A DNA stretch of 64,000 bases, taken from NCBI RefSeq assembly GCF_000219215.1, contig NC_015727.1:992001-1056000 (forward strand), read 5' to 3'. The stretch is from Cupriavidus necator N-1 (lineage in GTDB: Bacteria; Pseudomonadota; Gammaproteobacteria; Burkholderiales; Burkholderiaceae). Position 1 is the stretch's first letter. Each line of letters opens with the position of its first letter. Below are positions 1 through 64,000 of the stretch, piece by piece. Both the position numbers and the translations under genes were made by a program. The notes under the pieces are model-generated. The model worked only from the letters and a program-made list of their open reading frames with translations. It had not been told where the DNA came from and made no database searches.

Positions 1-273
1 CACTGAAGGTCACGGTGCGCGTATGCATCAAGGTTCTCTCAGCGGACTCAGGGTAGGACATTGATCTGCTCCGGGCGCGATTCAATCGTCATGACTCGCT
101 TGGCGACGAAACGTCGTCGCCAAAAAGCAGACTTGCCGACCGGTTCTGTTCCTCCACGCAGGAAGGATGTCAGGTCCTTCGAGGACTCACTTATGGGTCC
201 GCTTGAGCTGTTGCGCGGCCGAGAGGACAGCCTGGAGGGCCGGCCCCATTAGGACTCGGCCCATTCCCTGCGG
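1..273. other. Region downstream of pyc with no gene seen
   Basis: Short open frames here do not resemble any family I know. The stretch lies beyond the stop of the minus-strand pyruvate carboxylase, and I see no clear hairpin terminator with a T-run. Confidence 0.4.
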
Positions 274-3200
274 CTATTGCAGTTCGATCAGCAACTGTCC
301 AGCCCGCACCAGCGTACCGGGCTGCGCCAGGATGCTCTTGACGGTGCCGCTCGCCTCAGCCACAACACTGGTCTCCATCTTCATCGCCTCGATGGCCGCA
401 AGGGTGTCACCCTTGGCAACGGCCTGACCCGGTTTGATGCTCACCGAAATGACGCTACCCTGCATAGGCGACGCGACCTGCAACGGGTCCTTGGGATCGG
501 CCATCCGCTCGGTCTGAGTAGGCTTGCCTTGCTGACGCTTCACTGTGCGCACGGGACGAGGTTGCCCGTTGACGTGGAAGTACAGACGCACGCCACCCTG
601 CTCGTCGGCCTCAGCCTGTGCGTTGAAACCCACGTATAGCGTCTTGCCCCTCTCCAGTTCCACCGAGATTTCCTGATCGGCTTTCAGGCCATAGAAAAAC
701 ACGGGTGTCGGCAGAATCGAGACATCATCATACTGCTCCTGGTGGGCACAGAAGTCCTTGAAAACCTTCGGATACATCAGGTAGGACGCAAGATCGTTGT
801 CGGACAGCGTCCGGCCGACATCCGCTTCTGCCTGCCGGCGAGCGGCCTCCAGGTCCACAGCTGGAATATGTGCGCCAGCCCTGCCTTCAATGGGCGCCGC
901 TCCGCGCAGCAGCTTCCGCTGCAGCACCTCCGGAAAACCATCGGACGGATAGCCCATCTCACCTCGGAACATAGATATCACTGAGTCCGGCACCGACACT
1001 TCCTTTTCTGGGTCCAGGATATCGGCCGTCGACAGCTTGTTGGCGACCAAGTGTAGCGCCATGTCGCCAACGACTTTGGACGACGGGGTGACCTTGACGA
1101 TATCCCCAAACAGGACATTGACGTCTGCATAAGCTTGCGCAACATCCGGCCACTGTGCCTCCAAGCCGAGCGAGCGCGCCTGTTCCCGCAAGTTGGTGTA
1201 CTGGCCGCCCGGCATCTCATGCCGGTAGACATCCGAGGTGCCCGCGCGCATATCGGCCTCGAAAGGCTCATAATTCCTGCGCACAGATTCCCAGTAGCTG
1301 CAGAACGGCTGCAGGTCCCGATAGCCAACCGCTGGCTTTCGGGCGCTGTGCTCGAGCGCCGCGCAGATTGCCCCAAGACTCGGCTGGGAAGTCATCCCGC
1401 TCATAGAATCCATTGCGCCGTCCACCGCATCGACGCCGGCCTCGACCGCCGCCAGCACTGAGGCGACCGAAGCGCCGCTGGTATCGTGCGTATGAAAGTG
1501 AACCGGCAGCCCGACCTCTTCCTTTAGCGCCTTTACGAGCGCGCTCGAGGCCCCCGGCCGGCATACCCCAGCCATGTCCTTCAGACCCAGGATATGAACG
1601 CCAGCCTTTTCCAGGGATTTGGCCAGCTCAACGTAGTACCCAATGCCATATCTTCCGCGCGAGCGGTCGAATAGATCGCCGGTGTAGCAGATGGTACCTT
1701 CACACAGAGCGCCGGTTTCGAGCACCGCATCAATCGCCACGCGCATGTTCTCGACCCAGTTGAACGAGTCAAACACTCGGAACAGGTCGACGCCGCCGGC
1801 GACGGCTCGTTTGACAAAATACTGAACTACGTTATCAGCGTAATTCGTATAGCCAACTGCGTTGGAGCCGCGCAGCAGCATCTGGAACAGGATATTAGGT
1901 ACGGCTGCTCGCAGCGCCTCGAGCCTTTGCCATGGATCCTCCTTCAGAAACCGCATTGCCACATCAAATGTGGCGCCGCCCCAGCACTCCATTGAGAACA
2001 GGCCGGGCAACTGCCGCGCGTAATACGGCGCGATCGCGGTCATATCCTTGGTTCGCATCCGCGTGGCCAGCAGCGACTGGTGGGCGTCCCGCATGGTGGT
2101 GTCGGTCAGCAAAACCGCCTCGCTAGTCTTCATCCATCCGGCGAACGCTCGCGGTCCGAGCTTCGCCAGCAAGGTCCGAGTCCCCTCGGGTACCGAGTCG
2201 GCCTGGGTCGGTGCGGGTAACGGATGCGACATCACAATCCTGGAAGGCGCGTCGCGTCCCTTGACGTCTGGGTTTCCGTTGACATTGACGTCAGCGATGA
2301 AGTTCAGCAGCTTGGTCGCGCGATCGCGACGCTGACGGAAGTTAAACAGCTCCGGCGTATTGTCAATAAAGCGCGTGGTACACCGCCCTGATCGGAATTC
2401 CTCATGTTCAATAACGTTCTCGAGGAACGCCAAGTTTGTCGCCACACCGCGGACCCGAAACTCACGCAGGGCGCGGCCCATGCGCTCGTTGGCCTCGTCC
2501 GCATCTCGGCCCTTGCAGGTCACCTTGACCAGCAGAGAGTCGTAGTACGGCGTCACAACGGCGCCGGTATAGGCGGTGCCCGCGTCCAGGCGGATGCCGA
2601 GCCCAGCGGCACTACGATAGGCCGTCACTTTGCCGTGGTCCGGTGCGAAGCCGTTCTCCGGATCCTCCGTGGTAACACGGCACTGTACGGCATGCCCGCG
2701 CAGTATGATGTCCTTCTGGCGCGGAACGGAAGAGGACGCATCTCCGATACGCTCCCCTTCTGTGATGCGAATTTGAGCCTTAACGATATCGAGCCCAGTC
2801 ACCTCCTCAGTCACCGTGTGCTCGACCTGGATCCGTGGATTAACCTCGATGAAGTAAAACTCGCCCGTGTCGGCATCCATCAGGAACTCGACCGTGCCAG
2901 CATGGGTGTATGACACCGCCCGCGCTAGCTTCAGCGCTTCCTCACACAGCGCCTCTCGCCCGAGATTGTCCAGATACGGCGCGGGTGCTCGCTCGACTAC
3001 CTTCTGATTGCGCCGCTGCACCGAGCAATCGCGCTCGAAGAGATGGACGATATTGCCGTGGGTATCGCCAAGGATCTGCACTTCGACATGCTTGGCCCGC
3101 GCGATGAACTTCTCGAGATAGACCTCGTCGTTGCCGAAAGCGGCCTTGGCTTCGCGCCGCGCTGCAGCAATCGCCTCGGCCAAGTCGCCCTCTTGGTGGA

Positions 3201-3720
3201 TTGCGCGCATGCCGCGCCCGCCGCCGCCCCAGCTTGCCTTCAGCATCAGGGGATAGCCAATCTCCGCCGCGAGTCTGGTGGCCTGTTCCAAGTCGTGCGG
3301 CAGCGCGCTAGTGGCAGGTACCACCGGCACGCCCACCCGCTGCGCCAACTCACGCGCGGCAACCTTGTTACCCAACTCCCGCATCACCGCGGGCTTCGGG
3401 CCGACAAACGCGATGCCTTCCTGGCCGCAGCGCTCTGCGAAGTCCGGATTTTCGGAAAGGAAGCCGTAGCCCGGATGGACCGCATCCACGCCCGCCGCCT
3501 TGGCTACCCGCAGAATGTCTTCGATATCGAGATAGGCCTCCACGGGCTTCTTGCCCTGGCCTACCAGGTAGCTTTCGTCCGCCTTGAATCGATGCTGTGC
3601 GAAGCGGTCCTGATAGGAATAGATGGCGACAGTGCGAATGCCAAGTTCGGCGGCTGCGCGCATCACCCGGATTGCGATTTCGCCGCGGTTCGCGATTAGA
3701 AGGCTACGGATTCTATTCAT
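274..3720 (-). CDS. pyc: Pyruvate carboxylase, first copy
   Basis: A 1148-residue single-chain biotin enzyme, the usual length for the fused form, which makes oxaloacetate from pyruvate, bicarbonate and ATP. It has an N-terminal biotin carboxylase/ATP-grasp domain (about residues 1-460, with the glycine-rich GGGGRGM loop and EVNPRIQVEHTVTE), a central carboxyltransferase barrel starting at LLTDTTMRDAHQS, and a C-terminal biotinyl domain with EAMKMETS. The biotinylated lysine is about residue 1114. It is the last gene of the minus-strand block that begins with RraA genes and a Glt-type transporter, separated from gltL by about 620 bp. A close paralogue lies at 34976-38425. Role in the block (inferred): turning pyruvate from the upstream enzymes into oxaloacetate. 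Confidence 0.96.
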   Translation of the reverse strand: MNRIRSLLIANRGEIAIRVMRAAAELGIRTVAIYSYQDRFAQHRFKADESYLVGQGKKPVEAYLDIEDILRVAKAAGVDAVHPGYGFLSENPDFAERCGQEGIAFVGPKPAVMRELGNKVAARELAQRVGVPVVPATSALPHDLEQATRLAAEIGYPLMLKASWGGGGRGMRAIHQEGDLAEAIAAARREAKAAFGNDEVYLEKFIARAKHVEVQILGDTHGNIVHLFERDCSVQRRNQKVVERAPAPYLDNLGREALCEEALKLARAVSYTHAGTVEFLMDADTGEFYFIEVNPRIQVEHTVTEEVTGLDIVKAQIRITEGERIGDASSSVPRQKDIILRGHAVQCRVTTEDPENGFAPDHGKVTAYRSAAGLGIRLDAGTAYTGAVVTPYYDSLLVKVTCKGRDADEANERMGRALREFRVRGVATNLAFLENVIEHEEFRSGRCTTRFIDNTPELFNFRQRRDRATKLLNFIADVNVNGNPDVKGRDAPSRIVMSHPLPAPTQADSVPEGTRTLLAKLGPRAFAGWMKTSEAVLLTDTTMRDAHQSLLATRMRTKDMTAIAPYYARQLPGLFSMECWGGATFDVAMRFLKEDPWQRLEALRAAVPNILFQMLLRGSNAVGYTNYADNVVQYFVKRAVAGGVDLFRVFDSFNWVENMRVAIDAVLETGALCEGTICYTGDLFDRSRGRYGIGYYVELAKSLEKAGVHILGLKDMAGVCRPGASSALVKALKEEVGLPVHFHTHDTSGASVASVLAAVEAGVDAVDGAMDSMSGMTSQPSLGAICAALEHSARKPAVGYRDLQPFCSYWESVRRNYEPFEADMRAGTSDVYRHEMPGGQYTNLREQARSLGLEAQWPDVAQAYADVNVLFGDIVKVTPSSKVVGDMALHLVANKLSTADILDPEKEVSVPDSVISMFRGEMGYPSDGFPEVLQRKLLRGAAPIEGRAGAHIPAVDLEAARRQAEADVGRTLSDNDLASYLMYPKVFKDFCAHQEQYDDVSILPTPVFFYGLKADQEISVELERGKTLYVGFNAQAEADEQGGVRLYFHVNGQPRPVRTVKRQQGKPTQTERMADPKDPLQVASPMQGSVISVSIKPGQAVAKGDTLAAIEAMKMETSVVAEASGTVKSILAQPGTLVRAGQLLIELQ

Positions 3721-3757
3721 CTTGCGTGTCGGGAAAGTGGAAGCGCGCGTACGAAAG

Positions 3758-3841
3758 TCAGGAGGTCGTCAGGCCCGCCTCCTTGAGGAGGTCAGCCACA
3801 TGCTTCATGGAAACAACGGTAACTGCATCAAAAGGGTGCAT
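3758..3841 (-). pseudogene. Possible C-terminal remnant of a CitE-type lyase
   Basis: A minus-strand reading of about 27 residues ends in ADLLKEAGLTTS just upstream of pyc. The CitE-type protein directly upstream of the second pyc (38468-39283) ends in AATLLKEAGRATA. The shared LLKEAG tail and identical position before a pyc gene suggest a decayed citE, but the match is too short to be certain. The rest of 3721-4344 holds no recognisable gene. Confidence 0.25.
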
Positions 3842-4198
3842 AGCAGCCCTTTCGTGATGATTGCGCTCAGGCTGCCATGGCAGCCACGAACGATGGGATT
3901 CGGCTGCCCCCCCGCGAATCCCACCAAGTCTCGCAGTGACGGGCGACTCGGACAATATCGTTTTCCTAAAGCAGCCATTCATCTAAGCCGAAAGCATCAC
4001 CAAACCCCCCGCAACGGTTTGCGCCGTATGTGACGCCTCATACGGTGGCGAAGGGAACGGCTATGCATTTTGACGGCGCAGAATATCTCGTGTGCTCGGC
4101 TCTTTCGCGTGGACAAGCCTCTGCCACAGCGGCCGATCAAGCCGCAGTGATAAAGGCTTCGTAAGAAGTTGGGGGGCCGAAGTGCCTTTCTTGCCGAA

Positions 4199-4232
4199 GG
4201 AATCTCCGTCCTTTAGGGCGAAAGGACGTCAA
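4199..4232 (+). repeat. Possible right-end remnant of an IS200/IS605-type element
   Basis: The segment starts GGAATCTCCGTCCTTTAGGG and ends GACGTCAA, resembling the conserved right end found downstream of tnpB in IS200/IS605-family elements. No tnpB reading is present upstream, so this would be a relic. Recognition is from memory of the consensus only. Confidence 0.25.
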
Positions 4233-4344
4233 TCGACACGGCTAGCGGTTTGTGGGCGGGCCCCTTTGGAAGGCCGAACGGCGACCCGATGGACCGAGAA
4301 GATGCTGCACGACTAGTCCAGGCTCCGCCCAACCGACATCTATG

Positions 4345-5094
4345 TTAGTGCTGCAGGATCTTGTCCAAGAAATCCTTGGTCCGAGGCTTGCGCGAGCCAG
4401 GGTCGCCGAAGAATTCCTCTTTGCTGCAGTCCTCAAGGATGTGTCCGCCAACGTCGATGAAGACCACGCGGTTGCTAACTTTGCGCGCGAAGCCCATCTC
4501 GTGGGTGACGACCATCATGGTCATGCCCTCGTTGGCCAGTTTCACCATCACGTCCAGCACCTCCCCCACCATTTCGGGATCGAGTGCTGAGGTCGGCTCG
4601 TCGAACAGCATGACCACCGGGTCCATGGACAATGCACGCGCGATGGCCACACGCTGCTGTTGCCCCCCCGAGAGTTGGCCGGGGAACTTGTCCTTGTGTG
4701 CCATGAGGCCTACACGGTCAAGCATCTTCAGGCCACGAGCCTTCGACTCGACGGGGCTGCGTCCCAGCACCTTGACCTGCGCGATTGTCAGGTTTTCCGT
4801 CACCGACAGATGCGGAAATAGTTCAAAGTGCTGGAATACCATCCCGACCTGGCTACGGAGCTTCGGGAGGTTAGTTTTCGGATCGTGAAGCTTGATGCCG
4901 TTGACAGTGATCTCGCCCTTCTGGAAAGGTTCGAGCGCGTTGACTGTCTTGATAAGGGTGGACTTTCCGGAGCCGGAAGGGCCGCAGACCACCACCACGT
5001 CGCCTTTCTTGACGCTCACTGAGCAGTCATGGAGCACCTGCGCGGAGCCATACCATTTGGAGACGTTCTTGATTTCGATCATGGATTGAGACAT
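4345..5094 (-). CDS. gltL: Glutamate/aspartate-type ABC transporter, ATP-binding protein (cassette A)
   Basis: A 249-residue polar-amino-acid ABC ATPase. Walker [10 protein letters not shown] is near residue 36, the signature [15 protein letters not shown] near 143, and Walker [17 protein letters not shown] follows, with the family motif [14 protein letters not shown]. The start is preceded by a GAGGA-type ribosome site. It closes the gltI-gltJ-gltK-gltL set and is closely similar to the ATPase at 56768-57502. It powers uptake at the inner membrane. The substrate is probably an acidic amino acid or a hydroxylated or methylated relative, given the dehydratase and RraA genes upstream. Confidence 0.93.
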
Positions 5095-5115
5095 AGCTGT
5101 GTCCTCAATGTCCGC

Positions 5116-5781
5116 TCAGCGGATAATGGCAATTTTCCGATGCAGGCGCTTGACCAGATAGGAAAGCGCAAAGCAAACGACGAAATAAAAGACGGTCGCC
5201 AGTAGGTAACTTTCCACCGGACGGCCCTTGTTTGTGCCAGCGACCACAAAGCCCTTAAGGACGTCGTTGGCACCAATGGCGTAGACAAGCGACGTGTCCT
5301 GAAACAGGATGATTGTCTGCGTTAGCAACACCGGTACCATATTCCGGAACGCTTGCGGCAGGACCACCAGGCGCATATTTTGGGCATAGGTCATGCCTAG
5401 CGCTTGTCCGGCGGATACCTGACCGCGCGGGATGGATTGAATGCCCGCTCGCATGATCTCACTGAAGTACGCAGCCTCGAAGGCGACAAAGGTGATGACT
5501 GCCGCAACCTCTGCGCCAATGGGTCGGCCGATCAGCAGCGGAACCAGCAGGAAGAACCAAAGCAACACCATGACCAGGGGGATACTGCGCATGCCGTTGA
5601 CATAGATGGTCGCTGGGGTAGTCAGGGCCTTCCAACCCGACAGGCGCATGAGAGCCAGCAGGGTGCCGAACAGGATGCCGCCGGCCGTGGCGACCACAGT
5701 CAGAATCACACTGAAGTACAACCCCTTGAGGACGTAGTTGCTGATGATCTCCCAGCTGTAGAAGGAAAGATCGAGTTCCAT
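5116..5781 (-). CDS. gltK: Glutamate/aspartate-type ABC transporter permease (cassette A, GltK-like)
   Basis: A 221-residue HisM/GlnP-type inner-membrane permease with several hydrophobic segments. It carries the EAA loop motif EIMRAGIQSIPRGQVSAGQALGM that docks with the ATPase. Its start follows the gltJ stop by three bases (TGA GCG ATG), so translation is probably coupled. It is the expected partner of the GltJ-like permease, and paralogous to 54368-55060. Confidence 0.92.
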   Translation of the reverse strand: MELDLSFYSWEIISNYVLKGLYFSVILTVVATAGGILFGTLLALMRLSGWKALTTPATIYVNGMRSIPLVMVLLWFFLLVPLLIGRPIGAEVAAVITFVAFEAAYFSEIMRAGIQSIPRGQVSAGQALGMTYAQNMRLVVLPQAFRNMVPVLLTQTIILFQDTSLVYAIGANDVLKGFVVAGTNKGRPVESYLLATVFYFVVCFALSYLVKRLHRKIAIIR

Positions 5782-5784
5782 CGC

Positions 5785-6510
5785 TCAATGCCCTCCACTG
5801 CCTGCCAAGGACATAAGGCCTGGAACGCGCGAACGCCTTTCGATAAAGGCCATGATCCGGTTGATGGTCAAGGCGGAGATGATGTAGAGCACAGTTACCC
5901 CCGCATAGATTTCGATGGGACGCGAAGTTTCTTCGCCCGCCTGCATGGCGAACCAGGTCAACTCGGTTACTGACACGGCAAAAGCCACCGACGAGTTCTT
6001 GAACACGTTCATAGCTTCGCTGGTCAGCGGCGGAATGACGATGCGGTAGGCCATCGGCAGCAACACGTAGCGGTAGTACTGCAGCGTCGTAAACCCGAGC
6101 GCCATGCCCGCGTAGCGCTGGCCGCGAGGCAGGGATAGGATGCCTGAGCGCACCTGTTCGGCGATCCGCACCGAGGTGTACACGCCCAGCGCGATGACCA
6201 CCAGGACAAAGTTGTCGATGCCCTTCATCGCGGGCACGATTACCGGCATGACGTGGTACCAGAGGAAAATCTGCACGAGCAGCGGAATGTTACGAAAAAG
6301 CTCCACCCAAGCGGCGCCGAAACCCGACAGCACCGGGCTGTTGGGAAGTGTGCGCAAGATGCCGATGATCGACCCCAAAATGAAGGCGATGATCAGCGCC
6401 AGCACGGCGACGGAGGCAGACCATCCCCAGGCCGACATCATCCATTGCCAGTACGTGGGAAATGTGCCGGGATCCTGAAAATAGACTTGCCAGTCCCAAT
6501 CGATTCCCAT
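5785..6510 (-). CDS. gltJ: Glutamate/aspartate-type ABC transporter permease (cassette A, GltJ-like)
   Basis: A 241-residue permease. It opens with the NWDWQVYF-type GltJ N-terminus (here DWDWQVYFQDPG) and has the docking motif around EQVRSGILSLPRGQRYAGMALGF. An AGGAGCG ribosome site lies upstream of the ATG. A 158-bp gap with stem-loops separates it from gltI. It pairs with gltK to form the membrane channel. Confidence 0.92.
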   Translation of the reverse strand: MGIDWDWQVYFQDPGTFPTYWQWMMSAWGWSASVAVLALIIAFILGSIIGILRTLPNSPVLSGFGAAWVELFRNIPLLVQIFLWYHVMPVIVPAMKGIDNFVLVVIALGVYTSVRIAEQVRSGILSLPRGQRYAGMALGFTTLQYYRYVLLPMAYRIVIPPLTSEAMNVFKNSSVAFAVSVTELTWFAMQAGEETSRPIEIYAGVTVLYIISALTINRIMAFIERRSRVPGLMSLAGSGGH

Positions 6511-6541
6511 AGGACGCTCCTAATCTCTTTGGTAGTGTGGC

Positions 6542-6608
6542 GTGCCCGCGAGGGGCACGGTGTCGCAGCATGCATGCACAAGCACACCCGCTTGTGGAAG
6601 CGGATGTG
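6542..6608 (-). promoter_or_regulatory. Two stem-loops between gltI and gltJ
   Basis: GTGCCC (6542-6547) pairs with GGGCAC (6553-6558). CACACCCGCTT (6583-6593) pairs with AAGCGGATGTG (6598-6608), an 11-bp stem with one mismatch and a four-base loop. No T-run follows. Hairpins at this place in binding-protein operons commonly stabilise or attenuate the mRNA so that receptor exceeds permease. Cassette B has only 24 bp here and no such hairpins. Confidence 0.5.
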
Positions 6609-6668
6609 TGGCGCGTCCTAATTACAACGATTCAGGTCAGCCGGCTGTGCATGTAGAAGCTCGCCCGT

Positions 6669-7571
6669 TCAGTCGGCCTTGTAGGCCTCCGCAGGCTTGT
6701 CGTTGAGGCTTTCCCAGGCGGCCTTCGTGGCGGCGGATGCCGGCAGATTGAGGGCGGTGTTCGAGGGAGGGATGGCCCTCATGAACCACTTGTCATAGAG
6801 CTTTGCTACTGTGCCGTCCTTGACTTGGCGAGAAATGCTGTCGTTGACCACCTTCTTGAAGGCGGGATCATCCTTGCGGATCATGATGGCAATAGGTTCA
6901 ATTGACAGAGGCTCGCCGACGATCTTGAAGCTCTTGGGATTTCTCGCCATGGCAATACTGCCCGCCAAGACCTGGCTGTCCAATACAAAGGCATCCGCGC
7001 GGCCCGTTTCGAGGAGCAGGAAACTATCGGAGTGATCCTTGCCGCTGATTTCACGGAAGTCGATATTCTTAGCGCGCTTGTTCTGGCGCACCACTTGCAG
7101 CGCCGTCGTACCGGTGGTAGTGACGACCGTCTTGCCGTTGAGATCGCCTAGCGAGTTGATACCGGAATCGGCTTTGACGGCCATGCGTACCTCCTCGACA
7201 TATAGCGTATTGGCGAAAGCCACCTCCTTCTGCCGGGCCTGGGTATTGGAGGTGGAGCCGCACTCGATGTCGACGGTACCGTTCTTCACAAGAGGTATCC
7301 GATTGACCGAAGTTACGGGAACGTACTTGGTTTCCAGGTGTGTAAGACCAAGCTGCTTCTGGATATCGCGGATGACGTTGGTACAGACGTCGTAATGAAA
7401 GCCGGTATAGACACCGTTGCCCAAGGTATAGGCCAAGGCACCTGAAGCCTCACGCACGCCTTGGGTAATGCTGCCGGAGGCCTTGATCTTGGCAAGCGTG
7501 TCATTGCTCTGCGCACAAGCAGCTCCCGTGGTCAGCAGGACCACCGAGAAAGCAAGGATATGTTTCTTCAT
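6669..7571 (-). CDS. gltI: Periplasmic amino-acid-binding protein (cassette A, GltI-like)
   Basis: A 300-residue solute-binding protein of the GltI/BztA type. It has an N-terminal signal peptide (hydrophobic core then AACAQ, cleavage around residue 20), the domain-linker region VPVTSVNRIPLVKNGTVDIECG, and the TTTGTTALQ and LLLETGRADAFVLDS motifs of this group. It delivers an acidic amino acid or a relative to the GltJK channel. It is read after ridA and before gltJ. The cassette B homologue (55818-56729) is clearly diverged, so the two may prefer different ligands. Confidence 0.92.
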   Translation of the reverse strand: MKKHILAFSVVLLTTGAACAQSNDTLAKIKASGSITQGVREASGALAYTLGNGVYTGFHYDVCTNVIRDIQKQLGLTHLETKYVPVTSVNRIPLVKNGTVDIECGSTSNTQARQKEVAFANTLYVEEVRMAVKADSGINSLGDLNGKTVVTTTGTTALQVVRQNKRAKNIDFREISGKDHSDSFLLLETGRADAFVLDSQVLAGSIAMARNPKSFKIVGEPLSIEPIAIMIRKDDPAFKKVVNDSISRQVKDGTVAKLYDKWFMRAIPPSNTALNLPASAATKAAWESLNDKPAEAYKAD

Positions 7572-7720
7572 TTCTGAATATCTCCGAGATGATGTATCCG
7601 TTGAATGCGTCTATCCGGCTTTAGCTGAGATCAGTCGCGCCTGGATACGGTGGAGGTGTCTTCCTGCGACACCCCGTGCAATTGACGGGCAGGGTTGTGG
7701 TGGTTCAGACGCGTTTCCTT

Positions 7721-8182
7721 TCAATCCTGTACGAGAAATACCGCTTCCACCTCCACCATCATTCCATGTGGGAGAGATGCCATGCCTACGGCAGAGCGGG
7801 CGTGTTGACCGGCGTCTCCAAATGCGGCGACGAGGGTGTCCGAACAGCCATCGATCACCTTCGGATGCTGTTTGAAATCCGCGGTGGAGTTGACAAGGCC
7901 TAGGACCTTCAACACAGCCTGCACCTTGCCAAGGTCGCCCACCGCCAGCTTCACGGCTGCCAGCATGTTGAGCGTCGCGAGTTGAGCAGCCGCATAGCCA
8001 GCCGGCACATCGTCGGGCGTGGCGAGCTGCCCGGCAATGTAGGTTCCGTTATCGAGCCGCGGCCCATGCCCCGAAACGAAGAGGAGCTGGCCGGCGCGCC
8101 GGAAGGGCAGGTAATTGCCGGACGGCGAATACGCGGCAGGCAGCGACAGGCCGGCGGTCTGGAGTCGTTGTTCAGGATTCAT
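7721..8182 (-). CDS. ridA: RidA/YjgF-family enamine/imine deaminase (cassette A)
   Basis: A 153-residue protein starting MNPEQRL. A longer in-frame start would overlap the upstream dehydratase and is not supported by the paralogue. Motifs are FVSGHGP and the C-terminal ARSAVGMASLPHGMMVEVEA, whose arginine corresponds to the substrate-binding Arg of E. coli RidA. RidA proteins hydrolyse reactive enamine/imine intermediates released by PLP dehydratases, and the dehydratase gene is immediately upstream (61-bp gap). The same pair recurs at 52889-54329. Confidence 0.9.
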   Translation of the reverse strand: MNPEQRLQTAGLSLPAAYSPSGNYLPFRRAGQLLFVSGHGPRLDNGTYIAGQLATPDDVPAGYAAAQLATLNMLAAVKLAVGDLGKVQAVLKVLGLVNSTADFKQHPKVIDGCSDTLVAAFGDAGQHARSAVGMASLPHGMMVEVEAVFLVQD

Positions 8183-8243
8183 GATGGTATGAGTCGTTCG
8201 CGATTGAGGGTATTCTGCGGATCGGACCTTGCAACAAGGCGTG

Positions 8244-9221
8244 TCAGCACCGTTCCAGCGCCAAGGAGAAGACAGCGGGATCAACGTTTCCACCGGAGGC
8301 GATGACCACCACGTTCTTTCCCGCGACATCGATCTTTCCTGCTAGTACGGTACCCAGTGCAGCGGCACCGCCCGGTTCGACTACGATTTTGAGCATTTTG
8401 AATGCGGCGGCAACGCCAGCCAGCCCATCCTCATCGCTCACCCCTATCCCCTTGGCCTGGTGTCGACGCAGCACCGCGACAGTTTTCTCGCCTGCCGTCG
8501 GACCGGCGATGCCGTCGAGAACTGTCTTCGGCACCGAAGGATTGCTCTGCGGTATGCCAGTGACCAGGGAGCGCGCGACTTTCTCGTAGCCGAGCACCTC
8601 CGCAATTAAGATCTTGGTGTCAGGGAAAGCATCCTTAACGGCTTCAGAGACACCGGAGGCCAGCCCGCCGCCGCTGCAGTTGATAACGATCATGTCTGGC
8701 GTGACATGTAAGTCATTCAACTGTTCGACGATCTCCAGCCCACATGTCCCCTGTCCGGCCATGATGTCGTAGTCATCGAATGGCGGAACAACAGTCATTC
8801 CACGTAACCGGGCGACACCTTCCGCGACCTCGACACGGTCCTCCGTTTGCGGGTCGTAGGTCACCACTTCCGCGCCCCACCACCGACAGTTGTTCATCTT
8901 GATACGCGGCGCCGTATTTGGCATCACGATCACGGCGGGGCAACCAACTGTGCGGGCAGCTGCGGCAACGCCTTGACCATGATTGCCTGCAGAGAACGCG
9001 ACGATGCCAGCGCCCCTTGCAGCCTCATCCATAGACAGGATCTTGTTAAGCGCACCGCGGATCTTGAAGGAACCCGTCAGTTGCAGGGCTTCCGCCTTGA
9101 CGAACAGACGGCAGCCCGCGCGCTCGCTGAGCATTGGGGACTCCAGCAAGGGGGTGCGTACCACTCGTCCCTGCAAGCGAGAAGCCGCTTGCCTGATGGC
9201 TTGGATGTTGAACTCACTCAT
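8244..9221 (-). CDS. PLP-dependent serine/threonine or hydroxyaspartate dehydratase (cassette A)
   Basis: A 325-residue fold-type II PLP enzyme without a C-terminal ACT domain, the length of serine racemase/threo-3-hydroxyaspartate ammonia-lyase and catabolic threonine dehydratases. The PLP lysine is K53 in SFKIRGA, with the SAGNHGQGVAAAA loop and the phosphate-binding CSGGGLASG. A GAGGCGG ribosome site precedes the ATG. It eliminates water from a beta-hydroxy amino acid to give a 2-oxo acid and ammonia. With an acidic-amino-acid transporter, hydroxyaspartate (to oxaloacetate) is an attractive but unproven substrate. It is paralogous to 53349-54329. Confidence 0.9.
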   Translation of the reverse strand: MSEFNIQAIRQAASRLQGRVVRTPLLESPMLSERAGCRLFVKAEALQLTGSFKIRGALNKILSMDEAARGAGIVAFSAGNHGQGVAAAARTVGCPAVIVMPNTAPRIKMNNCRWWGAEVVTYDPQTEDRVEVAEGVARLRGMTVVPPFDDYDIMAGQGTCGLEIVEQLNDLHVTPDMIVINCSGGGLASGVSEAVKDAFPDTKILIAEVLGYEKVARSLVTGIPQSNPSVPKTVLDGIAGPTAGEKTVAVLRRHQAKGIGVSDEDGLAGVAAAFKMLKIVVEPGGAAALGTVLAGKIDVAGKNVVVIASGGNVDPAVFSLALERC

Positions 9222-9312
9222 ATCCGCCTCGTTGATTGCAAGGCCAATACCACGCGGTCCATGACTCTGTAAGTAGCCGAGGGGCGGGCCGCTGCCAGGA
9301 AGGACGGGGCGG

Positions 9313-9957
9313 TCATTGGCCGTCCCTCCAGCTCGTAAGCCCCATCAGCTCCAGCGTGCTGCGACCTTCACGCAAGTCGTCCATCATCTTCGCTTCCTTA
9401 TCGGCGCGGGACTGGCCGCGGATCAGTGTGTTCTCGACGTAGGCCCTTGGAATTACCAGGACGCCATCATCATCGGCCACCACCAAATCGCCAGCCGCTA
9501 CCGGCGTACCGGTAAAGCTAATCGGCTGGCCGACCGAAGCTGAATTGGCCTTGATTGTTCCGCGCATGGAAATGCCACGGGTGAACACAGGAAAGCGCCG
9601 CGCCGTAAGGGCTGCGATGTCCCGCACGCCGCCATCGATGACCAGACCGATCACTCCGGCCGCTTCGGCTGCCACAGTCAGCACTTCGCCCCAGTATCCA
9701 GAAACGAAGCCGCCAGTCGAGACAACGAGCACGCTGCCGCGCGGCACCTTTTCCATGGCAATGTGGATGGACAGATTGTCGCCGGGCGAGCACTCCAGCG
9801 GATAGGCAGGACCGGCAACCGAAGCGCCCGCCCATACCGTGCGGATAGCTGGGTCGACCGAACTGGTGGTCAGGCCTGAAGCCTCGTACAACGTGGAGGT
9901 ACCCAGCTGGCGTGCCTGTTCTAGCGTTGCTGCTTCATAGCTTTTGATCGTAGACAT
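9313..9957 (-). CDS. RraA-type aldolase/decarboxylase family protein (block A, third in order)
   Basis: A 214-residue RraA/dimethylmenaquinone-methyltransferase-like protein. The family includes 4-hydroxy-4-methyl-2-oxoglutarate (HMG) aldolases with oxaloacetate decarboxylase activity. IGLVIDGGVRDIAAL supplies the Arg-Asp pair (Arg for the pyruvate moiety, Asp for the metal), and VVADDDGVLVIP closes the fold. Its ATG overlaps the stop of the preceding RraA gene (TAATG). It is the most divergent of the three RraA proteins in this operon and has no counterpart in block C's two-gene unit. Confidence 0.85.
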   Translation of the reverse strand: MSTIKSYEAATLEQARQLGTSTLYEASGLTTSSVDPAIRTVWAGASVAGPAYPLECSPGDNLSIHIAMEKVPRGSVLVVSTGGFVSGYWGEVLTVAAEAAGVIGLVIDGGVRDIAALTARRFPVFTRGISMRGTIKANSASVGQPISFTGTPVAAGDLVVADDDGVLVIPRAYVENTLIRGQSRADKEAKMMDDLREGRSTLELMGLTSWRDGQ

Positions 9958-10637
9958 TAGGCCTTCCTTTGCAGTGTGTGGTAACCCAGCGCCGCTCGTG
10001 CCTCGCCCAACGTCTTGCCCTGCGCCAGTTGTTCACGAATGCGTGATTCGGTCTCTTCAATCTTGCGGGCCGTCTCGGCTACGTCGCGCGCACGGCCGCG
10101 CGGGACGATAACGACGCCATTGGCGTCCGCCACGACGATGTCGCGAGAAGCCACACGCACAGTGCCAATCCCCACCGTGGCGTTTACTGATTCGACCTGC
10201 ACGCGGTCCTTGCCGGTACGCATGAAGCGGCCCGCCGTGAACAACGGGTAGTTGTCGCCGATTGCCTTGTTCACATCGCGGCAGACGCCGTCGATTACCG
10301 TGCCAGCGATGCGGCGCAGCCCTGCGTACTGGGTCATGATGTCGCCCCAGACGGTGCAATCTGTGCGGCCGTCGTTGTCGATCACGACTACATCGCCTTC
10401 CGCGACGTCGTCGATGAAGTCTCCGACGGTGCCTGGCGGCACGCTGGCGGGCACGTACTTGACGGTGAACGCCGGACCTACGACAACCTTCGTGTAGTCA
10501 ACCAAGGGCATGATGTCGAGCGCTTGACCGTGCAGGCCTAGCTTGTCCATGGCGTCCGAGACGCCGGGCGTGTCCAGGCCGGCGAAGAGCGCGACCAGTT
10601 CCTGGTCTTCGGCATTGGCTTTGAGGGAATTCGTCAT
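9957..10637 (-). CDS. RraA-type aldolase/decarboxylase family protein (block A, second in order)
   Basis: A 226-residue RraA-family protein. It opens with the ELVALFAGLDTPGVSDAMD region, with AGTVIDGVCRDVNKA holding the catalytic Arg-Asp pair and VVADANGVVIVPRGRA near the end. It is very similar over its length to the protein at 21158-21814, which also follows a homologue of 10659-11318, so the two-gene unit has been duplicated. Likely a metal-dependent pyruvate aldolase or oxaloacetate-type decarboxylase, with substrate unknown. Confidence 0.87.
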   Translation of the reverse strand: MTNSLKANAEDQELVALFAGLDTPGVSDAMDKLGLHGQALDIMPLVDYTKVVVGPAFTVKYVPASVPPGTVGDFIDDVAEGDVVVIDNDGRTDCTVWGDIMTQYAGLRRIAGTVIDGVCRDVNKAIGDNYPLFTAGRFMRTGKDRVQVESVNATVGIGTVRVASRDIVVADANGVVIVPRGRARDVAETARKIEETESRIREQLAQGKTLGEARAALGYHTLQRKA

Positions 10638-10658
10638 TGGAGCTCCAGGAAGAATTTG

Positions 10659-11318
10659 CTATTGGGCGCGGATGGCCTCGAATTCCTTGTCGTGCATAAC
10701 CTCAGCTACCGAGCGGCCGGCGCAGACGGCGGCCACCATGCCGTCTTGTCGCTTGGCGATGCGCTCGCTCAGGTCAAGCACCTCTTCGATGCGCGAAGCG
10801 GGAACGAACACCGTGCCGCACCGGTCGGCGATCACGTAATCGTCTTCATGGACGGTCACGCCAGCCATCTGAACGGGCTTGCCGGAATCAATTTGAATCA
10901 CCCGGTTGCGCGCACTAATCATGGTCACGCCGCGCCCATAGACCGGGTAGCCAATGGCCTCGCTGCCCTCGATGTCGCGGCTCATACCGTCAATGACCGA
11001 TCCACGCACTTGCTTGATATATGCCGCGTTGGCCAGGATGTCACCCCAACAGGAGATGCCGTCCACGCCTCCAGCGATCACGAGGACGCGGTCATCTGTG
11101 GTGACCGCATCAATTACCGGCGAGATGAGATGTACGGTGGGCTTTGCATCAGCCTTCGGGCCGAGCTGGATAGTGCTGGCGCGTCCGACGATCTTTGGAC
11201 AGTCCCAAAGAGGCCGAAGCCCATAGGTCGCACCAGAAAGCCCGAGAAAGTCAAGCGCATCGGAGACGGTGTTCGTGTCGAGCGATGCAAGGCGGTCGAG
11301 TAGGGAGAGCTGGATCAT
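10659..11318 (-). CDS. RraA-type aldolase/decarboxylase family protein (block A, first in order)
   Basis: About 219 residues. The start chosen (M-I-Q-L-S-L-L) matches residue for residue the start of the paralogue at 20493-21161. An in-frame ATG 15 bases upstream (11333) is the alternative. RGSVIDGMSRDIEG carries the Arg-Asp pair and VIADRCGTVFVPA is the usual C-terminal strand. First gene of the operon, with the shared promoter element about 50 bp upstream and a LysR gene divergent to it. Confidence 0.87.
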   Translation of the reverse strand: MIQLSLLDRLASLDTNTVSDALDFLGLSGATYGLRPLWDCPKIVGRASTIQLGPKADAKPTVHLISPVIDAVTTDDRVLVIAGGVDGISCWGDILANAAYIKQVRGSVIDGMSRDIEGSEAIGYPVYGRGVTMISARNRVIQIDSGKPVQMAGVTVHEDDYVIADRCGTVFVPASRIEEVLDLSERIAKRQDGMVAAVCAGRSVAEVMHDKEFEAIRAQ

Positions 11319-11369
11319 TGCGCTGGGTCTCATGAAGGTTCCCAGGAATCATGGTATCGACTTGCTAAT

Positions 11370-11403
11370 ATGTAAATTCTGAAGTAGATATCTCTGTGAT
11401 ACG
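11370..11403 (-). promoter_or_regulatory. Shared RraA promoter element, copy A
   Basis: Read on the minus strand: CGTAT, 19 bases, then GAATTTACAT. The same arrangement occurs before RraA genes at 20405-20438 and 19393-19425. TTTACA could be a -35 hexamer, with CATGAT 17 bases on as a weak -10. The upstream half would then be where the divergent LysR protein binds (inference). The element ends about 51 bp before the RraA start. Confidence 0.6.
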
Positions 11404-11502
11404 ATTTTTGGAACAGGATAGCCGGCGCTAGTGCGCCTCCAGCATCGCTCGCCACAGATTCCGGCTCGGAGCTGGCGCGAAACTACATGTGTGGATACAC
11501 CT

Positions 11503-12414
11503 ATGAACAATACGATCGACTTCCGGCTGATACGACAGTTATGGATGTTCCTGGCAGTCGCCGAGGAGCAGCACTTCGGACGCGCTGCCCAGCGACTTAA
11601 CATGTCACAGCCCCCACTGACGGAGCAGATTAAGGTGCTGGAACAGGCACTTAAGCTTCACTTGTTCGAACGCTCCCGGCGCGGCACCCAGCTGAGTCCG
11701 GCGGGGGCGGCGATCCTGCCGGCCGTGCGTCAGTTCGCCGGCCAAGTTGAGCGGTTGGAGCGTGTCGTTCGCGAGGTTGCCTCCGGCCAGTCTGGCGTGT
11801 TGCATATCGGAGCCGTCACCTCGGCCATGCTCGAATCGGTGCCACCTTTGCTTGACGCGCTCAAGCAGGTGCATCCGGATCTGACAGTGTTCGTCAAGGA
11901 AATCGACAGCGTCGAGGCGATTCCGGGCCTGGAGGCAGGGGAGCTCGATTTGGCTTTCGTTCGCCTGGATGGCGAGGTAGGGAATGGCATTGCGACGATG
12001 CCCCTGGCGGAAGACCGGCTTGCCGTGGCCCTACCTAAAGATCACGCACTTGCCGCGCTGCCCAGGGTGAGTCTTCGGTCGCTAGCGACCGAATCACTTG
12101 TGATGTCGTCTAGGGAGCGGAGCCCTGTCTACTTCGATCTGCTGACATCAGTTTGCCGTTCCCATGGGTTCATTCCCCGAGTTTTGCATGAGGTCCGAAC
12201 AATCACTTCTCAAGTTGCTTACGTCGGATGCGGCCAAGGCGTGGCTCTAGTGCCCTCGTCAATGCGCAAGTTGGCTCCGGAAAGTGTGGTCATTCGTCCG
12301 CTGAAAGAGCGGATCATGGTAGTTGCAGCTGCGCTCGCATGGAATGCCAACCGTTACCACCCAATGGTTGATGTGGCAGTGGCATGGCTGAAGCAACAGA
12401 GCGGTCGTCGTTGA
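11503..12414 (+). CDS. LysR-family regulator, divergent from block A operon
   Basis: A 303-residue LysR protein starting MNNTIDFRLIR. The helix-turn-helix is FGRAAQRLNMSQPPLTEQIK, followed by the effector domain (about 95-300). It is a clear paralogue of the LysR at 19454-20386 across the whole length (shared FLAVAEE, EIDSVEA, VGCGQGVALVPSSMRK). The shared operator-like element lies in the 185-bp gap to the divergent RraA gene, so it is the likely activator of the RraA/dehydratase/Glt operon. Confidence 0.93.
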   Translation: MNNTIDFRLIRQLWMFLAVAEEQHFGRAAQRLNMSQPPLTEQIKVLEQALKLHLFERSRRGTQLSPAGAAILPAVRQFAGQVERLERVVREVASGQSGVLHIGAVTSAMLESVPPLLDALKQVHPDLTVFVKEIDSVEAIPGLEAGELDLAFVRLDGEVGNGIATMPLAEDRLAVALPKDHALAALPRVSLRSLATESLVMSSRERSPVYFDLLTSVCRSHGFIPRVLHEVRTITSQVAYVGCGQGVALVPSSMRKLAPESVVIRPLKERIMVVAAALAWNANRYHPMVDVAVAWLKQQSGRR

Positions 12415-12512
12415 TCCGCGGCGCCCTTTAGGTAGGAAAGGCCCCGAAATTCTCCCTTTTCTGCCATAAGGCGACCAGCTTGGCTGACCTTTTATCCGTT
12501 AGCACCATAAAA

Positions 12513-12541
12513 CCCCGTCCTTCAGGGCCTTCTGGGCGGGG
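12513..12541 (-). repeat. Possible right-end hairpin of an IS200/IS605-type element
   Basis: On the minus strand, CCCCGCCC, a GAAGG..CTGAAGG core and CGGGG form a hairpin like the right end of tnpB-carrying elements. I found no convincing tnpB in the 12415-12800 gap, which otherwise holds no recognisable gene. It would be a second relic besides 4199-4232. Confidence 0.25.
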
Positions 12542-12800
12542 ATATAAGGTGCGAGTCTAAGCTCCAGGAAGAAGCTTCCAAGGCCATCGATTGCTCAGAG
12601 AATGCATCTGGCAACCCCAAAGCTCAGCACCTGTTCTTGAAGAATTGAGATGAGCTACTGGCGTGCGGGGTGGAGTCTTGGGCTTTCGAACCAGACCAAT
12701 TGCCGCCAGCGCCAGCAAAGCTCGAAAATAGCTGATATCCGATGCGGCTGTATGATGCGACGGTTGGCTTTGAAAAGTCTGTCCTATTACGCAACTCCCC

Positions 12801-13202
12801 GTGGAAAACGAAACCCACCTGCAGTTTGACTCCCTGCAATCCCTCGCCCGCCGCACTGATGCTGTGACTTCCGATTGTGCGTGCAGCGCCCCTGAGCTCG
12901 ATGAATGGACCTCCTTGCCCGTCTCCTTCCCAGAGCAACAGCTTAGCGTCATTGGCACCCTGGTTCGCGACATCTACACCGAGGCGACATTTGCGGAGTA
13001 CCACCCTCACGGCACAACCCTCTGGTCAGCCAAAGCACCGATTGCTCCACTCTACTATCCGTACAACCGGTGCACCGTCTCGGAATGCAGCGCGTGCCAG
13101 CGAGTGTATTTGCGCTACGTGGAAGGCGGAGGGTACTTCGTTGACCCCCGCATCCGTCGTCTGAGAACCAGCGTTCTTGTTGACGCCCTACTCCCTGAGT
13201 AG
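12801..13202 (+). CDS. Conserved hypothetical protein with C-terminal CxxC-type motif
   Basis: A 133-residue frame beginning with GTG. The C-terminal third, with YNRCTVSECSACQRVYLRY then EGGGYFVDPRIRRL, looks like a small conserved protein seen in Burkholderiales. The three cysteines could bind metal, but no function is known to me. It stands alone between the LysR gene and decayed DNA. Confidence 0.6.
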   Translation: MENETHLQFDSLQSLARRTDAVTSDCACSAPELDEWTSLPVSFPEQQLSVIGTLVRDIYTEATFAEYHPHGTTLWSAKAPIAPLYYPYNRCTVSECSACQRVYLRYVEGGGYFVDPRIRRLRTSVLVDALLPE

Positions 13203-13231
13203 ACTGGAACCGCCGGTTCGTTCTAGCCGCG

Positions 13232-13306
13232 CTACTCGGCGTAGACTCCTGCGGCCTTGATGACCGGCGTCCAGCCCGCGACTTCCGCCTTCCAAGCGTC
13301 GGCGCG
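13232..13306 (-). pseudogene. C-terminal fragment of a Bug/TctC receptor
   Basis: The last 24 codons of a minus-strand reading, ending in AWKAEVAGWTPVIKAAGVYAE then TAG, match the typical end of tripartite-tricarboxylate receptor proteins (W..VI..A.V). No intact upstream part is seen. The adjoining frames suggest decay. A fourth Bug locus in the window, now lost. Confidence 0.55.
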
Positions 13307-13960
13307 TCTTGTCGCTCGGCTACCTGGCGTCCCTCGCTCACGCGTGAGACGAGTCACTGGATTCCTTCCGGCACTTTATTCACGCCTCCGGTCGGTTCGC
13401 GAATTACCACTTGCACTGCCTTTCGCAACACGGGCTTTGACGCCCGCTGGCAGACAGCGACCTTGATGCGTGGGGCCACCAGGAGGCGGACCTCTTACTA
13501 CGATTCCTGACCGACGTTGGGTGTCGCGGGGCAGCAGCAACTTACCGGTCGTGCCGGCGCGGGTCGTACGGCGTCGGGTCGACATATGCCCGCACGCCAT
13601 CGAATAGTTCGCCGAGCAGCCCGGATTGCGAATTCTGCACCGGTCGTCAGCTTCATTCCGAACCGCTTAGGGGCAAGCAGGAAGCCGCTCGCCATAACGA
13701 GAACGGGCTTGCTCGGCGCCGAGCCGCCCTGAGTTCGGCAGGGACCCCCGGCCATGCAGCAGTTCCACGAGCCACTGGGAGCTCGCCCGACGTCAACGGC
13801 CGACCGGTCAAGTCAAGTCGGTAGGCTCGTGCCAGCACTCCAACTAATCCTCCGGAAGGTAGCATTCGTCAGACCACACCAGCCTCCCAACTCGGCCGGC
13901 CATAGCCACAAGGCGTAGTCACCAGACAGATTGGGATCTCGACCGCGGTGTAGCGATGAG
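13307..13960. other. Decayed region before the IS3 element
   Basis: No intact gene. A minus-strand stretch near 13620-13690 reads RFGMKLTTGAEFA, faintly like FAD-dependent amino-acid oxidases, but the frame breaks at once. Best viewed as remnant DNA next to the insertion sequence. Confidence 0.4.
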
Positions 13961-14029
13961 TGTGGTGGTCTAATTTCCTCGGACAGGTCGATAGGAGGAC
14001 AATCCGGAATCGACGAGGAAAAAAGATAG

Positions 14030-14326
<297 letters not shown>

Positions 14327-14907
14327 GCTACCGGGTGGTAGCCCACTTGCAACAGGAGGCCGTATCGGTCAGTAACGCCTGCCGGGTATTGCAGGTGAGC
14401 CGCTCGGGCTACTATGCGCACCGCCGCGCCAAGCCAAGCATGAAGACTCTGCAGGAGCAGACCCACGTCAAAGCGGCGTTCGCTGCGAGCGGCGCGAGCT
14501 ACGGCAGCCGGCGTGTCATGCATGCGGTGCGGGAACAAGGGGTGCACCTTGGCCGCTACCGGATTCGTAGGCTGATGCGCGAAGCGGGCTTGCGTGCGAC
14601 CTGGAAGCGTAAGTTCGTGTCGACGACTGACAGCAAACACACTCTGCCAGTGGCAGAGAACGTGCTGAACCGGCAATTTGACGTGGCCGAGCCGAATCGG
14701 GCCTGGACTTCAGACATCACCTATGTCCGCACGGCCCAAGGCTGGCTGTATCTGGCGGTCGTGCTGGACTTGTACTCGCGCAAGGTCGTGGGCTGGTCGA
14801 TGGCGCCGACCATGCCGGCCGACCTGGTGATGTCGGCACTGAGCATGGCGCTGCAGCAGCGAAGGCCAGCGCCGGGACTGGTGCTGCACTCGGATAGGGG
14901 CAGTCAG

Positions 14908-16359
14908 CACGGATTCAACCGGTCGTCGCAACACTAGATTGTCGAACAGATTTTAGATAGTCGTCCAGGGCTTCGGCAGGTGTCTTCCAACCAAGCGTTT
15001 TTCGGGGCCTGGTATTCAGTGCATTGGCAACGGCCTGGATCTCTCGAGCGCTCCAACGGGATAGGTCTGTGCCTTTTGGAAAGTATTGTCGCAGAAGACC
15101 GTTCGTGTTCTCGTTCGTGCCGCGCTGCCATGGACTGTGCGGATCGGCGAAGAATACCTTTACCCCGGACTCGACGGTGAAGCGGGCGTGATCGGATAGT
15201 TCCTTGCCACGATCCCAAGTCAATGACCGCCACAACTGGGCAGGCATGTCGGACACCGTCTTCTTGAGCGCATTGGCCATCGTGACAGCTCCGTAGCCAG
15301 CCAGTGCGGGGCCATTCTTCGTCCGGGGAGTCGACCCATAGCCTTTCTCCCGAGGCACGTGGACGAGCATGGTGAAACGGCTTGATCTCTCCACCAGCGT
15401 CCCAATAGCAGATCGGTTCAGGCCGATGATCAGGTCACCCTCCCAATGCCCTGGCACAGCACGATCCTGCGCTTCTGCAGGCCGGCTAGAGATCATCACA
15501 TCCTCGCTAACATGCGCCCAGGCCTTGGCTTGTGCCCTGGCCCTCGGTACGCGCAACGCCCGCCCAGTGCGCAGACAGCTGACCAGCTCGCGCTTGAGAG
15601 CGCCGCGGCCCTGGATATAGAGCGCTTGGTAAATGGCTTCGTGAGATATGCGCATGGATTCATCATCCGGGAAGTCGATCTGCAGCCGATTGGAAATCTG
15701 TTCGGGCGACCAGCCATTGACCCATTTGCGGTCACCGCGATGCGGTTTGTTTCTTCCTTTGAACGGCGCTTGCCGAGGCCCAGAAATTTCACGGCCATCA
15801 GCGTCGCAAACCTTGCCCTCCAAACGATCTTGCACATAGTGGCGCAGCCGTGGGTTAGTCACCAATTTCGACGGTTTGGGTCTTTTGGCAACCAGTTCCG
15901 CCTTCCACTGCGCAACTGAAGCCCGATACTCAAGCTGGCCGCCACGAGTTGCAGCGTTACGCGTCAGTTCCCGGGAGACCGTTGACGGGCTGCGTCCGAT
16001 ACGGCGAGCGATCTCGCGTACTCCGACGCCTTGGAGCGAAAGTAGCCCAATCTCTTCTCGCTCCGCGAACGACAAATACCTACCAGATATAGGGTTCGAC
16101 ATGAAAAGTGGCATACCGCCACGATAGCGGAACCAGCGCGCGCCTACTGCCTGCGATACGCCAACCGCCTCTGCTGCCTTCTCACTTGTAATGCCTGTTG
16201 CGATTTGCGCCCAGAATCGCCGCTCGATCTCACGCCGATGCGACGGTGCACCTGGAGAGCGCATCGCTCCTCGCCCTGTCAACTTCTGCATCCACCCCGC
16301 TGGCCGTCCCATAAACACCTCCTCGATTAAAGGTGTTGCGACGACCGGTTGAATCCGTC
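14908..16359 (-). mobile_element. Complete IS30-family insertion sequence nested in the IS3 element
   Basis: 1452 bp long. Perfect 26-bp inverted repeats lie at 14909-14934 and 16333-16358 (outward ends ACGGATTCAACCGG). The target CAG is duplicated at 14905-14907 and 16360-16362. The transposase gene is intact and its stop lies inside the left repeat. It looks complete and potentially active. Confidence 0.95.
14915..16312 (-). CDS. IS30-family transposase
   Basis: A 465-residue protein starting MGRPAGWMQ after AGGAGG spaced six bases. It has a helix-turn-helix region ([18 protein letters not shown]) and a DDE catalytic domain with D in [10 protein letters not shown] in LTWDRGKEL and E in [17 protein letters not shown]. 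Longer upstream frames would extend through the inverted repeat into the host IS and are rejected. Confidence 0.94.
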
Positions 16360-16947
16360 CAGTACGCGAGCGCGGAGTATCAGGCCTTGCTGGCACGCCA
16401 TCAGATTGTTTGCAGCATGAGTCGAAAAGGCAATTGCTGGGATAACGCGGTGACGGAACGGTTCTTCCTAAACCTGAAGATGGAGCGCGTGTGGCAGCGT
16501 CAATACGCCAACCACGCCGAGGCACGGCGCGACATCACCCAGTACATCGTTGGTTTCTATAATCCGGTGCGCTTGCACTCAACCCTGGGGTATCTGTCGC
16601 CCGCTGTCTACGAGGCGAAATCGACAGAAAAAGAACCTATCTGCCTGTCCGAAATAACTTGACCACTACAGAGTTTCCGAGCCCCGACTATTGCGAAGAA
16701 AATAATGGGAAGGTCTCATGACCCTCCCCTAGTCCACCAAACTTCCGACACATCAAATTTCTGGTGGGGAGACACCAACTCTCTGCGGCTATACCCTGAT
16801 TCCAGTATTTGCTTCAACCTGTCCTGTCCCATCGAGGTTGCCGTACTTCGCGAGGTCCGGCATCAACGCCGAGGCGAGGCGTGCTCACCTGCCAGGACAT
16901 GGTCCTCGTCAACTAGCGTACCGAGTGACTGAATGAGGGAAATGGTC

Positions 16948-17931
16948 TTACTCCATCTTCGCACCAGATACACGGATAATCTCCGCGTACTTGACCAGTT
17001 CAGTTCTCATAAACTCTCCGAACCACGGCGCGTTACGCCCCGGCGACATCACGACGCCCAGGCTCTGTTCCATTTGCTTCTTCACCTCGGGGTCCGCCAA
17101 TATGGCGTTGATTTCCCGATTCAGGAACTCTTGAATCGGCGTGGGGAGCTTCGCGGGCGCGAGCACGCCATACCATGCGGAAGCCAGCATGTCCTTGTAG
17201 CCAAGCTCGGCGAACGTCGGGACATCAGGAAGGGCAGCGATGCGCCTCTCAGAGGCGACTGCGAGCGCTCTGAGGCTTCCTGCTTTAACTTGCGGCAGTG
17301 AACCGGTATCAAGGATAAAGTCGAGTTGACCCGCCATCAGGTCGGAGATTGCCGGACCGCTGCCTTTATATGGCACGTGCACCGCGTCTACGCCAGCAAC
17401 CCGCTTCAGCAAGGAAGCCGCAAGATGCTGCGAAGACCCTGACCCAGCCGTCCCGTAGTTGAGTGTGCCTGGCTTCTTCTTCCCTTCGTCGATGAGTTCC
17501 TTTGCCGATTTGAAACGCGATGTCTTTGGCACCTCCAGTACGTTGGGAATCAGGCCAACATACGCGACAGGCGTGAAGTCTTTGACAGGGTCGAACCCCA
17601 ACTTGGAGTACAGATACGGGCCAGCCGCGTTGGTCGAACTTGTCGCCATAAGAAGGGTGTAACCATCCGGCTTCTCCCGTACGAACGCGGCCGTACCGAT
17701 AGTACCGCCGGCGCCCGCCCGGTTATCCACGACAACCGCCTGCTTGATTCGGGCACCAAGCTTCTGAGCGATAATGCGGGAAAGAGCGTCGGTGGCACCA
17801 CCGGCCGCCCAAGGAACAACAAGCTTGATTGGTCGCTCCGGGTAGCCAGGGACCTGTGCCGAGGATACGCTCGGAATCAGGAGTGCGACGGAGAACGATG
17901 CGCTGATGGCAAAGTGTTTGGCGTGTCTCAT
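16948..17931 (-). CDS. Bug/TctC-family periplasmic receptor
   Basis: A 327-residue tripartite tricarboxylate transporter receptor-like protein. A signal peptide (about residues 1-25, ending VSSAQ) is followed by YPERPIKLVVPWAAGGATDALSR, the family's ligand loop, and GTAGSGSSQHLAASLL and VPYKGSGPAISDLMAGQ. No TctA/TctB genes are nearby. It is downstream of the RraA gene and RraA pseudogene on the same strand, so it probably senses or binds a carboxylate linked to that operon. Confidence 0.93.
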   Translation of the reverse strand: MRHAKHFAISASFSVALLIPSVSSAQVPGYPERPIKLVVPWAAGGATDALSRIIAQKLGARIKQAVVVDNRAGAGGTIGTAAFVREKPDGYTLLMATSSTNAAGPYLYSKLGFDPVKDFTPVAYVGLIPNVLEVPKTSRFKSAKELIDEGKKKPGTLNYGTAGSGSSQHLAASLLKRVAGVDAVHVPYKGSGPAISDLMAGQLDFILDTGSLPQVKAGSLRALAVASERRIAALPDVPTFAELGYKDMLASAWYGVLAPAKLPTPIQEFLNREINAILADPEVKKQMEQSLGVVMSPGRNAPWFGEFMRTELVKYAEIIRVSGAKME

Positions 17932-18084
17932 GGCCTTCTAGTCTTGAATGTTAGCCCCGCAGTGCCGGGGGCTTAAGCGACGGGTTCTCTGCGTAGATGA
18001 CCCCATAACTGGCAGGCCGCTGCCCGGCATTCGCTACAAACCGGCCAGGGCCATTTGATTTCATGTGGAAAGCGAGACGGAGTA

Positions 18085-18282
18085 GCCCGTGGGACCGGCA
18101 TGAAAGGACGGCACCAGGCTCCAGCACCTTCCAAAAGCACTCCCCTTCGCAAACTACAGTCGCGACCTCGGCCTTGATTCGTTCCTTACGTTCTTTGCCG
18201 TCATCCCACAGTACAGTGTGTCGATGACCTCGGCGAGTGCGAATGCGGGAAGGGGATTGATTGTCAGACTGGACGGTGCCAC
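18085..18282 (-). pseudogene. Deleted and frameshifted copy of the neighbouring RraA gene
   Basis: From a GTG at 18282 it reads APSSLTINPLPAFALAEVID, matching the start of the intact RraA protein (ATSSLTVNPVPALAPAEVIE). It then jumps to the C-terminal TAKN segment, missing roughly 130 codons, and ends with VLEPGA after a frameshift. The ribosome site and promoter element are also duplicated upstream (18341-18350). This is a tandem duplicate that lost its core. Confidence 0.8.
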
Positions 18283-18454
18283 GCAGTCTCCTAGGAAAGT
18301 TGCCTTCTAATGAGAGAATTCTCCGGCAACGTCTCGCATTTGTAAAATACGAATCTCGGAAGATTTTGATATTGAAAACCTATTGAACGGCCCGTTTCGG
18401 CTATGTCGCTCGCGCTCGGCCGTTGTTGTCCAAGAATTGCTATTGCGGCATCAC

Positions 18455-18658
18455 CTACACAGCTTTCCCCGCGGCGGACCAAGCAATCCTATTCTTGCTT
18501 CCATCAGCAGGAGCACCACAGCGAATCAAGGCCGAAGTGACTGTAGGGACGCCACCGGGCTCCAGCACCCTTCCCAAGGCGCTCCCGTTCGTAAACTCCC
18601 CTGTAGCCATTCTGTCGAAAGCGAGGGACGCGAACGCAATCGCGTTCCCTCTCATCAT
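18455..18658 (-). other. Second degenerate segment sharing the GSA..RVLEPG tail
   Basis: This minus-strand reading contains GEFTNGSALGRVLEPGGV, similar to CEGECFWKVLEPGAV in the pseudogene at 18085-18282. It follows the RraA stop directly and looks like another decayed repeat unit rather than a gene. Together the two segments fill most of the gap between the Bug and RraA genes. Confidence 0.35.
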
Positions 18659-18665
18659 TGTCGAT

Positions 18666-19334
18666 TCAGTACAGCCCGTGGGGCTCGAGCACCTTGCGAA
18701 GCCACTCTTGCTCTCTCACGCCCGTCGCAATCTCGGCCATGATGTTCTCTTCGTTCTTCGCCGTTACGGCGACCGCCTTCAGCAGCGCATGTGCCTGGGA
18801 TACGGGAAATGCGACCACACCATCCTCATCTCCAACAACGACGTCTCCAGGGGAGATAATTTGGCCGCCAATCGATACAGGAATGTTCATTGCACCGGGG
18901 CCCATCTTGTAGGGGCCTCGATGGCTGACATCCCTCGCGAAGCAGGGAAAATCTGACTCATGGAACGCCGCCGTGTCGCGAGTTGCCCCATCCAGAACAA
19001 AGCCGGCGCAGCCCCGCGCCACCGCGTATTGCATGATGAGTTCACCCACCAGCGCATTCGTACAGTCTCCGCCCCCGTCGACGACCAGGACATGGCCTGG
19101 TTGCAACTCCATCAACGCCTTGTAAATCAGCAGATTGTCGCCAGGTCGAGCCTTGACCGTGATGGCGGTACCAACCAGCTTTCGGCTACGGTTGAACCGC
19201 TTCAGACCCGTCACACCAGAAAGGCGCTGTAGGTTGTCGCTGATGTGCGGAGTTACCACGTTCCGAAATGCCTCGATAACTTCGGCGGGCGCGAGAGCCG
19301 GAACGGGGTTGACGGTTAGGCTAGAGGTTGCCAC
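18666..19334 (-). CDS. RraA-type aldolase/decarboxylase family protein
   Basis: 222 residues from a GTG start with AGGAGAC seven bases upstream; longer frames read into the LysR gene and are rejected. AGFVLDGATRDTAAF holds the Arg-Asp pair, and VVGDEDGVVAFP the C-terminal strand. It belongs to a different RraA subgroup from the block A/C pairs. It carries the shared promoter element 58 bp upstream and is followed by its own decayed copy and a Bug receptor. Likely cleaves or decarboxylates a 2-oxo/hydroxy dicarboxylate, with substrate unknown. Confidence 0.88.
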   Translation of the reverse strand: MATSSLTVNPVPALAPAEVIEAFRNVVTPHISDNLQRLSGVTGLKRFNRSRKLVGTAITVKARPGDNLLIYKALMELQPGHVLVVDGGGDCTNALVGELIMQYAVARGCAGFVLDGATRDTAAFHESDFPCFARDVSHRGPYKMGPGAMNIPVSIGGQIISPGDVVVGDEDGVVAFPVSQAHALLKAVAVTAKNEENIMAEIATGVREQEWLRKVLEPHGLY

Positions 19335-19392
19335 AAGAGTCTCCTGGAAAGAGTCGGGGGGATATGCGAACTCTCGGGCAACATCACACGGC

Positions 19393-19425
19393 TGTAAATT
19401 CCAAATACCGGATTGATTCGATACG
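19393..19425 (-). promoter_or_regulatory. Shared RraA promoter element, copy D
   Basis: Minus strand: CGTAT, exactly 19 bases, GAATTTACA. It is preceded by TAGGTTTGG, also found before copy C at 20395-20409. It lies about 58 bp before the GTG start of the RraA gene and just past the end of the LysR gene. TTTACA may serve as a -35 box. Confidence 0.6.
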
Positions 19426-19453
19426 CCAAACCTATGGATAGGACTTGAATACC

Positions 19454-20386
19454 CTACCCAGCCTGGCGCTGCCGCTGTTGTCTCGACGTGGCGACTTTGC
19501 CACTCGACAGGATGTCGATAGCAGCTTCGACTGCAGGACTCTGTCTGCTTTTCGACCAGGCCATTGCAGTGGTAACTACATTGACCGCCTCCTTCAGCGG
19601 GCGGACAACAACACTCTCTGGAGCGGCCTTCTTCATGGATGACGGCACAAGCGCAATACCCTGCCCACATCCGACAAAAGCCACTTGCGTGGCAACGGTT
19701 CGCACTTCATGGAGTATTCGGGGAGAAAAGCCAGCAGCCCAACATGTCGCGATGATGCTGTCGAAGTACGTCGGGCTTACAGCACGAGAGAAGATGACAA
19801 AGGGTTCGTCAGACAGACTTGCAAGGCGAACCCTAGGCATGTCCGCAAACCTATGGGTCTTCGGCAGGGCAACTGCCAGCCGATCCTGCTTTAGTGGAAC
19901 CGCACCAATTGTTGTCCCCATATCGCCTTCAAGGCGAGCAAAAGCCAGGTCGATGTCGCCCCGCTCCAGCGCTGGCACTGCATCGACGCTATCTATCTCC
20001 GTGACCGAGACCGTCAACTGAGGGAATCTCCTTCCAAGTTCGTCAATTAGAGCTGGCAGCGTATCAACCAGCGCAGAAGAAATGGCGCCGATGGATAGCA
20101 CGCCGGTGCTGCCTGCGATTGCCTCTTGCACGGCCAGTTCTAGTCGGTCCAGTTGCTCGGCAAACTTCCGAACCGCAGGCAGAATTGCCGCCCCAATTGG
20201 AGTCAGAGTCGCCCCCTTCCTGCCGCGCTCAAAGAGCTTCACCTTGAGTGCTTGCTCGAGCACCTGAATCTGCTCGGATAAAGGGGGCTGGGACATCCCC
20301 AGCCGCTTCGCGGCGCGCCCAAAATTTCCCTCTTCGGCCACTGCGAGGAAGAGATAGAGGTGCCGAACAAGCCGGAAGTTAATCAT
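19454..20386 (-). CDS. LysR-family regulator, divergent from RraA-RraA-aminotransferase
   Basis: 310 residues. Helix-turn-helix FGRAAKRLGMSQPPLSEQIQ, then the effector-binding domain. It is a paralogue of the LysR at 11503-12414 and, like it, faces an RraA pair across a short gap (106 bp) that contains the shared promoter element. It probably activates that pair, and perhaps the RraA gene immediately downstream of itself (18666-19334), which carries the same element. Confidence 0.93.
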   Translation of the reverse strand: MINFRLVRHLYLFLAVAEEGNFGRAAKRLGMSQPPLSEQIQVLEQALKVKLFERGRKGATLTPIGAAILPAVRKFAEQLDRLELAVQEAIAGSTGVLSIGAISSALVDTLPALIDELGRRFPQLTVSVTEIDSVDAVPALERGDIDLAFARLEGDMGTTIGAVPLKQDRLAVALPKTHRFADMPRVRLASLSDEPFVIFSRAVSPTYFDSIIATCWAAGFSPRILHEVRTVATQVAFVGCGQGIALVPSSMKKAAPESVVVRPLKEAVNVVTTAMAWSKSRQSPAVEAAIDILSSGKVATSRQQRQRQAG

Positions 20387-20404
20387 GACGATTGATAGGT
20401 TTGG

Positions 20405-20438
20405 CGTATGGAAAGGTTACTGGATTCGGAATTTACAT
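20405..20438 (+). promoter_or_regulatory. Shared RraA promoter element, copy C
   Basis: CGTAT (20405-20409), 19 bases, GAATTTACAT (20429-20438). The right half sits inside TTCG...CGAA arms (20425-20443). It ends about 54 bp before the RraA start at 20493. TTTACA as -35 would place transcription start about 20 bp before the gene. Confidence 0.6.
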
Positions 20439-20492
20439 TTCGAACTCTAGCGCCGACAGTAAGGCCATGGCAACCCAACACCCCCTCTCATC

Positions 20493-21161
20493 ATGAGTAC
20501 TCCGTCCCTGCTGGACCGCCTTGCATCGCTCGATACCAACACGGTGTCCGATGCTCTGGATTTCCTGAACCTCCCTGGCGCGACCTATGGCATTCGCCCT
20601 CTCTGGGATTGCCCAAAGATTGTTGGCCGTGCGAGCACCATTCAACTGGGCCCCAAGACCGATGCAAAGCCGACTGTGCATCTCATCACGCCCGTCGTTG
20701 CACAAATCCAGACGGACGACCGCATTCTCGTCATCGCCGGTGGCCAGGAAGGTATCTCGTGCTGGGGTGACATCCTCGCCAACGCGTCTGCGGCAAAGAA
20801 GGTACGAGGCTCGGTCATTGACGGTGTTAGTCGCGATATTGAAGGCAGCGAGTCCATTGGGTATCCCGTGTTCGGCCGTGGCGTCACGATGATTAGCGCG
20901 CGCAACCGCGTGGTGCAAGTCGACGCCGGAAAGCCCGTAACGTTCGCGGGTGTGGTGGTCAACGAAGACGACTATGTCATCGCTGACCGTTGTGGCACCG
21001 TGTTCGTCCCCGCAAATCAAATCGAAGAAGTGCTCGACCTGGGCGAACGCATTGCGCGTCGTCAGGACGGCATGGTGACGGCCGTGCGTTCTGGGCGCTC
21101 TGTCGAAGAAGTCATGCACGACAAGGAATTCGAAGCCATCAACAGCAAGGAAGCAAAATGA
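20493..21161 (+). CDS. RraA-type aldolase/decarboxylase family protein (block C, first)
   Basis: 222 residues. It is nearly identical in layout to 10659-11318 (LLDRLASLDTNTVSDALDFL; RGSVIDGVSRDIEG; VIADRCGTVFVPA). The Arg-Asp metal/substrate pair is kept. Its stop overlaps the next RraA start (ATGA), so the two are translationally coupled and may form a mixed oligomer (inference). Confidence 0.88.
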   Translation: MSTPSLLDRLASLDTNTVSDALDFLNLPGATYGIRPLWDCPKIVGRASTIQLGPKTDAKPTVHLITPVVAQIQTDDRILVIAGGQEGISCWGDILANASAAKKVRGSVIDGVSRDIEGSESIGYPVFGRGVTMISARNRVVQVDAGKPVTFAGVVVNEDDYVIADRCGTVFVPANQIEEVLDLGERIARRQDGMVTAVRSGRSVEEVMHDKEFEAINSKEAK

Positions 21162-21814
21162 CTGACAAGGAACTGGTAGCCCTTTTCGAGGGTCTGGACA
21201 CCCCTGGCGTATCGGACGCGATGGACCGCCTTGGTCTGCCCGGTCAATGCCTGGGTATCGCCCCGCTGGACAACTACCGCAAGCCTGTGGTCGGCCCCGC
21301 CTTCACGGTTAAATACGTGTCGGCCAGCACCCCTCCCGGTACTGTCGGTGACTTCATCGACGATGTGCAGTCCGGGGACATCATCGTCATCGACAACGAC
21401 GGCCGCACGGACTGCACGGTGTGGGGCGACATCATGACACAGTATGCTGGCGCTCGCGGCATCGCTGGCACCGTGATTGACGGCGTTTGCCGCGACGTGA
21501 CGAAGGCTCTCGGCGACAGCTATCCGCTCTTTACGCGCGGCCGGTTCATGCGTACCGGCAAGGACCGCGTGCAAGTTGAATCCGTGAACACGCCTGTTTC
21601 CGTGGGGACCGCCCGCGTTTGTGCTCGCGACATCGTCGTGGCAGACGCCAATGGCGTTGTCGTTATCCCGCGCGAGCGTGCAAAGGAAGTCGCTGAACTT
21701 GCCCGCAAGATCGAGGGCGTCGAATCGCAGATTCGCGAGCACATTGCCAACGGTAAGACGCTGGGTGAAGCCCGTGAAGCTCTTGGTTACCACACCTTGC
21801 AGAGGAAGGCGTGA
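21158..21814 (+). CDS. RraA-type aldolase/decarboxylase family protein (block C, second)
   Basis: 218 residues starting MTDKELVALFEGLDTPG. Earlier in-frame starts lie inside the previous gene. AGTVIDGVCRDVTKA carries the Arg-Asp pair. It is a close paralogue of 9957-10637, including the C-terminal GKTLGEAREALGYHTLQRKA. Its stop overlaps the aminotransferase start (TGATG), giving a coupled three-gene operon. Confidence 0.88.
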   Translation: MTDKELVALFEGLDTPGVSDAMDRLGLPGQCLGIAPLDNYRKPVVGPAFTVKYVSASTPPGTVGDFIDDVQSGDIIVIDNDGRTDCTVWGDIMTQYAGARGIAGTVIDGVCRDVTKALGDSYPLFTRGRFMRTGKDRVQVESVNTPVSVGTARVCARDIVVADANGVVVIPRERAKEVAELARKIEGVESQIREHIANGKTLGEAREALGYHTLQRKA

Positions 21815-23028
21815 TGGCAGCCGAGCAACAGCGCTTAAACGTGAATCTTGCCAACGCCCAACCGTCGGCAACGTACCGCATGATGGACCGCGTCGCCGCC
21901 AAGCGTGCGACCGGTGCGAAAATCATCTCTCTGAGTGCCGGAGAGCCCGATTTCGACACGCCGAGTCACATTTGTGAGGCGGCCATCGGTGCCATTCGCA
22001 GCGGCCATACCCGTTACACGCAGGTAGCTGGACTGCGTGCCCTTCGGGAGGTCATCGCCGAGAAGTTCAAACGCGAGAACGGACTCGATGTCAGCTGGCA
22101 AGAGACGATCGTCTGTTCGGGCGGCAAGCAGGTCATCTACAACGCCCTGGCAGCCACGTTGAACACCGGTGACGAGGTCATCGTGCCCGCTCCGTACTGG
22201 GTGAGCTATCCCGAGATGGTCCAACTGTGCGGCGCTACACCGGTGGTCGTACCGTGCGGCGCCGACGTGGGCTTCAAACTGACGTCTGAAGCGTTGAGCA
22301 ACGCTATCACGCCGAAGACCCGCTGGCTGATTCTTAACTCTCCATCGAATCCGACTGGCGCCGTCTACTCGCAAGCAGAATTGGCCGGCCTGGCCGAAGT
22401 ACTACTGGCTCATCCTCATGTACTGGTGCTGTCGGACGACATCTACGAGCACCTGACCTTCGACGGTGCAAAGTTCCATACGATGGCCCAGGTGGAACCG
22501 CGTCTCAAGGACCGGACGCTAACGATGAATGGCGTGTCCAAGGCGTATGCCATGACGGGCTGGCGCATCGGCTTCGGTACTGGGCCAGCATGGTTGCTCG
22601 AGGCGATGGAGAAGCTTCAAGGCCAGCAAACCTCTGGCGCGTCCTCAATCTCGCAGCACGCTGCTCTCGCCGCGCTCCAAGGCCCCCAAGATTTCATCCA
22701 CGACTCGAAGGCTGTATTCCAGGCTCGCCGGGACATGATGGTGGACCTACTGAACAACACGCCGGGACTTGGCTGTGCTGTACCGGGCGGCGCGTTCTAC
22801 GCATTTGCATCCTGCGAAGGTCTGCTCGGCAAAACCACACCCGCCGGCACGCTGCTTCGCACGGACGAGGACGTTGCGCTCGCCTTGCTTGAAGAAGCCA
22901 ATGTCGCTGTGGTGCACGGGTCGGCCTTCGGGCTCGGCCCATACATCCGCATCGCCTATGCGTTGGACAACGAATCCCTGCGCAAGGCCTGCGAAGCCAC
23001 TCGTCAGTTCTGCCTGTCTCTCACGTGA
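21814..23028 (+). CDS. Class I/II PLP aminotransferase (aspartate aminotransferase-like)
   Basis: About 404 residues, fold-type I. Substrate-loop LSAGEPDFDTP near residue 37, NSPSNPTGAVYS, then the Schiff-base lysine in TMNGVSKAYAMTGWRIGF. The ATG at 21814 has AGAGGAAGG upstream; a GTG three bases earlier is an alternative. It converts an amino acid to the 2-oxo acid. In this operon it would feed 2-oxo dicarboxylates to the two coupled RraA-type enzymes, a combination block A replaces with a dehydratase and RidA. Confidence 0.93.
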   Translation: MAAEQQRLNVNLANAQPSATYRMMDRVAAKRATGAKIISLSAGEPDFDTPSHICEAAIGAIRSGHTRYTQVAGLRALREVIAEKFKRENGLDVSWQETIVCSGGKQVIYNALAATLNTGDEVIVPAPYWVSYPEMVQLCGATPVVVPCGADVGFKLTSEALSNAITPKTRWLILNSPSNPTGAVYSQAELAGLAEVLLAHPHVLVLSDDIYEHLTFDGAKFHTMAQVEPRLKDRTLTMNGVSKAYAMTGWRIGFGTGPAWLLEAMEKLQGQQTSGASSISQHAALAALQGPQDFIHDSKAVFQARRDMMVDLLNNTPGLGCAVPGGAFYAFASCEGLLGKTTPAGTLLRTDEDVALALLEEANVAVVHGSAFGLGPYIRIAYALDNESLRKACEATRQFCLSLT

Positions 23029-23461
23029 GATGGGAAGTAGGGTCGGCCACGTAGCTGGCCCTACATTGCGATACAACAAGACATTCGTGCTAGTCGGGCA
23101 CCCGCCCCTTACGCCAGAGTGATCGTGCGATGTCAGCACAGGCGCCCACTTGACGTTACGTCACATCCCCCATTCTTTGAGCCGGCTGCCATGGCTTGTG
23201 CATGGCCGGGCTGAAACGCACAAGTCGGCAAACCACCGACGTCGTATTAGGCTAGACAACGCTTCCCACCTAGTTGCCGCAGGCCAGGCGCGCCTGTATC
23301 CAAATCTCACGAAGGAGTCGTGCACCATGAGGGGTGATGCCGGCTAGGGCTCCCAATCACTCACTCCGCCCGTGGTATGTGTCGCTTGCGACACTTTATA
23401 CGCTCCCCGTGTCTTCAACCAAGTAAAAACCCTCATATTAAACTGAGTGTGGGAGGCATAA

Positions 23462-23584
23462 TGTACGTACAGCCGTACAGTACGGACATCCGAACATGAT
23501 GGTCACAGCGCGCTCACAGTATCCGCATGTTGGTACATCCAGTTGCCGGGGCAGAGCGAGCCGTATTGGCCGTACAACCGTACA
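23462..23584. promoter_or_regulatory. Operator-like GTAC repeats upstream of the GntR gene
   Basis: TGTACGTACA at 23462-23471 is a perfect palindrome. CCGTACAGTACGG (23473-23485) is a second one. CCGTACA is then repeated directly at 23570-23576 and 23578-23584. Probably autoregulatory sites for the GntR protein starting at 23670. The rest of 23029-23669 holds no gene; a loose hairpin at about 23038-23064 may end the aminotransferase transcript. Confidence 0.5.
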
Positions 23585-23669
23585 GGCTTCGGAGATAATT
23601 TGCGTCAGTGAACTCAATGACCCCGGTACGGGGTCGTATTCGCCCGCAGCGGGCACGGGGAACAACGCA

Positions 23670-24446
23670 ATGGCAGCCTTGGAACACGGCAAGAATCTTC
23701 TTTTGAGTGCGAGTGGCAGGCAACCGCTTTACTCGACCCTGGCAAATATCCTCACCAAAGATATTCAGGAAGGGAAATATCAAGCGTCCAGCATCCTGCC
23801 GTCTGAAAACGAGTTGGCGCAACGATATGGCGTCAGCCGTCAGACGGTGCGCCAGGCGCTGCGGGCCGTGCGCGAGCAGGGACTCATCTCTTCGCACCCT
23901 GGCATTGGCACCATCGTGCGTGAGCCGGTGCATCGCGACGACGTCTTCAGCGCAGTGAATTCGGTGAGCGACCTGCTCCAGTTCGTGGAGAACACCGAGA
24001 TGCACCTGGTTAGCCATCGCGAGGTGGTGGTCGACGACGCATTGGCAAAGACGCTCGATGCGGCGAAAGGACTTCTCCTTTCGGAGGTTTCGTTCCTCCG
24101 CAAACGTCCAGGCGCCGACTTGCCCATGAGCTACGTCCTCATCTATGTACCGCCGCGCTATGCCGAAGCACAGAAGCGACCGATAGTCTCGAACGCGCCG
24201 ATTTACAAGAGCATCGAACAGATGTTCGGCGTGCGTGTTTGTGAAATCCAGCAGCGCACCACTGCGACACTGCTTGACGAAGAACATGCCGCGATCCTGC
24301 AAGCAAAGCCTGGTAGCGCAGCTTTGCAAATGGTGCGCTTCTTCTACGATGCCAACCAGGGATTGATTCAGGCATCGATTAGCTACTACCCGCACGACCG
24401 GTACACCCAGACCGTACGTTACCGGGCCGCGCCAACAGAAATCTGA
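23670..24446 (+). CDS. GntR-family (HutC/UTRA-type) transcriptional regulator
   Basis: 258 residues from MAALEHGKN. An in-frame start 58 codons earlier runs through the operator repeats and adds no domain. Winged helix with LPSENELAQRYGVSRQTVRQALRAVREQGLI, then a UTRA ligand domain (about 95-250). The repeats upstream suggest autoregulation. It likely controls the Bug/hydratase/CoA-transferase genes that follow on the same strand. Confidence 0.92.
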   Translation: MAALEHGKNLLLSASGRQPLYSTLANILTKDIQEGKYQASSILPSENELAQRYGVSRQTVRQALRAVREQGLISSHPGIGTIVREPVHRDDVFSAVNSVSDLLQFVENTEMHLVSHREVVVDDALAKTLDAAKGLLLSEVSFLRKRPGADLPMSYVLIYVPPRYAEAQKRPIVSNAPIYKSIEQMFGVRVCEIQQRTTATLLDEEHAAILQAKPGSAALQMVRFFYDANQGLIQASISYYPHDRYTQTVRYRAAPTEI

Positions 24447-24707
24447 CTGCATCTGCCCTTGACCATGCGCCGCACTAACGCTCTCTCACCAAAGCTGCCG
24501 CCGCCCCACCCAAATGCGACGTGCCTGGTCAGCCGGACAGTCTACGCGCATGGCCCCCTCGGCGGCCGGACGACTCGCGAGAATCTCTATCGCACTTCGC
24601 TTCAGTCCTGTCCTTCATAGCACTTCGCATTTTCCGTCCGGCCCTCCTTGAACTGAGGGCAACCTGACGGCACCCAACTACCACTCGAAAACTCAAGGAG
24701 ACAAAGC

Positions 24708-25688
24708 ATGAACGCCACGTTTCGCCTGGCGCTGGGAGCGCTCGCCTGTACGGTTGCCACATCCGCTCCCGCGCTCGCAGCAGACCCGGCAGCAAACTAC
24801 CCTGCCCGCCCCATCAAACTGATTGTTCCCTTCCCGGCCGGCGGAACGACCGACACGCTGATGCGCCTGATTTCGCCCTCCCTCACCAAGGAGCTGGGAC
24901 AACCCGTCGTCATTGAGAACAAGTCCGGCGCATCCGCAACGCTTGGTGCCGATGCAGCGGCAAAATCACCGGCCGACGGGTACACATTGCTGGCTGGTAG
25001 CACGCACCACACCATCGCCCAGTCGGTGTTGAAACTGTCCTACAAGTTCGATTCCGACTTGGTGCCTATCGCGATGACTGCCATCGTGCCAAACGTCGTG
25101 GTGGTCAACAGCAACGTCAAGGCGAAGACCATCCAGGAACTCATTACAGACGCCAAGGCAAATCCAGACAAGTACAACTATGGTTCGGCCGGCCCGGGCA
25201 GCGCCCACCACCTTATTGGCGAAATGTTCAAGCTGCGCACCGGAGCCCCCATCACACACATTCCCTATCGTGGCAGTGCGCCCGCTGTGTCGGACCTGCT
25301 AGGCGGCCAGGTACTAATCATGTTCGACACCGTGACGTCGGCGCTGCCTCACATCAAGTCGGGCAAGACCCGTGCTCTCGCTGTGACTACCGCGACCCGG
25401 TCGAGCGCGTTGCCTGATGTGCCCACACTGGCCGAGGCCGGCGTCAAAGGCATCGACGTCGGCACTTGGTTCGGCGTACTCGCCCCTACTGGTACCCCGC
25501 AGCCCATCATCAACAAGCTGAACGCCGCCATTGTGAAGGCCGTCAGGGACCCCGCCATCGCCAAGCAGTTGCTGGCGCAAGGCATCGAGCCGCGCCCGAG
25601 CAGCCAAGCGGAATTCAAGGCGCTTATCGCCAAGGAAATCGCCGAGTTCAAGACATTGGTCGCGGAGACAAAGTTGACCGTCAACTGA
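24708..25688 (+). CDS. Bug/TctC-family periplasmic receptor
   Basis: 326 residues. Signal peptide ending ALAADPAANYP, then ARPIKLIVPFPAGGTTDTLMR, GSAGPGSAHHLIGEMF and IPYRGSAPAVSDLLGGQ. AAGGAGA precedes the ATG. No membrane subunits accompany it. It leads a run of CoA-metabolism genes, so its ligand may be their acid substrate. Confidence 0.93.
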   Translation: MNATFRLALGALACTVATSAPALAADPAANYPARPIKLIVPFPAGGTTDTLMRLISPSLTKELGQPVVIENKSGASATLGADAAAKSPADGYTLLAGSTHHTIAQSVLKLSYKFDSDLVPIAMTAIVPNVVVVNSNVKAKTIQELITDAKANPDKYNYGSAGPGSAHHLIGEMFKLRTGAPITHIPYRGSAPAVSDLLGGQVLIMFDTVTSALPHIKSGKTRALAVTTATRSSALPDVPTLAEAGVKGIDVGTWFGVLAPTGTPQPIINKLNAAIVKAVRDPAIAKQLLAQGIEPRPSSQAEFKALIAKEIAEFKTLVAETKLTVN

Positions 25689-25752
25689 GCCGCCTCTTCT
25701 CCCTCGGTACCTACTCGGCCCTATAACCTTTTGTACCTGTAAGCCAAATAGC

Positions 25753-26544
25753 ATGACTACACAGCAAGTGTTCTGCGCCATCGAGAGCGGCGTCGCCACC
25801 ATCACTCTGGACAACCCTCCTGTCAACGTCGTAACCCTGACCCTGTCCCGCCAACTTGGGGAGACGCTGGACTCGCTTGCCGCAAATGACGACGTGCGCG
25901 CTGTCATTCTGCGAGGTGCCGGTACCAAAGCGTTCTGCGCCGGCTCGGACATTGGTGAGTTCACCGAGTTCGAGCTCATGTCCCCCGGACAGGTGGTACC
26001 AAAGAAGCTCAAACGCCAAAACGAGATCTTCTTCCAGCTGGAAAATTTTCCGAAACCGACCATCGCCGCTATTGAAGGCCTCGCCTTCGGTGGCGGATTG
26101 GAAATCGCGCTCTGCTGCGACCTCATTGTGGCCTCTGAGGACAGTAGAGTCGCTCTGCCGGAAATCAAGCTTGGTGTCTTCCCCAGCAGCGGCGGCACTG
26201 TTCGGACAACCCGCCGCGTCGGCTCGGCACGTGCGAAGGAAATGATGTTCTTCGGCGAGCCGCTGGACGCCGCGACCGCCCTTTCCTGGGGTCTCATCAA
26301 TCGCGTTGCGCCAGCCGGGCAAGCGTACGCTTTGGCTCAAGAGCTTTGCACGACCCTGGTCCGCCGCCCCCGGCAAGCACTGGCGCTTTGTAAGTCCATC
26401 ATCAACCAGTCCTTCGACCTGCCGGTACGTGAGGTCATGGACGCGTCTTTCGCCGCCAGCGACAAGGCGTTCAGCTCCCCCGAATGCGCAGAGGGCGTGC
26501 GTGCCTTCTTTGCTAAGGAAACACCGAACTACGAAGGCATCTGA
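25753..26544 (+). CDS. Enoyl-CoA hydratase/isomerase family protein
   Basis: 263 residues, crotonase fold. Oxyanion-hole segments KAFCAGSDIGEF and IEGLAFGGGLEIALCCDL, and PEIKLGVFPSSGGT with the conserved acidic residue. It hydrates or isomerises an enoyl-CoA in the cytoplasm. It lies between the Bug receptor and a CaiB CoA-transferase (43 bp), which would make its thioester substrate. Confidence 0.92.
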   Translation: MTTQQVFCAIESGVATITLDNPPVNVVTLTLSRQLGETLDSLAANDDVRAVILRGAGTKAFCAGSDIGEFTEFELMSPGQVVPKKLKRQNEIFFQLENFPKPTIAAIEGLAFGGGLEIALCCDLIVASEDSRVALPEIKLGVFPSSGGTVRTTRRVGSARAKEMMFFGEPLDAATALSWGLINRVAPAGQAYALAQELCTTLVRRPRQALALCKSIINQSFDLPVREVMDASFAASDKAFSSPECAEGVRAFFAKETPNYEGI

Positions 26545-26587
26545 GCGAAACGCTCTTTGCATCCCTAATCAGTTGAAGGAAGTAATC

Positions 26588-27739
26588 ATGAAACCGCTGG
26601 AAGGTCTCCGCATCCTCTCTCTCGAGCAGTTCGCTGCCGGTCCTTATGGTTCGATGTTCCTGGCCGACATGGGCGCCGAGGTCATCAAGATTGAGAACAA
26701 GGGCATCGGCGGCGACCCCTCGCGCCACATCGGCCCGTACCACTTGGGCAAGGCTGACAGCCTTTTTTTCCAAGGGTGGAACACGAACAAGCGCAGCGTA
26801 GCCCTCGACATGAAGTCGCCGGACGACCGAAAGATCTTCGAGCGGCTCGTCGAAGGGGCGGATGCAGTGGTCAACAATCTCCGCGGCGACCAGCCTGAGA
26901 AGCTTTCTATCGATTACAAGAGTCTCAAGCACCTGAATCCAAAGCTTGTCTGCTTGCATATTTCGGCCTACGGTCGCGACAACTCTCGCGAAGCCTGGCC
27001 TGGATACGACTTCCTGATGCAGGCGGAATCCGGGCTGATGGACTTGACGGGCGACCCGTCTGGCGCCCCGACCCGCTTCGGTGCATCCGTGATTGACTAT
27101 ATGACTGGCATTACTGGGATGGTTGGTCTGCTGGGCAAGCTGCGCAGCGCTGACAGGACGGGAGTAGGTGGTGACGTCGACGTCAGCCTGTTCGATGTCG
27201 CATTGCACCAACTGGGATATGCCGGAACCTGGTATCTCAACGAAGGCGTTGTATCCGGTCGCGTCCCTCGCGGTGCACACCTGTCGGTCACCCCAGTGCA
27301 GACGTTCCAGGCCGCTGACGGTTGGATTTATGTCATGTGCATGACCGATCGGTTCTGGGATTCGCTGCTCACGGTGATTGGTAGCGCATCCCTGCGTGCC
27401 GACGAGCGCTTCCAGACACAAGCACTTCGCCTCGAGAATCGGGATGCCCTCACTGTTGCACTCGATAACGAATTCAAGAAGCTGCCCGTGGAGCATTGGC
27501 TGACTGTCCTGCGCGGCATGTTGCCAATTGCGCCGGTCCTGAATCTCAAACAGGCGCTTGACAACCCATTTGTTCAGGAAGTGGGCATGGTCAGCCAGGT
27601 GCCGCATCCTGAGAAGCAGGACCTCAAGCTTCTGGCGAATCCCCTGAAGTTCGATGGCGTGCGACTTGAACAACGGCCGTGCAGCCCGCTGGGGGCTGAC
27701 CAGTCCATCTTGACCGCGTCGACGCAAGCAGCCGTCTAG
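26588..27739 (+). CDS. CaiB/BaiF-family (class III) CoA-transferase
   Basis: 383 residues from MKPLEGLRIL after GAAGGAAG; longer frames overlap the hydratase. Typical opening (LEQFAAGPYGSMFLADMGAEVIKIE) and the catalytic aspartate in YDFLMQAESGLMDLTG. It transfers CoA from a donor such as succinyl-CoA to a carboxylic acid. A second family member at 39375-40553 belongs to the CitE-pyc operon. Confidence 0.92.
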   Translation: MKPLEGLRILSLEQFAAGPYGSMFLADMGAEVIKIENKGIGGDPSRHIGPYHLGKADSLFFQGWNTNKRSVALDMKSPDDRKIFERLVEGADAVVNNLRGDQPEKLSIDYKSLKHLNPKLVCLHISAYGRDNSREAWPGYDFLMQAESGLMDLTGDPSGAPTRFGASVIDYMTGITGMVGLLGKLRSADRTGVGGDVDVSLFDVALHQLGYAGTWYLNEGVVSGRVPRGAHLSVTPVQTFQAADGWIYVMCMTDRFWDSLLTVIGSASLRADERFQTQALRLENRDALTVALDNEFKKLPVEHWLTVLRGMLPIAPVLNLKQALDNPFVQEVGMVSQVPHPEKQDLKLLANPLKFDGVRLEQRPCSPLGADQSILTASTQAAV

Positions 27740-27922
27740 CCGCCTCTTTCCTGCTTCACGCACCTTGGCGCTTCGTCCCGGTGTGCCGCTTTCCCCGGAC
27801 GGGACGCAGTACCACCGTCCGAGCCAGTACTAAGAACACTGCCGCAGCGCTCACCGCCAGCGGCACGGAGACCTCAAGCATTAATCCTCGGCCCACCTCT
27901 CACCCAACACCGCACGGCTACG

Positions 27923-29177
27923 GTGGCTTATCGTCATGCTGCCGTATTCCTGATGTTCATGATTTCGTTCTTAGACCGAGTCAACATCTGGATGGCATTG
28001 CCACACATCACGAAGGAGCTGTCACTCACTGAGGTCCAGGCTGGATGGCTTGGCGGCTCTTTCACATGGGGTTACCTCATTACCCAACTTCTCGCCGGCT
28101 ACCTAGCGCTTCGCTTCGGCTCTGCAAGCTTAACGGAGTGTGCCTGGTTCTATTCGGCGGAATCTCCATGCTGACCGGCTTTGCACGGGACTTTAACGAA
28201 CTGCTCGCCATCCGGTTTGAGCTTGGCCTGGCTGAAGGGCCCGTCTACGCCGCTTCGTCGATGTTGCTGACGCAATGGTTCGTCAAGGCGGAGCGCGGGC
28301 GCGCCTTCGGCATCTGGAATGTGAGCGTCGCCGCGGGTGGCTTCCTCGCTGGTCCTAACTCCGCAGCTGTCCTGGCACATGACTGGCGCATGATGATGGT
28401 GATTGAAGGTCTCCCTGCATGGATATTCTGCGTGGTGTGGTTCCGCTCGATACCAAAGAGCCTTCAATCTACCAAGTGGCTTTCGCAGCAAGACCCCCTG
28501 CCGCTTGAGCATGAGCTCGCAGCAGAGCAAGCGGCTCACAAGGAAGGCAACACTTCGTCCTGGATTGTGGTATTCAAGGAGCCGTCCGTCTGGATGTTGA
28601 TGGTTGGCTTCGCATGCAGCCAAATCATCCTCTATGGCCTGACACTTTGGCTGCCGACCATATTCAAGTCGTTCAGTGGGCTCAGCGAGATGATGATTGG
28701 CGTGCTGTCTGGAGCGCCATTCATCATGTCGATGGTCGGGGCGTACTACTCACCAGTCGCTCAGACAAGCATAACCAGGAACGCCGATGGCACGCTGCCG
28801 TCCCCATGGTGATCACTGGTCTGACATTAGTTGTTCTGGCTGAAACGCCTGCGCAGGCTCTCCCCATCCAGGTTGCGCTCATCATGTGCATCGGCTTCAT
28901 GTTGAAAATGCCAACGCCACTCGTCTCATCGTATCTGACAGAGATTCTTCCACTTCAGAAGGCGATTCCTGCTGTGGGCGTAGTCGTCGGGGGCGGAAGC
29001 TTCCTTGGCCAGTTCCTCGGCCCGCTCATTGTGGGCTACGCGAAAGCGCACTCGACTGGTTTTTCGCTTTCCTTCGTGATTCTTGGATGCCTGGGGATAG
29101 TGGGCGGCCTCTTAATCATGGCTGCAAAGTCCAGGCGAACGGCTGCAGCGTCCGTCGCCCTGAGCAGCAGAATCTGA
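27923..29177 (+). pseudogene. MFS transporter (anion:cation symporter type), two frameshifts
   Basis: Joined across three frames it gives about 418 residues of a 12-helix carboxylate symporter. It starts at GTG 27923 (FLDRVNIWMALPHI), shifts near 28123 (GSA to RKLNGVCLVLFGG) and again near 28755 (before SDKHNQERRWHAAVP). Both shifts are in the same direction, as from single-base losses. If not sequencing errors, the operon has lost its MFS importer. Confidence 0.85.
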
Positions 29178-29563
29178 GCTTGCACGGCCAAAGGGCTAAG
29201 CTTCGCATTCCTATGCGGTACTTGCCCCGGGGCCGGATCAACGAAGCTGCGGATGAGCTGAGTGCGTGGTTTGACACTAGTCAATCGTAACGCGCTCTGA
29301 GCCATAACCAATGTGACCAGTCAAGACCTCGCCGCCATCGCGGTCCAAATGGGATTGAGCCTGAAGGAGACGGTAGGGAACTTGCGCCATCCACTTCTTC
29401 ATGAACGAGAGCGATGTGCGACAATCCTTTCTCACCCGCGCACAATGATTGGCTCGGATGGCCTGCCACACGATTGGCGCTACGTCTTTTGGGCTACATT
29501 CCCAGGATCCTGGGAACACTATTTCCGGAACCTACGACTAACGTTCCCGGGATACTCATTTCC
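29178..29563. other. Gap with no recognisable gene
   Basis: It contains short frames on both strands, for example a plus-strand tail KLRIPMRYLPRGRINEAADELSAWF near 29200-29280, which may be the end of a lost gene. Nothing can be assigned to a family. Confidence 0.35.
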
Positions 29564-30301
29564 ATGGAAGCCATCGAGACATTCACCATCGACACAGGGA
29601 CTGAGACCTTGGCTGCGGACCGCATAGCTGTCCGGGGGAAGGTGCAGTGCCTGTTGCTACATGGCGCTGGAATGAGCACGCGTGTCCGGTGGCTCCCTTT
29701 GCGGACCGCGCTGGCCCAACACGGAGTCGGCACTGTAGCAATTGACTTCTCCGGTCATGGGGACAGCTCATCAAGAACTGAGGGTTCCCTCGAGAAGCGC
29801 TTTGACGAGGCTCTCCTGGCGCTAGAGCATATCGACGCCGACGGCCCTCGCGTCGTCGTCGGCATAAGTATGAGCGGCGAGATTGCCGTCAGGCTGGCGG
29901 TAGACAAGGCAACTCATATATCTGGCGTCGTTACCATTGTCGGCGCAGCGTATGACCCCGCCGCATACCAGATTCCGTTTGGCCCGGAGTTCACCAGAAT
30001 CTTGCGCAGCCACGAAAGCTGGAGGAAGTCCGAGGTCTTCTCGGCGATTCAGTCTTTCAGGGGCCGAATCGCTGTGATTCAGGCCGGGAACGACGAGGTG
30101 GTGCCGGGCATGATTGGCTCTGACCTAATTCGCAATGCATCATGCGCTGAGCATGCCGAACTGCTGGTTCTTCCAGGTGTGAGCCATGCCCTTGCAAATG
30201 CATTGGATGACAACCCAAAGATGACTCAAGACGTCGCACGCGCCATCGCGCGCACTATTCGGGTCAAACGTATGCCAGCTATCAGAGAAGCAACAGCCTA
30301 G
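29564..30301 (+). CDS. Alpha/beta hydrolase
   Basis: 245 residues from MEAIETFTI; the longer frame adds 50 residues without hydrolase features. Oxyanion segment LLLHGAGMS, nucleophile serine in GISMSGEIA, acidic residue in AGNDEVVPG and histidine in PGVSHAL. Probably an esterase or thioesterase at the end of the GntR-region operon. Substrate unknown. Confidence 0.82.
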   Translation: MEAIETFTIDTGTETLAADRIAVRGKVQCLLLHGAGMSTRVRWLPLRTALAQHGVGTVAIDFSGHGDSSSRTEGSLEKRFDEALLALEHIDADGPRVVVGISMSGEIAVRLAVDKATHISGVVTIVGAAYDPAAYQIPFGPEFTRILRSHESWRKSEVFSAIQSFRGRIAVIQAGNDEVVPGMIGSDLIRNASCAEHAELLVLPGVSHALANALDDNPKMTQDVARAIARTIRVKRMPAIREATA

Positions 30302-30444
30302 ACCACAGCGGATGGTCCTGCCACCCTGCTGCGCGGCCTCAAGCGATACGACGGAGCACGCGCAACAAGGTAACGGCAGCCAGTGCCGCGATTGTGCACG
30401 CTAACGTAACAGGGCTGGTACTATCAATCGGCGCGATGCAAAAT

Positions 30445-30466
30445 AGACCTGCCTTACGGCAGGTCT
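30445..30466 (-). terminator. Rho-independent terminator for the acyl-CoA dehydrogenase operon
   Basis: AGACCTGCC (30445-30453), loop TTAC, GGCAGGTCT (30458-30466): a perfect 9-bp stem. On the minus strand it is followed by ATTTTGC. It sits between two convergent genes. Confidence 0.65.
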
Positions 30467-30516
30467 CAAAGGGTCAGGAGACCCATAGAAGCACCTTTCT
30501 CTCCCTTCCTTCACTT

Positions 30517-31689
30517 TTAGAAAGACCGCGGCATTCCGAGGATGTGCTCGCCGACGTACGACAGGATCAGGTTCGTCGAGATCGGCGCCACCTGGTACAA
30601 ACGCGTTTCGCGGAACTTGCGCTCGACGTCATACTCAGCGGCGAAGCCGAAGCCACCGTGGTACTGCAGACAGGCATTGGCCGCTTCCCAAGATGCATCG
30701 GCAGCAAGCAACTTGGCCATGTTCGCTTCCGCACCGCATTGTTGATGCGCGTCGAACAGCTTGGCAGCCTTGAAGCGCATGAGGCTCGCCGCTTCCACGT
30801 TCACGAATGCCTTGGCAATGGGAAACTGCACGCCTTGGTTCTGACCGATAGGCCTGCCGAAGACGATGCGCTCGTTGACGTACTTCGTCACCTTATCGAT
30901 GAACCAGTAGCCGTCGCCGATGCACTCTGCCGCAATCAGCGTGCGCTCGGCGTTGAGGCCGTCTAGGATGTACTTGAAGCCCTTGCCTTCCTCCCCGATC
31001 AGGTTCTCAACTGGAATCTCCAGATTGTCGAAGAAGAGTTCGTTGGTCTCGTGGTTGACCATGTTGATGATGGGCTGCACGGTCATGCCCTTCCCGATGG
31101 CCTCACGCAGGTCGACCACAAAGATGGACATACCTTCCGACTTCTTCTTCACCTGGTCCAGCGGCGTGGTACGCGCCAGCAGAATCATTAGGTCGGAGTG
31201 TTGGATTCGCGAAATCCACACTTTCTGGCCGTTGACGACATACTTGTCGCCCTTACGCACGGCGGTGGTCTTGATCTTCGTCGTATCGGTACCGGTGGTC
31301 GGCTCGGTTACCGCCATCGACTGCAGACGCAGTTCGCCGCTCGCGATTTTCGGCAAGTAAAGCTTCTTCTGCTCAGCAGAACCGTGGCGCAGCAGAGTAC
31401 CCATGTTGTACATCTGACCATGGCATGCCCCGGAATTACCTCCTGCCCGATTGATTTCTTCCATGATGACGGATGCTTGGGTCAATCCCAGTCCCGAGCC
31501 GCCATACTCCTCCGGAATCAATGCTGCCAGACAGCCAGCCGTAGTCAGCGCATTGACGAACTCCTCGGGATAGCCTCGGACTTCGTCAATCTTGCGGAAG
31601 TACTCCGACGAGAACTGGCCGCACAGGTCGCGGACTGCTTCACGAATTTCTTGGTACTCATCGACTCTGTCTAGCACAGTGGTCTCCAA
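30517..31689 (-). CDS. Acyl-CoA dehydrogenase
   Basis: 390 residues, FAD-dependent. FAD/substrate motif LQSMAVTEPTTGTDT, SGACHGQMYNMG, and C-terminal QYHGGFGFAAEYDVERKFRETRL. It oxidises an acyl-CoA to the 2-enoyl-CoA using ETF. It starts 12 bp after the stop of the mesaconyl-CoA-hydratase-like gene, so the two form an operon. That pairing would suit a branched or dicarboxylic substrate such as methylsuccinyl-CoA, but specificity cannot be read from sequence alone. Confidence 0.92.
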   Translation of the reverse strand: METTVLDRVDEYQEIREAVRDLCGQFSSEYFRKIDEVRGYPEEFVNALTTAGCLAALIPEEYGGSGLGLTQASVIMEEINRAGGNSGACHGQMYNMGTLLRHGSAEQKKLYLPKIASGELRLQSMAVTEPTTGTDTTKIKTTAVRKGDKYVVNGQKVWISRIQHSDLMILLARTTPLDQVKKKSEGMSIFVVDLREAIGKGMTVQPIINMVNHETNELFFDNLEIPVENLIGEEGKGFKYILDGLNAERTLIAAECIGDGYWFIDKVTKYVNERIVFGRPIGQNQGVQFPIAKAFVNVEAASLMRFKAAKLFDAHQQCGAEANMAKLLAADASWEAANACLQYHGGFGFAAEYDVERKFRETRLYQVAPISTNLILSYVGEHILGMPRSF

Positions 31690-31701
31690 TCTGTTGGGTA
31701 G

Positions 31702-32550
31702 TTAAGCGAGTTCGGCGGATGCACTCATTGCGAGCGCTCCGTCTTCATGGCGAATCCAAAGTTCCACAGCCTTACCGTCGCTGGAGCGCTTGCCACAAAC
31801 GAAAAGCCGCTGCGGAACAAACGTAGGACGGACACCACGGAATGAGAAGGTCTTCACGGTGGCATCCGGCAGATATTTGCGCACCAATTCAAGCAGGAGC
31901 ATGGCTTGAAGAGGACCATGAACTACCAACTCCGGATAGTGCTCAACGCCGCTGGCGTACGGCTTGTCGTAGTGAATGCGATGACCATTGAAGGTCAGCG
32001 CCGAGAAGCGGAACAGCAGCACCGGGTCGGTTTCCACTTCCTGAACCCACTCCTCCCCTGTGGGTGCTGGCACGGCCGCGGGCATGCTTGCGTTCGGGTT
32101 AGCGGCCTCGCGATAGACAATGTCTTGCTCCTCGGTGATAGCAAGCCCTGAGGTGCCGTAGTATTTGTGTTCAACCGTTACGAAGGCCAGCGACCCGCTA
32201 CGACCCGATTTCGCGCTAACGTCGAGTATCGTCGACACCTTATAGGCTAGGTCACCGATACGAAGCGGCTGGTGAAAGTTGACGCGACCGCCCGCCCACA
32301 TGCGGCGCGGCAGCGGCACCGGAGGCAGAAACCCACCGCGACTCCCATGGCCATCACTGCCAGTCTCTGACCTGCGGTAGACGGGTAGGAAATACAGCCA
32401 ATGCCAGAGTGGCGCGATTGCATCACCACGACGAGTCTGGGGAGCATCGTAGTCTAACGTTGCGGAGAGCGCAGCCACTGGAAATCCGGCGATTTCATCT
32501 TGGGCTTCTGCCACCTGTCCCACCCACTGCTTCAACTTCTCAACGTCCAT
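31702..32550 (-). CDS. MaoC-type hydratase, mesaconyl-C4-CoA/itaconyl-CoA hydratase-like
   Basis: 282 residues from MDVEKLKQW (four residues shorter than the longest frame, with GAGGAC upstream). A double hotdog protein: an FAS1-like N-terminal half with LPRRMWAGGRVNFHQPL and a C-terminal half with FNGHRIHYDKPYA and LVVHGPLQAMLL. Proteins of this type hydrate mesaconyl-C4-CoA or itaconyl-CoA to citramalyl-CoA, which a CitE-type lyase (here 38468-39283) splits to pyruvate and acetyl-CoA. It is divergent from the AraC-like gene. Confidence 0.82.
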   Translation of the reverse strand: MDVEKLKQWVGQVAEAQDEIAGFPVAALSATLDYDAPQTRRGDAIAPLWHWLYFLPVYRRSETGSDGHGSRGGFLPPVPLPRRMWAGGRVNFHQPLRIGDLAYKVSTILDVSAKSGRSGSLAFVTVEHKYYGTSGLAITEEQDIVYREAANPNASMPAAVPAPTGEEWVQEVETDPVLLFRFSALTFNGHRIHYDKPYASGVEHYPELVVHGPLQAMLLLELVRKYLPDATVKTFSFRGVRPTFVPQRLFVCGKRSSDGKAVELWIRHEDGALAMSASAELA

Positions 32551-32755
32551 GGCTGTCCTCATATTTCTGTTCGGCCTCCACTATGCACGCGACGGGCTCG
32601 CACTCCAATTTGGAACTTCGGAAAGCGCTATTCGATGGGACAGAAAGCAACCCAAGGCTTGCGTGGAATCCGAATGCGACGTTCGGAAGAAATGGATTTA
32701 CGAAGTGGACAAGAGGCGTCAGCATTCTGATATGACCATGCGTTGAGCAACACCC

Positions 32756-33370
32756 ATGCAAGTCCATATCCGCTGCAGATCCCGCGTTTCACTTCATCGG
32801 CTGGTGCCAGCGTTCCCAATGCACATCACGTTGCGCAAGGGAGAGCAAGTGCTGATGCGACGCGGCTTTTCCCGTGCTCTTCGCGAAGGCCAGACAGTCA
32901 GCGTTCCCGCCTTCGAATCCATCGACCTCCACCTCACGGGTGGCATATTCTCCCCATCCGAATGCCGTCTTGATCTTGTGGATGCTCCTCCTCAGCCTCT
33001 GGAGGAGTTGAAGAGAATCGGGACCGGAGGCGGCATAGGACAGGTGCAGTATCTTCGCGAACTGATCTCAGGAACGGTGTTCCAAAATCCTCAGGAGGCC
33101 TGGAGCGCCCAAGTCATGGCAAGCGCTCTTCAAACGACGCCAGACAGGATTCGCACCGCACTGTTCATGCAGGGCGCAGCATTCACCGAGTTGTGTCGCA
33201 CCCAGCGCCTGATGAGGGCACTTTTCGATTCGTTTCGCTTCAATCTCACCGTGGCAGACCTCAAGGACCGTGTGGGATGGGGAGATAGCCGTGACCTGGA
33301 AGCGTCGTTTCATGACTGGTTCGGCGTCTCGCTCCATACTGTGGCTCGTCTGCGCGAGGATTGCCTGTAA
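32756..33370 (+). CDS. Small AraC-like helix-turn-helix regulator (divergent)
   Basis: 204 residues, or 183 if it starts at the ATG at 32819. The C-terminal half resembles an AraC DNA-binding domain: MASALQTTPDRIRTALFMQGAAFTEL, RLMRALF and VADLKDRVGWGDSRDLEASFHDWFGVS. The N-terminal part is short for an AraC sensor. It lies between the divergent hydratase/dehydrogenase operon and citF, so it may control both. Confidence 0.65.
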   Translation: MQVHIRCRSRVSLHRLVPAFPMHITLRKGEQVLMRRGFSRALREGQTVSVPAFESIDLHLTGGIFSPSECRLDLVDAPPQPLEELKRIGTGGGIGQVQYLRELISGTVFQNPQEAWSAQVMASALQTTPDRIRTALFMQGAAFTELCRTQRLMRALFDSFRFNLTVADLKDRVGWGDSRDLEASFHDWFGVSLHTVARLREDCL

Positions 33371-33391
33371 TGAACCTGAACGGAGGATGAC

Positions 33392-34931
33392 GTGAAAAAC
33401 AGCATCGGCAGGATCATCCCGGAATGGGCTGGTGATAAGCGCCTGAAGCCATACACGGGCCTCAGTGCAAGCCCCGAGGTCCACCATCGTGTGGGGGCAA
33501 GCCTTCGCTCGTTTTCCCGCGGCACGCCAAAACTACTAGGCTCCATCAGAGAAGGCCTTGACGCCGCATGGGTACGTGATGGCTCTACCATCTCCTTCCA
33601 CCATCACCTTCGCAATGGCGACACGGTGGCGAATGAGGTTCTACAGGAAGCAGCAGCGATGGGACTACGGGGCTTGAAGGTGGCAGCCAGCTCAATTTTC
33701 CCGGTTCACGAGCGATGGGTAGAGTTCATCGAGGCGGGCGTAATTAGCCAAATCTACACAGCGTACGCAGTTGGCCCGGTAGCGGATGCAGTAGCGCGAG
33801 GCGCGTTGTCTTCTCCCATCATTATGCATACGCACGGTGGACGGGCGCGACTTATCGAATCTGGTGAATTACGCATCGATGCTGCCTTCGTGGCAGCGCC
33901 TACGGCCGACCCCCAGGGCAATCTGAATGGCGTTCAAGGGCCGTCTGCATGTGGAACTCTCGGGTATGCTGAGACCGATGTGCGACACGCCGCTACTGTA
34001 ATTGCTGTCACAGACAACCTCGTTCCATATCCTGCATGCCCTATTTCCATCAGCCAGGACTATGTGGATTACGTCATCGCGGCCCCGTCTATTGGTAACC
34101 GGGCGGAAATCGTCTCCGGAACAACACGGCCGACGGACGAACCAGTCGGACTTGAGATTGCAGCCCAGGCGGCGAGGGTCATCGAAGGTGCAGGCTTATG
34201 ACGAGAACTTCGGCTTCCAAACCGGCGCCGGCGGCATTTCTCTTGCCGTTGCGGCAGCCCTGCGCGAGATAATGGCTCGCCGCGGCATCACGGGAAGCTT
34301 CGCGGCAGGTGGAATCACCGGCTATCTGGTAGATATGCTCGAGCAAGGCCTGTTTCGCAGCCTGTTCGATGTTCAATGCTTCGACTTGCGGGCCGTCGAC
34401 TCCTTCCGCGATAACCCGCAGCACCAGGCAATGTCAGCCTCCTTGTATGCCAACCCATGGAACAAAGGTGCCATTGTCAACCAGCTCAGCGCCATGATTC
34501 TCGGCGCAGCCGAAGTCGACCTCGATTTCAACGTCAATGTCACCACAGCAAGCAACGGGCGCATCATCGGCGGATCGGGCGGGCATAGCGACACCGCGGC
34601 CGGCGCCGAACTCGCCATCGTAACGACCCGACTGCGGGCGGGTACCGTACCCAAGATTGTCGAGCGGGTTCGCACCGTGACGACACCAGGAGAGACTGTA
34701 GACGTCGTCGTCACCGAAGCTGGCATCGCGGTTAATCCTCGTCGCGCGGATGTTAAGGAGCGCTTGATTTCCGCAGGGATTAAAGTTGTTGCCATCGAAG
34801 CTCTCTATGATGAAGCCAAGCGAGGACTCGACGTAAAGGCAGCATCCGCAAGCACCTCTGGCGAGATAGTAGGAATCGTGGAGTACCGAGATGGGACGGC
34901 TCTCGACGTCATCGAGAGAGTTGAGTCCTAA
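33392..34931 (+). pseudogene. citF: Citrate lyase alpha subunit-like CoA-transferase with a frameshift
   Basis: The first 269 codons (to 34198) and a continuation in the +1 frame (from YDENFGFQTGAGG at 34197) together match the roughly 510-residue CitF, with ITGSFAAGGITGYLVDMLEQG and NKGAIVNQLSAMI. One extra base at about 34196 in GGCTTATGAC causes the break. No citD, citC, citG or citX is present, so a normal citrate lyase could not be built. Either decayed or a sequencing error. Confidence 0.85.
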
Positions 34932-34932
34932 G

Positions 34933-34959
34933 AAAAAGGGGCGACACATACGTCGCCCC
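34933..34959 (-). terminator. Rho-independent terminator of the second pyc operon
   Basis: GGGGCGAC (34938-34945), six-base loop, GTCGCCCC (34952-34959): a perfect stem followed on the minus strand by TTTTTC. It lies between the convergent citF and pyc ends. Confidence 0.85.
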
Positions 34960-34975
34960 CCTACACCCGGGAAAG

Positions 34976-37900
34976 TTACTGCAACTCAATCAACAGCTGT
35001 CCGGCACGCACGAGGCTACCAGGTTGAACGACCACATCTTTCACGATGCCGCTCGCTTCCGCTACGACGCTGGTCTCCATCTTCATCGCCTCGATTGCCG
35101 CGACCGTTTCGCCTTTCACGACAGACTGACCCGGCTTTACGCACACCGAGATGACGCTTCCCTGCATAGGGGAAGCAACATGCAGCGGGTCGGCAGGATT
35201 TGCCATCCGCGCCTCTTGGGTAGATTTTCCAGCTTGTCGCTTCACACTCCGGACCGGTCGTGGCTGGCCATTGACGTCGAAGTGCATCCGCACGCCACCT
35301 TGCTCGTCGGCTTCGGACTGTGCGCTAAGTCCAATGTACAGGGTCTTCCCCTTCTCCAGCTCAACGGACACTTCCTGCCCAACACCAAGACCGTAGAAAA
35401 ATACGGGCGTCGGCATACTTGAGACGTCGTCGTACTGGTCCTGGTGCGCGGCAAAGTCCTTGTAGACCTTCGGGTACATCAAATACGAGGCCAGGTCATT
35501 TGCTGATAGCGTGCGCCCGAGTTCGCTTTGTGCGTGCTCGCGGACCTGATCGAGGTCTACCAACGGGATATGGGATCCTGCGCGTCCTTCGATAGGAGCA
35601 GTTCCCCGCAGCAGCTTTGCCTGAAGAGCAGCGGGAAATCCGTCGGCTGGATAGCCCATGTCGCCACGAAGCATCGAGACGACGGAGTCGGGTACCGAAA
35701 TCTCCTTCGTCGGGTCCAGAACGTCAGCAGTCGAAAGCTTATTGGAAACCAAGTGCAAAGCCATATCCCCCACTACCTTCGAGGACGGCGTGACCTTGAC
35801 GATGTCACCGAACAATGTATTGACGTCGGCGTATGCCTGCGCCACGTCAGGCCATTGCGCCTCCAGGCCCAGCGAGCGCGCCTGCTCACGAAGGTTGGTA
35901 TACTGGCCACCGGGCATCTCGTGACGATAGACATCTGAGGTGCCCGCGCGCATATCTGCTTCGAACGGTTGATAATTCTTGCGAACGGATTCCCAGTAGG
36001 TACAGAACGGCTGCAGGTCCTGATAGCTCACCGCAGGCTTTCGAGCGCCATGCTCAAGTGCAGCACAGATTGCACCGAGGCTCGGCTGCGATGTCAGACC
36101 ACTCATCGAGTCCATCGCGCCATCTACCGCATCCACCCCCGCATCAATGGCAGCAAGCATCGATGCCACGGACGCTCCGCTGGTGTCGTGCGTATGATAG
36201 TGAATCGGTAGCCCAACTTCTGATTTCAGGGCGCGAATTAGAGCATGGGCTGCCTGCGGGCGGCATACACCCGCCATATCCTTCACCCCTAGGATATGCA
36301 CACCGGCCTTCTCCAGCGACTTGGCCAAATCAACGTAGTAACCGATGTTGTACTTTCCGCGTGCCTGGTCAAATAGGTCGGCTGTATAGCAGATGGTTCC
36401 TTCGCAGAGCGCGTCAGCCTCCAGTACTGCGTCGATCGCGACCCGCATGTTCTCGACCCAGTTAAAAGAGTCAAAGACTCGGAACAAGTCAATGCCACTC
36501 TTAGCCGCCTGCTTGACGAAGTACTGGACGACGTTATCTGCGTAGTTCGTGTAGCCAACAGCGTTGGAACCTCGCAGGAGCATCTGGAACAGGATGTTGG
36601 GGACCGCTGCTCGCAGAACCTCGAGACGCTGCCACGGGTCCTCCCTTAAGAAGCGCATTGCTACGTCGAACGTGGCGCCGCCCCAGCATTCCATCGAGAA
36701 CAACCCGGACAGCCTACGCGCATAGTGGGGAGCGATTGCCGCCATGTCAGCGGTACGCATCCGAGTGGCAAGCAGTGACTGATGGGCGTCGCGCATCGTA
36801 GTGTCTGTCAGCAGGACCGCCTTACTCTCCTTCATCCACGCTCCGAACGCACGCGGCCCCAGGGATGCCAGCAGCGTTCTGGTTCCCTCGGGAATCTGTT
36901 CCGCACACCCAATGGGAGCCGGCAGCGGATGGCTCAGCACCACCGATGTGGGAGCGGCGCGCCCTTTGACGTCTGGATTTCCGTTCACATTGACGTCGGC
37001 GATGAAGTTCAGCAGCTTGGTTGCGCGATCTCGACGCTGACGGAACGAGAACAGTTCCGGGGTGCTATCAATGAATCGAGTTGTGCAACGGCCAGTCAGA
37101 AACTCCTCATGCCCGATGACGTTCTCCAGAAACGCTAGATTAGTGGCTACGCCCCGCACCCGGAACTCGCGCAGTGCCCGGCTCATGCGTTCATTCGCCT
37201 CGGCGGCATCTCGGCCCTTACAGGTGACCTTCACGAGCAGCGAGTCATAGTAGGGCGTCACGACTGCGCCGGTATAGGCTGTACCAGCATCCAGACGAAT
37301 TCCGAAGCCTGCCGCGCTACGGTAGGCTGTCAGCTTGCCGTGATCAGGTGCGAAGCCATTCTCTGGGTCTTCTGTCGTAACACGACATTGCACAGCATGC
37401 CCACGCAGTTTGATGTCCGCTTGGTGTGGCACAATCGAGCCATCATTCCCGATGACTTCGCCCTCCGTGATGCGGATCTGTGCCTTGACGATGTCCAGGC
37501 CGGTGACTTCTTCGGTCACCGTGTGCTCGACCTGGATGCGCGGGTTGACTTCGATGAAGTAAAACTCACCGTTATCGGCATCCATTAGAAATTCGACCGT
37601 CCCCGCGTGCGTGTAGGAAACAGCTCGAGCAAGCTTCAGCGCTTCAGTACATAGCGATTGCCGACTTTCGTCATTGAGATATGGCGCCGGCGCGCGCTCA
37701 ACGACCTTCTGATTGCGGCGCTGAACCGAGCAATCGCGCTCGAACAGGTGAACGATGTTGCCGTGGGTATCACCCAGGATCTGCACTTCCACGTGCTTAG
37801 CGCGCGCAACGAACTTCTCGAGGTAGACTTCATCGTTACCGAAGGCTGCCTTGGCTTCCCGACGCGCCGCGGTAATCGCCTCAGCCAGATCCTCTTCCTT

Positions 37901-38425
37901 GTGAATCGCACGCATCCCGCGTCCGCCACCGCCCCAACTCGCCTTCAGCATGAGCGGATACCCAACTCCCGAAGCCAGAATCTTGGCTCTCGAGATGTCG
38001 TTTGGCAGCGCACTCGTCGCAGGAACCACAGGAACGCCGACGCGCTGCGCCAATTCTCGGGCCGCAACCTTGTTCCCAAGTTCCCGCATCACCTCCGGCT
38101 TCGGACCGATGAACGCAATCCCTTCCTGCGCGCATCGTTCCGCAAAGTTCGGATTCTCAGATAGGAATCCATAACCCGGGTGGATGGCGTCCACTCCAGC
38201 TTCCTTAGCTACACGCAGGATGTCCTCGATGTCGAGGTATGCGTCCACAGGCTTCTTCCCGTGACCAACAAGGTAGCTTTCGTCAGCCTTGAAGCGATGC
38301 TGCGCAAATCGGTCCTGGTACGAGTAGATTGCAACCGTCCGAATGCCGAGCTCGCTGGCAGCCCGCATGACGCGGATTGCGATTTCGCTCCGGTTAGCGA
38401 CGAGAAGACTACGAATCTTGTTCAT
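34976..38425 (-). CDS. pyc: Pyruvate carboxylase, second copy
   Basis: 1149 residues, collinear with the copy at 274-3720 and very similar to it. ATP-grasp biotin carboxylase (GGGGRGM; EVNPRIQVEHTVTE), carboxyltransferase (LLTDTTMRDAHQS; MECWGGATFDVAMRF) and biotinyl domain with EAMKMETS, biotin lysine about 1115. It follows the CitE-type lyase by 42 bp in a CoA-transferase/lyase/carboxylase operon. Role inferred: the lyase releases pyruvate and this enzyme refills oxaloacetate from it. Ends in a strong terminator. Confidence 0.96.
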   Translation of the reverse strand: MNKIRSLLVANRSEIAIRVMRAASELGIRTVAIYSYQDRFAQHRFKADESYLVGHGKKPVDAYLDIEDILRVAKEAGVDAIHPGYGFLSENPNFAERCAQEGIAFIGPKPEVMRELGNKVAARELAQRVGVPVVPATSALPNDISRAKILASGVGYPLMLKASWGGGGRGMRAIHKEEDLAEAITAARREAKAAFGNDEVYLEKFVARAKHVEVQILGDTHGNIVHLFERDCSVQRRNQKVVERAPAPYLNDESRQSLCTEALKLARAVSYTHAGTVEFLMDADNGEFYFIEVNPRIQVEHTVTEEVTGLDIVKAQIRITEGEVIGNDGSIVPHQADIKLRGHAVQCRVTTEDPENGFAPDHGKLTAYRSAAGFGIRLDAGTAYTGAVVTPYYDSLLVKVTCKGRDAAEANERMSRALREFRVRGVATNLAFLENVIGHEEFLTGRCTTRFIDSTPELFSFRQRRDRATKLLNFIADVNVNGNPDVKGRAAPTSVVLSHPLPAPIGCAEQIPEGTRTLLASLGPRAFGAWMKESKAVLLTDTTMRDAHQSLLATRMRTADMAAIAPHYARRLSGLFSMECWGGATFDVAMRFLREDPWQRLEVLRAAVPNILFQMLLRGSNAVGYTNYADNVVQYFVKQAAKSGIDLFRVFDSFNWVENMRVAIDAVLEADALCEGTICYTADLFDQARGKYNIGYYVDLAKSLEKAGVHILGVKDMAGVCRPQAAHALIRALKSEVGLPIHYHTHDTSGASVASMLAAIDAGVDAVDGAMDSMSGLTSQPSLGAICAALEHGARKPAVSYQDLQPFCTYWESVRKNYQPFEADMRAGTSDVYRHEMPGGQYTNLREQARSLGLEAQWPDVAQAYADVNTLFGDIVKVTPSSKVVGDMALHLVSNKLSTADVLDPTKEISVPDSVVSMLRGDMGYPADGFPAALQAKLLRGTAPIEGRAGSHIPLVDLDQVREHAQSELGRTLSANDLASYLMYPKVYKDFAAHQDQYDDVSSMPTPVFFYGLGVGQEVSVELEKGKTLYIGLSAQSEADEQGGVRMHFDVNGQPRPVRSVKRQAGKSTQEARMANPADPLHVASPMQGSVISVCVKPGQSVVKGETVAAIEAMKMETSVVAEASGIVKDVVVQPGSLVRAGQLLIELQ

Positions 38426-38467
38426 ACAATGGGGGCGTCGTTGTCAATGTCAATGTCGAATCTGCGC

Positions 38468-39283
38468 TCAGGCCGTAGCGCGGCCGGCTTCCTTCAGTAG
38501 CGTAGCGGCCCGCGCAATAACAGGAGCGTCAACCATCTCGCCGTCCAACTTGAAAACGCCCCCCGACGACTTTGCGGTATGCAGGATTTTCACTGCCCAT
38601 GCAATCTGTTCGTCAGATGGACCGAAGGCCTTGTTGACCGCTTGAACTTGCGAGGGATGGACGCAGAGCTTCGCCCCGAACCCCAGACGGCGCCCACGGA
38701 TACATGCACGTTGAAGCTCGTCAGCATCGTTGATGGAAACTGTTACGCCATCGATAGGAGCCGCCTTACCCGCAGCCTTAGATGCGAGCACAATCATGGA
38801 GCGGAAGTACAAAAGCTCCTCGTCGTCTCCCTCGATGCCCATTTCAGTCCGGAAATCGACAGTGCCGAAGACCAGACGCTCGACGCCGACAGTTGACGCG
38901 ATTTCATCGAGAGACTTCATACCACGAGCGGTCTCAATCAGTGGCAGCACCTTCACCCCCGCCGGCAAGAGTTGGACGATTCGCGAGATTAAGTCGGCGC
39001 TCTCGGCCTTCGGCAGTATCACGCCCTGCAAGCCCGGTTGACGGCAGGCCATAACGTCGTCCAGCCAACGCGAATGGGTCGCATTAATCCGTACAATGCC
39101 TGCACCACCTGCGCCGAGGTATTCGGCAACCTGCTGACGGGCAGCGTCCTTGTCAGCCTCAGCGACTGCGTCCTCCAAGTCAAGAATGACTCGGTCAGCT
39201 CCAGACTGGCTGGCCTTCACGAAACGGTCCGGCCGGTTGCCGGGAACAAAAAGATAGGAGCGGGGGGTTGTGGAAGCAGTCAT
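38468..39283 (-). CDS. HpcH/HpaI–CitE-type lyase (citramalyl-CoA lyase candidate)
   Basis: 271 residues, shorter than citrate-lyase CitE and like the stand-alone CoA-ester lyases. RSYLFVPGNRPDRFVKA opening, metal-binding glutamate region VLPLIETARGM and aspartate region VFGTVDFRTEMGI, and C-terminal CVHPSQVQAVNKAFGPS. It cleaves a (3S)-citramalyl-CoA/malyl-CoA type ester to acetyl-CoA and an oxo-acid. Its operon partners are a CaiB CoA-transferase upstream and pyruvate carboxylase downstream, which fits pyruvate as product. Confidence 0.88.
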   Translation of the reverse strand: MTASTTPRSYLFVPGNRPDRFVKASQSGADRVILDLEDAVAEADKDAARQQVAEYLGAGGAGIVRINATHSRWLDDVMACRQPGLQGVILPKAESADLISRIVQLLPAGVKVLPLIETARGMKSLDEIASTVGVERLVFGTVDFRTEMGIEGDDEELLYFRSMIVLASKAAGKAAPIDGVTVSINDADELQRACIRGRRLGFGAKLCVHPSQVQAVNKAFGPSDEQIAWAVKILHTAKSSGGVFKLDGEMVDAPVIARAATLLKEAGRATA

Positions 39284-39374
39284 AGGGCGGAATGAAGTCG
39301 AAATGCATCCGTCCCCTCGCCTGAAGGCGGAAGGCGGAAGGAGACGAGACGTTACAGGCTAGAACATTGGTGCG

Positions 39375-40553
39375 TTACAGCGCGCCTTCTGCACGAAGAC
39401 GCTCAATGTCCTGGCTGACATAGCCAAGACCGCGGAGAATGCTTTCGCTGTGTTCTCCCAGGGCCGGGATGGCATCCATGCGCGGCTCAAATGCATTGGA
39501 GACGCCGGGCGGCAACAACGCGGGGATGACGCCAACCGGAGAACTGACCGACGTCCAACGTTCACGCGCCTTGAGTTGCGGATGGTTCCACACATCTTGC
39601 ATCTCGTTGACGCGGGCGTTTGCGATCTGGGCGCGCTCAAGTCGTTCGACGACCTGCTCGATAGTCAGCGGCGAGAACGATTCGATAATCAGCCGCCTCA
39701 GTTCGTCCCGGTTCTGACTGCGCAGAGAGTTGGCGACGAACCGTTCGTCCTTTGCAAGTTCGGGACGCTCCAGCACCACGCGGCAAAAGGCCTCCCATTC
39801 CCGCTCGTTTTGCAGGCCAAGGATGATGGTCTTTCCGTCGCCCGCGGTGAACGGACCATAAGGGAAAATAGTGGCGTGCGAGGCGCCAGCGCGCGGCGGC
39901 GGCCCAGCGCCGTCGAATGCGTAATACATCGGGAAGCTCATCCATTCGGCCATGCTTTCCAGCATCGACACATCGATATGCGCGCCCTTCCCCGTCTTGC
40001 CACGCTGCAGCAGCGCTGCCAGAATGTTTGTGTACGCGTACATACCCGCCGCGATGTCGGCAATCGAGCACCCTGCTTTGGAAGGAGTATCCGGCGTACC
40101 AGTGATGGAGACGAAGCCCGACTCTGCTTGAATCAGCAGGTCGTAAGCTTTCTTGTCACGATAGGGGCCATCGTTGCCATAGCCAGAGATGTCGCAAACA
40201 ATGATGCCGGGGTAGCGTTGGGAGAGCGCTTCATACGACAGCCCCAGGCGGTCGGCTGCACCGGGTGCCAGGTTTTGTATCAGGACATCGGCCTGGTCCA
40301 GAATTTTCTGAAGAATTGCCGGGGCCTCAGCATGCTTGAGGTCGAGTGCAAGGCTTTCCTTCGACCGATTGGTCCACGCGAAATGCGACGACATGCCGTC
40401 GACACGCTCGTCATAGCCTCGCGCAAAATCACCCACCTTCGGGCGCTCAATCTTGATGACTCTCGCGCCCAGGTCCGCCAGTTGACGAGAGCAGAACGGG
40501 GCAGCAATTGCATGTTCCAGCGAGACTACAGTGATGCCATCAAGGGGGCGCAT
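39375..40553 (-). CDS. CaiB/BaiF-family (class III) CoA-transferase
   Basis: 392 residues. It opens MRPLDGITVVSLEHAIAAPFCSR, with the catalytic aspartate in YDLLIQAESGFVSITG and the GKGAHIDVSMLESMAEW stretch. Probably activates a C4/C5 dicarboxylate (mesaconate, itaconate or citramalate type) with CoA for the CitE-type lyase that follows. First gene of the minus-strand operon, divergent from a LysR gene. Confidence 0.92.
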   Translation of the reverse strand: MRPLDGITVVSLEHAIAAPFCSRQLADLGARVIKIERPKVGDFARGYDERVDGMSSHFAWTNRSKESLALDLKHAEAPAILQKILDQADVLIQNLAPGAADRLGLSYEALSQRYPGIIVCDISGYGNDGPYRDKKAYDLLIQAESGFVSITGTPDTPSKAGCSIADIAAGMYAYTNILAALLQRGKTGKGAHIDVSMLESMAEWMSFPMYYAFDGAGPPPRAGASHATIFPYGPFTAGDGKTIILGLQNEREWEAFCRVVLERPELAKDERFVANSLRSQNRDELRRLIIESFSPLTIEQVVERLERAQIANARVNEMQDVWNHPQLKARERWTSVSSPVGVIPALLPPGVSNAFEPRMDAIPALGEHSESILRGLGYVSQDIERLRAEGAL

Positions 40554-40735
40554 AACAGTGTGTTCCTGTACCAGGGAGATTTCGAGCTTTCAGTCTCGCA
40601 GCGGCCAGCGCAATGGTAAATCTCGTTTTCTCGAAACCGCCGTTCGCCTGGACCGAATGCAGCCAGAAGCCCGCCTCATTCCCCCCGTTTGCGCCGTGTG
40701 AGCCAGCTTGGTACAGTGTTGCAGGAGGATTTCAC

Positions 40736-41671
40736 ATGCATTTCGATTTCGCTGACCTGAGGCTCTTTGCCCGTATCGCCGAAGAGGAGAACCTGTCTCG
40801 CGGAGCAAAAAAGGCCTTCCTTTCTCCGGCAGCGGCTAGCGCAAGGCTCAAGGCGCTGGAGGAGCAGCTAGGAACACGGCTCTTCTATCGGGAAAGCAAA
40901 GGCTTGGCATTGACACCAGCCGGTGGGCGGTTGCTGCGGCATGCCCGAGTTATCGAGCGTCAGTTCGAGCATGTCCGAAGCGAATTCGAAGAGTTCTCGA
41001 AAGAGTCAGTCGGTCATATCCGAATTTTCGCCAATACAACTGCGGTAACGGAGTTCATGCCAGAGGTCCTGTCACGTTTTCTGGCAGAGCGGCACGCTGT
41101 GACTGTAGACCTGCAGGAGCGCTTGACACGCGACATCATTCGTGGGGTGCTCGATGGCAGCGCCGATCTGGGCATCATTTCTGGACCAACCAACTCCGAG
41201 GGGCTCGAAGTCATCCATTTCAGCACCGACAAGCTCGTACTAGTAACGCCGGTCGGTCACCCCCTCACGCTCAAGAAAGGCGTCTGCTTCGATGACACCC
41301 TTGACTATGAACATGTCAGTCTTCACGAAGGTAGTACACTGCATGCCTTCCTTACTGACCTCGTGCGTGACCAGCGGCGCAAGCTACAGATTCGAATCCA
41401 GATCAGAAGCTTCGAAGCAGCTTGCCGAATGATTGAGGCTGGCGTGGGCGTCGGCATCTTGCCGCTGTCGGCCGCTCTCCGGCACCGTCGGACCATGAAG
41501 CTCGCAATTATGGAGTTGCCCGAACCGTGGGCAATTCGCGAGCGGACAGTCATTGTGCGAGAGCTGGAGGGACTTCCCAGTTGCGCAAAGGCTCTTATCG
41601 ACGCCCTTATCGAAGCTGCAGAGACTGCTGGCGGTAGCCCAGATGACGCTGCGGAACGAGGCTTACTGTAG
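40736..41671 (+). CDS. LysR-family regulator, divergent from the CoA-transferase/lyase/pyc operon
   Basis: 311 residues from MHFDFADLRLF after GCAGGAGG. Helix-turn-helix LSRGAKKAFLSPAAASARLK, then an effector domain with FEAACRMIEAGVGVGILP. The divergent gap contains TTTCGAG (40580-40586) and its inverse CTCGAAA (40630-40636). It belongs to the same LysR subgroup as the fragment at 59283-59640 and the gene at 61838-62758. Confidence 0.93.
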   Translation: MHFDFADLRLFARIAEEENLSRGAKKAFLSPAAASARLKALEEQLGTRLFYRESKGLALTPAGGRLLRHARVIERQFEHVRSEFEEFSKESVGHIRIFANTTAVTEFMPEVLSRFLAERHAVTVDLQERLTRDIIRGVLDGSADLGIISGPTNSEGLEVIHFSTDKLVLVTPVGHPLTLKKGVCFDDTLDYEHVSLHEGSTLHAFLTDLVRDQRRKLQIRIQIRSFEAACRMIEAGVGVGILPLSAALRHRRTMKLAIMELPEPWAIRERTVIVRELEGLPSCAKALIDALIEAAETAGGSPDDAAERGLL

Positions 41672-41683
41672 CATCTCGAAGAA

Positions 41684-42346
41684 CTACATCAAGTGTGGAA
41701 CGTGGTCCACGTAGGCTCCCACTAGGCGCGCCAGAGCGCCTAGCTTTCCGGTGAAGAAGTGGTTTGCAGAGGGGATCACCACGACAGGCAGCCCTTGCGG
41801 CCTGGCCCAGTCAAGAACGGCGCTAAGGAGCACACGTTCGTCACGTTCGCCGTGAATGACTAGGCTCGTAGCAGGAACGTTCGGAGTGTCATACGAACGC
41901 TGCCCTTCGACAACAGCCCACGGAGCTCCTGCCAGGACTACGAAGGGTGTCTCGGCTCCTTGACTTCGAAGCAACTCTGCCACTCGAGCTATCACATAAG
42001 CACCAAATGAGAAGCCTGCAAGAACTAGGGGCAAGCCGGGGTGTGCCTGTCGGTACAGCGACACCACTCCCAATAAGTCGGTTGCCTCGCCGACTCCCGC
42101 ATCGTGGACTCCCTCCGTTCCCCCCACCCCACGAAAGTTAGGCCGGACTGCCACAAACCCGCGCGCGGTGAGCGTCTTCGCAAAGACATGAGGCACCTTG
42201 TGCTCAGCCGACCCGCCCTGCAGGGGATGTGGGTGCGCAACTACAGCAATGCCGCGAACCGTTGACTGTGGCGTGTCAACAAGAAGCTCGATATTGCCGA
42301 CGTGGCCTTCGACCAGGGTTCTCTTGGAAGCGATGGGGAAACTCAT
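41684..42346 (-). CDS. Alpha/beta hydrolase (COG2945-like)
   Basis: 220 residues. VVAHPHPLQGGSAEHKVPHVFAKTL is the hallmark of this small-hydrolase group; nucleophile serine in AGFSFGAYV, acidic residue in HGERDERV, histidine in PSANHFFTGKL. Last gene of the minus-strand TPP-enzyme/aldehyde-dehydrogenase operon. Substrate unknown. Confidence 0.85.
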   Translation of the reverse strand: MSFPIASKRTLVEGHVGNIELLVDTPQSTVRGIAVVAHPHPLQGGSAEHKVPHVFAKTLTARGFVAVRPNFRGVGGTEGVHDAGVGEATDLLGVVSLYRQAHPGLPLVLAGFSFGAYVIARVAELLRSQGAETPFVVLAGAPWAVVEGQRSYDTPNVPATSLVIHGERDERVLLSAVLDWARPQGLPVVVIPSANHFFTGKLGALARLVGAYVDHVPHLM

Positions 42347-42384
42347 GGTAGCTGCCTGTACTGATTTGCCTATCGTGAGGCCCC

Positions 42385-43377
42385 CTACAGCGGTTTTCCG
42401 AGATGATAGAGACAGTCGCCGATCTCACACATCGCGAGCGCGCGCTCGCAGACCACAATCCCGTCTGCGGAGAAATATACGGACTCAGGCTTTCTTAGCG
42501 GCGTCTCGGGAAAATGAATTTTACCTGCGCATTCGCCCTGCTTCACTTCGCTGCCAAGAGTGACTGCGCCATCGAATATTCCCGCGGCAGTGGCATACAC
42601 GTAGCACTCACGGTCCACTGATAGGAACTCGACAGCCGCAGGTGGTGGCAGTTCGCCAGCCTCAATCACTCCCAATCGGCCGAGAACTCGCCGTACCCCA
42701 TCCTCACACAGCTCGCTGTAGGCAGGGTGAATCCATGCGCGCCCACCCAACTCGGTGCCTAGGCGGGGAATACCCCGGCGCGCCGCGGCCTCGGACGAAC
42801 TCCCCGCTCCTGGAGCGGAAGATAACATCAAGCCATAAGGCGCCCCGAATGCCATCATATGAGCTCTGCGCTCCTCCTCTGACACCGCACCTGTCGACAT
42901 GACTGATGTGGTCGCGGGCAAGTAGTTCAAAGACGCGCCGCCGCTATGGAGATCGAATATGAAGTCGGCACGCGTCATTAGCTCCGTTTCGATGAAATGG
43001 GCAATCATTTCGGACGGAGTGCCATCAGGGTCGCCCGGATATAGGCGATTCAGGTTTCCCTGGTCTATTGGTGAGACGCGTTGCCCTGCCCTAGCGGCGG
43101 GATAGTTCGCCATCGGAACGATGATGAGATGGCCGACCAAGTCGTTCGCATCCAGCTCTTGCGCCAGACGTGTCAGGGTCACCTGACCCTCGAACTCATC
43201 TCCGTGTGTCCCAGCCATAAGCAGCACCGTTGGTCCGGGTCGACCTCTAATACTGACAATCGGAATCGGCAGTGAGCCGTAGGCTGACCTGTTTACCGAG
43301 TACGGAAGCTTTGCGTAGCCGGCGACTTTCCCCGACGCATCGAGGTCGACGTCCAAAGAAATCTTACTTTTTGCCAT
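42385..43377 (-). CDS. Succinylglutamate desuccinylase/aspartoacylase-family amidohydrolase
   Basis: 330 residues, M14-like zinc carboxypeptidase fold (DoeB/AstE group). Zinc ligands in MAGTHGDEFEG and FIFDLHSGG, catalytic glutamate in RLGTELGGRAWIH. It removes an acyl group from an N-acyl amino acid or a related amide. Placed between a hydrolase and an aldehyde dehydrogenase, it may free the amino acid that enters the pathway. Confidence 0.88.
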   Translation of the reverse strand: MAKSKISLDVDLDASGKVAGYAKLPYSVNRSAYGSLPIPIVSIRGRPGPTVLLMAGTHGDEFEGQVTLTRLAQELDANDLVGHLIIVPMANYPAARAGQRVSPIDQGNLNRLYPGDPDGTPSEMIAHFIETELMTRADFIFDLHSGGASLNYLPATTSVMSTGAVSEEERRAHMMAFGAPYGLMLSSAPGAGSSSEAAARRGIPRLGTELGGRAWIHPAYSELCEDGVRRVLGRLGVIEAGELPPPAAVEFLSVDRECYVYATAAGIFDGAVTLGSEVKQGECAGKIHFPETPLRKPESVYFSADGIVVCERALAMCEIGDCLYHLGKPL

Positions 43378-43495
43378 TCTATTGTTGGGGGAGCACCGGT
43401 TCTTGATTGGCGCTATCGAAATCGGCCGCGCAGCCCAGCAGCTTGGATGTACTTTCTCCCAGCTGCCGGGCTACGGCCAACGAAGACCCGAACCC

Positions 43496-44962
43496 TTACC
43501 GAATAGTGAACGGATTGCCTGTCGGCGCGCCCGTATTGACCCAAACGCTTTTCGTCTGCAGGTACGACTCGATAGCAGCCATACCATTTTCGCGACCAAG
43601 ACCGGAGTCCTTGTAGCCACCGAACGGCGACATGAAGCTGACAGCTCGATACGTGTTGACCCAGACCGTACCCGCTTGAATGCGCTCGGACATCCGGAAC
43701 GCGCGCCCAATGTCTCCGGTCCAGACGCCCGCACCAAGTCCATAGCAGCTGTCGTTGGCCATTGCGATGGCTTCGTCCTCGTCCTTGAACTTCAAGATTG
43801 ATAAGACCGGGCCGAATACTTCTTCCTGGGCGATGCGCATCTTCGGCGTAACGTCCGAAAAGATGGTCGGCTCGACAAACCATTCGCCGCAACTAGCTGG
43901 CTTACCGCCGAGCAGCAGCTTCGCTCCTTCGCCTTGCGCAATCTCAATGTACGACAGTACCTTCTCGTACTGAGCAGGTGTGGTAATGGGTCCAACCTGC
44001 GTAGAAGCCTCCATCGGATTGCCAAGCTTCGCCGTGCGAGCCAGAGCAAGCAGCTTTTCCACGAAAGCGTCGTGAATGTCTTCCTGCAACAGAAGGCGGG
44101 AGCCTGCAATACAGGTCTGGCCGCTGGCCGCAAAGATGCCGGATACGGCTCCGTTGACCGCGTCATCCAGGTTCGCGTCATTGAACACGATATTCGGCGA
44201 CTTTCCGCCGAGTTCCAAGCTGACGTGTTTGAACTGCGCAGCGCACTGCTGGTTGATAACTCGGCCAGTTGCATCGGAGCCCGTAAACGTGACCTTCTTT
44301 GCCAGCGGATGCGTCACTAGAGGAGAACCAACCTCTCCGCCGAAGCCCGTCACGACGTTGAAGACGCCCGGCGGGAAGCCTGCGTCTTGGAACAGGACCG
44401 CCAGTTCCAGCGCCGAGACCGAGGTGAACTCCGAAGGTTTCACGACCACCGTGCAGCCTGCAGCCAGGGCCGGAGCAATCTTCCATGCCAGCAGCATGAG
44501 CGGCGAGTTCCACGGGGTGATGGCAGCGACTACACCCAAGGGCTCGCGTCGCGTGTAGTTGAAGTATCCCTTCTTGTCCAGCGGAATGACCGACCCTTCA
44601 ACCTTGTCTGCCAAGCCTCCGAAGTAATAGAACCACTGCGGCAGATACTTAAGCTGTGCGCTCATTTCCGCCAAGAGCTTGCCGTTGTCCTGCACTTCGA
44701 ACGCGGCGAGCCGGTCGGCGTTCGCGGCAATGAGGTCGCCAAGTTTTCGCAGCAAGGCGCCACGCTGGGTCGCTGTCATGTCGGCCCAGGGTCCCGAACG
44801 GAAGGCCCGATCAGCAGCCTTCACTGCACGGTCGACGTCGGCTTCACCGCCCCGAGCCACTTCGGCCCAAGGCTTGCCCGTGTAGGGATTTTGGGTTTCA
44901 AACCAACGACCGTCGGCTGCATTGCCGAAGGCCCCGTCGATGAACATTGGATACTGCTTCAT
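43496..44962 (-). CDS. NAD(P)-dependent aldehyde dehydrogenase
   Basis: 488 residues. Catalytic Cys284 in AASGQTCIAGS and Glu250 in HVSLELGGKSPNIVF; cofactor motif FTGSDATG. It lies directly downstream of the two-subunit TPP decarboxylase, so it probably oxidises the semialdehyde that enzyme releases (malonate semialdehyde or sulfoacetaldehyde type). A decayed relative is at 58590-59010. Confidence 0.93.
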   Translation of the reverse strand: MKQYPMFIDGAFGNAADGRWFETQNPYTGKPWAEVARGGEADVDRAVKAADRAFRSGPWADMTATQRGALLRKLGDLIAANADRLAAFEVQDNGKLLAEMSAQLKYLPQWFYYFGGLADKVEGSVIPLDKKGYFNYTRREPLGVVAAITPWNSPLMLLAWKIAPALAAGCTVVVKPSEFTSVSALELAVLFQDAGFPPGVFNVVTGFGGEVGSPLVTHPLAKKVTFTGSDATGRVINQQCAAQFKHVSLELGGKSPNIVFNDANLDDAVNGAVSGIFAASGQTCIAGSRLLLQEDIHDAFVEKLLALARTAKLGNPMEASTQVGPITTPAQYEKVLSYIEIAQGEGAKLLLGGKPASCGEWFVEPTIFSDVTPKMRIAQEEVFGPVLSILKFKDEDEAIAMANDSCYGLGAGVWTGDIGRAFRMSERIQAGTVWVNTYRAVSFMSPFGGYKDSGLGRENGMAAIESYLQTKSVWVNTGAPTGNPFTIR

Positions 44963-44992
44963 GGCGCGATGCTTCCCCGTGGATTGGCAGGC

Positions 44993-45586
44993 TTAGAAGG
45001 TTTCGAATCCGAGGTGCTCACGGAAGCGGTTCTTCACGTACACACCATCGCGCGGAGGCAGGGCTCGCTGCGGCTCTTCGGTCGAGATGTAGACCTGAGC
45101 CACCGTGATGCCGTGGCCCTTCTTGATTTCTTGAGTCAGCTTTTCGAGCTCGCTGATGTCGGAGATCTCTAGCGTCGTCGGTACGCCGACCGCCTTCGCC
45201 ACTTGGGCGAGGTTGGTGCCGAGGCTGGTGTGGCTCTGCTGCATCCCGGTCTCACCGAAGTGACCGTTGTCCAGTACCACGATGTTCAGGTTGTTCTGCT
45301 TTTGGGCGGCTGCAGTGGCCAGGCTACCGATACCCATCAGCTGCTCGCCGTCGCCGGTAATCGCAATCACGGTCTTGTCGGGCTGAGCAATGGCCAGGCC
45401 GAGCGCGAGCGACGTGGAGCCGCCCATTGCACCCCACAGGTAGAAGTTGCTCGGGCGGTCGCCAGCGGCGAAGACGTCATACGAAGGCGAGCCGAGACCC
45501 GTCACGACGAGCGCATCGGGAAACTGCTTCAGGAGTTCGGCGACGAACTTGCGGCGGTCAATGCCGGTCTTGGAAGTCGGGGTAGT
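44993..45586 (-). CDS. TPP-dependent 2-oxo-acid decarboxylase, beta subunit (sulfopyruvate decarboxylase-like)
   Basis: 197 residues from MTTPTSKTG; an ATG 33 bases upstream overlaps the alpha gene. It carries the TPP/Mg motif starting GDGEQLMGIGSLATAAAQ and ending VVLDNGHFGETG, as in ComE and phosphonopyruvate decarboxylase. Only the TPP-binding half is present, the pyrimidine half being the upstream alpha gene. Such pairs decarboxylate acidic 2-oxo acids to aldehydes. Confidence 0.88.
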   Translation of the reverse strand, partial: TTPTSKTGIDRRKFVAELLKQFPDALVVTGLGSPSYDVFAAGDRPSNFYLWGAMGGSTSLALGLAIAQPDKTVIAITGDGEQLMGIGSLATAAAQKQNNLNIVVLDNGHFGETGMQQSHTSLGTNLAQVAKAVGVPTTLEISDISELEKLTQEIKKGHGITVAQVYISTEEPQRALPPRDGVYVKNRFREHLGFETF

Positions 45587-45593
45587 CATAGCT

Positions 45594-46127
45594 TCAGCGA
45601 ATCCACTTTTTGCGGCCAATCAGGCTCTGGGACAGGAGGACAGCAACACGGTTGCCGGCGTCGAAGGCGGAACACAGGCCAGCGTCAATAAGTTCAGCAG
45701 CTTCATCCGGGGAATTCACGCGGTACACCGTGATGCCCATCAATTCCAGTGCCCGCTGCGTCGCCAATCCCATCGAGTTTTGCCAGGGATTGAACTCAGC
45801 GTATTCACCCCGCATGGTCACCAGCGTGAAGAAGGGGAACTTGCAACTATCCAGCAGCGAGAACATGTTGACGCAGTTGCCTACGCCGCTGCTCTGCATC
45901 AGCAGCACTGCTCGCTGCCCGCCGAGCCAGGCGCCGCTCACTACAGCAACACCTTCTTCCTCGGTGGTAAGCACAACGTCCCGGATTTCCGGGTCCGCTT
46001 TTGCGCGCTTGATGACGTGGGAATGGCCGGCGTCCGGGACGTACGCCACCTGTTGAACATTGTTTTCCTTGAGGGCCTGGAAGATGGCCTCTTGCCACGC
46101 AAGTGGCTCAGAGTTGGAACTGGTCAT
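45594..46127 (-). CDS. TPP-dependent 2-oxo-acid decarboxylase, alpha subunit (sulfopyruvate decarboxylase-like)
   Basis: 177 residues (or 183 from the ATG at 46145). Pyrimidine-binding domain with the activating glutamate in LTTEEEGVAVVSGAWLGG and LLMQSSGVGNCVNMFSLL, as in ComD. Seven bases separate it from the beta gene. First gene of an operon with the aldehyde dehydrogenase, deacylase and hydrolase, divergent from a LysR gene. Sulfopyruvate, phosphonopyruvate and oxaloacetate are all possible substrates. Confidence 0.86.
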   Translation of the reverse strand: MTSSNSEPLAWQEAIFQALKENNVQQVAYVPDAGHSHVIKRAKADPEIRDVVLTTEEEGVAVVSGAWLGGQRAVLLMQSSGVGNCVNMFSLLDSCKFPFFTLVTMRGEYAEFNPWQNSMGLATQRALELMGITVYRVNSPDEAAELIDAGLCSAFDAGNRVAVLLSQSLIGRKKWIR

Positions 46128-46166
46128 AGCGTTGGATGAGAGCATGTGGGTGACAACGCTGCTATC

Positions 46167-46201
46167 ATAGAATTGACTGGCGTTGATTCTGAAATAGAAT
46201 T
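46167..46201. promoter_or_regulatory. Direct repeat ATAGAATT in the divergent promoter
   Basis: ATAGAATT occurs at 46167-46174 and 46194-46201 in the 128-bp gap between the TPP-enzyme operon and the LysR gene. A candidate LysR site, not proven. Confidence 0.3.
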
Positions 46202-46255
46202 AGCTGATGCCACCAATCACCAATTTGGATACCTCTTTGCGGGACCGCTAGGCAC

Positions 46256-47185
46256 ATGGATATCAAGCAACTTCGCGTTCTCTTGGCAGTCGCCGAGACA
46301 GGTAGCGCTACCCGAGCTGCCGACCTTCTGCGCATCGTGCAGCCGGCGGTATCCCGACATGTACGACTGCTCGAGGAAGAGCTTGGCGTAGAGCTTTTCG
46401 AGCGTGAACGACATGGCATGGTCTTAACCGAAGCCGGCCGCACCCTGGTCGAATATGGGCGACGGGCACTTCAGGAGCTTGACCGAGCGAAGGCTGAGAT
46501 CACGCCCACAACAGGAGTCCTCACTGGTACTGTTGCGATTGGCCTATTGCCGAGCACGTGTGAGTTGCTGGCCGCCGAACTGGTTGCTACCGTGAAGTCC
46601 AAGCATCCACAGATTGTGGTTCGACTCAATGTGGGCTATGCAGGCAATGTGCTCCAGTGGCTTGAAGCTGGCGATATCGAGATTGCGCTGCTGTATGGCA
46701 CGAAGGCGTCAAGCACCCTTCATGTGGAGGCGCTGCTGGACGAACAACTCTACCTGATTGGCCCACCTGGTTCGCTTGAGCCAGGCTCCGAGCAATCTGT
46801 CGATAACATGCGCGACCTCCAGTTCGTGCTTCCTAATGCGCCTCACGGCCTTCGTAGCGTCGTTGACCATGCTTGGGCCGTTGCGGGCATCAGCCCGACG
46901 GTCGGGGTGGAAACCAACTCTCTGAGCGTTCAGAAAGCTTTGGTTTCAAAGGGCTTCGGGCATACGGTCCTCCCGAGCTCCGCAGTCTCGGAGGAAATGG
47001 AAAAAGGCACGCTTTCCGGCGCGCCGATCATCTCCCCCAACCTTTCTCGGCGCATTGTGCTGGCGCAGGCAGCAGGCCGCCGCCTGTCACCGGCATCCAG
47101 CGCCGTGGCAACTGAACTCGTCGCGCTGATTAGACGCTTGGTTCTCGATGGAGCATGGCCCGGTGCCTCATGGGTCGGTACTTAA
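46256..47185 (+). CDS. LysR-family regulator, divergent from the TPP-enzyme operon
   Basis: 309 residues. MDIKQLRVLLAVAE opening, helix-turn-helix SATRAADLLRIVQPAVSRHVRLLEEELG, effector domain from about 90. It resembles the nitrogen-assimilation/CbbR-like group with a C-terminal VLPSSAV segment. Likely regulator of the decarboxylase/aldehyde dehydrogenase genes. Confidence 0.92.
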   Translation: MDIKQLRVLLAVAETGSATRAADLLRIVQPAVSRHVRLLEEELGVELFERERHGMVLTEAGRTLVEYGRRALQELDRAKAEITPTTGVLTGTVAIGLLPSTCELLAAELVATVKSKHPQIVVRLNVGYAGNVLQWLEAGDIEIALLYGTKASSTLHVEALLDEQLYLIGPPGSLEPGSEQSVDNMRDLQFVLPNAPHGLRSVVDHAWAVAGISPTVGVETNSLSVQKALVSKGFGHTVLPSSAVSEEMEKGTLSGAPIISPNLSRRIVLAQAAGRRLSPASSAVATELVALIRRLVLDGAWPGASWVGT

Positions 47186-47464
47186 CCAATTTAGACCCGC
47201 CAACCACCGCGGTTTGCGTCGCGTGTCGCAAACCTACTTCCGCCGCATGTTGGTCTCATGGCGAGCGTCCCATCACATATTGTGATGCTGCCAGAGCAAA
47301 ATAGCATTTCTTGATATTTGACGGCGGGCGTAAGATGGCAAGTTGGGCCACAGATGGCGCCCGGATGTACTTGTAGCAGTACCCAACTGAGTTCGCACGA
47401 AACTCGTTGGGAGGATGCCCCGAGTCGCCGTCCATCGGAGCCAACTGCTACAAGGAACTTACCG

Positions 47465-48205
47465 ATGAAAGTAGGATTTATTGGCGCGGGACGCATCGCT
47501 CGTTCCGTAGCGGATGCCCTTATTGTCGCGGGGCATGACGTTGCCTTCGTTCTTTCCAGGAACTCGCAGAAGGCGAAGGAAAGATTTCCGGAGACGAGCT
47601 GCATTTCATCGATGGACGAACTGGATGCCTCGGACATCAGGCTCGTCATCGAAGCCGCATCCGCAGAAGCGATTCGCGAGCATGGCCCGAAAGTCCTGGA
47701 AAGATTCGACTTCGCAATTCTTTCTACGACAGCTTTGTCGACGCCTGCGATTGAGACCTCTCTAACCGAGGCGGCTCAGGAACATCGCACGCGTTTGCAT
47801 CTCCTGACTGGCGGCATTGTGGGCCTCGATGGACTTTCCGCCGTTCGGTCAAGTCTGGAGGCAGTAGAAATTGAGACGGTAAAAACGCCGGCAGCCTGGG
47901 GAATAGAGCCTCACGAAGGTCGGAAAGTCCTTTTTGATGGTTCCACCAGGGAGGCGTGCGAAGCCTTTCCGCGTAACGTGAACGTGCATGCCAGCGTCGC
48001 TCATGCCTCCTTAGGTTTTGACCAATGCCGTAGCCGTTTGATATCGGACCCTAGCACCCCGGCCTTGACGCAAAACCTACGTGTGGCGGGGCCCGACTTC
48101 GGATGGACGATTCAGCTTCATTCGCAGTCAATCGGGGGAGTCACCGGCTCGCTCACTCCTCGGTCTGTCGTGGGAAATACGCTTCGATTGCTTGATGCAC
48201 TGTAA
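47465..48205 (+). CDS. L-aspartate dehydrogenase-like protein
   Basis: 246 residues from MKVGFIGAGRIARS; longer frames add no domain. Rossmann motif GAGRIA, then TGGIVGLDGLSAVR and FPRNVNVHASVAHASLGFDQ, as in AspDH (aspartate to iminoaspartate/oxaloacetate with NAD(P)). The family's N-x-His catalytic motif appears here as NLR (ALTQNLRVAG), so the histidine may be replaced and activity or substrate may differ. It stands alone ahead of a LysR gene. Confidence 0.82.
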   Translation: MKVGFIGAGRIARSVADALIVAGHDVAFVLSRNSQKAKERFPETSCISSMDELDASDIRLVIEAASAEAIREHGPKVLERFDFAILSTTALSTPAIETSLTEAAQEHRTRLHLLTGGIVGLDGLSAVRSSLEAVEIETVKTPAAWGIEPHEGRKVLFDGSTREACEAFPRNVNVHASVAHASLGFDQCRSRLISDPSTPALTQNLRVAGPDFGWTIQLHSQSIGGVTGSLTPRSVVGNTLRLLDAL

Positions 48206-48379
48206 GCCAGTTCTACACTGGTCAAACTGTCACGCCTAGGAGTTCAGCGCCCTCGCCTGGTAGCAGCAGGGACCATGGGATGTCCTCGTTACCGTCGGGG
48301 CTCTGCCAGGTAAGCATGCCCTGTCTACCACGTCATTTGGTATTGGGCCATCCTCCCCAAAAGGGCTCTAGTCGAACAC

Positions 48380-49291
48380 ATGGACACACTTCAGCTGCAA
48401 AGCTTCGTGATGGTGGTGGAAATGGGTTCGCTCTCGGATGCCGCGAGAAAGTTAGGAGTAACGCCCGCTGCAGTCGGCGCTCGTATCAAGGCCCTTGAGC
48501 AAGAATTGGGTGTCCCGCTGGTCAAGCGCACTGGCCGATTCGTGAAACCGACTCTCGCGGGCACCAACATTCTGGAGCGCAGCCGCAGCGCGCTCCGAGA
48601 CTTGCGTGACCTGCGCACAGCGGCAAATAGCGGCGCGTCAACAAGCGAACTTCGGCTTGGTGTGTTTCCCACCGCCATGACGAGCCTGCTGCCACCGGTT
48701 CTGAAGCGCCTTTATACCAAGCAGCCGGACCTCAAAATCCTAGTCACATCAGGAACGTCTATAGAACTCTGCCGGAAGGTGGATGATGGTACTTTGGACG
48801 CCGCGATTGTAGTTGAACCGCAGTTCTTGCTTCCAAAATCCTGCGATTGGCGTGTATTGGTTGAAGAACCGCTGGTCCTCGCAGTGCCCCGAGAGCTAGC
48901 CAGCGGTGATGCGCACGAGATTCTACGGACGCAGCCCTTCATCCGCTATGACAGGACACTCCTCGGCGGACAACTGGCCGAACGATATCTCCAGGAACAC
49001 TCCATCGACCCTCACGAGCGATTGGAACTCGACAGCGTTCTCGCTATTGCGGCGCTAGTGGACCAAAGGCTTGGCGTCGCACTTCTCCCGGACTGGGCGC
49101 CGCTTTGGGGAATGGGAATGGATATCGCCCGGATTGACCTGCCCCACCGTCCTCCGACGCGACGAGTCGGCTTAATTTGGGCTGTTCATGGATCCCGCGT
49201 TCCCTTGGCACAGGCATTCTTCGCAGAAGCCAAGGCAGTCTTTAGCGAACCGAGTGAGCGTCGGCCAAGCAAGTCAAACCGCCCTCACTGA
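48380..49291 (+). CDS. LysR-family regulator
   Basis: 303 residues. Helix-turn-helix LSDAARKLGVTPAAVGARIKALEQELG, effector domain from about 90, C-terminal RLGVALLPDWAP. It lies between the aspartate-dehydrogenase-like gene and the Bug/IlvD pair on the same strand and may control either. Confidence 0.92.
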   Translation: MDTLQLQSFVMVVEMGSLSDAARKLGVTPAAVGARIKALEQELGVPLVKRTGRFVKPTLAGTNILERSRSALRDLRDLRTAANSGASTSELRLGVFPTAMTSLLPPVLKRLYTKQPDLKILVTSGTSIELCRKVDDGTLDAAIVVEPQFLLPKSCDWRVLVEEPLVLAVPRELASGDAHEILRTQPFIRYDRTLLGGQLAERYLQEHSIDPHERLELDSVLAIAALVDQRLGVALLPDWAPLWGMGMDIARIDLPHRPPTRRVGLIWAVHGSRVPLAQAFFAEAKAVFSEPSERRPSKSNRPH

Positions 49292-49606
49292 GCCCACTGA
49301 GCCCTCTTGCTTAGCACGCACCCAAGACGCCGTTTCCCAACGTTTGAGCGATCCGCGGCGTCCCCGCTCCTCCTGCCCCAACCTGCATGGCAGGTGACTT
49401 CCGATGACTTTCCAAAATATCTGAAGCTGCCATCCTCCGGATTTGGCCGTGGCAGGCCTGCGCAGCTGAGAATTTAAAAATTTTATGATGTCTTTATCGC
49501 AGCAATAGGTTCTCCGGTTAGCTAGACCGCCCACAATACCCCCTGAAAACCAGAAGGGTTGCGACGCCTCGTGGCGCGCTCGACGCACGTAAAAAACGGA
49601 GACAAC
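49292..49606. other. Gap with an AT-rich promoter-like stretch
   Basis: No gene. The AT-rich tract around 49465-49500 (AATTTAAAAATTTTATGATG) is unusual for this GC-rich window and is a likely promoter for the Bug/dehydratase pair. Confidence 0.35.
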
Positions 49607-50593
49607 ATGCGAAAGACTCTCTTCCGCCGGAACCTTGGAACGGTCATGGTCGTTGGCCTGACGTTCGCTGCTAACGCTTATGCGGCATATCCGGAGAAGC
49701 CCATACGACTCGTTGTACCGTTTCCTCCAGGCGGTGCGACAGACGTTATCGGACGAATCATTGCCAATAAGCTCGGCACGGAGCTAGGTCAACAGGTCAT
49801 CGTGGAGAATCGGGCTGGAGCGACTGGGACTATAGGTGCCGAAGCTGCGGCCAAGGCACCCGCCGACGGTTACACGCTTCTCATGGGCACGCTGACGACC
49901 TACTCGACCATGGCGATTCTCGAGAAGGGACAGCTGCGATATGACTTACTGAAGGATTTTACTCCGATCATGGTCGTCGGTTCGGTCCCGCTTGTGGTCG
50001 TTGTTAGTCAGAAAGTGCAAGCAAAGAGCCTCAAGGAGCTAATCGATTTTGCAAAGGACAATCCGAATAAGATTTCCTTTGCTTCGTCGGGCCCCAGTTC
50101 CGTGCAGCGAATGGCAGCAGAGATGCTGCAAAAGGAAGCAAATATTCACCTGCTTCATGTTCCCTACAAAGGGAGCGGTCCCGCCATGACCGATTTGGTT
50201 GGGGGGCAAGTTGACATGATGATTGAGACAGTCCCCGCCGCCCAGTCCTTCGTGAAAAGCGGGAAGTTGCGTGCACTCGCCGTAACCGTTCCGACTCGCG
50301 TGTCAATGCTGCCAGACACGCCGACGGCAAAGGAAGCTGGCCTCGACACATTGGATGTCAGTTCCATGTTCGGCGTGCTGGCCCCCGCGGCAACGCCCGC
50401 CCCCGTTGTCGAGCGCCTCAATAGCGCACTTGCTAAGGTGCTCGGCAGCGTGGAGGTTCAGAGTCAACTGCAAAAGCAAGGCGTTTATGCACAGACGCCG
50501 TCCAGTCCGAGCCAATCTGCTGCGCAGCTTCGAGGTGAACATGTCCGGTGGGAAAAGCTCATCAAGGACGCCCGTATCACTGCAGACAACTAG
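49607..50593 (+). CDS. Bug/TctC-family periplasmic receptor
   Basis: 328 residues from MRKTLFRRN after CGGAGAC. Signal peptide ending ANAYAAYPEKP, then IRLVVPFPPGGATDVIGR and VPYKGSGPAMTDLVGGQ. It is followed after 24 bp by the IlvD/Edd-type dehydratase and is presumably the receptor for that enzyme's sugar-acid or hydroxy-acid substrate. No TctAB genes nearby. Confidence 0.93.
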   Translation: MRKTLFRRNLGTVMVVGLTFAANAYAAYPEKPIRLVVPFPPGGATDVIGRIIANKLGTELGQQVIVENRAGATGTIGAEAAAKAPADGYTLLMGTLTTYSTMAILEKGQLRYDLLKDFTPIMVVGSVPLVVVVSQKVQAKSLKELIDFAKDNPNKISFASSGPSSVQRMAAEMLQKEANIHLLHVPYKGSGPAMTDLVGGQVDMMIETVPAAQSFVKSGKLRALAVTVPTRVSMLPDTPTAKEAGLDTLDVSSMFGVLAPAATPAPVVERLNSALAKVLGSVEVQSQLQKQGVYAQTPSSPSQSAAQLRGEHVRWEKLIKDARITADN

Positions 50594-50617
50594 CGCGAAC
50601 TAACTCCGAAAGCAATC

Positions 50618-52372
50618 ATGAACACAGACGACAAAGATACCCCAGGAACGTCCGGTCCGCGCGGCCTGCGCCAAGGACTCACGAACTATGGAGACCAAGG
50701 CTTTTCCCTTTTTCTGCGTAAAGCGCTTATCAAGGGCGCCGGTTACACTGACGACGCACTGGACCGGCCTGTTATTGGCATCGTGAACAGCGGGAGTTCT
50801 TACAACCCCTGTCATGGCAATATGCCCGCTCTCCTTGAGGCGGTGAAGCGAGGCATCCTTTTCGCGGGCGGTCTTCCGATGGATTTTCCGACGATTTCCA
50901 TACACGAAGTCTTCTCGTCCCCGACGAGCATGTACCTCCGGAACCTGATGTCGATGGACACGGAGGAGATGATTCGCGCCCAGCCGATGGACGCGGTCGT
51001 CCTCATTGGCGGATGCGACAAGACGGTTCCCGCCCAACTGATGGGTGCGGCCTCGGCGGGAATTCCGGCCATCCAATTGATAACCGGTTCGATGCTTACT
51101 GGCGCGCACAGAGGGGAGCGCGTCGGAGCCTGTACTGACTGCCGTCGCCACTGGGGACGTTTTCGCGCCGACGAGATTGACGTCGATGAGATCGGCAGTA
51201 TCAACAATCAACTCGTGGCCAGTGTCGGTACTTGTTCGGTAATGGGCACGGCGAGCACCATGGCGTGCATCGCAGAGGCACTGGGCATGACTGTTCCGGG
51301 CGGTGCATCGCCTCCCGCGGTTACGGCAGACCGTATGCGCGTCGCGGAAATGACCGGCACGCGGGCCGTCGCCATGGCACGTGAACGATTGACCATCGAC
51401 AAGATTTTGACGCCTGAGGCCTTTGAGAACGCCATGCGAGTCCTGCTCGCAATCGGAGGTTCAACGAACGGCGTTGTACACCTTGCAGCAATCGCAGGGC
51501 GTGCCGGGATGGAAATCGATATGGCGGCTTTGGACCAAATGAGCCGCGAAACTCCGGTACTGCTGAACCTGAAACCGTCCGGCGAGCACTACATGGAGGA
51601 CTTTCACAAGGCTGGTGGGATGGCGACGTTGCTGCGCATCCTCAAGCCACTGCTGCGCCTCGAGGCGATGACCGTCACTGGTCGAACTTTGGGTGAAGAA
51701 ATCGAGCACGCGGGCCCCGAATTCAAGCAAGACGTAGTGAAGTCTCTCGATAATCCGATATACCCGCAAGGTGGTATTGCAGTGCTGCACGGCAACGTCG
51801 CACCGGGTGGCGCCATCATCAAACAATCCGCGGCCAACGAATCCCTGATGGAGCATGAAGGGCGTGCCGTGGTCTTCGAAAACTCAGGAGACTTGATGAA
51901 CCGCGTCGATACCGAAGACCTGGACGTTCAGCCGGACGACGTTCTCGTTCTGAAGAACATCGGCCCCAAAGGAGCTCCTGGTATGCCGGAAGCCGGGTAC
52001 ATTCCCATCCCGAAGAAACTGGCTCGCCTCGGGGTTAAGGACATGGTGCGGATATCCGACGGGCGTATGAGCGGCACTGCATTCGGGACTATCGTTCTGC
52101 ACGTCACTCCCGAAGCCGCAGTAGGCGGACCTCTGGCATATATCCAGAACGGTGACCGAATTCGTCTGAGTGTGAAGTCGCGGGAAATTAGCGTCCTCAT
52201 CTCCAATGAAGAGCTTGAAAACCGCCGACAGCACAAGCCGATCATCGAACCCAAAGCGGACCGCGGTTATCGCAAGCTCTTTTTAGAGTCGGTTCTGCAA
52301 GCGGATAAGGGGGTCGACTTTGACTTCTTGCGCGCGGTGAATATCAGCACCAAGACGCCCCCGTCAAAATAG
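50618..52372 (+). CDS. IlvD/Edd-family dehydratase (dihydroxy-acid or aldonic-acid type)
   Basis: 584 residues, iron-sulfur dehydratase. Cluster cysteines in YNPCHGN, IGGCDKT and the GACTDCRRHWGRF region; IRISDGRMSGTAFG-type C-terminal motif (here VRISDGRMSGTAFG). It is closer to the sugar-acid dehydratase branch (arabinonate/xylonate type) than biosynthetic IlvD, judged by its pairing with a Bug receptor and the GACTDCRR region, but this is not certain. It removes water to give a 2-oxo acid. Confidence 0.88.
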   Translation: MNTDDKDTPGTSGPRGLRQGLTNYGDQGFSLFLRKALIKGAGYTDDALDRPVIGIVNSGSSYNPCHGNMPALLEAVKRGILFAGGLPMDFPTISIHEVFSSPTSMYLRNLMSMDTEEMIRAQPMDAVVLIGGCDKTVPAQLMGAASAGIPAIQLITGSMLTGAHRGERVGACTDCRRHWGRFRADEIDVDEIGSINNQLVASVGTCSVMGTASTMACIAEALGMTVPGGASPPAVTADRMRVAEMTGTRAVAMARERLTIDKILTPEAFENAMRVLLAIGGSTNGVVHLAAIAGRAGMEIDMAALDQMSRETPVLLNLKPSGEHYMEDFHKAGGMATLLRILKPLLRLEAMTVTGRTLGEEIEHAGPEFKQDVVKSLDNPIYPQGGIAVLHGNVAPGGAIIKQSAANESLMEHEGRAVVFENSGDLMNRVDTEDLDVQPDDVLVLKNIGPKGAPGMPEAGYIPIPKKLARLGVKDMVRISDGRMSGTAFGTIVLHVTPEAAVGGPLAYIQNGDRIRLSVKSREISVLISNEELENRRQHKPIIEPKADRGYRKLFLESVLQADKGVDFDFLRAVNISTKTPPSK

Positions 52373-52437
52373 GATGGAGGCGCGGCCCGCCGGCACCCCC
52401 CGCGAAAGTGAACGGGGAGCACGGGACGAAGGTTGTC

Positions 52438-52477
52438 GCGAGTGGGGCATCGGGCTTCGGTCTACTGCCCCACTCGC
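52438..52477 (+). terminator. Stem-loop after the IlvD-type gene
   Basis: GCGAGTGGGGCA (52438-52449) pairs perfectly with TGCCCCACTCGC (52466-52477) around a 16-base loop. No clear T-run, so terminator function is probable, not certain. The rest of 52373-52888 has no gene. Confidence 0.5.
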
Positions 52478-52839
52478 CATTCAACGTGGCTCAACACTAG
52501 AGAGCCGCTCTTGAGTTGGCACTCGTCAGCGGGTGGTGGGATCCAAGTGTATGCAATGTTCGGCCTAGACGTACATCCCTAGCGCATGGGGAAGCGAAGC
52601 TACCAGGGTACGATGAGGCGCTATAATAAGGCTGTCGTCGCGGATTGAACCTCGAGGGGACCCTCGGTTTGTGTTCGTTTGCACTGCGGGCAACCAGGTT
52701 GGCATAGCACCGCAAAGCCGACACATGCCGACTAGCGCGCGGAAGTAACTCCTATATGCAACAACGGTTTGCCAACTATCGCAGCGCCGCTAGCTGATAC
52801 AGGCGACCTGATATCGGCGCGCAAGATGGAAGGCGGCGT

Positions 52840-52862
52840 CGGTGTCGGCCACGCCGACACCG
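52840..52862 (-). terminator. Stem-loop at the end of cassette B
   Basis: CGGTGTCGGC (52840-52849) and GCCGACACCG (52853-52862) form a perfect 10-bp stem with a three-base loop, 27 bp beyond the ridA stop. No T-run follows on the minus strand. Confidence 0.5.
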
Positions 52863-52888
52863 AGCACCACCAATTTTGCTTTCAGGAA

Positions 52889-53359
52889 CTAGGCAGACCC
52901 GTCGCGCACCAGGAAGATTGCTTCGACTTCAACGACCATCCCGTGCGGGAGAGATGCCATCCCGACCGCTGAACGCGCATGGCGCCCAGCATCGCCGAAA
53001 GCAGTGGTCAGCACTTCGGAGAAGCCGTTGATCACCTTCGGGTGAAGAGTGAAGTCGGGCGTGGCATGAACCATGCCGAGAGCCTTCAGCACGCTTTCCA
53101 CTCTGTCCAGGTCGCCCAGAGCAAGCTTGACCGTGGCCAGCATCTGCAAAGCAACTTGACGTGCGGCTTCGTAGCCCATCGCTACATCTTCGCCTGCTGA
53201 CAGGCATCCGATGACATAACTGCCATCTGGTCTGCGCGGGCCATGACCAGACACATACAGCACATTTCCGGCGATACGAAATGGCACGTAATGCTCGGAC
53301 GGCGGAATGGGGCTCGGCAGACTCAGGCCGACCGCCGCTAGTCTGGCTTCAGGATGCAT
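52889..53359 (-). CDS. ridA: RidA/YjgF-family enamine/imine deaminase (cassette B)
   Basis: 156 residues. YVSGHGPRRPDGSY and ARSAVGMASLPHGMVVEVEA with the conserved arginine. Paralogue of 7721-8182. Its start overlaps the upstream dehydratase by 11 bases, so the two are made together. Role: clearing enamine/imine products of that dehydratase. Confidence 0.92.
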   Translation of the reverse strand: MHPEARLAAVGLSLPSPIPPSEHYVPFRIAGNVLYVSGHGPRRPDGSYVIGCLSAGEDVAMGYEAARQVALQMLATVKLALGDLDRVESVLKALGMVHATPDFTLHPKVINGFSEVLTTAFGDAGRHARSAVGMASLPHGMVVEVEAIFLVRDGSA

Positions 53360-54329
53360 TGAGGGCTTGTATGAAGATTGAGGGGTCGACGTTGCCGCCT
53401 GAGCATACGATCGCGACCGATTTGCCTTCGAAGTCCGCTTTGCGCCGCAGAACGGCTGCTAGTGTGGCTGCACCCGCGGGCTCAAGAACGAGCTTGAGGT
53501 AGCGAAAGGCCATTGACATTGCATCGAGAACCTCCTCATCGGAGACGCTGAGGCCCCTCGGTTCGCATGCCCCAAGCACTTGCGACGTGCGGGTTCCAAC
53601 AATGGGGCCGCTCAATCCATCCATCACCGTTGGGGGGCCGGCGGGGCGCTTCTGTGGTGCACCTTCACGCAGGGAAGGCGCCATCTTCTCCAGGCCAGCG
53701 GGCTCGACAAAGAAGCACTGAAGGTCTGGGTAGACATGCTTCATGGCTGTGGTGGTACCCGATGCCAGGCCACCACCGCTGCAAGGCACAACGAACGCGT
53801 CCGGTCGAATGCCTTGCTCATCGAGTTGCTCAGCCAACTCCAAACCTGCCGTACCCTGACCGGCGATGATGTCGTAGTCGTCGAACGGCGGTACCACGAG
53901 CATATTTCGCGGACCGGCAATGCTACGGCCGACCTCTTCACGGTCCTCGGTGTTGGGATCGTACAGCACGATCTCGGCGCCCCACCAACGACAATTCTCA
54001 ATCTTGATGGCGGCGGCGTCCTTCGGCAGCACGATGACTGCAGGGCATCCAACTTCGGCCGCGGCTGCTGCGACGGCATGCCCATGATTTCCCGAGGAGA
54101 ACGCTACGATTCCACGTTTCTGGATGTCGGAGGGTAGCGAAAGCAACTTGTTTAGAGCACCGCGATACTTGAAGGCGCCAGTGCGCTGCAAGGATTCGGC
54201 TTTCACGAGCACCCGGCATCCCGCGGCCTGGTTGAGCATCGGCGACTCAAGTACGGGTGTGCGAACGACACGTCCCTTCAGCCGGTCAGCCGCCTGTTGA
54301 ATATTTGAAAAGGAAAATGAGTCTTGCAT
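53349..54329 (-). CDS. PLP-dependent serine/threonine or hydroxyaspartate dehydratase (cassette B)
   Basis: 326 residues. PLP lysine K54 in AFKYRGALNKLL, SSGNHGHAVAAAA, CSGGGLASG. No ACT domain. Paralogue of 8244-9221 throughout. It is transcribed after the Glt-type permease genes (38-bp gap), so uptake and deamination are linked in one operon, as in cassette A but in a different gene order. Confidence 0.9.
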   Translation of the reverse strand: MQDSFSFSNIQQAADRLKGRVVRTPVLESPMLNQAAGCRVLVKAESLQRTGAFKYRGALNKLLSLPSDIQKRGIVAFSSGNHGHAVAAAAAEVGCPAVIVLPKDAAAIKIENCRWWGAEIVLYDPNTEDREEVGRSIAGPRNMLVVPPFDDYDIIAGQGTAGLELAEQLDEQGIRPDAFVVPCSGGGLASGTTTAMKHVYPDLQCFFVEPAGLEKMAPSLREGAPQKRPAGPPTVMDGLSGPIVGTRTSQVLGACEPRGLSVSDEEVLDAMSMAFRYLKLVLEPAGAATLAAVLRRKADFEGKSVAIVCSGGNVDPSIFIQALNAS

Positions 54330-54367
54330 GGCAATATTTTATAGAAATTTATTCTTTAAATTTCCCG

Positions 54368-55060
54368 TCACCGGATGATTGCGACCTTTGTTTGAACGCG
54401 CTTCACCAAGCTGGACGCTCCGAATGATATGAGGAAATAGACAACTGCAGCGAATAGATATAGCTCCACAATCCTTCCATCGCGCTGCGCGATCTTTGAT
54501 GCCGCGCCCAAAAAGTCGGTAAGTGAAAGGACGTACACCAAGGAGGTGTCCTGGAAGAGAATGATTGTTTGAGTGAACAGAACAGGCAGCATGTTTCGGA
54601 AGGCTTGTGGAAGCACCACTGTCCCCATCACCTGCCGATACGTCATTCCCAACGCGAACCCGGCCGCCAACTGACCTCGCGAAACGGATTGAATCCCGGC
54701 TCGCATGATTTCGCAAAAATAAGCTGCCTCAAATAATGTAAAAGTAATCAACGCTGAGGCGAATCCACCCACCGAAACCGGCCGGCTTGCGCCGGTGGCC
54801 CACCCTACCAAGATTGGCACGAGGAAATAGAACCAGAAAATAACCAGCAGCAGCGGCAAGGAACGCATCGTGTTCACGTAGCTTTGAGCCACGGTCGACA
54901 CAATGCGATTCGAGGAGAGTCTCGCTAGTGCCAGCAGTGTGCCGAGCAACAGTCCACCGATAGTGGCCAGAGCCGTCAGAGAGAGCGTTACACTCATCCC
55001 TTGCACGAAAAGGTAACCGAGCGAGCGCCCGATGATGCCGAAATCGAAATCGCCTAACAT
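54368..55060 (-). CDS. gltK: Glutamate/aspartate-type ABC transporter permease (cassette B, GltK-like)
   Basis: 230 residues, HisM-type inner-membrane permease. EAA motif EIMRAGIQSVSRGQLAAGFALGM. One base separates it from the gltJ stop (TGACATG). Diverged homologue of 5116-5781. Confidence 0.92.
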   Translation of the reverse strand: MLGDFDFGIIGRSLGYLFVQGMSVTLSLTALATIGGLLLGTLLALARLSSNRIVSTVAQSYVNTMRSLPLLLVIFWFYFLVPILVGWATGASRPVSVGGFASALITFTLFEAAYFCEIMRAGIQSVSRGQLAAGFALGMTYRQVMGTVVLPQAFRNMLPVLFTQTIILFQDTSLVYVLSLTDFLGAASKIAQRDGRIVELYLFAAVVYFLISFGASSLVKRVQTKVAIIR

Positions 55061-55061
55061 G

Positions 55062-55793
55062 TCATTTCCCCGTGCTGTAGCCGGGAACAGCGAGCTTCCG
55101 TTCCAGCATGCGCATTCCTGACGTAACCAAGAGGTTCAGGAGCAGATACGTGATAGTGGCCGCGGAAAAGGCCTCGAAGAACTGGAAGGACTGCTCCTGA
55201 ATTGCATACGCCCTAGAGGTAAGTTCCACCAAGCCGATGGTCAACGCCACAGACGTATTCTTAATCGTGCTCAAAAAGTCAGACGTGAGTGGGGGGAGTA
55301 TGATGCGCCAAGCCACTGGCAGTAGGACGTAGCGATAGGTCTGCAGCGTGCTGAACCCGAGTGCCATGCCTGCGTATCGTTGCCCACGCGAAATGGAACC
55401 GATGCCTGAGCGTAGCTGCTCGGCAACACGCGCCGACATATAAAAGCCAATGCCCATTACCGCTGTGAAGAACGGTGCATTCGGCAGCTGCTTAAGCCAC
55501 TCGCCCGCCTTTCCCGGCAGCACTTCTGGCAACACGAAGTACCACAGGAAAAGCTGCATCAACAGCGGCACATTACGGAAAAGCTCGACCCAAGCACGAC
55601 CTACGCGCTGCGCGGCGGGCGACGGCAACGTTCGCATGATGCCGATGACCGAGCCAACAACGAGCGCGATGACCCACGCACTTAGTGCCGTCGCCAAGGT
55701 CCAGCGCAGGCCAAGATAGAGGGTGTACAGGTAGGTGCCGGCACCGTCCGGAGACGGCTCAAAGAAAATGCCCCAGTTCCAGTGGTAGTTCAT
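55062..55793 (-). CDS. gltJ: Glutamate/aspartate-type ABC transporter permease (cassette B, GltJ-like)
   Basis: 243 residues. N-terminal NYHWNWGIFFEPSPDG, typical of GltJ, and docking motif EQLRSGIGSISRGQRYAGMALGF. TAGGAAG precedes the ATG. It pairs with the GltK-like permease that follows. Confidence 0.92.
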   Translation of the reverse strand: MNYHWNWGIFFEPSPDGAGTYLYTLYLGLRWTLATALSAWVIALVVGSVIGIMRTLPSPAAQRVGRAWVELFRNVPLLMQLFLWYFVLPEVLPGKAGEWLKQLPNAPFFTAVMGIGFYMSARVAEQLRSGIGSISRGQRYAGMALGFSTLQTYRYVLLPVAWRIILPPLTSDFLSTIKNTSVALTIGLVELTSRAYAIQEQSFQFFEAFSAATITYLLLNLLVTSGMRMLERKLAVPGYSTGK

Positions 55794-55817
55794 GTTCGCT
55801 TCCTAAGATACTGGCCT

Positions 55818-56729
55818 TTAACGAACGTAGGCGTCCGGATCCGCACTGCTGCTGGGCTTCTGGTAGGCGTTGCGCAGAGCCTGGGACATCGGATAGTTAA
55901 AGTTGATGCCACTGGGTGGGACGGGCGCCTGGAACCACTTCTTGTACAGTGTGTCAATTTCAGGGCTCTGGTAAATTCCGGCAGTCACGCGGTCCACCAA
56001 AGCCTTGAAGGCGGGATCATCCTTACGGAGCATAATCCCGTACGGCTCAGGTTTGGAGAATGCGTCGTCACTGATTGCGTACGCAGCGGGATCCTTGGAA
56101 CGCGCGATGGCAACAGCCAGTTGCACATCGTCCAGAACGTAGGCCTGAGCGCGCCCGGTCTCTAGCATCAGGAAGGCCTCGAGTTGGTCCTTAGCCGAAA
56201 CAATGTTCATGCCGAGATTGCGCTCGACATTGATCTTGTTGAGTTGGTTGATGTTGGTAGACCCAGCCACCGAAACGACTGTTTTCCCCTTCAGATCCTC
56301 AATCTTGCGCAGGTTTGAGGATTTCTTCGCCGCAAATCGGCTCGCGGTAAGGAAGTGAGAGTTGGTGAACGCCACCTGCTTCTGACGCTCAACACTGTTA
56401 GTCGCAGAGGCGCAGTTGAGGTCGATCGTACCGTTGATGAGCAGCGGGATGCGATTCGCAGCAGTGACCGGCGTGAACTCAACAGCCGTTTGTGGCTGGT
56501 TCAGCTCGCGCTTCACGGCGTCCACGATCTTCATGCAGATATCAACTGTAAAGCCAGCAGGCTTCTGGTTCGCATCGAGATAGCTAAAAGGCACCGACGC
56601 CTCCTGGAAGCCGATAACGATGCGCTTGGTCTCTTTTACCTTTTCCAAAGTGCCACCAGGTCCTGCAGCAAATGCAGAAGTCACTGTCAGGGAAATGGCG
56701 AAAGCAAGGGTACTTTTCAGTGAACGCAT
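55818..56729 (-). CDS. gltI: Periplasmic amino-acid-binding protein (cassette B, GltI-like)
   Basis: 303 residues. Signal peptide ending SAFAAGPGG, then FTPVTAANRIPLLINGTIDLNCAS and MLETGRAQAYVLDDVQL. CGGAGAC before the ATG. It lies between gltL and gltJ. The ligand region differs enough from 6669-7571 (for example IVIGFQEASVPFSYLD against ITQGVREASGALAYTL) that a different substrate is possible. Confidence 0.92.
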   Translation of the reverse strand: MRSLKSTLAFAISLTVTSAFAAGPGGTLEKVKETKRIVIGFQEASVPFSYLDANQKPAGFTVDICMKIVDAVKRELNQPQTAVEFTPVTAANRIPLLINGTIDLNCASATNSVERQKQVAFTNSHFLTASRFAAKKSSNLRKIEDLKGKTVVSVAGSTNINQLNKINVERNLGMNIVSAKDQLEAFLMLETGRAQAYVLDDVQLAVAIARSKDPAAYAISDDAFSKPEPYGIMLRKDDPAFKALVDRVTAGIYQSPEIDTLYKKWFQAPVPPSGINFNYPMSQALRNAYQKPSSSADPDAYVR

Positions 56730-56767
56730 TTGTTGTCTCCGTTGATATTTTGGTATCTGTTTTACTT

Positions 56768-57502
56768 TCAGTGCTGGAGGATTTTCGACAGAAAATCTTG
56801 GGCTCGCACCGTTCTGGCATTGGGTGTTCCGAAGAATTCAGCTTTGGAGCAATCTTCGATGATTTGTCCAGCGTCCATGAAGATCACCCTGTCGCCGACC
56901 TTCCTGGCGAACCCCATCTCATGGGTCACGCACATCATCGTCATGCCTTCATTGGCGAGTTGCACCATCACATCGAGCACTTCTCCCACCATTTCCGGGT
57001 CCAATGCGGACGTGGGTTCGTCGAAAAGCATCACGACAGGGTCCATACACAGAGCTCGGGCGATTGCTACCCGTTGCTGCTGACCGCCGGACAGCTGGCC
57101 GGGATACTTACTTGCGTGAGCAGACAGTCCTACTCGCTCAAGCATGCTTAGGCCGCGCACTTTTGCATCGCTCCTTTTGCGGCCAAGGACCTTGACCTGT
57201 GCCAGGGTAAGGTTTTCAGTGACTGACAAGTGAGGGAACAGTTCGAAGTGCTGGAAGACCATGCCGACCTGCGACCGCAGTTTGGGCAGATTGGTCTTCG
57301 GGTCGCTGATAGCGGTTCCGTTTACGACAATCTCGCCTTTCTGAATGGGCTCCAACGCGTTGACGGTCTTGATTAAGGTGCTCTTACCGGACCCGGAAGG
57401 GCCACAAACTACGACCACTTCCCCCTTACTGATAGTAGTAGAGCAGTCCTTAAGCACCTGGACGCTGCCGTACCACTTACTGACGTTTTTAATTTCGACC
57501 AC
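56768..57502 (-). CDS. gltL: Glutamate/aspartate-type ABC transporter, ATP-binding protein (cassette B)
   Basis: 244 residues from a GTG preceded by AGGAGA. Walker [25 protein letters not shown], Walker [15 protein letters not shown]. First gene of the cassette B operon, whereas in cassette A the ATPase is the last transporter gene. Very similar to 4345-5094. Confidence 0.93.
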
Positions 57503-57730
57503 ATCGTCTCCTCATTCTTGACATCTCAAAGCGGCCAGCGCAGGGGATGGGGCAACTTGCGTTGCAACACAAGCGTCTCTGTTCCCAATTTCGCCAGCGC
57601 CGAAGCACCAAACTTGCCAGTGCGCACGGTCATAGTGGCTTGCTAGCCAGGCAGACAGACAACAGACAGACCGCCCACCAACTCAACGCGCCGTACGATC
57701 CGTGCCTTCGCATGCTGGAATCATAATTAA

Positions 57731-57764
57731 CTATTTCTCGCCGTACGAAATAGAGAATTTACAT
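57731..57764. promoter_or_regulatory. Operator-like inverted repeat and GAATTTACAT upstream of cassette B
   Basis: CTATTTC (57731-57737) and GAAATAG (57747-57753) form a 7-bp inverted repeat with a nine-base spacer, immediately followed by GAATTTACAT (57755-57764). That ten-mer is identical to the right half of the shared RraA promoter element, though here it points away from the operon and CGTAT is absent at the expected spacing (CTATT instead). Confidence 0.45.
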
Positions 57765-57819
57765 ACTAGGATCACGTTTCTTGATGAGCCTTAAAAGACA
57801 CTTCTCACGCTCATAAGTG

Positions 57820-57866
57820 GTGCTGATTGCCCTTAAATGGGCCCAAAAACCAAGGGGCATCAGCAC
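57820..57866. repeat. Long imperfect stem-loop
   Basis: GTGCTGATTGCCCTT (57820-57834) pairs with AAGGGGCATCAGCAC (57852-57866) around a 17-base loop. It could be an old element end or a terminator. The following stretch to 58589 holds no recognisable gene. Confidence 0.4.
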
Positions 57867-58589
57867 TTGCGCGCCATAATGGGGAGTTCGGAATTCCTGG
57901 GGCACACGCGCCGCAGGAGGTGCATGAAGGGGCTGACCCGGGGTTCGCCATACGGGACACTCCCCTGGATATTTGGGAAGGACCGAGGGGCGCCTTTACG
58001 TGGTCTCTAAAACCCGAGAGGCTGCCCTTGAAGCGGGCTGCAGCAACTGCTGCAGCGCTTCCTCATCGTTCGAGAGCCGAAAACGCAACACCGTGAAGTC
58101 GTCGCAGATTGCCAGCTGCCTACACCGGCCTGCGCCGCCAAAAGGCTGGAGCTTCTCGACAAGAGGCCTGCCAGTTAGCTTGGCGCTCGCCGTGTGGATG
58201 GAAGCGGATTGAACGCGGACCGTGGATCCAAGGTGCGAGCAATGACTCCGCCGGGTCGCTATTCGTAGTGAATAGGCTGGATGTGCGATTCCATCCAGTC
58301 ATAGTGCCTGTCGTAGCCGCCCACGCCCAGTTCGTTTGCCTTGGCGACTGCTCATTGCTATCGGGTCGCTCGCTTCGCTTCTGGCCGACTCGCGTCTTGT
58401 TATCATCGCCGGCAAGCCTGCGGTTTCCCGCGGCGGCTTCATCTCTTCCGTAGTACATCGGGTGTGCATTCCTCTTCAACGCAGCCTGCCCTTTTGGCTA
58501 AGCCTCGGCGCAATGGTCCAGGCGAGTATGGCGAGCTGGACCACTTGTGAGGCGCCACGAAACCTGAGCCGCCGCCGCCAATTTTTTTC

Positions 58590-59010
58590 CTATTGCGATC
58601 GCCTCAGCGACACCGTTCTGGGCACCGTATATTCCAAGAGACCATCGACATCGTTCTCAATGCCGACGCCCGATTGCTTGTGACCAGCCATGGGCTTGTC
58701 GGGCCCGATAGTGTGAATCTGGTTAACCCAGACCGTACCGGTATTAAGCCGCAGGGCGACTTCCATAGCGGCCTCCTCGTCGCGCCCCCAGACCGAACCA
58801 CCTAGGCCGTACTCACTGTTGTTCGCGCGCGCAATGACCTCGTCCACGTCGCGGAACTTAATCAGCGGCAGGATCGGGCCAAATGCTTCTTCGCAGACTA
58901 CCCGTCCGGTATCCGGCGGATTGTCCACAAGCGTGACAGGGAAGAAATCGCCGCTTCCCTCCGGCACTTCACCGCCGACAAGAATGCGATATCCAGCGTT
59001 GCGCGACCGC
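58590..59010 (-). pseudogene. C-terminal fragment of an aldehyde dehydrogenase
   Basis: It reads [20 protein letters not shown], then EEAFGPILPLIKFRDVDEVIARANNSEYGLGGSVWG, TGTVWVNQ and AGHKQSGVGIENDVDGLLEYT: the last third of an aldehyde dehydrogenase. The catalytic cysteine half is missing. It breaks off next to an unrelated fragment at 59015. Confidence 0.85.
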
Positions 59011-59014
59011 TCTG

Positions 59015-59089
59015 CACATCCTGGAGAACCCCATGCTCAACGGCGAGACCATCCGCCTGGACGGCGCCATCCGCATGGCGCCACGCTGA
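59015..59089 (+). pseudogene. C-terminal fragment of a short-chain dehydrogenase
   Basis: 24 codons ending [20 protein letters not shown] then TGA, the characteristic end of type-II 3-hydroxyacyl-CoA dehydrogenase-like SDR proteins. No body of the gene remains. It abuts the aldehyde dehydrogenase fragment on the other strand, marking a deletion or rearrangement junction. Confidence 0.7.
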
Positions 59090-59282
59090 GCGGTCCTATC
59101 AGTATGAGAAGCGCTGCGCTGACTGCCGGAGAACAGCTTGCCTCTGCGTGAACCATCAGTTTCTCTGAGAGCGGAGACCATCAGCACTGCGCGACTACCT
59201 GATGAATCGCAGGGGCCTACAAGCTCCCCGAGAAGATCCTCTGCTTAGTCACCATCTAGCGGCAAGTTGCTCAGGCACCAGC

Positions 59283-59640
59283 TTAAACAATTGGTTGCGG
59301 ACACGCAGATTTGCAACTTGCGTTCGGCCCATTCATCATTGAGCCGGATGATCCGCAGCGCCATTGTGCCCGCATGGCGAGCGACGGTATTCTCCGGAAG
59401 CACACCAATGCCGAATTGGCCTCAATCATCCGGCACGCGGTCTCGAAGTTGCTGACCTGCACGCGCCAGCGCAACTCACGCTGCAAATCCTCTGCGGCGC
59501 GCTTGAGGACATTGTGAATCGCGCTGGCCTCCGGTAGGCCTATGAAGTCGTAGCCCAGCGTATCAATGAAGTCCATGCTGCTGCGCTCGGCCAGCGGTTG
59601 GCTCAGCGTGGTAGCAAGCACTAGGCGGTCCCACCTGCAC
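59283..59640 (-). pseudogene. C-terminal fragment of a LysR-family regulator
   Basis: It reads LAERSSMDFIDTLGYDFIGLPEAS, then LRWRVQVSNFETACRMIEANSA, after which the frame shifts. This matches the effector domain of the LysR proteins at 40736-41671 and 61838-62758 (F..ACRMIEAG). The N-terminal DNA-binding half is gone; the fragment ends at the IS66 boundary. Confidence 0.75.
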
Positions 59641-59650
59641 GGCATCACCT

Positions 59651-60301
59651 CTAGGCCTCCTGCCGGTAGTACGGCAGGTGATCAACGAAGCGGCTGATCA
59701 GCGTGTGCGCGACCAAGCCGGCTGCTGGTAGGCCGCCGTCGATGATTTGCGGTTCAACAGGCTCTTGTACCAGGCGTTGGCAGCATCGGCAGGCCCACTT
59801 GCCATAGATGTGGCGGTGCACGAAGAACTCCGCCGGCACGATATCCAACTTCTCGCTGACGTCCTCACCCACGCGTACCATGGTCCGTCCACAGCCCGGT
59901 GTTGAGCAGTGAGTATCCTCGGGCTCGTGGTAATGCTCAACTCGGCGCAGGTGCGCCGGAAGGGGCTGGCGACGGGGCGTGCGTTTGGACTTGGTGTTGT
60001 CTTCAATAGAGGGCTCGCCCTTGGCCTGCTGCAACTGCGCTTGCAGACTGGCCTCGTCTTCGGCCAGTGTCTCCTCAAACAGGCGGCGCTGCTCGGCGCT
60101 CATCGCCTCGGTCTTGGCTCCGAACTTCCAGGCCTTGAGTCGCGCCAGTTCGAAGGTGATCTTCTCGATCTTGACGTCCTTGAGCTTGATCTCGCGTTCC
60201 TGCTGCTGGATGTGTGCGAGCATCTGCTGCGCCAGTGCCAGGACGTCCTCGGGCGCGAGATCCTGAAGGCCTTGGTCTTGTAGTTGGCGCAGGTTCAGCA
60301 T
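59651..60301 (-). pseudogene. IS66 transposase TnpC, N-terminal part
   Basis: About 216 residues from MLNLRQLQDQ: coiled-coil region, the IS66 zinc-binding CSTPGCGRTM and WACRCCQRLV segments, then PAAGLVAHTLISRFVDHLPYYRQ and a premature end. The catalytic core is absent. Confidence 0.85.
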
Positions 60302-60371
60302 GGCACCATCGTGCCAGCCACCGGGCGCTACTACCATCCGGATTTATGCTGTCAACGCACCGTGATCATCG

Positions 60372-60708
60372 TCATATCCGCGTAATGGCGCGGAGGTCCT
60401 CCAGGCGCTGCCAGGGCAGACCGAGCACCAGGGCGTCGAACTGCGCCTGCGTCAGTTGTGCGCCGGTGGCGCCGGCCTGTATGGCAGGCCAGGTAAAGCG
60501 TCCCTGGTTGAGGCGGCGCGCGGCACACCATACGCCAAAGCCGTCATGCACCAATAGCTTCATGCGCGTATGGCGGGCGTTCGAGAACAAGTAGGCGTGA
60601 TGAGACTGAGCTGCGCCGAAGACCTGCACCGCGCGCCAGCAACCGCTCGCTTTCGGCACGCATGTCGATGGGTTCGACGGCCAACCACAGCGCGTCAATG
60701 CGGATCAT
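60372..60708 (-). pseudogene. IS66 accessory protein TnpB, frameshifted
   Basis: It begins MIRIDALWLAVEPIDMRAES, shifts frame near 60630, and continues VQVFGAAQSHHAYLFSNARHTRMKLLVHDGFGVW. Start overlaps the tnpA stop (ATGA), as usual in IS66. Confidence 0.85.
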
Positions 60709-61109
60709 CGCAGCCAGTCCCGAAGCAGTTGGGAAAACTGCTGCGCCGCTGACAGAGGCCAATGCACAACCAGCGTGCCGCCTGGGCGCGGTATCTCCAT
60801 GCGGATGGTCTCGGGCGTTGCCGCCGCCGGCGTCTTACACGATAGCACCTCTCCCGTGACTGCGGACAGGGCGTCCACCTGTAGCGGAACAAACGCGTGG
60901 CCCTCGCTCAGCGCCGTCAGCATCTGCCGCTGACGGTCCTCGCGCATCCATGGGTGCACCATATTCGGGTTCAGCCCGTGGCTGAGCGCGACCCCCGCAA
61001 CCGAAGCTCCTGGCGTGCGAACCTGTTCCAGGAACATCGCCTTGAAATCGGCGCTGTACTCCCGCCGGCGCGGCCGCTCAACTGTCGACACTTGATCCAT
61101 CGTATCCAC
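60705..61109 (-). CDS. IS66 accessory protein TnpA
   Basis: 134 residues. Helix-turn-helix region YSADFKAMFLEQVRTPGASVAGVALSHGLNPNMVHPW. AAGGAGG lies upstream of the ATG. Intact, but without functional tnpB or tnpC here. Confidence 0.85.
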   Translation of the reverse strand: MDTMDQVSTVERPRRREYSADFKAMFLEQVRTPGASVAGVALSHGLNPNMVHPWMREDRQRQMLTALSEGHAFVPLQVDALSAVTGEVLSCKTPAAATPETIRMEIPRPGGTLVVHWPLSAAQQFSQLLRDWLR

Positions 61110-61178
61110 GATCCTCCTTCGTGTGGACGATGCTTCATCGCTTCAATCGATTCAAGATGGAACAACTGGTCGCTTACG

Positions 61179-61706
61179 TTCTACGAACTGCACGCCAACC
61201 ATAAAAGCGAGGTGTCGGGTCAGGCGCTGGCGTACATCGGCATGCTCTACGACGTTGAGCGCGAGGTGGCGACACTCAGCCCAGAGGAGCGACGACGCAT
61301 GCGGCAGGAGAAGGCGCACGCCGTGGCCGATGCATTGCATGCCTGGATGATCGGCCAACGGCAAAAAGTGCCAGACGGATCGGCCATCGCCAAAGCACTG
61401 GATTACAGCCTCAAACGCTGGGAAGCGCTCACGCGCTACCTCGACGATGGCAATGCGCCGATCGATAACAACTGGGTGGAAAACCAGATCCGACCTTGGG
61501 CGATCGGCCGCTCGAACTGGCTGTTCGCGGGCTCATTACGAGCAGGACAACGGGCGGCCGCGGTCATGAGCTTGGTGCGTTCGGCACAGTTGAACGGACT
61601 GGATCCGCATGCGTACCTGACGGACGTGCTGACCAGACTGCCGACCCAGCGCGCTAGCGCCATCGGTGAACTGCTGCCGCACCGTTGGACGGCTGCCGTC
61701 TCCTGA
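61179..61706 (+). pseudogene. IS66 transposase TnpC, C-terminal part, inverted
   Basis: It starts FYELHANHKSEVSGQALAYIG and contains the DDE_Tnp_IS66 tail YLDDGNAPIDNNWVENQIRP and GRSNWLFAGS. Orientation is opposite to the N-terminal part. Confidence 0.85.
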
Positions 61707-61837
61707 AACCATACACCGTCAAGACCGCTTCGCCAGCCGCCTACTTTAGATAGGCAATATCATCCTTTCATTACGGCAATGGGAAAATGGCCGTATGTTC
61801 AACCACCCTTTCCCAACTCGAAAACGTCGGCAAGTCA

Positions 61838-62758
61838 CTACTGGGGCGTCTTAGCATTGAGCTCAATACCGCTCAAATGCTGGAGAAGCTTGTTTGCTTC
61901 TGGTTGAAGAGCATGCAAATCGCGCACGCCTAGCCATAGCGAACGCACGGCCCAAGGGTCCGCCAGACGGACGGCACGTAGACCTGCAACGAGTATTTCT
62001 TCACGCACTGCACCCGCGGGTAGGAGGCCAATGCCGTGCCCCGCTTCTATCATGCGGCAAATGCCGTCGAAACTAGTCACCTGGATCCTGAGTTTCAATA
62101 TTCGCTCAAGCGCCGCCGCTGCTTCCGTCATCCGGTTCAAAAGGGAGCTGCCCTGGTTCAGCCCAACGAAGTCGAAGTCCAAAGTGTCAGCAAACTGTAC
62201 CTCAGCTCGATCTGCGAGCGGATGGTCGGCAGGCACAAGGACTACTAGCACATCCTTGCGATAAGCGAACTTTTGTATACCCGGCGCATGTACGTTGTCT
62301 GCGAACACCCCAATGTCAGCAACACCTCTCATCACCGCCTCGACCACCTCGTAGCTCAGTTTCTCTTCCAAGCTGATTCGGATGAGAGGCTCGCGCTCAA
62401 GAAAGGCAGCTAAGTCATTGGGCAGGAACTGTACTACCGCAGATGTGTTGGCCCACACCCGAACATGTCCGCGGACCCCAACGGCAAAGTCACTCATAGC
62501 GCTCGACATCTCATTCACGGTCTCCAAGACACTCTTGGCGTGTCGCACCAACTCATGGCCGGCAGAAGTGAGCATCAAGCCCCTAGGGAGCCTAAAAAAC
62601 AATGGGCAATCCACTGTTCGCTCCAGTTCCGCTATCCGCTTGCTAACCGCCGATAGCGTCATATGCGCCTTTTCCGACGCACGGGTTACGCCGCCGTTCT
62701 CTGCGACGAGCAGAAAGATTCGAAGGGATTGAAGGTCGAAATGTGTTGGCTTAAGCAC
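61838..62758 (-). CDS. LysR-family regulator, divergent from dctA
   Basis: 306 residues from a GTG (LKPTHFDLQSLRIF), chosen because it aligns with the start of the related LysR at 40736 and leaves a 168-bp divergent promoter. An upstream ATG at 62863 would add 35 residues and leave only 63 bp. Helix-turn-helix VTRASEKAHMTLSAVSKRIAELE, effector domain with FDGICRMIEAGHGIGLLP. Likely controls the adjacent C4-dicarboxylate transporter. Confidence 0.9.
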   Translation of the reverse strand: MLKPTHFDLQSLRIFLLVAENGGVTRASEKAHMTLSAVSKRIAELERTVDCPLFFRLPRGLMLTSAGHELVRHAKSVLETVNEMSSAMSDFAVGVRGHVRVWANTSAVVQFLPNDLAAFLEREPLIRISLEEKLSYEVVEAVMRGVADIGVFADNVHAPGIQKFAYRKDVLVVLVPADHPLADRAEVQFADTLDFDFVGLNQGSSLLNRMTEAAAALERILKLRIQVTSFDGICRMIEAGHGIGLLPAGAVREEILVAGLRAVRLADPWAVRSLWLGVRDLHALQPEANKLLQHLSGIELNAKTPQ

Positions 62759-62926
62759 AAAAATTCTCTCGTATTCGCGTCCGCTCCTATAGTAATCGCC
62801 CTCAGTAGCTTTTCCCAGAAGGAAAGGGTTGTTGACCGATAACTGATTCTCGGATGTAGGCATCTGTAAAAAAATACCGCCCTAACGAGCGGAATTACCC
62901 GCCGGGCACAGTAGCAGGAGACAGAC

Positions 62927-64000
62927 ATGCCCACAGTCGATTCGGCCATTCCCGCCGGCGTGCCAGACGAACGCCCGCACAAGAAGTGGTACAGCCACCT
63001 CTATGTCCAGGTGCTCATTGCCGTAGCAATCGGCATTATTATGGGACACATCTACCCCAATGCCGCCCAAGCCATGAAGCCGCTTGGCGACAACTTCCTG
63101 AAGCTGGTGAAGTTGATGGTCGCACCGCTAATCTTCTGCACCGTCGTGCATGGCATCGCAAGCATGCGGGACATAAAGGCGGTGGGGCGCCTTGGCGGCA
63201 AAGCCCTCATCTACTTCGAGGTCATGACAACACTGGCCCTGGCCATAGGCTTGCTGGTTGTCAACATCATGAAGCCCGGCGTCGGAATGCACGTAGACCC
63301 ATCGACGCTTGATGCTTCGTCTATTGCAACCTACACCAAGGCCGCCCATGAGCAAACGGTGGTCGGCTACCTCTCCCACATCATTCCTCACACCGTGATT
63401 GGGGCATTTGCGGAAGGTGACCTTCTGCAGGTGTTGTTCATCTCCATCATCTTTGCGTTTGCTCTGCAAATGCTTGGTGAACGAGGCAAGCCGATGTTGG
63501 ACGTGATCGACTCGGCTGCGAACACCTTCTTCAACATGGTACGTATCGTCATGTACGTATCGCCATTGGGTGCCTTCGGAGCAATCGCATTCACGATCGG
63601 CAAGTACGGCATTGGGTCGTTGGCATCATATGGCCAACTGCTTGTCACGTATTACCTGACTGCGGTGCTGTTTGTCGTGATTGTTTTGGGTGCGGTATGC
63701 CGCCTAACTGGTTTCGGCTTGTTCAGCTTCCTCCGGTACATCCGCGAAGAGCTGCTGATTGTCCTTGGGACATCATCCTCAGAGTCTGCGCTTCCCAGGC
63801 TGATGGCAAAGTTGGAGCGCCTCGGTTGCGACAAGTCAGCAGTCGGCCTTGTCGTTCCATCGGGCTATTCCTTCAATCTGGACGGAAGCTGCATCAACAT
63901 GACCGTCCTTGCAATCTTCATCGCGCAGGCAACCGACACATATCTGTCTTTCGGCCACCAAGTTACCCTGCTGGCCATTCTCCTGTTGACCTCGAAGGGC
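62927..64000 (+). CDS. dctA: C4-dicarboxylate:cation symporter DctA (runs off the window)
   Basis: 358 codons are visible, with no stop before the edge. The ATG has GCAGGAG upstream. Hydrophobic segments begin at [16 protein letters not shown]; hallmark motifs are [30 protein letters not shown] (the re-entrant serine-rich loop) and [11 protein letters not shown]. It imports succinate, fumarate, malate or aspartate with protons or sodium. This fits the dicarboxylate theme of the window. Confidence 0.95.

Follow-up and report, generated by a model that had tools for sequence, protein, structure and literature searches.

A conserved operator-promoter-like module beside paralogous LysR genes and RraA-family operons in Cupriavidus necator N-1

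In a 64,000-nucleotide stretch of the Cupriavidus necator N-1 genome (NC_015727.1, positions 992,001 to 1,056,000 of the forward strand; hereafter the window, whose own numbering is used throughout), two short sequence blocks at a fixed spacing recur in front of three RraA-family genes, raising the question of what reads these sites and to what end. The reading favored here, at a probability of about 0.88, is that they belong to the operator-promoters of a small LysR-type regulon, in which sigma-70 promoters would be activated by LysR proteins. The first-pass annotation had suggested such a regulon for RraA-type enzymes, and the suggestion is well supported by conservation of the module and its co-occurrence with LysR, with binding and activation as its predicted parts.

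Three exact copies of a two-block element

The element CGTAT-N19-GAATTTACA was found by window search as exact matches at 11371-11403 (minus strand), 19393-19425 (minus) and 20405-20437 (plus), designated sites A, B and C. The two blocks are exactly 19 bases apart at all three places, as had been noted; the sites given earlier were right, but two of the three intervals were one base too long. From the end of the element to the start codon there are 52 bp at site A (ATG 11318; 37 bp to the first in-frame ATG, 11333), 58 bp at site B (GTG 19334) and 55 bp at site C (ATG 20493), close to the stated range of 51–58 bp, with 52–58 bp as the measured values when the homology-supported ATG 11318 is used. 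The spacers differ in sequence as described, with 6/19 (A-B), 7/19 (A-C) and 10/19 (B-C) identical bases. Sites A and C lie in divergent LysR-RraA gaps, in line with the statement that two of the three sites are in divergent gaps beside paralogous LysR genes (the proteins, LysR1 and LysR2, are 60% identical). Site B is found downstream of LysR2 (stop at 19454) and ahead of RraA3, two genes that share a strand.

No match to the element occurred in 100 shuffles of the window. Across the whole 8.48 Mb genome, exact matches were confined to the three window sites (reversed control, 0), so the element is not frequent at unrelated sites; allowing up to 2 mismatches added 10 further places, every one with exactly 2 (reversed control, 2). 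Chance as the source of the element was rejected on the shuffles, the genome-wide uniqueness and the reversed controls.

Box and promoter columns of the module

The element is the core of a module of ~66 bp containing a T-N11-A box, a second T-N11-A, the -35 sequence TTTACA and a weak -10, GAaAgT. Columns were compared in 53 non-redundant sites of 76 exact ones (L004-L013, L112, L113 and sites near locus ends were left out) and numbered from the C of CGTAT, which is 0; those that belong to the search pattern were fixed by selection, the others being free. Among the unselected columns, T13, A51 and T55 were each present in 53/53 sites, and ATAGGTT at -10 to -4 was strongly kept (A-10 51/53, T-9 52/53, A-8 46/53, G-7 47/53). 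The hexamer at columns 50-55 reads GAaAgT (G50 in 51/53, with A51 and T55 invariant as above) and lies exactly 17 bp 3′ of TTTACA (columns 27-32). In -10 hexamers, the A in second place and the T in sixth are the best-kept positions. Because a conserved, unselected -10 with both of these positions invariant stands exactly 17 bp downstream, it is very probable that TTTACA serves as a sigma-70 -35 paired with a weak -10; the earlier proposal that it is a -35 hexamer is thereby strongly supported, and the module as a whole has the -35, the -10 and the separation of ~17 bp that define a sigma-70 promoter.

Transcription starts were predicted 7 bp after the -10, which puts the box centers at -65 and -43. 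The first box, T(-9)-N11-A(3), which reads GATAGGTTTGGCGTATC in most sites, is thus centered at the predicted -65, the position expected of an LTTR box. The putative second box, T(13)-N11-A(25), centered at -43, is defined by two columns, the invariant T13 and A25, which belongs to the search pattern. An adjacent regulator, also expected of an LTTR system, is present, as both LysR proteins contain HTH_1 and LysR_substrate domains. LysR-type systems combine a T-N11-A recognition site near -65 with an activation site at the promoter, according to PMC8407307, and the geometry of the module fits this textbook layout. The activator site proposed upstream of TTTACA takes the form of a LysR-type box; CGTAT is its right half, and the left half, ATAG, is found in B and C and not in A. 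In this module, conservation by itself suffices to recognize the LysR box, the -35 and the -10.

Copies were scored with a PWM made from 30 exact sites of L019-L093, the same loci that were later scored. Module C (20394..20460, plus strand), in the divergent LysR2-RraA2 gap, has 0 mismatches to the extended motif and a PWM score of 87.2; its boxes are T20396-N11-A20408 and T20418-N11-A20430, with -35 at 20432-20437, -10 GACAGT at 20455-20460 and a predicted start at ~20467. Module B (19370..19436, minus), behind LysR2 and before RraA3, likewise has 0 mismatches (PWM 51.0), with boxes T19434-N11-A19422 and T19412-N11-A19400, -35 at 19398-19393, -10 GAGAGT at 19375-19370 and a predicted start at ~19363. 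B and C flank LysR2 as outward-facing copies ~1 kb apart, an arrangement also seen in G196, G220, G286 and G360. Module A (11348..11413, minus), before RraA1, has an exact core, boxes T11412-N11-A11400 and T11390-N11-A11378, -35 TTTACA at 11376-11371, -10 CATGAT at 11353-11348 (one mismatch to GANNNT) and a predicted start at ~11341. In place of the ATAGGTTTGGCGTAT common to B and C it carries AAAATCGTATCACAGAGATAT; it was missed by the extended-motif pattern and its PWM score of -16.7 made it the fourth-best place in the window, the next scoring -24.3. Forms similar to site A adjoin LysR1-like genes of other genomes, in L096, L107, L108, L109, L111 and L119.

Conservation and distribution beside LysR genes

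In a family sample of 398 genomes, drawn evenly from a larger group, the exact element was present in 25 genomes at 34 places (reversed control in 1 genome). Thirty of the 34 places lay directly beside the module's LysR gene with an RraA gene within the same ~3-kb stretch, gene context being taken from 33 of them, all but the second site of G065; in L099, one of the 30, the RraA gene was not found on the side that the module faces. At L121 the exact site is followed by a TctC-type receptor gene and preceded by what appear to be the cluster's aminotransferase and hydrolase genes. Of the 33, only L112 and L113, with neither LysR nor RraA nearby, are unrelated, contrary to the concern that the element might be frequent at unrelated sites. 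Among 369 genomes sampled across the class, matches besides the window's own were found in 6/368 (reversed control in 3), with no LysR or RraA near any of the 6 within the fetched stretch; these matches were regarded as background, and the idea that the element is a sequence common in the class was rejected.

Within the genus, LysR2 relatives at E <= 1e-70 were found in 9/60 genomes, 59 of which were included in the element search. The exact element was present in 7/9 genomes with the LysR and 0/50 without it (Fisher p 1e-7, with sites within a genus being non-independent), and the two LysR-bearing exceptions have near sites with 1 (G316) and 2 (G365) mismatches.

For comparison over a greater distance, the best 80 of 290 LysR relatives, 65-95% identical, were kept. 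Their sources include Cupriavidus, Paraburkholderia, Caballeronia, Collimonas, Variovorax, Pseudogulbenkiania, Herbaspirillum and many Pseudomonas, with Cupriavidus sp. IDO (95%) and 'Burkholderiaceae bacterium 16' (94%) closest. With up to 2 mismatches, the loci of these best 80 of 290 contained 84 places, which analyst-set gap windows divided into 34 in the upstream gap, 42 just behind LysR and 8 elsewhere, and T13, A51 and T55 were all kept in 34/34, 39/42 and 7/8 of them, respectively. The PWM was positive in 79/80 of these loci (in the upstream gap of 75, the downstream gap of 48 and both gaps of 44, in gap windows set by the analyst), with 8 positives outside the two gaps; after each locus had been shuffled once by mononucleotides, none of the 80 was positive. 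Among loci without an exact site 44/45 were positive, which is only a partial test because the 30 exact sites behind the PWM came from the same set of loci. The single negative locus, L091, and the weak L080 (5.2) both lack an RraA gene in the locus. The module was thus present in 79/80 of the best LysR loci of 290, and the possibility raised beforehand that it would be absent from orthologous RraA promoters did not hold.

Analyst-picked genes in the best 80 of 290 loci included an aminotransferase of one family in 69/80, an RraA-family gene in 67/80 (74/80 by profile search) and an alpha/beta hydrolase in 52/80. In L034, L043, L059 and L069, no RraA gene was detected and a module copy still stands between LysR and the hydrolase gene. 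In Pseudomonas, an alpha/beta hydrolase gene lies after LysR and the module copy that follows it, and where a Pseudomonas locus has no close match, the copy upstream carries TAATATACC as a variant. The module follows LysR rather than RraA as such, and also precedes hydrolase and TctC-type genes.

These distributions bear on whether the module is bound instead by some other regulator whose gene lies elsewhere, with the LysR genes as mere neighbors or targets. The position of module B outside any divergent gap would agree with such a factor, but the T-N11-A form of the box, the absence of the exact element from 50/50 same-genus genomes without LysR at E 1e-70 and the presence of the module on both sides of LysR in other genera make this very improbable. 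The module ties a widespread gene cluster of tandem RraA-family, aminotransferase and hydrolase genes to one regulator in Burkholderiales and Pseudomonas.

Genes of the clusters, proposed control and known systems

Module A precedes cluster 1 (minus strand), which consists of RraA1 (10659..11318, PF03737, start by homology), two more RraA-family genes (9957..10637 and 9313..9957) and a threonine-deaminase-like gene; across the divergent gap lies LysR1 (11503..12414, plus, start inferred). Module C precedes cluster 2 (plus), which consists of RraA2 (20493..21161), a second RraA-family gene (21158..21814) and, last, a class I aminotransferase (21811..23028) that is 95% identical to that of L014. 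LysR2 (19454..20386) and RraA3 (18666..19334), downstream of module B, are on the minus strand. RraA1 and RraA2 are 81% identical.

Six window proteins exceeded the PF03737 gathering score (102-159 bits vs 24.5), among them all three that had been called RraA. That family assignment stood, but the proteins are aldolase-type relatives, and the five that were scanned fall below the curated cut-offs for RNase E inhibitors. These five scored 25-86 of 136 bits with NF006875 and at most 42 of 241 with TIGR02998, the RNase E regulator models, and at most 159.8 of 304.5 with TIGR02798 and 169.8 of 179 with NF006731, the CHA-aldolase models, the latter a near miss by the product of 9313-9957; none of the five reached the ligK cut-off. 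Assignment of these five as RNase E regulators or as CHA aldolases was therefore rejected. RraA3 exceeded the cut-off of the PRK06201 subfamily (273 of 231 bits). All six contain G-x-V-x-D-G-x-x-R-D, which we take to be the metal-site motif of RraA-family aldolases, and they are probably aldolases or decarboxylases.

A degraded fourth copy, module D (18318..18384, core 18341-18373, minus; PWM 32.3, 2 mismatches to the extended motif), lies before a 42-codon remnant (18154..18282, minus) that resembles the N terminus of RraA3, with a protein score of 73 vs a shuffle maximum of 52. Module D and the remnant align with B and RraA3 (score 59 vs shuffle maximum 25); blastn at E 1e-3 did not detect the similarity of the remnant, which was detected by local alignment against shuffles. 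To judge from the sequence, gene and element have both decayed, although the TctC-type gene at 16948-17931 may still be transcribed from module D. Copy D and its remnant show that tandem duplication took place, and the clusters are paralogous, as expected if the similarity of the modules were a functionless leftover of gene cluster duplication. Such an origin is nevertheless extremely improbable: in the spacers and flanks no more than 6-10 of 19 bases are still identical, yet the blocks are intact; RraA3 and RraA2 share just 21% identity; conservation of the same columns extends from Cupriavidus to Pseudomonas; and copy D, before a broken gene, has lost both blocks.

Under the preferred reading of LysR-activated promoters, the adjacent LysR would anchor at the T-N11-A box ending in CGTAT, at about -65, and with inducer, presumably a small acid of the pathway, would settle on the second T-N11-A at about -43, beside TTTACA. 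There it would help sigma-70 polymerase to initiate where the -35 is good, the spacer 17 bp long and the -10 weak, and the RraA-family operons would thereby be switched on. The recognition regions of the two window LysR proteins are nearly identical (MSQPPLTEQIKVLEQAL and MSQPPLSEQIQVLEQAL), so that LysR1 and LysR2 could possibly bind each other's sites. In module C the box and the LysR2 start codon are 7 bp apart, so that LysR bound at this anchor box might also hold down LysR2 itself. The overlap of this box with the stretch immediately 5′ of LysR2, where autorepression sites typically lie, is what would be seen if the LysR proteins only repressed, binding the module without activation until released by inducer. 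This is unlikely: an anchor box at -65 sits upstream of the promoter, and every flavor of the module has a -10 that is weak at positions 1 and 3, as expected for an activated promoter.

The CHA aldolase GalC is a member of the RraA family. The operon that contains galC in Pseudomonas putida is activated by the LysR-type GalR, and PMC9942251 describes a divergent gap and a T-N11-A box, as in the window, and a second site near -35, as predicted there; it differs in having a box like CTATA-N9-TATAG with AACGCAT halves, and in serving a ring-cleavage pathway with the effector 4-oxalomesaconate, where the window has tandem RraA genes and an aminotransferase. LigR of Novosphingobium and Sphingobium (PMC12710314) is a LysR-type activator beside its target operons, divergent from ligK, that binds between about -51 and -85, similar to the arrangement predicted for the module, but it controls aromatic lig genes and is found mostly in Sphingomonadales. 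By sequence, LysR2 best matched CatM/BenM, AlsR and the solved LysR chain 7w06, but it stayed well short of the curated cut-offs (214.7 of 430 bits with the AlsR model). CatR/CatM/BenM boxes are T-N11-A with AkACC-N5-GGTAT in PMC6449761, whereas the window box is GATAG-N7-CGTATC in a fixed module. As LysR-type control of CHA-aldolase operons by GalR (PMC9942251) and LigR (PMC12710314) has been described, the kind of regulon is already known. The first-pass annotation knew of no description of this particular regulon, and literature searches of open-licence PMC papers found none; nor, as far as those searches show, has the gene cluster itself been described. The operator would provide a ready reporter for the inducer, through which the substrate of the RraA-family enzymes could be found.

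More tentatively, and with the balance somewhat against it, the 66-bp operator-promoter may be a portable cassette common to the two paralogous LysR proteins, whose recognition helices are almost alike, and reused mainly in a fixed slot just behind lysR, bringing distant RraA, alpha/beta hydrolase and TctC-type receptor genes into one cross-regulated regulon for a catabolic pathway, perhaps of a 4-hydroxy-2-oxo acid via the aminotransferase. Elsewhere in the genome, a 2-mismatch site at G000:C4:1090694-1090749, without the ATAG half, includes the -10 and faces a short, different LysR frame.

Paired modules around LysR2

Two copies of the predicted LysR-type operator-promoter module (a CGTAT block, 19 bases and a second block with the -35 TTTACA, followed by a weak -10) lie about 1 kb apart at window 19393-20437, facing outward on either side of LysR2. 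An outward-facing pair is similarly arranged around LysR in the genomes G196, G220, G286 and G360. Two fetched Herbaspirillum loci each carry an additional back-to-back module pair 4-6 kb away from the LysR match, at 12470 (-) and 12708 (+) in L078 and at 11040 (-) and 11249 (+) in L090.

Degraded and module-like copies

Module B and the start of RraA3 have a degraded tandem copy at window 18154-18384 (-), in which both element blocks are altered and the gene is disrupted. A module-like site with two mismatches, counting the -10, was found at 1478-1533 of locus L012 (G000:C4:1090694-1090749). This site is without the ATAG half, is upstream of a different, short LysR frame and may be a chance occurrence.

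Other frames in the window

Between both LysR-RraA clusters, at window 13813-16525, are frames that resemble insertion-sequence transposases (translations judged by eye). A TPP-enzyme pair is found close to the LysR-RraA cluster in a number of Pseudomonas loci, and also in L017 and L027; two frames at window 44993-46127 (-) match its two halves.
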